In this document: positions 1-35,852 of the stretch, piece after piece
Position numbering within the stretch: position 1 is the stretch's first letter
Layout of the letters: every line of letters starts with the position of its first letter
Source: a virus
DNA: 35,852 nucleotides
Virus record (IMG/VR): IMGVR_UViG_3300025543_000091
Span: 1 to 35,852 of that record
Reading direction: 5' to 3' (one strand)
Made by a program: the position numbers and the translations under genes
The notes under the pieces: model-generated
What the model was told of the DNA's origin: nothing
Database searches by the model: none
The model's input: only the letters and a program-made list of their open reading frames with translations

Positions 1-2
1 TA

Positions 3-710
3 ATAGACTGCATGGGTTATCCCAAATCGTACGAAGATTATAATGAAATAGATGTTATCCCTGTTAACTCTGCTCTTGTTAATTTAATACATGAGCCAGG
101 TAATTGGGGAGCATACACGTTTCATCAAGCTACTCCTCATGGGTGGATGTTTGGTATTCCATTACAGACCAGACAAGGTTGGGGTTATTTATATAATAAT
201 AAAATAACTCCTAAAGAAGAAGCTGTAGATTATCTTAAATTTATTATGAAAGATAAATTCAATACTGATTTAAAAGAATTTAGCTTTAAAAATTATTATG
301 CTAAACAATTTATTGATGGACGAATATTAAAAAATGGAAACAAAGCATTATTTTTTGAACCTTTAGAAGCAATTGCAGGAGTGTTTTGGAATCATTGTAA
401 TAGAGCTATGTGGGATGTAGTATTTCAAGGGCACACTGAAGAAGATGCTAATGATAGATTAAAATTAAGAGCGGAAAGCTATATTAATTTTATTAGCTTT
501 ATTTATAAAAATGGATCTAAATTTAATTCTCCTTTTTGGGAAATAACTAAAAAGAAATGCAATAAACATTTAGATAATAGCTATTTGTGGCAAAGGGAAA
601 AAGAATATATATTCAATTATAAACCAGGGGATGAAGTTATGCCTCCTGATTTTATTACCTTTCCATTTGAATTAGACGTTTGGCAAGATTTTATTACTAA
701 GTTTGATTAG
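3..710 (+). CDS. Flavin-dependent (tryptophan-type) halogenase, C-terminal part, truncated by the window edge
   Basis: The frame is open to the left edge (the codons before the first Met read I-D-C), so the true start and the FAD-binding N-terminus lie outside. Seen: IDCMGYP matches the DC(S/T)GF element of PrnA/RebH-type halogenases, followed by GWMFGIPLQTRQGWGYLY, the family's GW.W.IP...R.G.GYV segment, and by FFEPLEAIAGVFW, the equivalent of the FLEPLEST region near the active site. The family uses FADH2, O2 and halide to make a hypohalous species that a lysine in the N-terminal part directs; that lysine cannot be checked here. Viral halogenases of this family are known from marine cyanophages (VirX1). 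The substrate is unknown. It sits just before the virion genes and is a cargo gene rather than a structural one. The family call is secure; catalytic competence is not testable. Confidence 0.85.
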   Translation: MDCMGYPKSYEDYNEIDVIPVNSALVNLIHEPGNWGAYTFHQATPHGWMFGIPLQTRQGWGYLYNNKITPKEEAVDYLKFIMKDKFNTDLKEFSFKNYYAKQFIDGRILKNGNKALFFEPLEAIAGVFWNHCNRAMWDVVFQGHTEEDANDRLKLRAESYINFISFIYKNGSKFNSPFWEITKKKCNKHLDNSYLWQREKEYIFNYKPGDEVMPPDFITFPFELDVWQDFITKFD

Positions 711-730
711 TCGTAAAAGTCTAGTATAAT
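703..730 (+). promoter_or_regulatory. Sigma70-like promoter for the virion module
   Basis: TTGATT (703-708), a 16-nt spacer and a perfect TATAAT (725-730). The next ATG is at 737, so the expected transcription start falls at or beside the start codon. There is no separate Shine-Dalgarno, only GAGAG directly before the ATG. Inferred from sequence alone. Confidence 0.55.
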
Positions 731-736
731 GAGAGT

Positions 737-2884
737 ATGCCATTAAACTTAATTAATATACGACCTGGCTTTAATAAACAAATTACAGATACTGCAGCAG
801 AAGGTCAGTATGTAGACGGTGATTTTGTTCGTTTTCGCTCAGGATTACCTGAAAAAGTAGGAGGTTGGTCTCAGATTACTACGGATACTTTAATAGGAGT
901 TACTAGACAACAATTTCATTGGGTGGATTTAGATGGTCGTATTTATGCTGCTTTAGCTACTCACAGAGGATTATTTATTTATTATGAGGGAGCTTTTTAT
1001 GATATTACTCCATTAGAAGCAGCTCAATCTGGAGGGACCTTTACTACTAATGGAACAACAACGGTCACTGTTAATTTAAGTGGACATAATCTAAGCCAAG
1101 GAGATATTTTTACTTTTACTTCTGTTACAGCACCTTCTGGTTCTGGGTACACAGATGCAATTTTTGAAAATACTCCATATGAGTGCACAGCTAGACTGAA
1201 CGCAAATCAATTTACCATTACTATGGCAACAGCCGCGTCCAATAGCGGAACATCAGGAGCATGTACTGTTCACCGTTATGTTAAAGCGGGAGAAATTGGT
1301 CAAACATACGGTTATGGTTTTGGTACAGGGTTATGGGGAGGAGCAACAGGAGTTACAAATCAATTAGATGGAGCATTACTTAATGACACTAACGGAACTG
1401 GCGGTGTAGGATCTACTATTGTTGTAGATAGCACAACTGGTTTTCCTTCAGCGGGAGTTATTAAAGTAGATAATGAACTTATTTCTTATACAGGTATTAC
1501 TTCAACAACGCTTACTGGTATTACAAGAGGAGTAAATGGAACTTCTACCGCTGCTCATTCAGATAATACTTCTATTGAAGTATTTACAGGATGGGGAGAA
1601 GCTTCTTTATCTTCTTCAGTGTCCTTAGATCCTGCAAACTGGTCTTTAGATAATTTTGGTCAAATATTAGTTGCAACTATTTACAATGGCAGAACTTTTA
1701 TTTGGCAACCTGTAAACAGTAATCCTTTAGCTTTAACTACAAGAGCTACGATTATGGTAGGAGCACCAACAAAAACAATGATTACGATTACCTCTGATCA
1801 AGACAGACATTTATTTCATTTAGGAACGGAAACTACAATTGGATCTACAAATACTCAAGATAAAATGTTTATTAGATTTTCTGATCAAGAAGATTATTCA
1901 ATTTATGCGCCTACGTCAGTTAACACTGCTGGAACATTTAGACTAGATGATGGAACAGAAATTAGGGCCGCTATACAAGCGAAAGATTATATTTTAGTTA
2001 TAACAGATACCGCAGCATATACCATGCAGTTTGTAGGAGCTCCCTTTACGTTTAGCATTAGAAAAGTTGGATCTAATTGTGGATGTATGGGTCCAAACGC
2101 AGCTGTGTTTAAAGATGGTATTGTTTATTGGATGGACGATTCAGGTGGTTTTAATTATTTTGATGGTACTGTTAAAACTTTAGATTGTTCTGTAGAGGAT
2201 TTTGTATTTACTCAAAACAATCCTGGAGACCTTGGATTAAACTATAATGCAGGTAAACTTGTATATGCCTCTGGGGACTGTTTGTACGGAGAAGTAACCT
2301 GGTTTTACCCTTCCGCAACTTCTTCGGTAGTGAATAGATCAGTCATATTTAACAGACAAGAAAATTGTTGGTTTACAAGTTCTGTTGCTAGAACAACTGC
2401 ACAAGATGCTCATTTATTTGATTTACCTTATAAGACATCTTACAATCCAACAGGAACTTATACGTTTCCTATTGCGCAAGGAGCATCTAATATAAATGGA
2501 TCTAGCACTTTTTGGGAACACGAAACAGGAACTGATCAAAATGAAAATGGAACTATTACTCCTGTGTTAGCTTATGTAGAATCAGGAGATTTTATGTTGC
2601 ATCAAGGTGGAGACGGAGAAGTTTTTACTAAAGTTAGAAGATTCATACCTGATTTTAAAAGACTTACTGGTAATGCACAAATTACTATTAATTTAAAAGA
2701 TTATCCTTCTGATACAGCTACTTCATCCTCTTTAGGACCTTTTTCCATTAATAGTTCTACACAAAAAGTAGATACCAGAGCTAGAGGAAGAGCTGCAAGT
2801 TTAAAAATCGCAAATACATCTTCGGGAGAAACTTGGAGATATGGAACTTTTAGAGCAGATGTACAACCAGACGGTAGACGATAA
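737..2884 (+). CDS. Large virion protein, tail/DNA-stabilisation type
   Basis: A 715-residue protein. The N-terminus (INIRPGFNKQITDTAAEG, then YVDGDFVRFRSGLPEKVGGW) is the recurrent opening of a structural protein found in many marine podo-/siphovirus genomes and reminiscent of P22 gp10-like packaged-DNA stabilisation or head-tail proteins. Two insertions interrupt it: a Thr/Ser-rich beta segment around residues 100-180, and a segment around 215-285 (STIVVDSTTGFPSAG, then IKVDNELISYTGI and TTLTGITRGVNGT) that is a common module in phage tail and fibre proteins. The rest is rich in aromatic beta-strand repeats that would suit a beta-propeller. No membrane segment is seen. Its stop overlaps the next start (TAATG). 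Virion membership is confident; the exact position in the particle is inferred. Confidence 0.8.
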   Translation: MPLNLINIRPGFNKQITDTAAEGQYVDGDFVRFRSGLPEKVGGWSQITTDTLIGVTRQQFHWVDLDGRIYAALATHRGLFIYYEGAFYDITPLEAAQSGGTFTTNGTTTVTVNLSGHNLSQGDIFTFTSVTAPSGSGYTDAIFENTPYECTARLNANQFTITMATAASNSGTSGACTVHRYVKAGEIGQTYGYGFGTGLWGGATGVTNQLDGALLNDTNGTGGVGSTIVVDSTTGFPSAGVIKVDNELISYTGITSTTLTGITRGVNGTSTAAHSDNTSIEVFTGWGEASLSSSVSLDPANWSLDNFGQILVATIYNGRTFIWQPVNSNPLALTTRATIMVGAPTKTMITITSDQDRHLFHLGTETTIGSTNTQDKMFIRFSDQEDYSIYAPTSVNTAGTFRLDDGTEIRAAIQAKDYILVITDTAAYTMQFVGAPFTFSIRKVGSNCGCMGPNAAVFKDGIVYWMDDSGGFNYFDGTVKTLDCSVEDFVFTQNNPGDLGLNYNAGKLVYASGDCLYGEVTWFYPSATSSVVNRSVIFNRQENCWFTSSVARTTAQDAHLFDLPYKTSYNPTGTYTFPIAQGASNINGSSTFWEHETGTDQNENGTITPVLAYVESGDFMLHQGGDGEVFTKVRRFIPDFKRLTGNAQITINLKDYPSDTATSSSLGPFSINSSTQKVDTRARGRAASLKIANTSSGETWRYGTFRADVQPDGRR

Positions 2885-3057
2885 TGGCAAAAATAACTGT
2901 AACAATACCTGATCCTACACCTGTTTACGATTCTACAAATCAACAACAGCAATTGCAGGCATTGGATCAATTAAAAAATCAACTTAACTATACGTTTCAA
3001 GAAGAACTTAAACAGGAAGTAGAAAGAGTAACTTGGTTTGTAATGACGAATAATTAA
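2884..3057 (+). CDS. Small coiled-coil protein of the virion module
   Basis: A 57-residue ORF whose ATG shares bases with the upstream TAA, indicating translational coupling. It has an N-terminal beta-like MAKITVTIPDP, a poly-Gln run (residues 20-23) and a helical, heptad-like C-terminal half (LDQLKNQLNYTFQEELKQEV). Short proteins with this opening recur beside the same large structural gene in marine phages. A structural or assembly role is inferred from position; no enzymatic motif is visible. Confidence 0.75.
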   Translation: MAKITVTIPDPTPVYDSTNQQQQLQALDQLKNQLNYTFQEELKQEVERVTWFVMTNN

Positions 3058-3058
3058 T

Positions 3059-3397
3059 ATGGCAAATATATATAGAAACGCATTTTATAATTTAACTACA
3101 ACGGATAAGACAGATGTTTTTACCTGTCCTGCTGGTTCAAGAGCAATTATTCAAAACATTCAATTAACAAATGAATCAGGAACAACTCAAGTCCAAATTT
3201 ATATTTATGATAATTCTGCAACAACGGAATATGAAATAGCTCATGATAGTGTTAGTGCAAATGAAACTTTAAATATGGCTAAAGGCCCTGTAATATTAGA
3301 AGAAAATGATGTTTTAAGAATTGAAGCTAACGCTGCAAACGTAGTATCAGGGATGGTATCTATATTAGAAATAAATAGATCGGATCAAAATGGCTAA
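3059..3397 (+). CDS. Small beta-rich virion protein
   Basis: 112 residues starting MANIYRNAFYNLTTTDKTDVF, with alternating hydrophobic beta-strands (RAIIQNIQLTNESG, VQIYIYDNS, MVSILEINR) typical of small phage tail or head-decoration beta-sandwiches. It has no Cys-based or catalytic motif. It begins 1 nt after the previous stop and overlaps the next gene by 8 nt, so it belongs to the structural transcript. Function is inferred from context. Confidence 0.8.
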   Translation: MANIYRNAFYNLTTTDKTDVFTCPAGSRAIIQNIQLTNESGTTQVQIYIYDNSATTEYEIAHDSVSANETLNMAKGPVILEENDVLRIEANAANVVSGMVSILEINRSDQNG

Positions 3398-3521
3398 AAA
3401 AGCAAAAGGTTTTGGAGTTAATAATTTTGTTAAAAGTAAAAGAAAGAAAAGACCTGGTAGACATTCGAAGAAACATAAAGGAAGAAAAAAAGGTGGACGA
3501 GGACAGGGGTTTCCGATATAA
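3390..3521 (+). CDS. Tiny, very basic peptide
   Basis: 43 residues, MAKKAKGFGVNNFVKSKRKK followed by RPGRH and further Lys/Arg/Gly-rich sequence. It has almost no acidic residues, so it should bind nucleic acid or an acidic surface. Basic peptides with the same MAKKAK.FGVNNFVK.K..KRPGRH pattern recur in marine phage tail modules. It overlaps the upstream gene by 8 nt. A DNA-condensing or virion-packaged role is a guess; the conserved location supports a real gene. Confidence 0.7.
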   Translation: MAKKAKGFGVNNFVKSKRKKRPGRHSKKHKGRKKGGRGQGFPI

Positions 3522-3527
3522 AGAAGT

Positions 3528-3668
3528 ATGTTTTATATTTGGCATACATTACTAATAGCTTTATTTATATCTATTGGATTTCTATTAGGGTATAAACTAG
3601 GTAATAAAAAACCAAAAACAGAAGAACCTAAAGGCAAGTGTCCCTTTGGTTTTGATCAGGAGAACTAA
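3528..3668 (+). CDS. Single-pass membrane peptide
   Basis: 46 residues with an N-terminal transmembrane helix (residues about 4-23, IWHTLLIALFISIGFLLGY), then a Lys/Glu-rich cytoplasmic-type tail ending KCPFGFDQEN. It is tightly packed between neighbours (6 nt after the previous stop, 2 nt before the next start), with AAAGAAGT upstream as a weak ribosome site. It could be a lysis accessory (spanin/holin class) or an infection-stage membrane protein. Size and topology are all that can be said. Confidence 0.65.
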   Translation: MFYIWHTLLIALFISIGFLLGYKLGNKKPKTEEPKGKCPFGFDQEN

Positions 3669-3670
3669 TA

Positions 3671-3868
3671 ATGAATGTAATTAAAATACCAGCGAAAGCT
3701 GTAGAAATTGTTAAAAATAAAAGAACGGGAGAAGTGTATGCGGATAAGGCTGCATTTGATGCAGATGTAGCAAATCCAGCCACAGATACAACAGCAGATG
3801 ATTTTAGACAAGACTTAGAGATTACAGTTGCTTCTTTACACACTAAAGGTGATACGATAAAAAAATAA
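3671..3868 (+). CDS. Small acidic hypothetical protein
   Basis: 65 residues (MNVIKIPAKAVEIVKNKRTG...). A short N-terminal beta segment is followed by an Asp/Ala/Thr-rich stretch (FDADVANPATDTTADDF) and a C-terminal helix. TCAGGAGAACTAATA upstream supplies a good Shine-Dalgarno. It is not recognised beyond being of the kind seen in phage tail modules. Confidence 0.65.
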   Translation: MNVIKIPAKAVEIVKNKRTGEVYADKAAFDADVANPATDTTADDFRQDLEITVASLHTKGDTIKK

Positions 3869-3871
3869 TTT

Positions 3872-4801
3872 ATGAAACCTATCGGTGGTACGGAGCTACA
3901 GTTCAACCAACTGTATAAATACGTAGATAATAATTTATTAAATCATTTTCAAATTACAACTTCTGTTCCAGAAAAAGAACCTTTATCTAAAGATAAAATA
4001 AATATTCTTTGGGTACAAAATTCATACGACCAACCTAATGTGGCTCCATGGATGAAAGATAAATCTAATCATGATAAGTATGATTGGTACGTGTTTAATA
4101 GTCATTGGTGTTGTGAAAAATATAGAATGATGTTTGAACTACCAGCACAAAAATGCACTGTAATTAAAAATGCAATTGATCAATTTTATGGTAGAGCGGT
4201 TTATCAAAAAGGACAACCCGTAAAAATATTATTTACATCAACTCCTTGGAGAGGATTAAATGTTTTACTAGGAGCAATGCAATTAATTAAAAACCCTTTA
4301 ATTAGTTGTGATGTTTACTCTTCAACTAAAATTTATGGATCATCTTTTGATGAGGCAAATAAAAATTTGTATGAACCATTATTTGAACAAGCAAGACAAA
4401 TTAAAAATGTTAATTATCTTGGATTTGCTAGTAATGAAACAATTTTAAAAAGTATTACTAATTACCATCTTTATGTTTATCCTAATATTTGGGAAGAAAC
4501 TTCATGTATATCTGCTATAGAAGCATTAGCTCATGGACTATATGGAATAGTCACTAACTACGGAGCGTTATATGAAACTTGTTCAGAATGGCCTCTTTAT
4601 GTTCAATATCAAAGTGATTACAAAATGTTAGCACAACATTTTGCCTATGCAATAGAAGGTATTGTAGATCAATTACATCAACCAGGTATGCAAGAATTAT
4701 TAACCTCACAACAAATGTTTTATAAAAAATTTTATAATTGGGAAAATAGGAAGCATGAATGGACTAACTTTTTACAAGGAGTCTTAAATGCAAAATCATG
4801 A
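3872..4801 (+). CDS. GT-B glycosyltransferase (GT4-like)
   Basis: 309 residues. It starts MKPIGGTELQ, the glycine-rich GG loop of GT-B enzymes, and ends with a nucleotide-sugar site PNIWEETSCISAIEALAHG, an E-x7-E motif typical of GT4/group 1 transferases. Between them are KILFTSTPWRGL (start of the second Rossmann domain) and VNYLGF. It should transfer a sugar from an NDP-sugar to an unknown acceptor. It overlaps a second glycosyltransferase by 14 nt and lies inside the virion gene block, suggesting modification of virion protein, phage DNA or host surface glycans. No membrane anchor. The N-terminal domain is shorter than usual for GT4 enzymes. Confidence 0.82.
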   Translation: MKPIGGTELQFNQLYKYVDNNLLNHFQITTSVPEKEPLSKDKINILWVQNSYDQPNVAPWMKDKSNHDKYDWYVFNSHWCCEKYRMMFELPAQKCTVIKNAIDQFYGRAVYQKGQPVKILFTSTPWRGLNVLLGAMQLIKNPLISCDVYSSTKIYGSSFDEANKNLYEPLFEQARQIKNVNYLGFASNETILKSITNYHLYVYPNIWEETSCISAIEALAHGLYGIVTNYGALYETCSEWPLYVQYQSDYKMLAQHFAYAIEGIVDQLHQPGMQELLTSQQMFYKKFYNWENRKHEWTNFLQGVLNAKS

Positions 4802-5603
4802 ACCTATATGGTTTAATCAAGAACAACGGCCACAGGACACTAAGGAAGCTGGATACAGTTTGTTTGTAGCAACTCCTGTGCACGATCAATGTTCTATTCA
4901 TTACACACAATCTTTATTAGAATTACAAAAACATTGTTTTAAAAAAAATGTAAAAATACGGTTTCAAATTATGAAGTCTTCTTTAGTGACTCAAGGAAGA
5001 AATATGTGTGTATCTGGTTTTTTACAATCAAACGCAACTCATTTATTATTTATTGATTCAGACATTGCATTTAATTCTGGTGCAGCAGAAAGATTAGTAG
5101 CTTGTGATAAAGATGTAATATCTATTCCTTATCCTTTAAAAGATATAAATTGGGATAAAGGAATACATATGTTTAAAGAAGGAAAAATAAAAGAAGCAAA
5201 AGATTTGCGTAATAAAGCTTTTTATAGATATCCTATGAAAGTAGATAACAATAATGAAATTAAAATTAAAGATGGAGTTATAGAGGTAACTCATTCTCCT
5301 ACAGGTTTTATGTTAATTAAAAGAGAAGTTATTCTTAAAATGATTGAAGCTTATCCTAATTTAAGAATAGATCAAGATCAAGTTGTTAATGGTAAAAACG
5401 AAAGATTACCTCATATGTGGAACTTTTTTGATACTCAATTTGACCCTGAAAAACATACTTACCTAGGTGAAGATTTTGCTTTTTGTAAGAGATGGAAAGA
5501 TATAGGTGGCAAATGCCATGCTTGGATTATGGATTATATTACTCATGTTGGGGAACATCAGTATACAGGTCGTTTTGCGGATGAGTTGATAAAGACCGAC
5601 TAA
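4788..5603 (+). CDS. GT-A glycosyltransferase (GT2-like)
   Basis: 271 residues. LFVATPVHDQCSIHYTQSLL is a nucleotide-sugar transferase opening. LVTQGRNMCVSGFLQSNATH leads into HLLFIDSDIAF, whose DSD (residues 90-92) is the metal-binding DxD of GT-A enzymes. Later YLGEDFAFCKRWKDIGGKCH is the acceptor-side ED.....R motif. The start has a GGAG 8 nt upstream and lies inside the upstream gene. Paired with the GT4-like gene it probably forms a two-step glycosylation unit; acceptor and sugar cannot be read from sequence. Confidence 0.82.
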   Translation: MQNHEPIWFNQEQRPQDTKEAGYSLFVATPVHDQCSIHYTQSLLELQKHCFKKNVKIRFQIMKSSLVTQGRNMCVSGFLQSNATHLLFIDSDIAFNSGAAERLVACDKDVISIPYPLKDINWDKGIHMFKEGKIKEAKDLRNKAFYRYPMKVDNNNEIKIKDGVIEVTHSPTGFMLIKREVILKMIEAYPNLRIDQDQVVNGKNERLPHMWNFFDTQFDPEKHTYLGEDFAFCKRWKDIGGKCHAWIMDYITHVGEHQYTGRFADELIKTD

Positions 5604-5649
5604 AATGGTAATATTTTAAAGTTATATAACAATTACAGGAGCTACAAAA

Positions 5650-6648
5650 TTGGATCCATTTACTATAGCGATAGCCGCATTCGGTATTCAGAAATTAAGA
5701 GGTAAATCTACAAATAGAGCCTTGAGAGATGCTTTAATTGCAGGAAGCTTAGGACAAGCTGGAGCAATGGCAGGCGTTGGTGGATTACAAGGTTTTGGAG
5801 GCTATGGTCTTCAAGGAGCTACTTTAGGACAACAGTTTATGAATACAGCACCTATGCAAGGTATTGGTGCGTTGTTTGGAAAAACACCTGGTACTACCCC
5901 TGTACCAGCTTCACAAGTGGGAGTAACCGATCCTGCTAAATTAAAACAATTAATGACTAGTGAATTTAATCAAAATGCAGCGGGTGGAAATATTTTAGGT
6001 CGAGCATATGAAGGATTTAAAGGATTACCTACAGCAGCTAAAGTAGGTATCGGTGCAGCAACCATTCCTTTAATCGGTGATTTTTTTAGTGGAGACGATA
6101 AAGAAAAAATGTATTTACCAACTCCTAATAAAGCTTATTCTAAATTTGCAAAATCAGGATTACCTGGATCGCCTACAGGATTTTACACAAGAGATTATAG
6201 TACAGGTCAGGATACAGCAATTGCAGATCCATCAACTTATCGAACAGTAGAAGAAGTTTTAGGAGATGAACCTACGCAAAATTTTAAAGCCGTAGAGTAC
6301 AATCAAGGGGGTTTAGCTAGTATTGCAAGATTTAATGAAGGTGGACAAGTCTTACCTTCTAAATTTACTCATGATGAAAACGATATAAATAATTATCAAA
6401 GAGCAAATGGTTTTGTTATGGATGGAACTGGAAATGGTAAAGATCATGAAGACACTATGTTAGCTCAACTTGCTGATGGAGAATTTGTATCTAGATCGCA
6501 TGCAGTTTTAGGTGCGGGGATTATTGCTGGCGCAAATATTAGAGATAAAAAAGATCAAAGAAAAAAAGGAGCGGAGTTCTTTTATGAACAACAAAAACGT
6601 TTTAAAAGAATTTATGATTTAATTAATGCAAACAAAACAGAACATTAA
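5650..6648 (+). CDS. Virion-associated protein with LADGEFV motif; TTG start
   Basis: 332 residues. The best start is TTG at 5650, preceded by AGGAG (5637-5641) at 8-nt spacing and giving M-DPFTIAIAAFGIQ. The N-terminal half is Gly/Ala/Gln-rich with weakly hydrophobic segments. The C-terminal half carries YNQGGLASIARFNEGGQV and then TMLAQLADGEFVSRSHAV and LGAG; the (L/A).DGEF(V) segment is seen in many marine phage proteins near tail and internal-protein genes. It overlaps the next gene by 23 nt. A role in the virion or ejection apparatus is inferred from context. Confidence 0.7.
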   Translation: MDPFTIAIAAFGIQKLRGKSTNRALRDALIAGSLGQAGAMAGVGGLQGFGGYGLQGATLGQQFMNTAPMQGIGALFGKTPGTTPVPASQVGVTDPAKLKQLMTSEFNQNAAGGNILGRAYEGFKGLPTAAKVGIGAATIPLIGDFFSGDDKEKMYLPTPNKAYSKFAKSGLPGSPTGFYTRDYSTGQDTAIADPSTYRTVEEVLGDEPTQNFKAVEYNQGGLASIARFNEGGQVLPSKFTHDENDINNYQRANGFVMDGTGNGKDHEDTMLAQLADGEFVSRSHAVLGAGIIAGANIRDKKDQRKKGAEFFYEQQKRFKRIYDLINANKTEH

Positions 6649-7087
6649 ACAAGATCCAGTAGCTGTAATACCTATTTATCCTAATGAAATAGATAAGTAT
6701 TGGGGACTAGTACATTTTTTAATTGCAGAAGCTCTTAAATATGGAGGATCATATGCAAATCCAAATCATATTAAAGAAGAATTGGAAAAAGATCGTATGC
6801 AATTATTTATTATGTTTGGTGAAGATAGTGATGGAGAAAACAAAGTATTTGGATGTATGACAACTAGAATATTTCAAAATCCTAATTTTAAAGAATTACA
6901 AGCATGTATTTGTACAGGTAAAAAAATGGAATTATGGATTGATAGTTTAATTGTTGCATTAGAAAAATTTGCAAAAAATAATGATTGTAAAAGAATTTGT
7001 ATGCTTGGAAGACCAGGATATAAAAAATTTGTATCTAATTATGGTTGGAAAGTTAAACATTACGAGTATCAAAAGGAGATTAAATAG
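6626..7087 (+). CDS. GNAT-like acetyltransferase-fold protein
   Basis: 153 residues. The alternating pattern LFIMFGEDS..NKVFGCMTTRI, KMELWIDSLIVALEKFAKNN, then CKRICMLGRPGYKKFVSNYG and WK resembles the GNAT fold: a beta-hairpin, a long helix, and the final 'G..KF....G(W/F)K' element. The pyrophosphate-binding Q/R-x-x-G-x-G/A loop is not obvious (the equivalent region reads CTGKKMELW), so catalysis is uncertain. Phages carry similar proteins next to internal virion genes. It could be an inactive structural derivative. Confidence 0.6.
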   Translation: MQTKQNIKQDPVAVIPIYPNEIDKYWGLVHFLIAEALKYGGSYANPNHIKEELEKDRMQLFIMFGEDSDGENKVFGCMTTRIFQNPNFKELQACICTGKKMELWIDSLIVALEKFAKNNDCKRICMLGRPGYKKFVSNYGWKVKHYEYQKEIK

Positions 7088-7996
7088 ATGAGTTTATTTG
7101 GAGGAGGAGGGGGTGGCGGAAGTTCTGTTCCTGCGGTTACTACACAATATGTAAGAGAAGCACCAGGGATAGAAGAACGAAAACTTGGGTTGATGGATAT
7201 AGCTTCACAGCTATCTCAAAAACCGATTAACATTCCTGCGTTACAGGTTTCTCCTTTAAGTGCATTAGAACAACAAGGAATTACTGCATCTGGAACAACA
7301 GGAGTAGGAGCTCCTACTGTTCAAGCAGGTCTGGGTTCTTTATTACAAGCACAACAAGCAGCCGCTTTAGATCCTACATCATCACAATTTCAAGCTTATA
7401 TGAATCCTTATCAAACAAATGTATTAGATGAAATTGCAAGACAGGGACAAATACAACAACAAAGATTAGCAGGACAAGCAATTACTTCTGGTGCATTTGG
7501 TGGTGGAAGAGAAGGTGTTCAACAAGCAGAATTACAAGGACAGATTTTAAGACAACAAGGATTAGCACAACAACAAGCTGTTAACCAAGCAATGCAAGCG
7601 TTCCAACAAAACCAAGCCTTGCAGGCACAAACAGGAATACAAACAGGTCAGTTGATGGGTCAATTAGGTGCTCAACAACAATCAATGGCTCAAGGAGACA
7701 TTAATCAATTAATGGCAGCGGGTGGATTACAAAGACAATTAGGTCAACAAGCTTTAGATGCTGCTAGACAAACAGAACTACAAAGATCTTACGAACCATA
7801 TCAAAGAGCAGAGTTTCTTAAAAATATTTATGCAGCGGGTCCTACAACTCAGTCTACAGTTACTCAATCAACTCAACCTGGTGGTACCAATCCATTAGCA
7901 CAAGCTGCAGGAGCAGGATTAGGTGCTTACGCAACTTATTCTGCATTACAAAGACAACCTGCTGCAACACAGACAGCAGTATCATACGCGAGGTAA
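7088..7996 (+). CDS. Gln/Ala-rich virion protein
   Basis: 302 residues with a seven-Gly run near the N-terminus (GGGGGGGSS), then long Gln/Ala-rich helices (residues about 90-240, such as QQQRLAGQAITSGAFGGG and QAMQAFQQNQALQAQTG) that would form extended coiled coils. Ribosome site AGGAG lies 11 nt upstream. Similar Q-rich proteins sit just before the giant internal proteins in marine podophage-like genomes, so a tail-needle, internal-core or ejection component is likely. No enzymatic motif. Confidence 0.72.
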   Translation: MSLFGGGGGGGSSVPAVTTQYVREAPGIEERKLGLMDIASQLSQKPINIPALQVSPLSALEQQGITASGTTGVGAPTVQAGLGSLLQAQQAAALDPTSSQFQAYMNPYQTNVLDEIARQGQIQQQRLAGQAITSGAFGGGREGVQQAELQGQILRQQGLAQQQAVNQAMQAFQQNQALQAQTGIQTGQLMGQLGAQQQSMAQGDINQLMAAGGLQRQLGQQALDAARQTELQRSYEPYQRAEFLKNIYAAGPTTQSTVTQSTQPGGTNPLAQAAGAGLGAYATYSALQRQPAATQTAVSYAR

Positions 7997-8000
7997 CATT

Positions 8001-10220
8001 ATGGATAAAACCTTAATGAGACCATTGTTTAGAAAAAAAGCAGAACAGCTTAGAAAAGTTGATAGTAAAAAAGTACCTGGCTATTATATAGGAGGTTTAA
8101 TGGCAGGAATAAGAACAATGGCAGCTCCTACTTATAGATATCTTGCACCAAAAGTAGGGCAATTTTTTGCTAAACCATCAGTTCAAACTGGATTAACTGG
8201 ATTAGAAACATACGGAATTGCATCTGGAACTCGAGAAGCAGCAGAGGGTGTTTCTGAAGGAGATGCTGGTAAAGTATTAAGCGGATTGTCTATGGCTGTC
8301 CCTGGAGCAGCATTTTTACCTTATTCTGCAAAAAGATCAGGCATTGCAGCTTTAAGAGAAACAGGGGAGTTTCTACAAAGTAAAGCAAGACCAGGAGTGG
8401 AATTAATGCAAAAGTATCCTGGAAGAACTGCATTAGGATCTATTGGAGCAGGAGTAACAGGACAAGCATTTGCAGATGAACCTTCAATGCAACCTCCTCA
8501 AGGTATGTCTATGCAAGATTATAAAAAAGATGTTCAAGATAGATTAATTTATTCAAAACCAGAATATTCAACTGAAATTACTACAGAAGATCAAACACCA
8601 GAATTACTTAAACCTTCTCGAGTAACAGGAATTAAAAATCCTAAAACAGAAGGTGAAAAAACACTTAACAAACAAATACAAGACGTAAATAAAATTAATG
8701 ATGTTGCAGACAAATTAGGTATTACAGATGCAACAAAGATGACAGACAAGCAAATTAAACAAGTTGCAATTGAATCTAATGTTCCTGAACAACAAGTAAG
8801 AGGATATCTTAACAAGCCAAAAGACACAGGCCAACCGACACCTCCTAACCCAGGAGCACAGACAGCAGCTAATGCAGCTAACTTACAAAATGGTAATTAT
8901 AGTGATGGAGAAGTTCAAGCATTAGTTAATGATAGAAGTAAAAATTTGAACGCAGCTAAATCTTTACAAAAAGATCCTACATTAGCAGAAGAGTTTGGTG
9001 CATTTAAAAAACAACTAGCACAAATTACTGGAGATTCTAATGATAACTTAAATAACCTTGTAGCTATGAAAGCAGCCGCTCAATTGTTAACAGGTAAAAC
9101 AAGAGAAAAAGGAGTCAGAGGATTTTTAGATGTAGGTGGACAAGCTTTAGGAGCTTCTGCGGACATGATGTTTCAATTGGCTTTAGCTCAAAAAGATCAA
9201 GACATGAAATTAGCGGACGCTTTTTTAAAAATGAAAGCTAAAAAAACAGGAGCTAAAATTGGTGTAGGAGAAGATGTAACAGTACGAGTTAACGATCCAT
9301 CTGCTCCTGGAGGATTTATAAATAAAAAACTTGCTAAAGGAGAAGATGGTAAGTTTTATGAAAGAAAATTTGTACCAGGCGTAGGACAACAATTTGTTGA
9401 AGCTTCTTTTACAGGGACAGATCAAAAACCTAATAATGATAAAATTAATTTTAATGCTTCTCAATTATTTGAAAACAAACGTGGTGGAAAAATGATTGAA
9501 TATGTTATTGATAATGCCTTAACTGAAGCAGGTCCTAAAGCTGCTTTTGGATTAATGACAGAAAGAGCATTTGGTACATTTGATTTCTTAGCAGGAGAAC
9601 AAGGTGGTTTAGGTAATAAAACTGCATCCGTTGATGCAGAACTTAAAAACATCATGGCCAAGAATACAGAAAAAAGTTTTTTAAGTAAAACTACAAAAGG
9701 AGAAAACCTAAAACAACAATATGAAAAAGATATACAAGATGCTATAGACAATGGAGCCAAACGAGTTGAAAAAGAATTAAAAAGAGCAGGTATCATTGCA
9801 AAAGATTATAGACCTACAGATGAAGATTTAACTAAATACACTAAACTTGCACTTATTGAACAACGTATGAAATATATTGTTGCGAATGCAAACAAATCAG
9901 AAGATAGATTAACACAAAAAGATATCGATAATGCTGCACAAAGAACTCAAATTATTAAATTTATTGCATCTCCAAGAGAGATTAGAAAGAACTATGAAAA
10001 TTTAAGAGAAGAGTTTAGAGAAAAAGCTTCTAATTATTTATTACAATTTAAATTAAATGGAGGTTCAGAAGACTTTATTCAAACAAACTTTATGGATATT
10101 CCAGGAGTAAGAGACACTTATAGTGCATCAAAAAAAGAATATGCATCTAGTCAAATGACTAAAAATAAACCAACGCGAAATGATATCTTAAGTACAATAC
10201 CAATTGCGGGAGGTAAGTAA
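8001..10220 (+). CDS. Large internal virion/ejection protein candidate (739 aa)
   Basis: The start at 8001 is chosen over in-frame upstream codons because GAGGT lies 8 nt before it and it does not overlap the Q-rich gene. A weakly hydrophobic N-terminal region (LMAGIRTMAAPTYRYLAP; GLSMAVPGAAFLPYSA) precedes a Lys/Gln-rich central part and a charged C-terminal helical half. No peptidase, lysozyme or transglycosylase motif was recognised. The length, position before a 1071-residue protein and shared Ala/Lys-rich style fit the internal or ejection proteins of podophages. This is inference; sequence families of such proteins diverge quickly. Confidence 0.72.
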   Translation: MDKTLMRPLFRKKAEQLRKVDSKKVPGYYIGGLMAGIRTMAAPTYRYLAPKVGQFFAKPSVQTGLTGLETYGIASGTREAAEGVSEGDAGKVLSGLSMAVPGAAFLPYSAKRSGIAALRETGEFLQSKARPGVELMQKYPGRTALGSIGAGVTGQAFADEPSMQPPQGMSMQDYKKDVQDRLIYSKPEYSTEITTEDQTPELLKPSRVTGIKNPKTEGEKTLNKQIQDVNKINDVADKLGITDATKMTDKQIKQVAIESNVPEQQVRGYLNKPKDTGQPTPPNPGAQTAANAANLQNGNYSDGEVQALVNDRSKNLNAAKSLQKDPTLAEEFGAFKKQLAQITGDSNDNLNNLVAMKAAAQLLTGKTREKGVRGFLDVGGQALGASADMMFQLALAQKDQDMKLADAFLKMKAKKTGAKIGVGEDVTVRVNDPSAPGGFINKKLAKGEDGKFYERKFVPGVGQQFVEASFTGTDQKPNNDKINFNASQLFENKRGGKMIEYVIDNALTEAGPKAAFGLMTERAFGTFDFLAGEQGGLGNKTASVDAELKNIMAKNTEKSFLSKTTKGENLKQQYEKDIQDAIDNGAKRVEKELKRAGIIAKDYRPTDEDLTKYTKLALIEQRMKYIVANANKSEDRLTQKDIDNAAQRTQIIKFIASPREIRKNYENLREEFREKASNYLLQFKLNGGSEDFIQTNFMDIPGVRDTYSASKKEYASSQMTKNKPTRNDILSTIPIAGGK

Positions 10221-13200
10221 TGCCTACAATTCAAGAATTACAAACAGCAATTGATAATAAACAAATCGATACAAGAAAACTCGAACCTATACAATTACAA
10301 GCATTAGACGAAGCTTTTAAATCAGGGGAATTAAAAGGTTACGAAGGTATTAAAGACTATGAAAGATTAATTGATTTAGGAGCACAAAGTGTTGCTGGAA
10401 CTAAAGAACAAAGATTAAAAGCATTTGAAACTGCTACAGGTATTGATAGAGGAGATGCAGTTTTAACAGGTGCTGCAGGTATGGCTATGGTACCTTACAT
10501 GAAAAACCAATCCGCTTTATTAGAAGCATTTCAAAAAAATGGTTTTAGAGATTACTATGGTGTAGATAATAGATTTGGAGGAATGGCGGACATATATGGA
10601 AAAAGATTTTCTGTATTATCAGATAGATTAAAAAAATTACCTAAAATACCAGGTATTGCAGGAGCTCCAATAAGAATATTATCTAATGTAGCAGGTTGGG
10701 CAGATGATACGATAGACCTATTTCAAAAATATGCAAGAAGAGGAGCATCCCCAGCATTAGCTACAGAAGCAGAATCTATTTTAATGGGTGCTGGTGGAGC
10801 ATTTGGAGGTTCAGCTTTATATGAAATAGGTAACTTAGGATCTGACTTTGTAGGTGCAACTAACCAAGATATGGCTAATCTTAGTGATAATGATATTAGA
10901 AAAATGAAGTTTTCAGATAGATTACTTTATAATTCATTAGTAGAAGCACAAAATGATATTCTTTGGGCTGGAGGTGCATTAGGACTTATACCAGCAGTTA
11001 GATTTGCAGGTAGAGGATTAAAAGGTTCGTTAGGATTGAATTCAGAACAATCTAAAGCAATTGCAAGAAAATTTGAAAGTTTAGGGATGAGACCTAGCAT
11101 TGCAGCATTAATACCAGGAGACAATGCTTGGCAAAATTTCTTTAAAAAATTCTTTACTACCATTGGGGTATATCCAATTGTAGGAGGTCCTTTAATTAAA
11201 TTTAACAAAGAATTTAATCAAAAATTAACTCAAGAAAAATTTTTAGAGGTCATGGAAGCATTAGAACTTCCTCCTTCCGTTAATAATAGTATTATGAATT
11301 ATGCGGGAGCTAACGAAATTAAAAACGAATGGAAACGAGTATGGTCTGCTATTAAAGATGAATATAATGGATTTAGAAAATTTTATGAAGATATAGGTAA
11401 TCCTAATTATATTCCTACTAGAGAAGTTAAAGAAACAAGTAAAAAATTACTTGAAAGATTAAAAGAAGTGTATCCTGAAAGAAGTGCTTTATGGGATAGT
11501 TATTTAACTCCTGCCGCTGGTCAAATGAAAAAAATAAGTGAATTTGATGACCCTATGGTCAATTATTTTAATTATTTAGAAGAAGTAGGAAAACAAGATC
11601 ACATGAGAATAAGTGATTGGTTAGGTTTATCTAAATTACGAACGGCAGCTTATAGTTCATCTAATTATAAAAATGTAAATGATCAACTTATTATGATTCG
11701 ATCTGCGATGGAAAGAGATCTAAATAGCTTATCAGATGCTACTCAAAGAGATACATTGAAAAAAATATTTAAAAATGATTATGATCAATTAGCACAAGAA
11801 CAAGGACCAGCAGCGGCAGAAGCTTTTATTGATTCTAGAATTAGAACTGCGGAAGCTGCATTTGGAAGATTAAAAGAAGCAAATACTTTTTATTCTATGG
11901 TATTGAGACCTTTTGAAAAAACAGCGGTAGGAAGAAAATTAAGAGCACAAGATGCTAAATTGTTTGCGGACAAAGGTATTGAAATGGTAGGAACTGCTTC
12001 ACTTGCACCTGACGAAGTGTTTGATAAAGTTATTACAAGGATATTAGCCTCTGATAGTCCTGATTCTGTTAGACAATTAAAACAAATTTTAGGATTAACT
12101 AAATCAGAATACAAAATATTTAATGATGCAGGACAAGTTGTGAGAACAGTTAAAATTCCTGAGAGTAAAGAATCTAGAGCTGTATATGATAGATATGTAA
12201 AACAATTTTTTTGGAATGCTTGGAATGATTCTACTAGCAATAAATTATTAGATTTAGGTGGATTGTCTGCACAACAAATCGGAGAAAGAGCTAGAGCATC
12301 TGGTTTTATTAGACCAAGATGGGAAGAGCTTGCAGCAGAAGTAGAGCAAAGAGTTAGAAACAAAGCTAAAGTAAATGAAACATTTGATGTTACACAAATA
12401 GATGGAAGAGTATTTACTCAAGGTAAAGGTATTGCAAATCTTAATGAAGGTTTAATTGCTAACCATAATTTTGGAGAAGTTAATATAGATAACTTTGCAA
12501 AAAGAATTGGTATTGATAGTCCTCAAGGACGAGACAAATTAAGAGAAATGTTTGGTGGAGGACAAAAAGGAGACTTAGCGGTTAAAAAATTACAAGATTT
12601 AATCGATGTTAAACGTGCTATAGATACCGTTGAGTTTACAGATCCATCTAAATTCGTACAAAGATCACTAACCTTAAGAGCTGGTTCGGGAAGTGGTATT
12701 GTTGCAGGAGCTTCTGCGGCAGCTTTTGGTATTGGACAAACTTTACAAATTATTCTTGGAGGTAGAATACTTGCAAGTATATTAGCAAGTCCTAAACTTG
12801 CAGAAAATGTTATGGATATGAATAGATATTACAGAACATTGTCTGACGATCCAAATGTATCTAAAATTACACCTCAATTAATGCCTAGAGCTAGAACAGC
12901 TTACGCAAGAGCAATAAATAGTATTATGGAAAATGAAGGAGATGATTTTAGAGTGAATCCAAATAATATTGATTTTGAAGAAGTACGACAAAAATTATTA
13001 TCTTTACAACCTAATATTCCTTTGAAAGCAGGATTTAATTTTGAAATGTTACCTCAATTTACAAGAGATAGAATTTACCCTGAATACAAATATGCAAGTC
13101 AACTAGATAGAAATCAGGTTATGGAAGGCGAAGAATTTATGCAAGGTGCTAATTTAATGGCACAAAGTGAGGAACAATTTAATGCAGTGGCAAATAACAA

Positions 13201-13435
13201 TCCAGTAGAACAAATGCCTCAACAACAAATACCACAAGTACAGGGTTCTCAATTAGAGATGCCACAAGCTCCTATGGGAGTAACACCGACCACTGGACAA
13301 CAACAACCTGGACAATTTGCAGCGCTATTTCCACAAGACACATTAGGTCAAGCAATTGCTCAACAAAGAGGATTTAATGATGGTGGATTAGTAGAGGATG
13401 CATATGCACGAGCAGATGAGGTTTTAAATGCGTAA
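10220..13435 (+). CDS. Giant internal virion protein candidate (1071 aa)
   Basis: It starts on the TAATG overlap with the preceding gene, with GGAGG 8 nt upstream. It contains hydrophobic stretches (AVLTGAAGMAMVPYM; SILMGAGGAFGGSALYEIG; GIVAGASAAAFGIGQTLQII around residue 830) within a largely helical charged protein, and a Gln/Pro-rich tail ending FNDGGLVEDAYARADEVLNA. The GGL tail recalls the YNQGGLASIARF segment of the protein at 5650-6648. It is the largest ORF in the window and the usual place for a DNA-ejection conduit protein. No enzymatic domain was identified by eye. Confidence 0.72.
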   Translation: MPTIQELQTAIDNKQIDTRKLEPIQLQALDEAFKSGELKGYEGIKDYERLIDLGAQSVAGTKEQRLKAFETATGIDRGDAVLTGAAGMAMVPYMKNQSALLEAFQKNGFRDYYGVDNRFGGMADIYGKRFSVLSDRLKKLPKIPGIAGAPIRILSNVAGWADDTIDLFQKYARRGASPALATEAESILMGAGGAFGGSALYEIGNLGSDFVGATNQDMANLSDNDIRKMKFSDRLLYNSLVEAQNDILWAGGALGLIPAVRFAGRGLKGSLGLNSEQSKAIARKFESLGMRPSIAALIPGDNAWQNFFKKFFTTIGVYPIVGGPLIKFNKEFNQKLTQEKFLEVMEALELPPSVNNSIMNYAGANEIKNEWKRVWSAIKDEYNGFRKFYEDIGNPNYIPTREVKETSKKLLERLKEVYPERSALWDSYLTPAAGQMKKISEFDDPMVNYFNYLEEVGKQDHMRISDWLGLSKLRTAAYSSSNYKNVNDQLIMIRSAMERDLNSLSDATQRDTLKKIFKNDYDQLAQEQGPAAAEAFIDSRIRTAEAAFGRLKEANTFYSMVLRPFEKTAVGRKLRAQDAKLFADKGIEMVGTASLAPDEVFDKVITRILASDSPDSVRQLKQILGLTKSEYKIFNDAGQVVRTVKIPESKESRAVYDRYVKQFFWNAWNDSTSNKLLDLGGLSAQQIGERARASGFIRPRWEELAAEVEQRVRNKAKVNETFDVTQIDGRVFTQGKGIANLNEGLIANHNFGEVNIDNFAKRIGIDSPQGRDKLREMFGGGQKGDLAVKKLQDLIDVKRAIDTVEFTDPSKFVQRSLTLRAGSGSGIVAGASAAAFGIGQTLQIILGGRILASILASPKLAENVMDMNRYYRTLSDDPNVSKITPQLMPRARTAYARAINSIMENEGDDFRVNPNNIDFEEVRQKLLSLQPNIPLKAGFNFEMLPQFTRDRIYPEYKYASQLDRNQVMEGEEFMQGANLMAQSEEQFNAVANNNPVEQMPQQQIPQVQGSQLEMPQAPMGVTPTTGQQQPGQFAALFPQDTLGQAIAQQRGFNDGGLVEDAYARADEVLNA

Positions 13436-13589
13436 AAAATCAGCTTTACAAAAAATAGAAGAACACGAAAAACTTTGTAGAATTATGCAAAAACAAACCT
13501 TTGCAAGAATCGCTAGATTAGAAAAGTGGATAATTAGTGGTTTATTTGCAATAGTTTTATCTTTACTTTCTAGTCACTTTGGTTCATAA
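13428..13589 (+). CDS. Holin-like small membrane protein
   Basis: 53 residues that overlap the giant virion gene by 8 nt. A basic/amphipathic N-terminus (MRKKSALQKIEEHEKLCRIM) leads to RIARLEKWI and one C-terminal transmembrane helix (about residues 35-50, IISGLFAIVLSLLSSH). An amphipathic region plus 'RLEK' plus a single C-terminal helix is the layout of XhlA-type lysis proteins and other phage pinholin-like peptides. No endolysin gene is adjacent in the window, so lysis function is plausible, not shown. Confidence 0.65.
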   Translation: MRKKSALQKIEEHEKLCRIMQKQTFARIARLEKWIISGLFAIVLSLLSSHFGS

Positions 13590-13596
13590 GAACTAA

Positions 13597-14307
13597 ATGA
13601 AATTTATAGAAGAAGAAACTCACATCGCATTAACTGATTACAAATTAATAAATAAATACAACTATAAGAAGTATTCTAGAGCAGAAGATCCAGAAACAGG
13701 TAAAAGATTATATGCTGTAGATGGAACTAAATTACCTAGTGTAACAACGATTTTAGGAGCGACAAAAGACCAAAGCGCTTTAGATGCATGGAAAAAAAGA
13801 GTAGGCGAGGCAGAAGCAGATAGAATTAAAAACGAAGCTGCACTTGTTGGTACTGAAATGCATTTAGTCATAGAAAAATATATCCAAGGAGAAGGGTATT
13901 TAAATCTATCAGAAACAGGAGCTAAAGCTAGAAAGATGGCTCATACCATATTAAGTAAATGTAATGATATTACAGAAGTTTGGGGCAATGAAGTAAGTTT
14001 AGCTTATCCAGAAAAATATGCAGGCGCAACAGATCTTGTTGCAGTTGCAAATGATAAGCCTACCATATTTGATTGGAAACAAACAAATAAACCAAAAAGA
14101 GATGAATGGGTAGAAGATTATAAATTACAGTTAGGAGCATACAGTTTAGCTCATACACAAATGTATGGTCCAATAGAAGCAGCTTGTATACGTATGTGTT
14201 CTAGAAATTACGAATACCAACAATGGTTATTACAAGATCAGGAATTAAAAAACTATCAAGAAAAATTTATGGAACGATACGAAAAGTTCTTGTCAATTTC
14301 TAAATAA
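13597..14307 (+). CDS. PD-(D/E)XK exonuclease (RecB/Cas4-like)
   Basis: 236 residues with the motif set of phage RecB-type nucleases: GTEMH (residues 85-89, motif I with His89), Glu132, GATDLV (Asp146), IFDWKQ (Asp159 and Lys161) and QLGAYSLAH (178-186). Together these form the metal site that degrades one strand of duplex DNA for recombination or host DNA breakdown. It is the last gene of the plus-strand block and is followed by a bidirectional terminator. The length is usual for stand-alone phage exonucleases. The assignment is based on the complete ordered motifs. Confidence 0.87.
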   Translation: MKFIEEETHIALTDYKLINKYNYKKYSRAEDPETGKRLYAVDGTKLPSVTTILGATKDQSALDAWKKRVGEAEADRIKNEAALVGTEMHLVIEKYIQGEGYLNLSETGAKARKMAHTILSKCNDITEVWGNEVSLAYPEKYAGATDLVAVANDKPTIFDWKQTNKPKRDEWVEDYKLQLGAYSLAHTQMYGPIEAACIRMCSRNYEYQQWLLQDQELKNYQEKFMERYEKFLSISK

Positions 14308-14335
14308 TAAGTATATTAAAAGTGTAAAAACAACT

Positions 14336-14365
14336 TGTTTGGGCTACACTGTGGTAGCCCAAACA
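14336..14365. terminator. Bidirectional intrinsic terminator between convergent units
   Basis: A perfect 12-bp inverted repeat: TGTTTGGGCTAC (14336-14347), 6-nt loop, GTAGCCCAAACA (14354-14365). Read on the minus strand it is followed by AAGTTGTTTTT, a U-rich tail; on the plus strand by the weaker TTAAACGTTTATTG. It lies exactly between the end of the exonuclease gene (plus) and the CxxC peptide (minus). Confidence 0.85.
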
Positions 14366-14373
14366 TTAAACGT

Positions 14374-14511
14374 TTATTGACAAGATAAGCATTCATTAGA
14401 CCCTTCGTCTAATTTTGCTAACGCTTCCTGTTTACATTCATTACTGCAAATTGTTTGATGTTCATGAATAGCTTCAAATTCTTTTTTACAAATTGCACAT
14501 TCTTTTTTCAT
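14374..14511 (-). CDS. Small Cys-pair (zinc-binding) peptide
   Basis: 45 residues with Cys5-x2-Cys8, Cys22-x3-Cys26 and Cys41-x2-Cys44, and His16/His18, consistent with a zinc knuckle. The start codon shares a base with the stop of the acidic gene (TAATG), so it is coupled as the last gene of the Hsp20 operon. Partner unknown; it may act with the acidic protein or Hsp20. Confidence 0.7.
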   Translation of the reverse strand: MKKECAICKKEFEAIHEHQTICSNECKQEALAKLDEGSNECLSCQ

Positions 14512-14669
14512 TATTCTTCGTCCTCTTCATCTTCGTCTTCATCAAAAGAATCTTCATCCTCTTGATCTGCTGGTTCCATTTCCCAAACTTTATCTCTAGC
14601 TTTTTGTATGTCTTCTTCTATTCTATCTAAGATATCTTCGATTGTTTCTTCTTTTTTCTTTTTTGGCAT
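14511..14669 (-). CDS. Small protein with basic head and poly-acidic tail
   Basis: 52 residues: MPKKKKEETIEDILDRIEED, then a short helix, then a nearly pure Asp/Glu tail (about the last 16 residues). A canonical AGGAGG lies 5 nt before the ATG. The charge pattern could mimic DNA or bind basic proteins, as acidic anti-host or chaperone-tail peptides do, but there is no family match by eye. Middle gene of the Hsp20 operon. Confidence 0.72.
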   Translation of the reverse strand: MPKKKKEETIEDILDRIEEDIQKARDKVWEMEPADQEDEDSFDEDEDEEDEE

Positions 14670-14678
14670 GTTGTCCTC

Positions 14679-14707
14679 CTTGGGTTAGACAAGAATGCTA
14701 ACCCAAG
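14679..14707 (-). other. Stem-loop abutting the ribosome site of the acidic gene
   Basis: 10-bp perfect arms CTTGGGTTAG (14679-14688) and CTAACCCAAG (14698-14707) with a 9-nt loop. On the minus-strand transcript it lies between the 15-codon ORF and the acidic gene, and its last two paired bases (14680-14679) are the first bases of the AGGAGG ribosome site. There is no U-tract, so it looks like a translation-control or RNA-processing element rather than a terminator. Confidence 0.6.
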
Positions 14708-14734
14708 AAAGAGATAAGAGATACCTTGATAAGA

Positions 14735-14782
14735 TTATTTTATATTAATAAAATCAAGCTCTTCTTCAGTCCAAGGCCACAT
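14735..14782 (-). CDS. Candidate 15-residue micropeptide coupled to Hsp20
   Basis: An ORF reading MWPWTEEELDFINIK begins on the last base pair of the Hsp20 stop (TAATG). It has the same coupling geometry as the other genes of this operon, and two Trp residues make it unlike random AT-rich sequence. It is too short for statistical support and could be fortuitous; it may also act as a leader that sets translation through the following hairpin. Confidence 0.35.
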   Translation of the reverse strand: MWPWTEEELDFINIK

Positions 14783-15204
14783 TATTTAACCTTGATTTCC
14801 TGAGCTTTTATTTCTTCTGGTTCATTAACACCTAATTTAACTGTTAATACACCGTCTTCCATTTTAGCTTCATCTACAACAACATCATTTCTCAATGAAA
14901 ATTGTTTAAAGAATTTTCTAGCTGCAAGACCTTTTTCGATATATTCTTTTTCCTTGTCATCTACTTGACCAGCAACAGTTAATATACCATCTTTGTATTC
15001 AACTTTGATATTCTTTTTATTGAATCCAGCTAAACCTAGTTCAATTCCGTACTCACCTTTTCCGTATTTTACCACATTGTAAAATGGAAACGATTGTACT
15101 TTTGATAAATTCATAAACATTTCGTCAAATGAATCACCAAATAATGTGTTTGATTTATTCCAAAGATCTTTTTGGAATTTGTTAATTATATCTAAACCTG
15201 TCAT
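14782..15204 (-). CDS. Small heat-shock protein, Hsp20/alpha-crystallin family
   Basis: 140 residues. The alpha-crystallin domain spans about 40-130: FPFYNVVKYGKGEYGIELGL, AGFNKKNIKVEYKDGILTV, then GLAARKFFKQFSLRNDVVV and DGVLTVKLG. This is the IbpA-type strand order with the conserved A-x-x-x-F-x-x-x-F-x-L and G-x-L-x-V motifs. The C-terminus EIKAQEIKVK contains an I-x-V-like tail motif for oligomer contacts. AGGAGG lies 6 nt before the start, behind a good promoter. Hsp20 is a recurring cargo gene in marine phages, probably holding structural or replication proteins in soluble form during infection. It is the first gene of a minus-strand operon. Confidence 0.92.
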   Translation of the reverse strand: MTGLDIINKFQKDLWNKSNTLFGDSFDEMFMNLSKVQSFPFYNVVKYGKGEYGIELGLAGFNKKNIKVEYKDGILTVAGQVDDKEKEYIEKGLAARKFFKQFSLRNDVVVDEAKMEDGVLTVKLGVNEPEEIKAQEIKVK

Positions 15205-15262
15205 ATTAACCTCCTTGTTATAAGCAAAGTTTATGGGCCAACCCTATTGTTGCACCGCAAAC

Positions 15263-15292
15263 ATTATATAATAACGTTAACTAGAGTTTCAA
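15263..15292 (-). promoter_or_regulatory. Sigma70-like promoter of the Hsp20 operon
   Basis: On the minus strand TTGAAA (15292-15287), an 18-nt spacer and a perfect TATAAT (15268-15263). About 50 nt of leader follows before the AGGAGG of hsp20. It lies in the only long gap (15205-15402) between this operon and the next genes. Confidence 0.65.
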
Positions 15293-15300
15293 GTAGTAAA

Positions 15301-15317
15301 TAATTTACAGTAAATTA
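15301..15317. promoter_or_regulatory. 17-bp perfect palindrome, operator candidate
   Basis: TAATTTAC-A-GTAAATTA, 8-bp arms around a single A. A partial copy TTACAGTAA is at 15375-15383, itself bracketed by TTTACAT (15361-15367) and ATGTAAA (15387-15393). The palindrome lies just upstream of the Hsp20 -35 box, and the second site just upstream of the ribosome site at 15391-15397. The layout suggests a dimeric repressor or activator binding both sides. Confidence 0.6.
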
Positions 15318-15402
15318 AATATCAAATTAACAAGGAATTAAGCCACTTTTGTTGCACCACTTTACATAATTCTGTTACAGTAAATCATGTAAAGGAGTTA
15401 TT

Positions 15403-15573
15403 ATGAATAAAACAAATAAAGGCATTACAATAAATGATGATGACCAAGATTGGGGTTCATCTGGTTTAGATAACTATTTAAGCCAATCTTTAATTTCATC
15501 ACCAAGTGTTTTAGATGCTAATTTATCTTTATTAGATAAAGAAGATAATACACGTTCATCTAAAGTAGATTGA
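15403..15573 (+). CDS. Small acidic ORF overlapping the helicase gene tail-to-tail
   Basis: 56 residues (MNKTNKGITINDDDQDWGSS...). The first 71 nt lie outside the helicase and have a good AAAGGAG 5 nt before the ATG. The last 100 nt are antisense to the helicase 3' end (15474-15573). Start context and lack of another gene in 15403-15473 support translation; the length of the overlap argues for caution. Unknown function. Confidence 0.45.
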   Translation: MNKTNKGITINDDDQDWGSSGLDNYLSQSLISSPSVLDANLSLLDKEDNTRSSKVD

Positions 15574-16916
15574 CATATAATATCAGTATACAAAACAGTT
15601 TTAGTTTGTCCTGATCTATGCGCTCTATCTTCAGATTGTTTTCTAACTTCAAAGTTAAATGAATTAGAAAAGTAAACTACATTGGTTGCTGCAGTCAAAG
15701 TAAGACCAAATCCACCTGTAGACGGATTACCTACAAAGAATCTACATGTATCGTCTTCTTGAAAACGTTTCATGGCTAAAGTTCTTTTAGCTGAATCTAC
15801 TGCACCATAGTTAGCAACAACAGATTGTTTACCATATTTTTCTTCTAAAAATTTAATAATAGATTCGATACTATAAATGTACGTAGCCCAGATAATCATT
15901 TTACCATCTGATTCATCAATAATATCTGACAAAGCATGAAGTTTAGGATTTTTAAATTCTTTAATTACTCCATCATTTGTTTTAACAAAACCATTAGCTA
16001 CTTGGTGTAGTTTAATAATTTCAGTTAATTTATTATTATAAGAAACAGTATCATCTTGAACAATAGCAATAGCTGCTTGTCTAAGACTTTCGTAAACTTT
16101 TTTCTGTTCTTCATTCATTTCAACATAACGTTTCGCATATTGTTTAGGAGGTAAATCTAAACATTCGTCTTTAGTTACACGAAAAGAAAATTTAGATAAT
16201 TTTTCTTCTAGTTCTTCCATACGTACATAGTATTTAGGTATTTCAGTATAACGACCTCCACCTAAATCTAATCTATGTGTAACACAATAACGGCTTCTAA
16301 AAGTATAATAAGAAGTAAATCCTAAATGATGAGGACTTAAAAAATCACACTGCGTATATAAATCTAAGGGAGATTTAGTAACAGGAGATCCTGTAAGTAT
16401 TCTTCTATATTTAGAATATTCAGCTAAATTTAATACGTTTTTTGTACGAATAGCTTTATGATTTTTAACTGTAGTGCTTTCATCAATAATAGTTAATGCT
16501 TTATGTTTTGATAAATATTCTACAGCAGCTTTATAACCACGAGGCGTAGATAAAGCTTCTACATTCATACAAAAGATAGTTAAATCTTTATTCTTTTTAT
16601 AAGCTTCTTTTAAACGTTTTGGTTTGTCTATGTTCCAAGCATAAATAGAATATTCTATGTCTGGAGACATATGTTTTTTAATTTCATCAAAGGCCCAAAC
16701 TGTGTAAACAGATTTAGGAGCAATGATTAAGACACCAGTAATACCTTTATGTAAGCGTAAAAGAGCAATATTATCTATCGCAACTTTTGTCTTACCCGTA
16801 CCCATTTCCATAAAGAATGCATAGGAATCTTTATCCCAAGATTTTTCTAATGCAGTTTTCTGATGCTTGTAAGGTGGGGTTTTGTAGTTAAACAAGTTCA
16901 ACATAATAGTTGACAT
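15474..16916 (-). CDS. SNF2-type (SF2) DNA helicase/translocase
   Basis: 480 residues. Motif I is EMGTGKTK (37-44), Ia LIIAPKSV, II LTIIDEST (D145-E146, the DExx box), III LTGSP (174-178), then the second RecA domain with FVGNPSTGGFGLTLT (motif V) and QSEDRAHRSGQ (427-437, motif VI). This is the SNF2/Rad54-like signature used by many T7-like and marine phages for recombination or replication. Two starts are possible, 16916 (MSTIM...) or 16904 (MLNL...); neither has a Shine-Dalgarno, and the promoter geometry favours 16904. It is oriented against its plus-strand neighbours and has its own promoter. Confidence 0.92.
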   Translation of the reverse strand: MSTIMLNLFNYKTPPYKHQKTALEKSWDKDSYAFFMEMGTGKTKVAIDNIALLRLHKGITGVLIIAPKSVYTVWAFDEIKKHMSPDIEYSIYAWNIDKPKRLKEAYKKNKDLTIFCMNVEALSTPRGYKAAVEYLSKHKALTIIDESTTVKNHKAIRTKNVLNLAEYSKYRRILTGSPVTKSPLDLYTQCDFLSPHHLGFTSYYTFRSRYCVTHRLDLGGGRYTEIPKYYVRMEELEEKLSKFSFRVTKDECLDLPPKQYAKRYVEMNEEQKKVYESLRQAAIAIVQDDTVSYNNKLTEIIKLHQVANGFVKTNDGVIKEFKNPKLHALSDIIDESDGKMIIWATYIYSIESIIKFLEEKYGKQSVVANYGAVDSAKRTLAMKRFQEDDTCRFFVGNPSTGGFGLTLTAATNVVYFSNSFNFEVRKQSEDRAHRSGQTKTVLYTDIICQSTLDERVLSSLSNKDKLASKTLGDEIKDWLK

Positions 16917-16942
16917 ATAGTTATTAATGTTTATATAGTCAA
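16910..16942. promoter_or_regulatory. Overlapping divergent promoters: helicase (-) and replication module (+)
   Basis: Plus strand: TTGACA (16910-16915), 18-nt spacer, TATAGT (16934-16939), feeding 16967 with AGGAGG at 16955-16960. Minus strand: TTGACT (16942-16937), 17-nt spacer, TATATG (16919-16914), with the helicase Met5 ATG 10 nt further. The two promoters share the same 33 bp, so polymerase binding for one should exclude the other. Confidence 0.6.
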
Positions 16943-16966
16943 GTAATTAAATATAGGAGGCCATTT

Positions 16967-17509
16967 ATGGACTTAGAACAACTAACAACGATAAATATAA
17001 AAACTGATAAAGTCAAAGATATTGCAGATCATTGCAATAAACTTCTATCCCAAAATAAAAAAGTTGAAGAAGCAGAATTAGCTTTACAAGAAGCTAAAGC
17101 TGAACAGACTCGATTATCTGAGGAGGTTATTCCTGCTCTGATGTCAGAAGCTGGTGTTTCTAGACTTGATTTAGAGGATGGATCTTCAGTTAAGGTTTCT
17201 CCTTATTACTATGCGAAAATCCCAGAGGAAAGAAAAGCGGATGCTTTTGAATGGCTCCGCAAAAATAATGCTGGTGATTTGGTTAAAAATAATTTAACCC
17301 TATCGTTTGGTAAAGGGGAAGATTCTGAGGCAGCAAAATTAAAAGCTGAATTAGAATCAAAAGGACTGGTCGTCGACCAAAAGGAAGATGTCCACTGGCA
17401 AACTCTTAGAGGATTTGTGAGAGATCAAATCGAAAAGGGTGTAAATATACCTTCCGATTTATTTGGATTGTATATTAGTCAGAAGACCAAAATAACAACT
17501 AACAACTAA
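16967..17509 (+). CDS. Conserved phage protein of the replication module, unknown
   Basis: 180 residues. An N-terminal coiled coil (about 25-65, KVEEAELALQEAKAEQTRLS and EEVIPAL) precedes a compact domain with SRLDLEDGSSVKVSPYYYAK, AFEWLRKNNAGDLVKNNLTL, and SDLFGLYISQKTKI at the end. The arrangement is known from marine phages as an unannotated neighbour of the putative ssDNA-binding protein; a host-nuclease inhibitor or recombination accessory is possible but no motif proves it. Ribosome site AGGAGG, 6 nt before ATG. First gene of the replication transcript. Confidence 0.75.
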   Translation: MDLEQLTTINIKTDKVKDIADHCNKLLSQNKKVEEAELALQEAKAEQTRLSEEVIPALMSEAGVSRLDLEDGSSVKVSPYYYAKIPEERKADAFEWLRKNNAGDLVKNNLTLSFGKGEDSEAAKLKAELESKGLVVDQKEDVHWQTLRGFVRDQIEKGVNIPSDLFGLYISQKTKITTNN

Positions 17510-17526
17510 CACATAAGGAGCAAAAA

Positions 17527-18333
17527 ATGGCAACACAAAAAGCCAACTCTTCAGCGGTAGTCGAAAAGACTACAGCTGCACCTCCATCATTAGACATCTC
17601 TTCTTTAGAGAAGTTTGCTGGTGCTGGAGCGGAAAATGTTACATCACAAGATGTATCACTTCCATTTCTTAAAATTCTCACTAGCAATTCACCTCATGTA
17701 ACACAAGGTGATTCAAAGTTTATTGAGAATGCAAGACCAGGACAAGTAATTAATACTGTTCTGAATAAACTGTATAACGGTAAAGACGGATTTAAAGTCG
17801 TACCGTGTTTTTATAAATTCGAATATGTAGAATGGGCAGACAGAGGTAAAGCTGATTCGCTTGCACCTGTTAATTCTTATCCTGCAGATTCAGACATCAT
17901 GACTAAAACTAAAAGAGGTGATGATAGAAAAGATAGATTGGACAATGGTAATTACATTGAGCCAACTCATTATCACTATGTTTTAATTGTAGATGAGAAT
18001 GATCAACCTGCTGAAACAGCGGTCATTGTTATGAAGGCCACTCAAGCAAAGAAATCTAAGAAGTGGAATTCAATGATGTTATCTCAAAGACGAAAAGGCA
18101 AGAATGGCTTTTTCCAACCACCAACATGGTCTCAAATCTATACTTTGAAAACTGTGTTAGAAAAGAATAATTTAGGTTCTTGGTACGGTTGGGAAGTAGA
18201 ACATACTAAAGACATTCCTAATGCAACTTTAATGGAAGGTGCAAAAGCTTTCTATGAAACTTGTTCTAAAGGAATGGCTAAGGTTAGTCTGTCTCAAGAG
18301 AACGAGAACACTGCGGAGGCTACACCGTTTTAA
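17527..18333 (+). CDS. Putative single-stranded DNA-binding protein
   Basis: 268 residues. The N-terminus is low-complexity (Ala/Thr/Ser). Then GAGAENVTSQDVSLPFLKIL and TSNSPHVT form an opening shared by phage DNA-binding proteins in this location. The core holds many aromatics and basic residues (GFKVVPCFYKFEYVEWADRG; KKWNSMMLSQRRKGKNGFFQ), suitable for an OB-like ssDNA-binding surface, and the C-terminus is acidic (SQENENTAEATPF), like SSB and T7 gp2.5 tails. AAGGAG precedes the ATG. Placed just before primase. The family is inferred rather than proven. Confidence 0.65.
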   Translation: MATQKANSSAVVEKTTAAPPSLDISSLEKFAGAGAENVTSQDVSLPFLKILTSNSPHVTQGDSKFIENARPGQVINTVLNKLYNGKDGFKVVPCFYKFEYVEWADRGKADSLAPVNSYPADSDIMTKTKRGDDRKDRLDNGNYIEPTHYHYVLIVDENDQPAETAVIVMKATQAKKSKKWNSMMLSQRRKGKNGFFQPPTWSQIYTLKTVLEKNNLGSWYGWEVEHTKDIPNATLMEGAKAFYETCSKGMAKVSLSQENENTAEATPF

Positions 18334-18335
18334 TT

Positions 18336-19877
18336 ATGGAGTCGCTAGATTTTTTTAGCGACCTATTCGGTGGATTAGACTCTGCTTACGGTACCTACGA
18401 GCTAAATGGGGCTCGTAGGTCCGATGGTAAAGCTGAAGGAAAGGCATTTACTAAGAAAGGCGCTGTAACAAAAGAATTATTCCTGAAACACCTCAAAGGT
18501 GAATTGTCTTTAGGTATTGTACCGATCATGAAAGACAATAACTGTAAGTGGGGATGTATTGATGTAGATAAATATAATTTAGATATTACATCTACAATTA
18601 AGAAAATTAGAGATAATAATATTCCTTTATTTCCATACAGATCTAAATCTGGTGGATTACATTTATTCTTACATATTGATGGAGTCATACCTGCATCGGA
18701 TATGATTTCTAAATTAACAGAGATTGCTGGTGTACTTGGTTTTGGAGATTGTGAAATATTTCCTAAACAAAGAACCATTAATGTAGAATTAGGAACTATT
18801 GGTAATTGGTTAAATCTTCCTTATCACAATGCAGAGATGACCATGCGTTACGCAATAAACGATAACGGCCACTCAATACCTATTGATGCATTAGAAGCAG
18901 CAGTAAAAAAATATTTAATTAAACCAGAAGATTTTTACAAGATAGAAGCAAAATTAGAACATGCGAATGATGATATGTTTAATGAGTATCCTCCATGTGT
19001 TCAAGCATTTATGACACAATCTATGGAAGCAGGAGGTCGTAACGAAGCTTTATTTAACGTAGGTGTCTGTATGATTAAGAAGTTAGGTAAAGATGGTGCA
19101 TGGGAAAATGATCTTCATGAAGTAAATAAAAATTGGGGAGAGAATGCATTACCTGCAAATGAAATTAAGAATACTATTATTAAATCTTTAAATAAAGAAA
19201 AGGAATATAATTACAAATGTAATACACCACCTGCAAAAAGATTTTGTAATCAAGACTTATGCATCAAAAGAAAATTAGGTATTGGTAAAGGTAACTATAG
19301 TTTTTCTGTAGACTCCTTTCAAAAGATAAATACCAAACCACCTAAATATATTTTAACGATAGATAAAAAACCTGTAAGACTTACAGGACAACAGTTGTGT
19401 CAGCAACAATTATTAAAAACAGAATTGTTTGATACAGATATTGTTTGGAAAACTATGGAGAAGGAACAATTTCATCTATGGTTAAATTATTTAAAATCAA
19501 TTCAAACAGATGTAGAGGGATATGACTTTACCGATGATGATAAAGATGAATTTCAATATTTGTTTAAAAACTTTATTGATGACAATCAAGTTGCAGATCA
19601 TATTACTCAAACACAAACTGATTATGTTTATGAAGAAAACAATTATTTATTTTTTAGAGCAGAAATATTTAAAAAGTTTTTAAAAAAAGAAGGTCAGAAC
19701 TTAAAGGCATCTGAAGTTAAAGAAATGTTAATTGATAATGGTGCAGAATATATTCGTAAGCACGGTGATTATACTGCAAGATTATGGAAGATACCTAAAC
19801 CTAAACTAGAGGATATTAAAGATCGAAATGTTAGATTCGACAAAAAACTCCCATCGTTTGACCCAGATAACCAATAA
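18336..19877 (+). CDS. Primase of the archaeo-eukaryotic primase (AEP) superfamily
   Basis: 513 residues. WGCIDVDKY carries the metal pair D76/D78, and YRSKSGGLHLFLHID carries the S/G-x-H motif (H109). EIFPKQ and LGNWLNLPYHN-like elements follow, as in prophage and TOTE-type primases. The middle (RNEALFNVGVCMIKKLGKDG; NEIKNTIIKSLNKEKEY) looks like a PriCT-type helical domain, followed by CNTPPAKRFCNQDLC, a Cys cluster. It should lay primers for the family A polymerase. No Walker A motif is present, so it is not a primase-helicase fusion; the helicase is the next gene. Overlaps that gene by 50 nt. Confidence 0.85.
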   Translation: MESLDFFSDLFGGLDSAYGTYELNGARRSDGKAEGKAFTKKGAVTKELFLKHLKGELSLGIVPIMKDNNCKWGCIDVDKYNLDITSTIKKIRDNNIPLFPYRSKSGGLHLFLHIDGVIPASDMISKLTEIAGVLGFGDCEIFPKQRTINVELGTIGNWLNLPYHNAEMTMRYAINDNGHSIPIDALEAAVKKYLIKPEDFYKIEAKLEHANDDMFNEYPPCVQAFMTQSMEAGGRNEALFNVGVCMIKKLGKDGAWENDLHEVNKNWGENALPANEIKNTIIKSLNKEKEYNYKCNTPPAKRFCNQDLCIKRKLGIGKGNYSFSVDSFQKINTKPPKYILTIDKKPVRLTGQQLCQQQLLKTELFDTDIVWKTMEKEQFHLWLNYLKSIQTDVEGYDFTDDDKDEFQYLFKNFIDDNQVADHITQTQTDYVYEENNYLFFRAEIFKKFLKKEGQNLKASEVKEMLIDNGAEYIRKHGDYTARLWKIPKPKLEDIKDRNVRFDKKLPSFDPDNQ

Positions 19878-21429
19878 AACTTTTAAAATATTTGGTCCAC
19901 CTGGCACAGGCAAAACTACTAGACTAATTAAAATATTAGAAAAGTGGTTACGACTTGGAGTTAAACCACACGAAATTGTTTATGTATCTTTTACCAACAA
20001 AGCAATTAACGAAGCGGTATCTAGAGTATTAAAAAAGTTTAAAGATTACAAAGAAGAAGACTTTGATAATTTTAGAACCATACATTCTTTTTGTAAAAAA
20101 CATTTACGAAGTGCTCAAGTGCTGGATCCTAAAACAGATATGTTAGAGTTTCATACAACGTTTGGAACGGTTAAAGCAGATCTTACTGAAGAAGATATGA
20201 ATCATAAAGTATTTAATAATTGGTGTTTAAGAGTTTATGATAAATCTAGGAATATGTTAATTCATCCTGATGAAGGATTTAGAAGAGAATCTATGAAGAG
20301 AGCTCGATTCAAACAATACAAAGACATTGTAAGAAACTACGAAGCATTTAAAAAAGATCACAGAATAGATTTTACAGATATGGTACAAAAATTTATTAAA
20401 GAAGTACCCGTTCAAAGTTATAAAGTATTTATTGTAGATGAAGCACAAGATTTAACTCCTCTTCAATGGCAATTTGTTGCGAAGGTTGCAGACAAAGCTC
20501 ATAGAATTTATTTAGCAGGAGATGATGATCAAGCGATCTATGAATGGAATGGTGCAGATGTGCATACCTTTTTAAACTTTCCAGGTAGAGTGTTTATATT
20601 AAAGAAATCATATCGATTAAATAAAGATGTGCATTTATTATCAGAACAGATATTGAAATTAATTCCTATAAGACAGGAAAAAGAGTTTACATCTAACGAT
20701 GTAGAGGGTCATATTGCCAGGTGGTCAAAGTTTAACGAAGTGCCTTTCGAACAGCTATCTGGCAATTGGCTTATTCTAGGTCGGGTTGGAGATTGTGTGA
20801 ATGAATTAAAAGAAATGGCAAGACAAAAAGGATTATATTTTCAAGATATGCGAGGCAATAAATCTTTTAATATTAATAAATGGAATGCAATTAATTACTG
20901 GAGAAAATTAATTGATGGAGAAACTTTAGTAAGAGAAGAAGTAGGAGTGTTGTATGATTTTATACAAGAGATTGGAAGAGGTTGGCGTAAGATTGATTCG
21001 AAAAATTGGTCTACTATACATCCTAACGAACCATTAAATTTAGAAAAATTATATCAATGTGGATTAACCTCTACAGAAAAAGAATGGTGGAAAGTTTTAA
21101 ATAGAAAATTTACATCTAGAGACTTGGATTATTTTGAAAATGTGTTAAGTAAAGGAATTGAACTTAATGACAAATCAAACATCATTATCGACACTATCCA
21201 CGCAGTTAAAGGAGGTGAAGCAGATAATGTTCTTATTTATGAAAAAGCTAATTGGCCTTCTAATTTTTCAAATAAAAATGGTGTGGAAAAAATGGCAGAA
21301 GCTCGTGTTTGGTATACTGGAGTTACTAGAGCAAAGAAAACACTTCATTTTTTATCTACTAATCATGAGTATTATTTCCCTATTGGCAAAATATTATCTA
21401 ACTATGTAAGGAGCAAACATGACAACTAA
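19828..21429 (+). CDS. UvrD/Rep-like SF1 helicase
   Basis: 533 residues with ordered SF1A motifs: FGPPGTGKTT (22-31, Walker A), VYVSFTNKAINEA (Ia), RTIHSFC, FIVDEAQDL (DEAQD 204-208, motif II), LAGDDDQAIYEWNGAD (motif III), KKSYRLN (IV), IIDTIHAVKGGEADNV (V) and VWYTGVTRAKKTLHF (VI). It is an ATP-driven 3'-5' translocase, likely the replicative or recombination helicase working with the AEP primase. The ATG at 19828 lies within the primase gene; GAGG is 15 nt upstream, so a slightly later start is possible, but no nearby Met is available before the Walker A motif. Confidence 0.92.
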   Translation: MLDSTKNSHRLTQITNKTFKIFGPPGTGKTTRLIKILEKWLRLGVKPHEIVYVSFTNKAINEAVSRVLKKFKDYKEEDFDNFRTIHSFCKKHLRSAQVLDPKTDMLEFHTTFGTVKADLTEEDMNHKVFNNWCLRVYDKSRNMLIHPDEGFRRESMKRARFKQYKDIVRNYEAFKKDHRIDFTDMVQKFIKEVPVQSYKVFIVDEAQDLTPLQWQFVAKVADKAHRIYLAGDDDQAIYEWNGADVHTFLNFPGRVFILKKSYRLNKDVHLLSEQILKLIPIRQEKEFTSNDVEGHIARWSKFNEVPFEQLSGNWLILGRVGDCVNELKEMARQKGLYFQDMRGNKSFNINKWNAINYWRKLIDGETLVREEVGVLYDFIQEIGRGWRKIDSKNWSTIHPNEPLNLEKLYQCGLTSTEKEWWKVLNRKFTSRDLDYFENVLSKGIELNDKSNIIIDTIHAVKGGEADNVLIYEKANWPSNFSNKNGVEKMAEARVWYTGVTRAKKTLHFLSTNHEYYFPIGKILSNYVRSKHDN

Positions 21430-21664
21430 AGAAGATCTTGAACGAGTGTTTCCATCTAATAGACAAGAAGGTGGGGATCATTATAGTAAACATACAATAC
21501 AGCCCTATACATTTATAACAGAAAACAATCTTTCTTTTTTTCAAGGAAACGTAATTAAATATGTAGTGAGATATAAAGATAAAAACGGAATAGAAGATTT
21601 AAAAAAAATAATACATTATTGTGAATTAGAGATTGAGCAAATGCGTAAAGGACATAACAAATAA
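21419..21664 (+). CDS. DUF3310 protein
   Basis: 81 residues. EGGDHYSKHTIQPYTFITEN, then FFQGNVIKYVVRYKDKNGIE and DLKKIIHYCELEI, matches the DUF3310 signature GGDHY...IQP..FI...L.F..GN.IKY..R...KNG..DL.K...Y. The family is common in phages and is sometimes called a nucleotide-kinase-like protein; its biochemistry is unknown. AAGGAG precedes the start, which overlaps the helicase stop by 11 nt. Confidence 0.88.
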   Translation: MTTKEDLERVFPSNRQEGGDHYSKHTIQPYTFITENNLSFFQGNVIKYVVRYKDKNGIEDLKKIIHYCELEIEQMRKGHNK

Positions 21665-22326
21665 TGTCTACTAAACCTATAGAAATACATACAAATTTAT
21701 TTGGTAGATTAAAAGAACATAAAGTATCTATTCATAATGCAGTAGATGTAGGTTGTTATAAAGGAGAATGGTCTAAACGATTAAAAAAAAGTTATCCGAC
21801 AGTAAATTTATATTTAATTGATGCTTCTGATACATATGCAAAAGAATTAAATGAATTAGGAACTTTTATTAGTGCATATGTAGGTCAAAATGAAGAAGAA
21901 AGAGATTTTTATCATAGTGATAAAAGTGAAACAGGAGACTCTTTGTATTTAGAAAACTCTAATATTAAATTTAATTCTAAAAAAATTAAAACTAAAAAAT
22001 TAATGGATATAATTCCATTTCAAAATTATGATTATATAAAAATGGATGTGCAAGGAGCAGAACTAGAAATTATAGAAGGTTCTTTACCTTTATTTACAAA
22101 AACAAAATGGGTTCAATTAGAATGTCCTGTTCATCCTAATAATAAAGGAGCTCCTAATTTTGCACAAATTATTAATTACATGGCAAATAGTGGATTTGAA
22201 ACTTTTGATATTGAAAATATATTTTACAATGGTAAATTAATGTGTATAGATTTTCTTTTTAATAATATTACTTTGCCTAAAGTAACTTCATTAGAATTAC
22301 AAACATTAGAATATAAAATAAATTAA
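21664..22326 (+). CDS. FkbM-type SAM-dependent methyltransferase (first of pair)
   Basis: 220 residues with a SAM-binding motif AVDVGCYKGEW (motif I), YLIDAS (motif II), then TKKLMDIIPFQNYDYIKMDV followed by QGAELEIIEGS. The latter is the diagnostic FkbM 'K.D.(Q/E)G.E...l.G' element. FkbM enzymes O-methylate sugars or polyketides; the acceptor here is unknown. The start shares a base with the DUF3310 stop (TAATG). Confidence 0.88.
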   Translation: MSTKPIEIHTNLFGRLKEHKVSIHNAVDVGCYKGEWSKRLKKSYPTVNLYLIDASDTYAKELNELGTFISAYVGQNEEERDFYHSDKSETGDSLYLENSNIKFNSKKIKTKKLMDIIPFQNYDYIKMDVQGAELEIIEGSLPLFTKTKWVQLECPVHPNNKGAPNFAQIINYMANSGFETFDIENIFYNGKLMCIDFLFNNITLPKVTSLELQTLEYKIN

Positions 22327-23012
22327 TGATTAATAAAGTAAATTGTTTCGGTAATGATATTTATCTTCCTGCTTGTGATCATTTTATTCAAGCATCTATT
22401 AAAGATACGGGCGGTTGGGAAAAGAAAATACATGAATGTTATTCTTCGTTCCTGACAAAAGATTCCGTTGTAATAGAAATAGGAGCTCATGTAGGAACTC
22501 ATACGGTTGCTTTGGCAAAATTATGTAAGCATGTGTACACGTTTGAAATACAAAGATTTTTAAATCAATTATTAAATTTTAATGTAATTAATAATGGTTG
22601 TTATAATGTAACTACTTTTTTTGAAGGAATTCATAATTACAATGCTGTAAAACAAGTAGAGGAGCTCGAATACAATAGAGTGTTTAACACAGGAGCTCTG
22701 ACTATTGAATCTTTACATAAACCATGGGGTTATCCAATTATGGTTACAAAAATAGATACAAAATTTAATTATACGTTTTTAAATAGATTAGATTTACTTA
22801 AGATTGATGCAGAGGGTGTAGAAAGAGATATTATTAAAGGTGGATTACAAATAATAAAACATTTCAAACCAAGAATATTAGTAGAGTTTGATGGTGAGCC
22901 CGATAAAAACGAAATGAAACAGTTGCTTTCAGAATATCAATGGGAAGACATTATTGATTATCATTTAGATGTTCCAAATCAAATGATGTTAGGAAGTTAT
23001 ATAACTAAATGA
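22326..23012 (+). CDS. FkbM-type SAM-dependent methyltransferase (second of pair)
   Basis: 228 residues. SVVIEIGAHVGTHTVALAKL (SAM motif I), HVYTFEIQ (motif II), then LDLLKIDAEGVERDIIKGG, the FkbM signature, and PRILVEFDGEPDK. Similar in fold to its upstream neighbour but clearly diverged, so either an old duplication or two separately acquired genes. The start is coupled to the previous stop (TAATG) and the stop overlaps the polymerase start (ATGA). The substrate may be the glycan built by the two glycosyltransferases at 3.9-5.6 kb. Confidence 0.87.
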   Translation: MINKVNCFGNDIYLPACDHFIQASIKDTGGWEKKIHECYSSFLTKDSVVIEIGAHVGTHTVALAKLCKHVYTFEIQRFLNQLLNFNVINNGCYNVTTFFEGIHNYNAVKQVEELEYNRVFNTGALTIESLHKPWGYPIMVTKIDTKFNYTFLNRLDLLKIDAEGVERDIIKGGLQIIKHFKPRILVEFDGEPDKNEMKQLLSEYQWEDIIDYHLDVPNQMMLGSYITK

Positions 23013-24883
23013 CTACACAATTAACATTTACACAGACTGAAAGTGACTGGACACCGCCCACCGAATACCCAGACTTAACTAACAGATCTGTTATCGCAAT
23101 TGACTTAGAAACAAGAGATCCAGATATAAAACAAAAAGGACCAGGTTGGGCTACAAAAAATGGAGAAGTGGTTGGAATTGCTGTAGCTGCAGATGGATTC
23201 AAAGGATATTTTCCTATTGCACACGAAAAGGGACCAAACTTAGATCCTGGTATGACTTTAAAATGGTTTGCAAAAATGATGGCGTCAGATGCAGACAAGA
23301 TTTGTCATAATGCTTCATACGATATTGGTTGGTGTAAAGCTATGGGTATTAAAGTGAACGGAAGAATTATTGATACGATGTTAGCTGGAGCTATTATAGA
23401 TGAAAACAGAAGAGGTTATTCTTTAAATGCATTATCTGCAGAATATTTAGGCGAAGTTAAAGTAGAAACAAAATTAAGAGAGAAAGCAGAAGAATGGGGT
23501 CTTGATGCAAAGCAAGATTTATGGAGATTGCCTGCAAGCTTTGTTGGAGAGTATGCGGAACAAGATGCTGAATTAACTTTAAAGTTATGGAGAAAATTTG
23601 AAATAGAAATAAGAACTCAAAACTTACAAACTATATTTGATATGGAAACTAAATTGTTACCAATCTTAATTGAAATGCGAGAGCATGGAATCAGAGTTGA
23701 TTTAGAAAAAGCAGATAAAATGAAAAAAGTTTTTGTTCAAGAAGAACAGAAAAAAGTTAAAGAAATCAAAGATTTAACAGGAATTGATGTAGAAATATGG
23801 GCAGCAGTATCTTTATCGAAAGCTTTTGACGCACTTAAAATACCTTATGATCGAACAGAAAAAACAAAAGCCCCTAGCTTTACATCTAATTGGTTGTTAA
23901 ATTGCACTCACCCTTTAGCTAAACTTGTAAGAGAAGCTAGGGAGATGAATAAATTTCATTCAACATTTATTGATAGTATATTTAAATATGAACATAAAGG
24001 ACGAATTCACGCGGAAATTAATCAGTTACGTAGTGATAATGGGGGGACTGTTAGCGGTAGGCTTTCTATGTCAAACCCAAACCTCCAACAAGTACCAGCA
24101 AGAAACAAAGAATTTGGAAAACAAATTCGATCATTATTTTTGCCTGATGAAGGAACCAAATGGGGTTCATTCGACTACTCTCAACAAGAACCAAGACTTG
24201 TGGTGCATTATGCATCTTCAGTCGATTCAGGATTCGAAGGATCCTTTGAATTAATTAAAGCATATGAAAAAGAGGACACGGACTTTCACCAAGTGGTTGC
24301 TGATATGGCTGATATACCTCGATCGCAAGCGAAGACAATCAATCTTGGGCTCTTTTACGGAATGGGAGCAGCGAAGTTATCGCGTGAACTTGGTATTGAT
24401 ACGGAGTCTGCGAAAAATCTTTTAGCAGAATATAATCGTAAAGTACCTTTTGTAAAACAATTGGCTAATCGTTGTATGGCAGTTGCAGATAAAAAAGGTT
24501 GTGTGGTGACGATACGAGGAAGACATTGTCGATTTAACATGTGGGAACCAAAATCGTGGGGTGTATATACTCCAATGACATTGCAAGAGGCATCTTCTAA
24601 ATACGAAATGCATCAATTGAAACGTGCAGGAACTTATAAAGCATTAAATAGATTGATACAAGGCTCAGCAGCAGATCAAACTAAACAAGCAATCATAGAC
24701 TGTTACGACAACGGCCACAGGCCACTGTTACAAATTCATGATGAACTTTGTTTTAATATTACATCAGACGAAGATACAAAAACAATTCAATCAAAAATGG
24801 AACACTGTTTAGATGATGTACCCATGAAAGTCCCTTCAAAAGTAGATATTGCGATAGGTGACAACTGGGGTGATGCAAGTTAA
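23009..24883 (+). CDS. polA: Family A DNA polymerase with 3'-5' exonuclease
   Basis: 624 residues. The exonuclease domain is intact: AIDLET (D32/E34), CHNASYDIGWC and YAEQDAELTLKLW. Polymerase motif A is SFDYSQQEPRLVVHYA (D389), motif B RSQAKTINLGLFYGMG, motif C QIHDELCFN (D578/E579). The residue aligned with E. coli Phe762 is Leu (Leu446 here), a known polymorphic position in viral PolA. There is no 5'-3' exonuclease domain, as usual in phages. Replicates the genome with the upstream primase and helicase. Last large gene of the replication block. Confidence 0.95.
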   Translation: MTTQLTFTQTESDWTPPTEYPDLTNRSVIAIDLETRDPDIKQKGPGWATKNGEVVGIAVAADGFKGYFPIAHEKGPNLDPGMTLKWFAKMMASDADKICHNASYDIGWCKAMGIKVNGRIIDTMLAGAIIDENRRGYSLNALSAEYLGEVKVETKLREKAEEWGLDAKQDLWRLPASFVGEYAEQDAELTLKLWRKFEIEIRTQNLQTIFDMETKLLPILIEMREHGIRVDLEKADKMKKVFVQEEQKKVKEIKDLTGIDVEIWAAVSLSKAFDALKIPYDRTEKTKAPSFTSNWLLNCTHPLAKLVREAREMNKFHSTFIDSIFKYEHKGRIHAEINQLRSDNGGTVSGRLSMSNPNLQQVPARNKEFGKQIRSLFLPDEGTKWGSFDYSQQEPRLVVHYASSVDSGFEGSFELIKAYEKEDTDFHQVVADMADIPRSQAKTINLGLFYGMGAAKLSRELGIDTESAKNLLAEYNRKVPFVKQLANRCMAVADKKGCVVTIRGRHCRFNMWEPKSWGVYTPMTLQEASSKYEMHQLKRAGTYKALNRLIQGSAADQTKQAIIDCYDNGHRPLLQIHDELCFNITSDEDTKTIQSKMEHCLDDVPMKVPSKVDIAIGDNWGDAS

Positions 24884-24892
24884 ACTATAGTA

Positions 24893-25087
24893 ATGACAAA
24901 ATTTCTTAGCCCAGACACTATTGTTGGTCAATGTCCTAATTGTAGAAGAGATACAGTGTTTGATGCTACAGAAGATGTAAATATTTATACTTGCGGACTT
25001 TGTTATAAGAAAGCAAAACAATGGAAAAATGGAAAAATACATTGGGCAGTTATTACTGACGATCAGCCTTATGTAGATTACCTTTAA
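24893..25087 (+). CDS. Small zinc-ribbon protein
   Basis: 64 residues with Cys14-x2-Cys17 (CPNC) and Cys34-x2-Cys37 (CGLC), a classic four-Cys zinc ribbon separated by 16 residues, followed by an aromatic C-terminal part (KIHWAVITDDQPYVDYL). Follows the polymerase by 9 nt. Likely nucleic-acid- or protein-binding; no further clue. Confidence 0.75.
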   Translation: MTKFLSPDTIVGQCPNCRRDTVFDATEDVNIYTCGLCYKKAKQWKNGKIHWAVITDDQPYVDYL

Positions 25088-25146
25088 GCGAAAAATATCC
25101 TTATAACAACATTCAATTTTAGGTTGTTTGTACTACTACTAACTAT

Positions 25147-25359
25147 TTAACCAGCAAAAGCGTGTATTTCGTAATCTGTGCTATTGCCATTTGCAGTTTC
25201 AAAATCTGATCTTGCAATCAGCTCTCTAACAACATCTTTAATTTGTCGAGAGATTGTCTGCATTTCATTTGTCACTTTGCCCTCTTCCATGAACTTAGTG
25301 TTCCAAAGAGACTCAAGAGCCATTTTCTTTGCTAAAAGTGACTGAGACGTTCTTACCAT
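25147..25359 (-). CDS. Hypothetical helical protein
   Basis: 70 residues, mostly amphipathic helix (SLLAKKMALESLWNTKFMEE; ISRQIKDVVRELIARSDFET), ending TDYEIHAFAG. GAGGAG lies 8 nt before the ATG. It overlaps the preceding minus-strand gene by 47 nt, so it is the last gene of a three-gene minus operon that converges on the replication block. Confidence 0.65.
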   Translation of the reverse strand: MVRTSQSLLAKKMALESLWNTKFMEEGKVTNEMQTISRQIKDVVRELIARSDFETANGNSTDYEIHAFAG

Positions 25360-25546
25360 TCTCTATCTCCTCTATAGTTACTAAACATAAATGTTTAAGT
25401 ATACCTGCTGAATCCTTTTGAATTTTTACATTGTTAGAATTCAGCTGTTTAATGAAGTTATCAACCGCCTGCTCATCTGACTCGGCCTCAACTTTATGAT
25501 CGAGGTACGCTCCGAGATGTCGAGCTTGGATACGATACGACTTCAT
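25313..25546 (-). CDS. Hypothetical small protein
   Basis: 77 residues starting MKSYRIQARHLGAYLDHKVE, then AESDEQAVDNFIKQL. The beta-turn-helix opening resembles small DpnD/PcfM-like 'E A.S..EA...' host-interaction folds, but the match is weak. AAGGAG is 13 nt upstream, which is long. Middle gene of the minus operon. Confidence 0.6.
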   Translation of the reverse strand: MKSYRIQARHLGAYLDHKVEAESDEQAVDNFIKQLNSNNVKIQKDSAGILKHLCLVTIEEIENGKNVSVTFSKENGS

Positions 25547-25577
25547 GGGATAATTTTAACTCCTTTTTATTGAAAAA

Positions 25578-25814
25578 TCAAGTTTTTTTGCCTTTTGTGG
25601 TTTCGATGCACCATAATTCTCCATTGGTAATTGTCAAGCCATTTCTTTCTAAAACAGCCCTAATTTCAATAGCTTTTCGTTTACCTGCATTATCACAATC
25701 ACTTAAAGACTTATAGTGAACTACAGGTTCTTCCCAAAAATTCATACAAGATTCTCCCCATTGATTGTTATCCGAAAAACAAATTAAACCAAACAATGCA
25801 AAAGTTTTTAACAT
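25578..25814 (-). CDS. Small secreted or periplasmic protein candidate
   Basis: 78 residues. Hydrophobic N-terminus MLKTFALFGLICFS resembles a signal peptide, followed by Cys23, Cys40 and Cys69 that could form disulfides, and WEEPVVHYKSLSDCDNAGKR. A canonical lipobox is not present (GLIC). First gene of the minus operon, divergent from 25858. Possibly acts in the host envelope (superinfection exclusion is one option); unproven. Confidence 0.6.
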   Translation of the reverse strand: MLKTFALFGLICFSDNNQWGESCMNFWEEPVVHYKSLSDCDNAGKRKAIEIRAVLERNGLTITNGELWCIETTKGKKT

Positions 25815-25821
25815 TTTTTAC

Positions 25822-25849
25822 TTGACCTTTCCTTATCATAACCTATATA
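25822..25849 (+). promoter_or_regulatory. Promoter for the 25858 gene cluster
   Basis: TTGACC (25822-25827), 16-nt spacer, TATATA (25844-25849). The start codon is only 9 nt after the -10 box and no Shine-Dalgarno is present, so the mRNA should be leaderless or nearly so. Confidence 0.55.
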
Positions 25850-25857
25850 CATGGGAT

Positions 25858-26085
25858 ATGAATAAAACTTTAACAAATAGAGAACGTCTAATCTCTAAAC
25901 TAAAACCTCTCGAGAAGAAAGGTAAAGTTACAATCAATTATGACACAGGCGAAGTAACATTACTAGGAAAATCTAAAGAAGAAAATCGTGACATACTTCA
26001 ACGATTTATGTATTCGGATCCTAGAACTTGTTTACAAATAATGCAACAAATGTATGGAGAAACAAATGACAATAACCAAAGCTAA
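25858..26085 (+). CDS. Hypothetical protein, first gene of accessory cluster
   Basis: 75 residues from the ATG at 25858, chosen because an upstream in-frame extension would run through the promoter. Basic N-terminus (NKTLTNRERLISKLKPLEKK), a short beta hairpin (KVTINYDTGEVTLLG), then a helix (ENRDILQRFMYSDP). Not recognised. It ends inside the next gene. Confidence 0.65.
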   Translation: MNKTLTNRERLISKLKPLEKKGKVTINYDTGEVTLLGKSKEENRDILQRFMYSDPRTCLQIMQQMYGETNDNNQS

Positions 26086-26365
26086 AAGTGTTTGTTTTAA
26101 ATTATTCGTACGAGAGATTGATGATATCTTGAGTAAGATACACAATAAAAGTGTGGATGGCGATCCCTTAACGGAAAACCACCCAGAATGGTTTAGTGCT
26201 AGAGAAAGATTAATTAGCATTAAAGTCGGTGGACCACACTTCGGCACTTTCCCCATAAACTTTCAACTTGCAAATCATTTAATTTTATCTGAACTAGCAC
26301 ACAGAGAAGATTATTGTAAAGAACATCATGATGCGTATGTTGAAAAGATGAGGTTAGTAAATTAA
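26066..26365 (+). CDS. Hypothetical protein
   Basis: 99 residues from the ATG at 26066, preceded by GGAG at 6-nt spacing. Mainly helical and charged (FVREIDDILSKIHNK; HPEWFSARERLISIKVGGPH; LAHREDYCKEHHDAYVEKMR). The stop overlaps the next start (TAATG). No recognised family. Confidence 0.7.
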   Translation: MTITKAKSVCFKLFVREIDDILSKIHNKSVDGDPLTENHPEWFSARERLISIKVGGPHFGTFPINFQLANHLILSELAHREDYCKEHHDAYVEKMRLVN

Positions 26366-26475
26366 TGGATAATATCGGTTTAGCTATATTTGTTTTATTC
26401 TTACTGTTATTTCCAAAACTATGTCTAGGATTACTTGCAGCAATTGCAGCATTTATTTTTGGCACAACATTTTAA
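26365..26475 (+). CDS. 36-residue hydrophobic membrane peptide
   Basis: MDNIGLAIFVLFLLLFPKLC and a second hydrophobic stretch GLLAAIAAFIFG, so one long or two short membrane helices split by PK. It starts on the TAATG of the previous gene and is followed by AAGGAG for the next. Too small for homology; toxicity or holin-like action is possible. Confidence 0.6.
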   Translation: MDNIGLAIFVLFLLLFPKLCLGLLAAIAAFIFGTTF

Positions 26476-26482
26476 GGAGAAT

Positions 26483-26836
26483 ATGAAAAAAAAATTAGAA
26501 AATGAAGATGCTATGTTTGCAAAACATCAAAGAGACTGGCAAAGACAAGTACAAAAATTTATGATTAAAGGTATACAACTTCATGAAAAAATAACTAATC
26601 AACCCATGATTTCAGGAATGCAAGAAACTTTGTTGTTTAGCATTATGTGGATTGAATTTGTAGAAGCATATAAAAATTTAAGCCCTACCACGTTAGATGA
26701 AGATGTGGATTTTCTAAAACATATGTTTGCTAAAGTCATGGAAGGAGATATTCCATTCAAACGAAGATGGCAGGATGGCGACGGATATGATGTTGGCCCT
26801 GCTGAAAATTTATACAAAAAACATACCATTAACTAA
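26483..26836 (+). CDS. Hypothetical protein
   Basis: 117 residues from the ATG at 26483, which has AAGGAG 5 nt upstream. Helical, with a central hydrophobic helix (SGMQETLLFSIMWIEFVEAY) and a charged end (FKRRWQDGDGYDVGPAENLY). Not recognised. Confidence 0.7.
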   Translation: MKKKLENEDAMFAKHQRDWQRQVQKFMIKGIQLHEKITNQPMISGMQETLLFSIMWIEFVEAYKNLSPTTLDEDVDFLKHMFAKVMEGDIPFKRRWQDGDGYDVGPAENLYKKHTIN

Positions 26837-26848
26837 GGAGAAAAAACA

Positions 26849-27058
26849 ATGGACATTAATAAATGGAAAAGTGTTGCTGTAAAAAAAGAAACGCACACAC
26901 TTTTAACCGCACTCTGCACTATCAAAGAAAGGAATCCAGCGCGAATGATATCCAAACTGGTCAATGATTATGTAGAAATACTTGCAAAAAAGAACAAGCG
27001 ATCGTTAGATGCTTATCGAAAGGAACTTCTTAAAAAAGGTTCTGATGCAATTAAGTAA
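26849..27058 (+). CDS. Ribbon-helix-helix-like small protein
   Basis: 69 residues. KWKSVAVKKETHTLLTALCT is a beta strand plus helix, followed by IKERNPARMISKLVNDYVEI; this strand-helix-helix layout, with a K-x-x-x-H/Y-x-x-L pattern, is that of RHH DNA-binding proteins (CopG/MetJ class). It may dimerise and act as a transcription regulator of nearby operators. AAGGAG precedes the start. It overlaps the GIY-YIG gene by 14 nt. Confidence 0.65.
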   Translation: MDINKWKSVAVKKETHTLLTALCTIKERNPARMISKLVNDYVEILAKKNKRSLDAYRKELLKKGSDAIK

Positions 27059-27563
27059 AATAAAAGATATATCGAATTGTACGGTGAATATCATTGAAGA
27101 TAATCAACCTGGGGTTTATTTTCTTTTTGATAAGGATAAAAAACTTATTTACATTGGAGAAAGTAAATTCCCTTTGATTCGAATACTCGATCATTATCAT
27201 AAACATTATAAAATTCAGAAAGTGGGTGGTCGGCGATCTGGCTTTCAACAAAAAGGTATTGGTCCTGTATTTCATTATTTTAGAACAATGCATGTACAAT
27301 CCGAAGATTATAGAATCCGACAACATTATGAAAAGCGATGGATCCGAAAATATGATCCACCTTTAAATTATAATACGAGAGCACTTGGTTATGATTTATC
27401 TTGGAAAGAAATTAATTCTTTTATTCATGTGTATGAATCTTTTTTTAAAGCACAGATGACTTGGTCTCGTTATTTAAATGATGAAGTGTGTGCGAAAAGA
27501 GAAAGTTACATTACATTGAAAGCAAGAAAAAGAAAATTACGATATAACGCAACAGGGAGGTAG
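27045..27563 (+). CDS. GIY-YIG family nuclease
   Basis: 172 residues from ATG 27045. GVYFLFDKDKKLIYIGES is the GIY...YIG pair (here GVY and YIG), followed by a catalytic-type Arg (PLIRILDH), then YEKRWIRKYDPPLNYN, the Glu-x(n)-P-P-L-N element that supplies the metal Glu and Asn of GIY-YIG domains. Basic C-terminus (KARKRKLRYN). No separate DNA-binding domain like I-TevI, so it is a compact nuclease; it may act in host DNA breakdown, repair or homing. Confidence 0.82.
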   Translation: MQLSKIKDISNCTVNIIEDNQPGVYFLFDKDKKLIYIGESKFPLIRILDHYHKHYKIQKVGGRRSGFQQKGIGPVFHYFRTMHVQSEDYRIRQHYEKRWIRKYDPPLNYNTRALGYDLSWKEINSFIHVYESFFKAQMTWSRYLNDEVCAKRESYITLKARKRKLRYNATGR

Positions 27564-27564
27564 C

Positions 27565-27669
27565 ATGAAAAAGAAAAATATCGATGGATATTACTTTGAT
27601 GGAAAAGATACTTGGATTCTATACAAAGTCGATAACAAAATCATTAGAAAGAAAATGAAACGTGCCTAA
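27565..27669 (+). CDS. 34-residue basic peptide
   Basis: MKKKNIDGYYFDGKDTWILY, then KVDNKIIRKKMKRA. An excellent GGGAGG lies 4-9 nt before the ATG, directly after the GIY-YIG stop. Beta-hairpin-like with basic ends. No family. Confidence 0.6.
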   Translation: MKKKNIDGYYFDGKDTWILYKVDNKIIRKKMKRA

Positions 27670-27847
27670 TATAAAAGGACAAGAAATTATCTGGAAAGGT
27701 AAATCCATTATATGGAAAGAAACATTGGTAGAAAAAATTATTAAACAAAGGAGGTTACGCCATGTCATACTATTGGAAGGAGATGAAACGACGATACGAA
27801 AAGATGAGAAAGCAATTAAAGAACACATTAGAACGTATTACTTATGA
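27662..27847 (+). CDS. Doubtful GTG-start ORF
   Basis: 61 codons (starting MPNIKGQEIIWKGKSIIWKE). It fills the gap 27670-27761 where no other gene is visible, but it has a GTG start, no Shine-Dalgarno, and an 86-nt overlap with the better supported gene at 27762. Reported because the alternative is a 90-nt gap inside a tight cluster. Confidence 0.3.
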   Translation: MPNIKGQEIIWKGKSIIWKETLVEKIIKQRRLRHVILLEGDETTIRKDEKAIKEHIRTYYL

Positions 27848-27962
27848 GAATCGAAAAGTGTTGGAATCGGATTGGGATAATAAACAAGATGAAATTTGGA
27901 CTAATGTTTGTATTCTTTTATGGGGTGTTGCTGCAATCATTATTTCGGTAACTTTATTTTAA
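27762..27962 (+). CDS. Small protein with C-terminal membrane anchor
   Basis: 66 residues. AAAGGAGGTTACGCC gives a strong ribosome site. Basic helical N-terminus (MSYYWKEMKRRYEKMRKQLK) then a C-terminal transmembrane helix (IWTNVCILLWGVAAIIISVT). A tail-anchored membrane peptide; it could be a host-modifying or lysis-related protein. Confidence 0.7.
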   Translation: MSYYWKEMKRRYEKMRKQLKNTLERITYENRKVLESDWDNKQDEIWTNVCILLWGVAAIIISVTLF

Positions 27963-27968
27963 TATTTT

Positions 27969-28208
27969 ATGACTGAATTTACGAAAGGTATATTTGTATT
28001 TTTAAAACTACAGCTACAGCATAGCTCATTGGCTCGAGCAATTATTTATACGGTAGGTCATATTTTTATTGCATCTTTATGTAATATTTTTATAACGGGT
28101 GCTGAATTACATTTAGCAACGGCCGATGCAATTATTGAGCCATTTATTAACGGAATCTGGTATTACTTACTAGATAAAACTTGGAGTAGGAGGATCTATA
28201 AATCATGA
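27969..28208 (+). CDS. DUF2061-like integral membrane protein
   Basis: 79 residues. SLARAIIYTVGHIFIASLCN, then IFITGAELHLATADAIIEPF and WYYLLDKTW, follows the DUF2061 pattern R...K/Y-T..R........TG....A.....E.....YY.H(E/D)..W, with two membrane helices separated by the TGAELHLA loop. Function of DUF2061 is unknown. It is unusual in a phage cluster of this kind. The stop overlaps the next ATG (ATGA). Confidence 0.7.
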   Translation: MTEFTKGIFVFLKLQLQHSSLARAIIYTVGHIFIASLCNIFITGAELHLATADAIIEPFINGIWYYLLDKTWSRRIYKS

Positions 28209-28360
28209 AAGAATACGAAATCTGTGACACCTGTAAAGGGAATCATTACGAGACGGACGAAAACGGGAACTACCATTTATGCGGTGGCTGTGGAGGAGTA
28301 GAGAAGGAGAAGGAACACTCGACACTGGCCACTGGAATCGATCCATATGATAAAGACTAA
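28205..28360 (+). CDS. Small CxxC zinc peptide
   Basis: 51 residues with Cys7-x2-Cys10 and Cys26-x2-Cys29 (CDTC, CGGC), a minimal zinc ribbon, then a Lys/Glu and Asp-rich tail. GGAGG lies 11 nt upstream of the ATG, which overlaps the DUF2061-like stop. Probably a metal-stabilised adaptor; no other clue. Confidence 0.68.
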   Translation: MKEYEICDTCKGNHYETDENGNYHLCGGCGGVEKEKEHSTLATGIDPYDKD

Positions 28361-28628
28361 TATGAAAAACAAAGTAAATAAAAAACATATGGAAGAAGTG
28401 TTAGAACTCCTTGCGAATCGTTTAAACAAAATAGAATATGCCCAGGTGACTTCTGCTATGTCTATGTTGTTTATTGGACACACTTTTGGCATGTCTGAAG
28501 ATGGGTTTGAGTTTATTAATTTAGCTATTCAATCAAGAAAATCGGCTCATGAAAAAAGAATTTTACGAAAAAAAGAAGATGTAAGGTCTTTACAAGCTAA
28601 GATAATTAAGTTAAGAAAGAAGGATTAA
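28347..28628 (+). CDS. Hypothetical helical protein
   Basis: 93 residues; the start may be 28347 or Met6 at 28362, with no strong ribosome site for either. Two helical segments (HMEEVLELLANRLNKIEYAQ; AIQSRKSAHEKRILRKKEDV) around MSMLFIGHTFGMSEDGF. A coiled-coil C-terminus is likely. Unknown. Confidence 0.65.
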   Translation: MIKTNMKNKVNKKHMEEVLELLANRLNKIEYAQVTSAMSMLFIGHTFGMSEDGFEFINLAIQSRKSAHEKRILRKKEDVRSLQAKIIKLRKKD

Positions 28629-28674
28629 AACACTATTTTTCCCTAAATGGTGAGTTAATTTGCTTTGATTTGTT

Positions 28675-28711
28675 GAGGAGGATTATATTTTACCCTTTGT
28701 TAGTCCTCCTC
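28675..28711 (+). other. Stem-loop carrying GAGGAGG in its 5' arm
   Basis: GAGGAGGATTA (28675-28685) pairs with TAGTCCTCCTC (28701-28711) with one G-T wobble, 15-nt loop. It is the main structure in the 140-nt gap 28629-28768. No T-tract follows, so it is a poor terminator. The GAGGAGG is a Shine-Dalgarno-like sequence locked in the stem. Confidence 0.5.
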
Positions 28712-28768
28712 GACTTCTATTGCATTTCCCCCCAAAATCAACTAATCCTCGAATAAACATGGAGCTAC

Positions 28769-29194
28769 ATGAATTTAACAAACAAGGTGTTAAAAGTATT
28801 AGGTATGGGGTTGTCGAATGAGATGCTTAAAACAGATTTGACTCCAGAAGTGAAACTGTGGAGAGCAGTATTGACTATGGCAATTGAAGATGTGCTAAAT
28901 ACAAGTCAAACGCGAAACGAATCTATTGCAAAAGCACAAGCGCATGATTGGTTCGTAGAGAACTCTAATGACTTCCAGAATGTATGTTATAACGCTGGTT
29001 TAGACGCTGACTGGGTACGGGATAGGTATATTTTGGCACTGGACACTGGGATAGTTAGATTCACTCAAAAACAACATCTTTTTGTCCGATATTTCACTAA
29101 ATACAATCAACTTAAGGAGGAAAAAGACCAAAATGTACGTAAAAAACTACAAAAGATTATTGAAGAACTGCGCAAAAAGCTATTTAAGAGCTAG
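28769..29194 (+). CDS. Conserved phage hypothetical protein
   Basis: 141 residues. The centre (LTPEVKLWRAVLTMAIEDVL; AQAHDWFVENSNDFQNVCYN, then AGLDADWVRDR) is a pattern seen in alphaproteobacterial and marine phage proteins located before terminase: LWRAVL..AI.D, W......DF..VC..AG.D..WVR. The C-terminus is a Lys/Glu-rich coiled coil. GGAG lies before the ATG. Function unknown; a DNA-binding regulator is possible. Confidence 0.75.
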   Translation: MNLTNKVLKVLGMGLSNEMLKTDLTPEVKLWRAVLTMAIEDVLNTSQTRNESIAKAQAHDWFVENSNDFQNVCYNAGLDADWVRDRYILALDTGIVRFTQKQHLFVRYFTKYNQLKEEKDQNVRKKLQKIIEELRKKLFKS

Positions 29195-29261
29195 AAATCC
29201 ACAATTTAAAAAATTTTGGAAAAACCTTTACTTTAGGATTAAATACAGATATGCTAACTAG
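29133..29261 (+). CDS. 42-residue basic peptide
   Basis: MYVKNYKRLLKNCAKSYLRA, then RNPQFKKFWKNLYFRIKYRY and AN: very basic and aromatic. AAGGAGG at 29113-29119 lies upstream of the ATG and is contained in the preceding gene, which it overlaps by 62 nt. Its stop (TAG) shares a base with the GTG of the next ORF. Likely real but small; it may bind membrane or nucleic acid. Confidence 0.5.
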   Translation: MYVKNYKRLLKNCAKSYLRARNPQFKKFWKNLYFRIKYRYAN

Positions 29262-29497
29262 TGACTATGTGTCGAACAATCAACATGGGGAATATGATGA
29301 AATATTCCTTTAATAATAAAAACGGATACCGATTCGTTGATACCAGACCTCTTTGTGCTAACTGCAGGGAAAAGAAAGCTGACTTCATGAAAGATAATTA
29401 TTTTTTCTGTGGTGAATGTGCTTTAGAAATGCATGAAAGCAAAAAAACAACAAAAGAATACCTTATTTCACAAAAATTACAAAAGACTGACCTCTAA
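29261..29497 (+). CDS. Small zinc-ribbon protein
   Basis: Up to 78 residues from GTG 29261 (coupled TAGTG); later in-frame ATGs at 29267, 29285, 29294 and 29297 are possible, the last having GGGGA 5 nt upstream. RFVDTRPLCANCREKKADFM, then FFCGECALEM gives a CxxC...CxxC zinc ribbon. Third such protein in this region. Confidence 0.7.
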   Translation: MTMCRTINMGNMMKYSFNNKNGYRFVDTRPLCANCREKKADFMKDNYFFCGECALEMHESKKTTKEYLISQKLQKTDL

Positions 29498-29544
29498 ATA
29501 GATATTTTTACCCTTTTACTACTTCACTACCTCTAAAAAAAGTC

Positions 29545-29654
29545 TGACATACGTGACAAAACCTCTATTTTAGACATAAGACATTGAATATATTGAATAA
29601 TACTCTGTCACAAACACTCTAAATATGTGACATAGACCTGACATACCTGACATA
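29545..29654 (+). repeat. TGACATA repeat cluster upstream of terS
   Basis: The 261-nt gap 29498-29758 has no gene. TGACATA occurs at 29545, 29628, 29639 and 29648, with variants TGACAAA at 29554 and AGACATA at 29572. The copies are 9 or 11 bp apart in the two sub-clusters, close to one helical turn. TGTCACA (29606-29612) and TGTGACA (29626-29632) form an inverted pair. This resembles iterons or operator arrays. As terS follows directly, a packaging (pac/cos) recognition site or terS regulation are the main options. Confidence 0.65.
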
Positions 29655-29758
29655 AACTACCTTGTGGGATGAACACCTAAATGGTTTGAGAATATTAAAA
29701 AGGTTAAAAATATCTTATTGGACTAGAAAAACTTGACCGATTTAAGTATGATGTGGCA

Positions 29759-30268
29759 ATGCCTAAAAAAGCTAATATATTAAAAACTGTACATGAATTA
29801 ACTCCAAAACAAAGAAAGTTTGTGGATACACTTGTTGCTAATTGGGGTTCTATATCCAAATCTAAAGCAGCGGAAGAAGCTGGTTATAAATCAAAAACTA
29901 AAAACGGTTTATCTGAAATGGCTTCAAGATTAACAAATCCAAATTTAAATCCTCACGTAGTTAGATATCTTGAAAAGAAATTGGCACAAGAAGAAGCAAA
30001 GTATGGAAACAAACTTCGTTCTTTTAAAAGATTAGAAAAGTTTGGCGACTTAGCCGTAGATAAAAATCAATTTGCAGCAGCAATCAATTCTGAATTCAGA
30101 CTAGGACAACTAGCAGGAATGTATGTAGATAGAAAAGAAGTAACCCATAATATGTTGGAGGGTATGTCTCGTGAACAACTTGAAAAAAGGTTATCCGAAT
30201 TGGAACAAAAGATCGGTGATGCCAAAAATATCATTGACGTCACGCCAGAAGAAATTATGGAAGAGTAA
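29759..30268 (+). CDS. terS: Terminase small subunit
   Basis: 169 residues from ATG 29759, two codons inside the longest frame. HELTPKQRKFVDTLVANWGS followed by SKSKAAEEAGYKSKT is the Terminase_2 helix-turn-helix opening: LT.KQ..FV..... and A...AGY.....G. Then MASRLTNPNLNPHVVRYLEK, a middle Lys/Arg-rich coiled coil, and an acidic C-terminus. It recognises the viral packaging site and regulates the large subunit, which is encoded 4 kb downstream rather than adjacent. TATGAT lies 7 nt before the ATG and there is no Shine-Dalgarno. Confidence 0.85.
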   Translation: MPKKANILKTVHELTPKQRKFVDTLVANWGSISKSKAAEEAGYKSKTKNGLSEMASRLTNPNLNPHVVRYLEKKLAQEEAKYGNKLRSFKRLEKFGDLAVDKNQFAAAINSEFRLGQLAGMYVDRKEVTHNMLEGMSREQLEKRLSELEQKIGDAKNIIDVTPEEIMEE

Positions 30269-30357
30269 AGAACCTTCTGATTTTTTTCTGTTGTTTAATG
30301 AAATACATAATTCTCATTTAATGAGTACTAACGTAGGAAGGGTAAGTGTAAAGGTAG

Positions 30358-30651
30358 ATGGCAAAAAGAAAAATAACAATAAATAAAAAATCAAAAGATT
30401 GGAAATCTCGTTTCCCTCTCGTTGAAATAACGTGGGTAGACATTTGTAGTGATTCCTCTTGGAGATCCCTGAAAGAGCTGTCTGATTCTGAGCTGCCAAA
30501 ATGTGTTACGAAAGGTCATCTGTTTAGTCAATCCAAAGGTGTTACAAGAGTGTTTGGAGATTATAGTTTAAATGCAAAAGGTGACATAGACGAGATAGGA
30601 AACAGTACAATTATACCTAATTCTGTCATTGAAGAAATTAAAAAAATATGA
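30358..30651 (+). CDS. Conserved phage hypothetical protein
   Basis: 97 residues. VEITWVDICSDSSWRSLKEL, CVTKGHLFSQSKGVTRVFGD, then NSTIIPNSVIEEI follows a pattern repeatedly seen in marine phage proteins near terminase genes: a WxDI..DS.W opening, a (C/T)x(K/R)G.L middle and an 'IP..VI' end. Compact beta-rich fold likely. It contains two CTCGTT copies (30407, 30418). AAGG precedes the start. Confidence 0.72.
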   Translation: MAKRKITINKKSKDWKSRFPLVEITWVDICSDSSWRSLKELSDSELPKCVTKGHLFSQSKGVTRVFGDYSLNAKGDIDEIGNSTIIPNSVIEEIKKI

Positions 30652-30734
30652 AAAAACATACTAGACAAATTATCTTTTCTGTTTGGGTAATCATTATTTT
30701 ATTCGTTGCCTTGACCTATTTAAAATGGCTCTAA
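30648..30734 (+). CDS. 28-residue single-helix membrane peptide
   Basis: MKKHTRQIIFSVWVIIILFV, then ALTYLKWL: a basic end and one transmembrane helix. It overlaps the previous stop (ATGA) and the VRR-NUC gene by 10 nt, so it is placed by coupling. Could be a membrane toxin or regulator; too short for homology. Confidence 0.5.
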   Translation: MKKHTRQIIFSVWVIIILFVALTYLKWL

Positions 30735-31117
30735 GAAAACGCGAATCTAAGCTGTTTGATCGTATCAAGAAGAATATTAAAAACGTACATTTTACAAGGA
30801 TAGAAAGCTCAACTATCAACGGAATACCTGACGTACATGGCACTGGTTCTGGTCATTCTTTTTGGCTTGAATTGAAATCTAATACAGGCAAGTTTCCGAA
30901 GCTTGATAAATTTCAAATCGCTTGGTGTTACGAAGAATACCGACATGGCGGTAGAGTTTTTATTCTGTATCAGGCCCTCTCGCAGGGAGCCCTAGAACTT
31001 TACAGCGTGCAAGGTATCCCTACGGATAGTAAAAACCTCGTTCTCGTACACTCGCTACCCGACCCTGTTCCCGTTTCCCGTTGGGATGAGCTCAGGTCCT
31101 TCCTGATCCATCACTAG
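30725..31117 (+). CDS. VRR-NUC type PD-(D/E)XK nuclease
   Basis: 130 residues from ATG 30725, after removing a 14-codon upstream extension. GIPDV (G33-x-P-D36), FWLELKSNTG (E49-L-K51) and FQIAW (Q64) form the VRR-NUC active site; ESKLFDRI at the N-terminus supplies the first Glu. Stand-alone phage VRR-NUC proteins act as structure-specific endonucleases or Holliday-junction resolvases, a plausible role in packaging or recombination. The last 20 codons encode the first copy of the CCCGTTTCCCGTT repeat (31070-31082), so the repeat extends into the coding region. Confidence 0.85.
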   Translation: MALRKRESKLFDRIKKNIKNVHFTRIESSTINGIPDVHGTGSGHSFWLELKSNTGKFPKLDKFQIAWCYEEYRHGGRVFILYQALSQGALELYSVQGIPTDSKNLVLVHSLPDPVPVSRWDELRSFLIHH

Positions 31118-31491
31118 CATCCTCCCAGATGGTGAGCTGCAGCGTGGTCGGTATCCCGTTTCTCGTTCTCGTTTGCCATTCCCGTTTCTCGTTTATTAAC
31201 GGACACCGCAGGAGCGTCCTTCGCAGCTCAGGATGCGGATGGAAAGAGTAGCTCAGATCCCGTTTCCCGTTTGACAAAGAACAACAGATTGGTTAGGTTT
31301 TGGTAAGGAGCAGCAGGACCAGCTCCAGAGGAAATTCAAATCCCGTTTCTCGTTCTTACACGGCTTGGCGTGTAATAACTAATAAGCAGCAGGAGCGTCC
31401 TTCGCTGCGAAGCTCAGTCCCGTTTTTCGTTGGTCGGTGGCGAAAGGCAAATGGTTAGGGAACACAGGACGCCATCCTTCTGGCAGCTCAG
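31070..31491 (+). repeat. Composite repeat region: CCCGTTTYYCGTT plus AGCTCAG modules
   Basis: The 455-nt gap 31118-31572 has no convincing gene. CCCGTTT(C/T)(C/T)CGTT occurs at 31070, 31155, 31181, 31259, 31342 and 31419, all on the same strand. AGCTCAG occurs at 31089, 31225, 31250, 31411 and 31485; the copies at 31250 and 31411 run straight into the CCCGTTT repeat. A 17-mer GCAGGAGCGTCCTTCGC is repeated exactly at 31208-31224 and 31389-31405, with a diverged third copy near 31465. GC content is 36/60 in 31201-31260, well above surrounding genes. Confidence 0.85.
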
Positions 31492-31513
31492 GAAAAAAAA
31501 TAAAAATTAGCTC

Positions 31514-31542
31514 TTGACATTGAGGATTACATATCTTATGTA
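31514..31542 (+). promoter_or_regulatory. Sigma70-like promoter for the 31573 operon
   Basis: TTGACA (31514-31519), 17-nt spacer, TATGTA (31537-31542), then a leader with AACTTTAACAAAGGAG (31551-31566) before the ATG at 31573. It lies immediately after the repeat region and an A-rich tract. Confidence 0.65.
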
Positions 31543-31572
31543 GATGGGATAACTTTAACAAAGGAGAAAACA

Positions 31573-31839
31573 ATGACAAAACCACAACAGTTCGTCTACT
31601 TCAAAGATTTACAGAAGGGGGACGTTATCAAAACGAATCACTTACATCCGCTGCATCATGTGACTGCGAAGGTGATGGAATCACCGCGTCAGGGTAAAGG
31701 AGTCAAGAAGACACTTCTGTGTGAAGTCCACGGTACTCAGCTGGGATTGTTTGATGAAGTAGGATCTATCTACAGCAAACAGGCGCTGCTGCGTTTGAAT
31801 GCCGACAACACAACTTGGAGCAGGATTCTTCATGACTAA
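31573..31839 (+). CDS. Conserved phage hypothetical protein
   Basis: 88 residues. FVYFKDLQKGDVIKTNHLHP, then GVKKTLLCEVHGTQLGLFDE and VGSIYSKQAL: a small beta-barrel-like pattern with a D.Q.GD.I motif, as in SH3-like or hedgehog-like loops. Strong AAAGGAG and promoter. The next gene overlaps by 8 nt. Function unknown. Confidence 0.75.
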   Translation: MTKPQQFVYFKDLQKGDVIKTNHLHPLHHVTAKVMESPRQGKGVKKTLLCEVHGTQLGLFDEVGSIYSKQALLRLNADNTTWSRILHD

Positions 31840-32116
31840 GATGGATGCACCAGAAGCGGGGCAGGAATATCTCTTGGTTGGGGGATCCAAAGATAAATGC
31901 ATTGCCAACGGCAACAGCTGGTCTGAGAGTAAGGTGAAGAAACGTTACCTCGTTCTCGTATCAGATCTCGTTGCTCGTAGGGTCTACGTTGAGGCCTCGT
32001 CGGAGAAGGAAGCTCTGGAGGCTGCCAACTACGGAGAGTGGGAGATCCCTGCAGATGTAGAAAGCGAAGAGGTGGTAGATCGTCAGGCAGAAGAGGTTCT
32101 CGATGTGGAAGAATAA
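31832..32116 (+). CDS. Hypothetical protein with acidic tail
   Basis: 94 residues from ATG 31832 (coupled to the previous stop). KKRYLVLVSDLVARRVYVEA, then SSEKEALEAANYGEW, resembles a small ASCH/DpnD-like beta-alpha fold with '(V/I)x(V/A)x(S/D).EEA...A', followed by a Glu/Asp-rich tail (VESEEVVDRQAEEVLDVEE). The Leu-Val pairs are encoded by CTCGTT repeats (31949, 31967). Confidence 0.68.
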   Translation: MTKMDAPEAGQEYLLVGGSKDKCIANGNSWSESKVKKRYLVLVSDLVARRVYVEASSEKEALEAANYGEWEIPADVESEEVVDRQAEEVLDVEE

Positions 32117-32149
32117 TGTAATCAAACAACAGGAGCGGGAAGCTGATGA

Positions 32150-32275
32150 ATGTGGTTTCTAATTCTCGTTCTGTTAATGATCAGCGTCTCGTTGACAACC
32201 GATGCCGATTGGGTAACCTTCGGCGTCGGACTGCTGGCTCTGGCGATGGCAGATGGATTAGTGAACTTATTTTAA
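32150..32275 (+). CDS. 41-residue membrane peptide
   Basis: MWFLILVLLMISVSLTTDAD, then WVTFGVGLLALAMADGLVNL: a signal-like N-terminal helix and a second hydrophobic helix. Another ATG at 32146 opens a 72-codon frame with no sensible composition, so the hydrophobic frame is preferred. AGGAG is 14 nt upstream. Could be a holin-like or other membrane protein; it also carries CTCGTT at 32165 and 32188 in different frames. Confidence 0.6.
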   Translation: MWFLILVLLMISVSLTTDADWVTFGVGLLALAMADGLVNLF

Positions 32276-32333
32276 ATACAACTAAAAAGTTAGTTGACAA
32301 GTTCTCTTATTATGATAAGACAGGAGAAAATAA

Positions 32334-32349
32334 AACTTTAACAAAGGAG
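32334..32349 (+). promoter_or_regulatory. Shared leader element with ribosome site
   Basis: AACTTTAACAAAGGAG, identical to 31551-31566 upstream of another gene; a 12-nt part also occurs at 25866-25877, and a variant (TTAACTTAACAAAGAGG) precedes 33290. TTGACA at 32294-32299 may be the -35 box of this unit, but the -10 box is unclear. Confidence 0.5.
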
Positions 32350-32354
32350 TTACA

Positions 32355-32762
32355 ATGGGGTTAGATATGTACATGTACAGCACTGACAAACGTATAGAAA
32401 GTTTGGAAGTGGAAAACAGAGAAAAGAAAGAGGGAGAAGAAGAGCAAGAAAGGGAGTTAGGGTATTGGCGAAAGCACAATCGTTTGCATGGTTGGTTTGA
32501 GGAGAAGTGGTGTAATCGTCATAGTGATGTTGACACCGATTTCAACTGTGTTCGGTATTACCTTTCTCGTGATGAGTTGCTGAATTTGGAAAAAGATATT
32601 AAGGAAGAAAAGTTGCCCGCCACGCAAGGTTTCTTCTTTGGCAATGATAGTTACTCGTATGATGAACATGAGGAGCAGAAAAAATATGACTTGGACATCA
32701 TTGATAAAGCAAAAAAAGAACTTGAAGCTGGTCGCTTTGTGTACTATTCAAGTTGGTGGTAA
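32355..32762 (+). CDS. Conserved phage hypothetical protein (GFFFG/SSWW type)
   Basis: 135 residues. MGLDMYMYSTDKRIESLEVE at the start, YWRKHNRLHGWFEEKW in the middle, then ATQGFFFGNDSYSYDEHEEQ and RFVYYSSWW at the C-terminus. This MGLDMYL...W.K.N..H.W......T.GFFFG....YSSWW pattern is a widespread uncharacterised phage family. Ribosome site AAGGAG. Followed by a terminator-like hairpin. Confidence 0.82.
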   Translation: MGLDMYMYSTDKRIESLEVENREKKEGEEEQERELGYWRKHNRLHGWFEEKWCNRHSDVDTDFNCVRYYLSRDELLNLEKDIKEEKLPATQGFFFGNDSYSYDEHEEQKKYDLDIIDKAKKELEAGRFVYYSSWW

Positions 32763-32772
32763 TTAAGTTTCT

Positions 32773-32799
32773 CGGTGGCGAGTAGCACTCTCGCCACCG
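32773..32799 (+). terminator. Intrinsic terminator-like hairpin
   Basis: CGGTGGCGAG (32773-32782), 7-nt loop, CTCGCCACCG (32790-32799): 10 perfect GC-rich pairs placed 10 nt after the previous stop, followed by TTCCTCGTTTGTTTG. The T-tract is moderate, so termination may be partial. Confidence 0.65.
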
Positions 32800-32818
32800 T
32801 TCCTCGTTTGTTTGATGT

Positions 32819-32986
32819 GTGCTAGTTTTGTTTATCCTCGCTAGCACGCACCAACCAAGCTCGTACGGAAAAAGATAACATCGCTTCGGTTGGAAGCACG
32901 GTACGGTCAGCACCAAGGGGAGTTTCCCAAAGCTGACCACAATATGAGTGGTCTTTTGTCAGAGTAGCTCCTGTTTTAGACCACTC
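32819..32986 (+). ncRNA. Candidate structured non-coding RNA region
   Basis: The 527-nt gap 32763-33289 has no gene. After the terminator-like hairpin come four more stems: GTGCTAG/CTAGCAC (32819-32825 with 32841-32847); CCAACCAAGC (32851-32860) with GCTTCGGTTGG (32883-32893), one bulge; GGTCAGC/GCTGACC (32905-32911 with 32932-32938), enclosing GGGA/TCCC; and GAGTGGTCT/AGACCACTC (32946-32954 with 32978-32986). No ORF uses this sequence. It may be an RNA or a DNA structure. Confidence 0.45.
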
Positions 32987-33124
32987 GCCCTAATCTCGTT
33001 CTTTCTCGTTATCAAACATTTCTTAAAATCTTGAGGGTACTAGGATACCTCGCAACCTCGTTTCGTCAATTCTCGGGCATCTGTGGAAGACTTTTTTAAG
33101 CAGGCAGCACCCAAAATGGCAGGA

Positions 33125-33228
33125 TTGCAGAAAATCTAAAAAATAAAAATGTAAAAATTTTATCCACAAACCAAGTAAAAAATAATTAAAATTTATTTTT
33201 TATAACTATTGTAATTTGTAAAAAAATA
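33125..33228 (+). other. AT-rich tract with perfect DnaA box: origin candidate
   Basis: TTATCCACA (33160-33168) is the E. coli R1-type DnaA box, set in an extremely A/T-rich sequence that runs to 33289. The tract sits next to the hairpin chain and a 23-bp palindrome. This looks like a replication-origin layout (DUE plus initiator site), but one box is within chance expectation for a window of this size. Confidence 0.4.
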
Positions 33229-33229
33229 C

Positions 33230-33267
33230 TTATCTTATCTAAGATAAGATAAAATAATTTATCTTAT
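33230..33267 (+). promoter_or_regulatory. 23-bp palindrome with a third half-site: operator
   Basis: Arms TTATCTTATCT (33230-33240) and AGATAAGATAA (33242-33252) around a single A, followed by TTATCTTAT again at 33259-33267. Each arm is itself a TTATC tandem. It lies 22-60 nt before the ATG at 33290, over the likely promoter, so it is a repressor/activator site or initiator-binding site. Confidence 0.72.
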
Positions 33268-33289
33268 TTAACTTAACAAAGAGGAAACA

Positions 33290-33676
33290 ATGACAACAGT
33301 AAAACAAAAAAATCTGCCAACATTAAGTCAAGCAGATAAACGTGTGCTTAATTCATACGTTGCTCAATCTTACTTATACAAAAAGTATAGTAAGTTAAGA
33401 ACTGATACTAAAGAAATTGTGTCAGGAATTTTTGATAGAGCAAAAATCAATATCATAATTCTTGATAACAAATCTTTTGTTCAAAAAATAAATCGTAATC
33501 AAAGGCGATTCGATTCCACTTCTTTTATTGAGTATGTAAATAAAAGTGGCGACAGTGAATTAATCGACATGGTTAATAAATTCTATAAGTCAGTGGACAC
33601 AGTAGAGTTTAAACCATTTAATGCTGATTATGATGTTGCAATGAAAAAAGATTTAGGGGGTTTTGATGTCAAATAA
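33290..33676 (+). CDS. Hypothetical protein under the palindromic operator
   Basis: 128 residues. LPTLSQADKRVLNSYVAQSY, then LRTDTKEIVSGIFDRAKINI and FDSTSFIEYVNKSGDSELID: mostly helical. AGAGG lies 7 nt before ATG. No motif was recognised; it may bind the operator or the origin. The stop overlaps the next start by 11 nt. Confidence 0.72.
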   Translation: MTTVKQKNLPTLSQADKRVLNSYVAQSYLYKKYSKLRTDTKEIVSGIFDRAKINIIILDNKSFVQKINRNQRRFDSTSFIEYVNKSGDSELIDMVNKFYKSVDTVEFKPFNADYDVAMKKDLGGFDVK

Positions 33677-33956
33677 AAACTTACCTTCTTTATTCAGTGC
33701 TATGTTAAGTGAAAAAGTTGATAGTAAAAATATCGACTTAGATAGAGTACATAGTTTAATGCAGAATGAAAAATTCAAATCATTAAATTATGAAATACTT
33801 TATAAATTCCTTGAGAGTGCTGTTGAGGAATTTATACTCACCAACAATGGCAACCCACTTGCTGATGACTTTAGAAATAGAGTTGTTAATAAAATGGGTG
33901 ATGTGTTGAACTTGTTACTAACTGGCAAAGTTGCTGATGAGCAAGATAAACATTAA
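33666..33956 (+). CDS. Hypothetical helical protein
   Basis: 96 residues from ATG 33666 (GGGGG ribosome site, 5 nt upstream). NLPSLFSAMLSEKV recalls the NLPTLSQA opening of its neighbour, and the rest is helical (RVHSLMQNEKFKSL; YEILYKFLESAVEEF; NKMGDVLNLLLTG). Unknown; probably functionally linked to the gene before it. Confidence 0.72.
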   Translation: MSNKNLPSLFSAMLSEKVDSKNIDLDRVHSLMQNEKFKSLNYEILYKFLESAVEEFILTNNGNPLADDFRNRVVNKMGDVLNLLLTGKVADEQDKH

Positions 33957-34194
33957 ATACACTGATGATATACCCCCAATTGTTTCGGGGGTATATCTAC
34001 TCATTAACTCTAAGTATAATAGAGTGGACTATGTTGGGTGCTCTCGGAATGTGTACCAATGTGTTATGGGTAGTTATCACTTAAACCCAAAGATACATAA
34101 GCTAAGAGTATTACAATGCTCATGGAATAACTTGCGGTACTATCAGAAAAGAATAGCCAATATGTTTAGACCTAGATTAAACTCTATTAGATAA
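33937..34194 (+). CDS. Small GIY-YIG domain protein
   Basis: 85 residues from ATG 33937, overlapping the previous gene by 20 nt. SGVYLLINSKYNRVDYVGCS is the GIY...YIG pair in the form GVY/YVG, then RNVYQCVMGSYHL, a catalytic Arg-like site, and WNNLRYYQKRIANMFRPRLN, with the final P-x-L-N and no visible catalytic Glu in the usual position. A minimal, possibly inactive or DNA-binding derivative. A strong hairpin lies within its first codons. Confidence 0.72.
   Translation: MSKINIKYTDDIPPIVSGVYLLINSKYNRVDYVGCSRNVYQCVMGSYHLNPKIHKLRVLQCSWNNLRYYQKRIANMFRPRLNSIR
33967..33997 (+). other. 11-bp hairpin inside the GIY-YIG coding region
   Basis: GATATACCCCC (33967-33977) and GGGGGTATATC (33987-33997), perfect, 9-nt loop, 30 nt after the start codon. 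No T-tract follows (CTACTCATTAAC). It may slow translation or act as an RNA-processing or attenuation site. Confidence 0.7.
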
Positions 34195-34215
34195 ATCTAT
34201 ACCGATAGAGGTACC

Positions 34216-34244
34216 ATCGCCGATCTGGAATTAGGATCGGCGAT
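34216..34244 (+). terminator. Terminator-like hairpin before terL
   Basis: ATCGCCGATC (34216-34225), 9-nt loop, GATCGGCGAT (34235-34244), 10 perfect pairs, followed by a C-rich run and CCTTTT at 34259-34264. It ends the 33290-34194 unit. As it lies just before terL it could also be part of a packaging-site structure. Confidence 0.55.
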
Positions 34245-34295
34245 CGGCTATCCCCACCCCCCTTTTGCTTGATTTATGGTACCAGCGACGAAGAC

Positions 34296-34323
34296 TTTAC
34301 AGTCGATTACATACATGTATAGT
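34296..34323 (+). promoter_or_regulatory. Promoter candidate for terL
   Basis: TTTACA (34296-34301), 16-nt spacer, TATAGT (34318-34323). The ATG at 34337 is 14 nt further with no Shine-Dalgarno between. Confidence 0.5.
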
Positions 34324-34336
34324 ATGCAAAATAGAT

Positions 34337-35803
34337 ATGTCGCACGAATTACTTACAACTGAACAGTTGCGCGATAGAGTAGAAAAAGTATACATCGAAC
34401 ACATTAAACTGTGCCAAGATAATTTTTTGTATTTTGTTCAAACTGTTTGGCCAGATTTTATTTGTAGAAAAGAAAAGGACCCAAAGAAATGGGGCCACCA
34501 TCAACATATTGCCGACGAACTTACTAAAATTTCAAAAGGTTTGAATAAGAGGCTCATTGTGAATATGCCACCACGTCATACAAAATCAGAGTTTGCATCT
34601 TATCTATTCCCAGCTTGGTTTATAGGGAAGTTTCCTAAGAAAAAAATTATGCAGGTATCTCACAACGCAGAACTTGCAGGAAGGTTCGGAAGTAAGGTTC
34701 GTAACTTAATTGATAGTCCAGAGTATAAACAGATCTTCGGAGATGTTAAACTACGAGAAGATAGTAAGGCAAAAGGCCGATGGGAGACCAATCATGGTGG
34801 GGAATATTTTGCAGCGGGTGTAGGCGGTTCTATCACAGGACGAGGGGCGGACTTACTTATTATCGACGATCCACATACCGAACAAGACTCATTATCGGAT
34901 AATGCTATGGAGAGAGCATATGACTGGTACAATTCAGGACCCAGACAACGTTTGCAACCAGGAGGAACCATTGTCGTTGTTATGACCCGTTGGGCTCAAG
35001 ACGATATTACAGGAAGACTCATCCAAGCACAAAGTGAACCTAAAGCGGATAAATGGAAGTTAATAGAATTTCCTGCCATCTTGAAATCAGGAAACCCTGT
35101 TTGGCCAGAGTATTGGTCACTCGAAGAACTAGAAGGTGTTAAGGCATCTATCTCACCTAAAAACTGGAATGCACAGTACATGCAGGACCCAGTGGCCGAG
35201 GAAGGTGCAATCTTAAAACGTGAATGGTGGCAGCCTTGGAAAGGACAGGTTCCAGATTTAAAACATATTATCCAAAGTTATGATACAGCATTTTCTAAAA
35301 AAGAAACTGCAGACTATTCTGCGATTACGACATGGGGGATATTTGAACCTAGTCCAGGGGAGAATGCTTTAATTTTATTAGACGCAGAAAAAGGTCGTTG
35401 GGATTTTCCAGAACTAAAAGCAGTCGCTATGGAAGCATATAAGTATTGGGAACCAGAGTCCATTATTGTAGAGGCAAAGGCCACTGGCCAACCGCTCATT
35501 CAAGAGATGCGTAGAGCAGGTATTCCTGTAATGGATTTCGTACCTACCCGTGGTAAAGATAAACATTCTAGAGTAAATGCTTGTGCTCCTGTATTTGAGT
35601 CAGGTAATGTTTACTATCCTCATGGAGAGCATTTTGCAGAGGAAGTTATTGAAGAATGCGCAGCATTTCCTTATGGCGATCATGATGACTTAGTCGATTC
35701 AATGACTCAGGCTGTTATGCGATTTAGACAAGGAGGCCTAATCCCCCATCCAGAAGATTATAGAGACGAAGAGATTATAAAAACTAAGAAGGTTTATTAT
35801 TAA
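34337..35803 (+). CDS. terL: Terminase large subunit
   Basis: 488 residues from ATG 34337 (a 24-codon extension to 34265 would run through the promoter and hairpin). ATPase: NMPPRHTKSE (Walker A, K83/S84), VSHNAELAGRFG, LLIIDDPHTEQD (Walker B D177/D178) and VVMTRWAQDDITGR (motif III). Nuclease (RNase H fold): SYDTAFSKKETADYSAITTW, IIVEAKATGQPL, and HDDLVDSMTQAVM with its acidic residues. It belongs to the phage terminase family with the 'PPRHTKS' P-loop. It packages DNA into the procapsid with TerS. The next gene starts on its stop. Confidence 0.95.
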   Translation: MSHELLTTEQLRDRVEKVYIEHIKLCQDNFLYFVQTVWPDFICRKEKDPKKWGHHQHIADELTKISKGLNKRLIVNMPPRHTKSEFASYLFPAWFIGKFPKKKIMQVSHNAELAGRFGSKVRNLIDSPEYKQIFGDVKLREDSKAKGRWETNHGGEYFAAGVGGSITGRGADLLIIDDPHTEQDSLSDNAMERAYDWYNSGPRQRLQPGGTIVVVMTRWAQDDITGRLIQAQSEPKADKWKLIEFPAILKSGNPVWPEYWSLEELEGVKASISPKNWNAQYMQDPVAEEGAILKREWWQPWKGQVPDLKHIIQSYDTAFSKKETADYSAITTWGIFEPSPGENALILLDAEKGRWDFPELKAVAMEAYKYWEPESIIVEAKATGQPLIQEMRRAGIPVMDFVPTRGKDKHSRVNACAPVFESGNVYYPHGEHFAEEVIEECAAFPYGDHDDLVDSMTQAVMRFRQGGLIPHPEDYRDEEIIKTKKVYY

Positions 35804-35852
35804 TGGCTATTACAAGTGGATTAACACTACTACAAAAACTACAAAAATTATT
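35803..35852 (+). CDS. Start of next gene (portal protein expected), truncated
   Basis: ATG shares a base with the terL stop (TAATG). Only 16 full codons are visible (MAITSGLTLLQKLQKL) before the window ends. By gene order a portal protein is expected here, but the visible residues do not prove it. Confidence 0.5.
   Translation, partial: MAITSGLTLLQKLQKL

Follow-up and report, generated by a model that had tools for sequence, protein, structure and literature searches.

The halogenase locus and its phage

The window analysed here is a virus record of 35,852 bases from a marine phage, and it begins with the C-terminal part of a compact flavin-dependent halogenase (FDH) gene (3-710, + strand), the 5' end of which is cut by the contig edge. 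Directly downstream lies a virion structural gene (737-2884, +; PHROG_3287, E 3e-72), followed by a stretch (3018-3658, +) that, by blastn and Pfam, is replaced in a relative, L002, by ~1.6 kb in which two genes for 2OG-Fe(II) oxygenases lie (PF13640 and PF13759). Beyond this are a GT1 glycosyltransferase gene (3872-4801, +; PF00534 above cut-off, PHROG_2170) and a glycosyltransferase-like gene (4788-5603, +), which matches Anp1 below cut-off and PHROG_1574, a family with no assigned function. At the right end is the gene for the terminase large subunit (34265-35803, +). The window also carries an Hsp20 small heat-shock protein gene (14782-15204, -; PF00011, E 5e-15), a primase (18336-19877, +) matching the AEP primase domain of TOTE conflict systems (PF22548), two adjacent FkbM-type methyltransferase genes (PF05050; 21664-23012, +) in the replication module just before the DNA polymerase, and a GIY-YIG endonuclease-like gene (27009-27563, +; 25.3 bits against a Pfam cut-off of 22.6).

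Identity to Pelagibacter phage HTVC023P is 76% for the terminase, 56% for the DNA polymerase (PolA) and 59% for the virion gene. Judged by these genes, the carrier is a fragment of an HTVC023P-type pelagiphage, a podovirus, and not a cyanophage. Two cultured members of this type, of 57.6 and 60.9 kb, were isolated on SAR11. Genes for 2OG-Fe(II) oxygenases, 'ferrochelatases' and glycosyltransferases have been described in these phages (PMC9599517), and in those parts of the literature available to our search no paper linked a halogenase to them. A search of the phage collection for a close DNA relative of the window found none.

The gene fragment and its full-length relative

The open reading frame starts at base 3 and encodes 235 amino acids and a stop. 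It corresponds to residues 152-386 plus stop in L002 numbering, about the last 60% of the gene; fragment residue 1 aligns with residue 152 of the 386 amino acid L002 protein, and the ATG at position 12 is internal. The fragment matches the Pfam family Trp_halogenase (PF04820) at 63.3 bits (cut-off 21; E 2.5e-17), PHROG_2928 'tryptophan halogenase' (E 8e-47) and solved tryptophan halogenases (best E 9.7e-8; VirX1 E 3.5e-5), so that by homology its membership of the FDH family is far beyond chance. There is a single halogenase copy within the virus record. The missing N-terminus was sought at the right end of the window and is absent there; the record stops just past the terminase, and the 49 bases behind this gene resemble the beginning of a further ORF.

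A scan of IMG/VR with the window fragment returned one locus, L002 (10.5 kb), whose halogenase is 89% identical across the whole fragment. At the DNA level (blastn) the two align at 82.6% from window base 1 across the halogenase and into the gene behind it, with two further blocks reaching window base 4156. A defective or spurious ORF at the end of a contig would likewise begin at the edge and lack an N-terminus, but L002, an independent contig, has the relative at full length and followed by the same virion gene, and dN/dS between the two halogenases is 0.13, indicating purifying selection. These two results rule out a contig-edge artefact, which we regard as extremely improbable, and by the same comparisons ORF 3-710 is confirmed as a fragment of a real FDH-family gene.

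The full-length L002 gene (L002:4971-6131) encodes an intact GxGxxG motif (GVGTVG) and a lysine, K73, that aligns with the catalytic K79 of RebH and PrnA (RebH K79 is chain position 99 in the structure entry used, which has 20 extra residues). Both positions lie outside the window fragment and are read in the 89%-identical relative, not in the window itself. Loss of Lys79 abolishes the activity of PrnA (PMC9764358). In EPLEA the second Glu takes the aligned place of RebH E357 and PrnA E346; this residue, E273, is present in both L002 and the window, where its codon occupies positions 366-368. An AlphaFold2 model of the L002 protein (pLDDT 93.8) has flavin-dependent halogenases as all 50 of its best PDB matches (query TM 0.69-0.78). 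The sequence-only reading had proposed a phage-encoded flavin halogenase, next to virion genes and near two glycosyltransferases, and had asked that GxGxxG and the catalytic Lys be checked in the missing N-terminus. Its family assignment and placement stand, with the second neighbour best called glycosyltransferase-like, and both N-terminal features are found in L002.

A compact branch of phage halogenases

An alignment query of the compact type found at least 122 loci in IMG/VR, 80 of which were kept, with 34-49% identity outside L002. The same query against the genomes of 84,980 bacterial and archaeal species gave 3 loci, a lower bound, as the search depends on short peptide patterns. Most compact halogenases among these 83 loci are 381-396 amino acids long, and other members score 110-128 bits against PF04820. 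The full-length protein has matches in 61 records of the phage collection, most of them from cyanophages, and the long type represented by Syn1 in 82. Tryptophan halogenase genes have also been reported in 20 of 153 cyanophage genomes (PMC10452541). A maximum-likelihood tree separates 76 compact proteins from 18 others (17 long FDHs and that of Campylobacter phage CP21, 399 amino acids on a very long branch) with split support of 100/99; since the tree is midpoint-rooted, compact and long are a split and not a proven clade. VirX1 falls among the long FDHs, on the opposite side from the compact proteins. These numbers correct the earlier remark that a halogenase next to virion genes is rare in a phage genome, as the gene is not rare in marine phages, and the tree speaks against VirX1 as a near relative.

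The branch appears viral-dominated, as judged from these searches. A strictly viral origin was considered and rejected, as divergent members lie on three bacterial MAG contigs (L175, L176 and L177, from Polyangiaceae and two unclassified bacteria). No phage genes were seen next to these three halogenases, whose surroundings look chromosomal, and no 2OG oxygenases were found among the flanking proteins scanned.

Motifs and missing segments

Among 67 distinct compact proteins, all three glycines of GxGxxG and the catalytic Lys are invariant, and the Glu at the PrnA E346 place is found in 53 and missing from 14. Two other FDH motifs are altered. GWMFGIP in the window (141-161, +) is the compact form of WxWxIP, reading W-M-F-G-I-P, with the second W replaced by F; W-x-F-x-[IVL]-P occurs in all 67, whereas the long phage FDHs listed, VirX1 included, keep WxW. 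The tunnel and active-site motif, placed by sequence and alignments, is FFEPLEAIAG (351-380, +). It departs from a strict Fx.Px.Sx.G in that S is replaced by A, as in 67 of 67 compact proteins, and the G comes one place later, while the FX[DE]PX[EFL] pattern (defined in PMC8407142) is present as FFEPLE. Variants or absence of WxWxIP are known in some FDHs, and Fx.Px.Sx.G, including variants with a charged residue for G, has been reported in all active FDHs (PMC8407142). The altered Fx.Px.Sx.G motif therefore raises real doubt about the chemistry, which, given both changes, could have shifted in the compact branch.

Profile comparison with solved FDHs shows where the compact proteins are shorter. 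From compact positions 84 to 87 the alignment jumps from LooH 109 to 178, leaving LooH 110-177 unmatched, and the match ends at LooH 445 of 550 with the remainder unmatched. The first-sphere tryptophan residues of PrnA are 100-103 and 443-459 (PMC9764358), and in the profile alignment, which is a sequence alignment and not a structural superposition, they fall in the two segments without a compact counterpart. This absence makes free tryptophan an improbable substrate and points rather to something bulkier presented at an open active site, and as a statement about substrate the name 'tryptophan halogenase' is unsupported. No solved FDH has a sequence match to the final ~50 residues of the compact proteins, and a different pocket may form there.

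Oxygenase neighbours and a halogenase-oxygenase fusion

In the 80 loci with a relative of the virion gene, the slot just upstream, occupied here by the halogenase, is variable. The nearer relatives mostly carry small 2OG-Fe(II)-like genes in it, and the four closest have a 175 amino acid gene of this kind. Besides L002, the only one of the 80 with a halogenase nearby is L051, an HTVC023P-like contig with a long-type (Syn1-like) gene (L051:4432-5562) near the same virion gene. Of 119 proteins flanking compact halogenases, 29 match PF13640 and 22 match PF13759. The density of oxygenase-like genes is 0.61 per kb within 2 kb and 0.17 at 4-6 kb, pooled over iterated HMMs and over loci that are not all independent; HMM families B-E overlap heavily (drift in the 2OG superfamily), and the results used are family A, the Pfam tally and this pooled density. 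An oxygenase gene and the halogenase gene after it share 4 bases in L103-L105 and L111, the stop of the first overlapping the start of the second. The telling neighbours of the compact halogenase, on this gene content, are 2OG-Fe(II) oxygenases rather than glycosyltransferases.

Several loci hold more than one FDH: L118 has four, L107, L128 and L165 have three, and L132 has two compact genes in tandem. In the first four of these loci (in L118 at 924-7176) one FDH is compact and the rest are long, amid several 2OG oxygenases, and L107, L128 and L165 also carry GroEL/GroES-like genes. At L132:4820-7179 (the tandem pair) and L127:5525-7149 the first halogenase follows an M15-type endopeptidase-like gene. 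A weak DUF6065 match (L002:2896-3651) and similar-looking genes at L118:10070-11520 are both found near halogenase and oxygenases. A Trp-rich W-repeat motif showed no enrichment around halogenases: ORFs containing it occur in 22 of 67 loci that have a halogenase and in 47 of 79 that lack one, and a Trp-rich tail protein was rejected as substrate on these counts.

In two loci the compact halogenase is fused in frame to a C-terminal domain of ~220 amino acids (L168:5992-7962 and L170:5992-7947), the two fusion proteins being 52% identical. This domain is 36-40% identical (E about 1e-40) to the product of the L002 gene two places upstream of the halogenase (L002:4205-4756); another relative, HTVC023P gp67 (L003:44301-44921), is 36% identical. 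The family carries the label 'ferrochelatase', through PHROGs 2954/3531 and HTVC023P gp67, and a Pfam search with it gave no match. Its alignment has invariant H96-x-D98, H143 and R145, and the structure predicted for it (pLDDT 92.5) finds its matches among prolyl hydroxylases (P. putida P4H, Dictyostelium PHD and human PHD2). By predicted fold and invariant residues the family is therefore assigned as a 2OG-Fe(II)-type oxygenase. The 'ferrochelatase' annotation, and the iron or haem reading built on it (PMC9599517), looks wrong on this model, which suggests that the 'ferrochelatase' genes of HTVC023P-type pelagiphages encode 2OG-type oxygenases and not haem enzymes.

Possible function of the compact halogenase

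Our preferred reading, to which we give a probability of about 0.6, is that the compact FDH is cargo of an HTVC023P-type pelagiphage and a halogenase that acts together with 2OG oxygenases, its substrate being something other than tryptophan and probably bulky. The gene would be carried at a variable virion-module site that in related phages is occupied by 2OG-Fe(II) oxygenase genes. At the flavin site, FADH2 (presumably from the host), O2 and halide would yield hypohalous acid, which would travel to the conserved K73 beside Glu273 and halogenate an electron-rich group, and the prolyl-hydroxylase-like 2OG oxygenase would act on the same substrate. That the enzyme halogenates seems quite probable. 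The repeated linkage and the twofold fusion suggest that both enzymes act on one substrate, a view we lean towards slightly; the oxygenase neighbourhood could instead reflect a cargo hotspot and not a pathway, as in most related phages oxygenases occupy this slot and no halogenase accompanies them. That this substrate is a protein is doubtful. A bolder version, in which halogenase and fused oxygenase carry out a two-step oxidative modification of a protein made on ribosomes, the likeliest being a tail or virion protein of the phage (or else a target on the host surface), is unlikely as matters stand. If true, it would be virus-encoded post-translational halogenation, and the loci that combine as many as four FDHs with several 2OG oxygenases would represent the system in elaborate form.

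Two other explanations bear on the same observations. The gene may simply be ordinary auxiliary metabolic cargo, its halogenase modifying a small free molecule of host metabolism (tryptophan, indole or another aromatic) and functionally unconnected with the oxygenases. Its closest solved relatives are tryptophan halogenases, phage annotations give it that name, VirX1 takes many small aromatics (PMC8407142), and some compact members sit in non-virion neighbourhoods, as in S-MS29, where the gene lies between gp33 and a helicase loader. The lack of any counterpart to the segments with the PrnA tryptophan contacts and the fusion to, and enrichment of, 2OG oxygenases make this explanation rather unlikely. 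It is also conceivable that the flavin enzyme no longer halogenates, and that with its altered WxFxIP and FxEPxEAxxG it has become a monooxygenase or oxidase that shares a substrate with the 2OG enzymes and hydroxylates it. WxWxIP, a motif credited with preventing monooxygenation, is altered in the whole compact branch, Fx.Px.Sx.G is not strictly kept, and the gene sits among hydroxylating enzymes. Yet the Lys, essential in PrnA (PMC9764358), is found in every compact protein, most members retain the acidic residue, the F in place of the second W is still aromatic and FX[DE]PX[EFL] is present, so that a loss of halogenation in favour of hydroxylation seems improbable.

The compact branch narrows the question of what phage 'tryptophan halogenases', noticed earlier in cyanomyoviruses, act on, being common, viral-dominated, without the grip on free tryptophan and fused to an oxygenase resembling protein hydroxylases. 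If active, compact FDHs would be unusually small halogenases with an open site, of interest for biocatalysis. The branch is large and apparently undescribed: in the open-access literature we found no paper on it as such, nor on the missing segments, the fusion or the four-FDH loci, which is weak evidence, and short phage tryptophan halogenases had already been listed by length (PMC3037559).

Comparison with known halogenases

Annotated in phages for a long time, tryptophan halogenase is a recurrent gene of cyanomyoviruses (PMC2984593, PMC3037559), and the roles published for it are speculative (PMC2984593). Closest in kind to the window gene are the 'tryptophan halogenases' (388 amino acids) of the Synechococcus phages S-SSM5 and S-MS29, which are compact, 39-40% identical over 100% of their length and carry the corresponding WMFGIP and EPIEA motifs. 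These phages are cyanomyoviruses (Kyanoviridae), and their gene lies beside gp33, unlike the virion and oxygenase site of the window phage. We know of no activity or biochemistry for these two halogenases or for any other compact member.

The halogenase of Pelagibacter phage HTVC008M is likewise an FDH in a SAR11 phage, and adjoins a dioxygenase and a packaging gene; it differs in being of the long type (464 amino acids), in belonging to a myovirus (a pelagimyophage) and in lying on the other side of the tree. VirX1, the FDH of cyanophage Syn10 (PDB 6qgm), has been characterised and accepts many small aromatics (PMC8407142). It shares GxGxxG, the catalytic Lys and EPLE, but has 531 amino acids, keeps WxWxIP and FxxPxxSxG and belongs to the long side of the tree; by this split and these motifs it was rejected as a direct model of the window halogenase. 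PrnA, RebH, PyrH, Thal and LooH share the fold (query TM 0.69-0.78), the Rossmann motif, Lys79 and the Glu346 place, with 15-20% identity in structural matches, but are more than 100 amino acids longer and carry the two tryptophan-contact segments that the compact form lacks.
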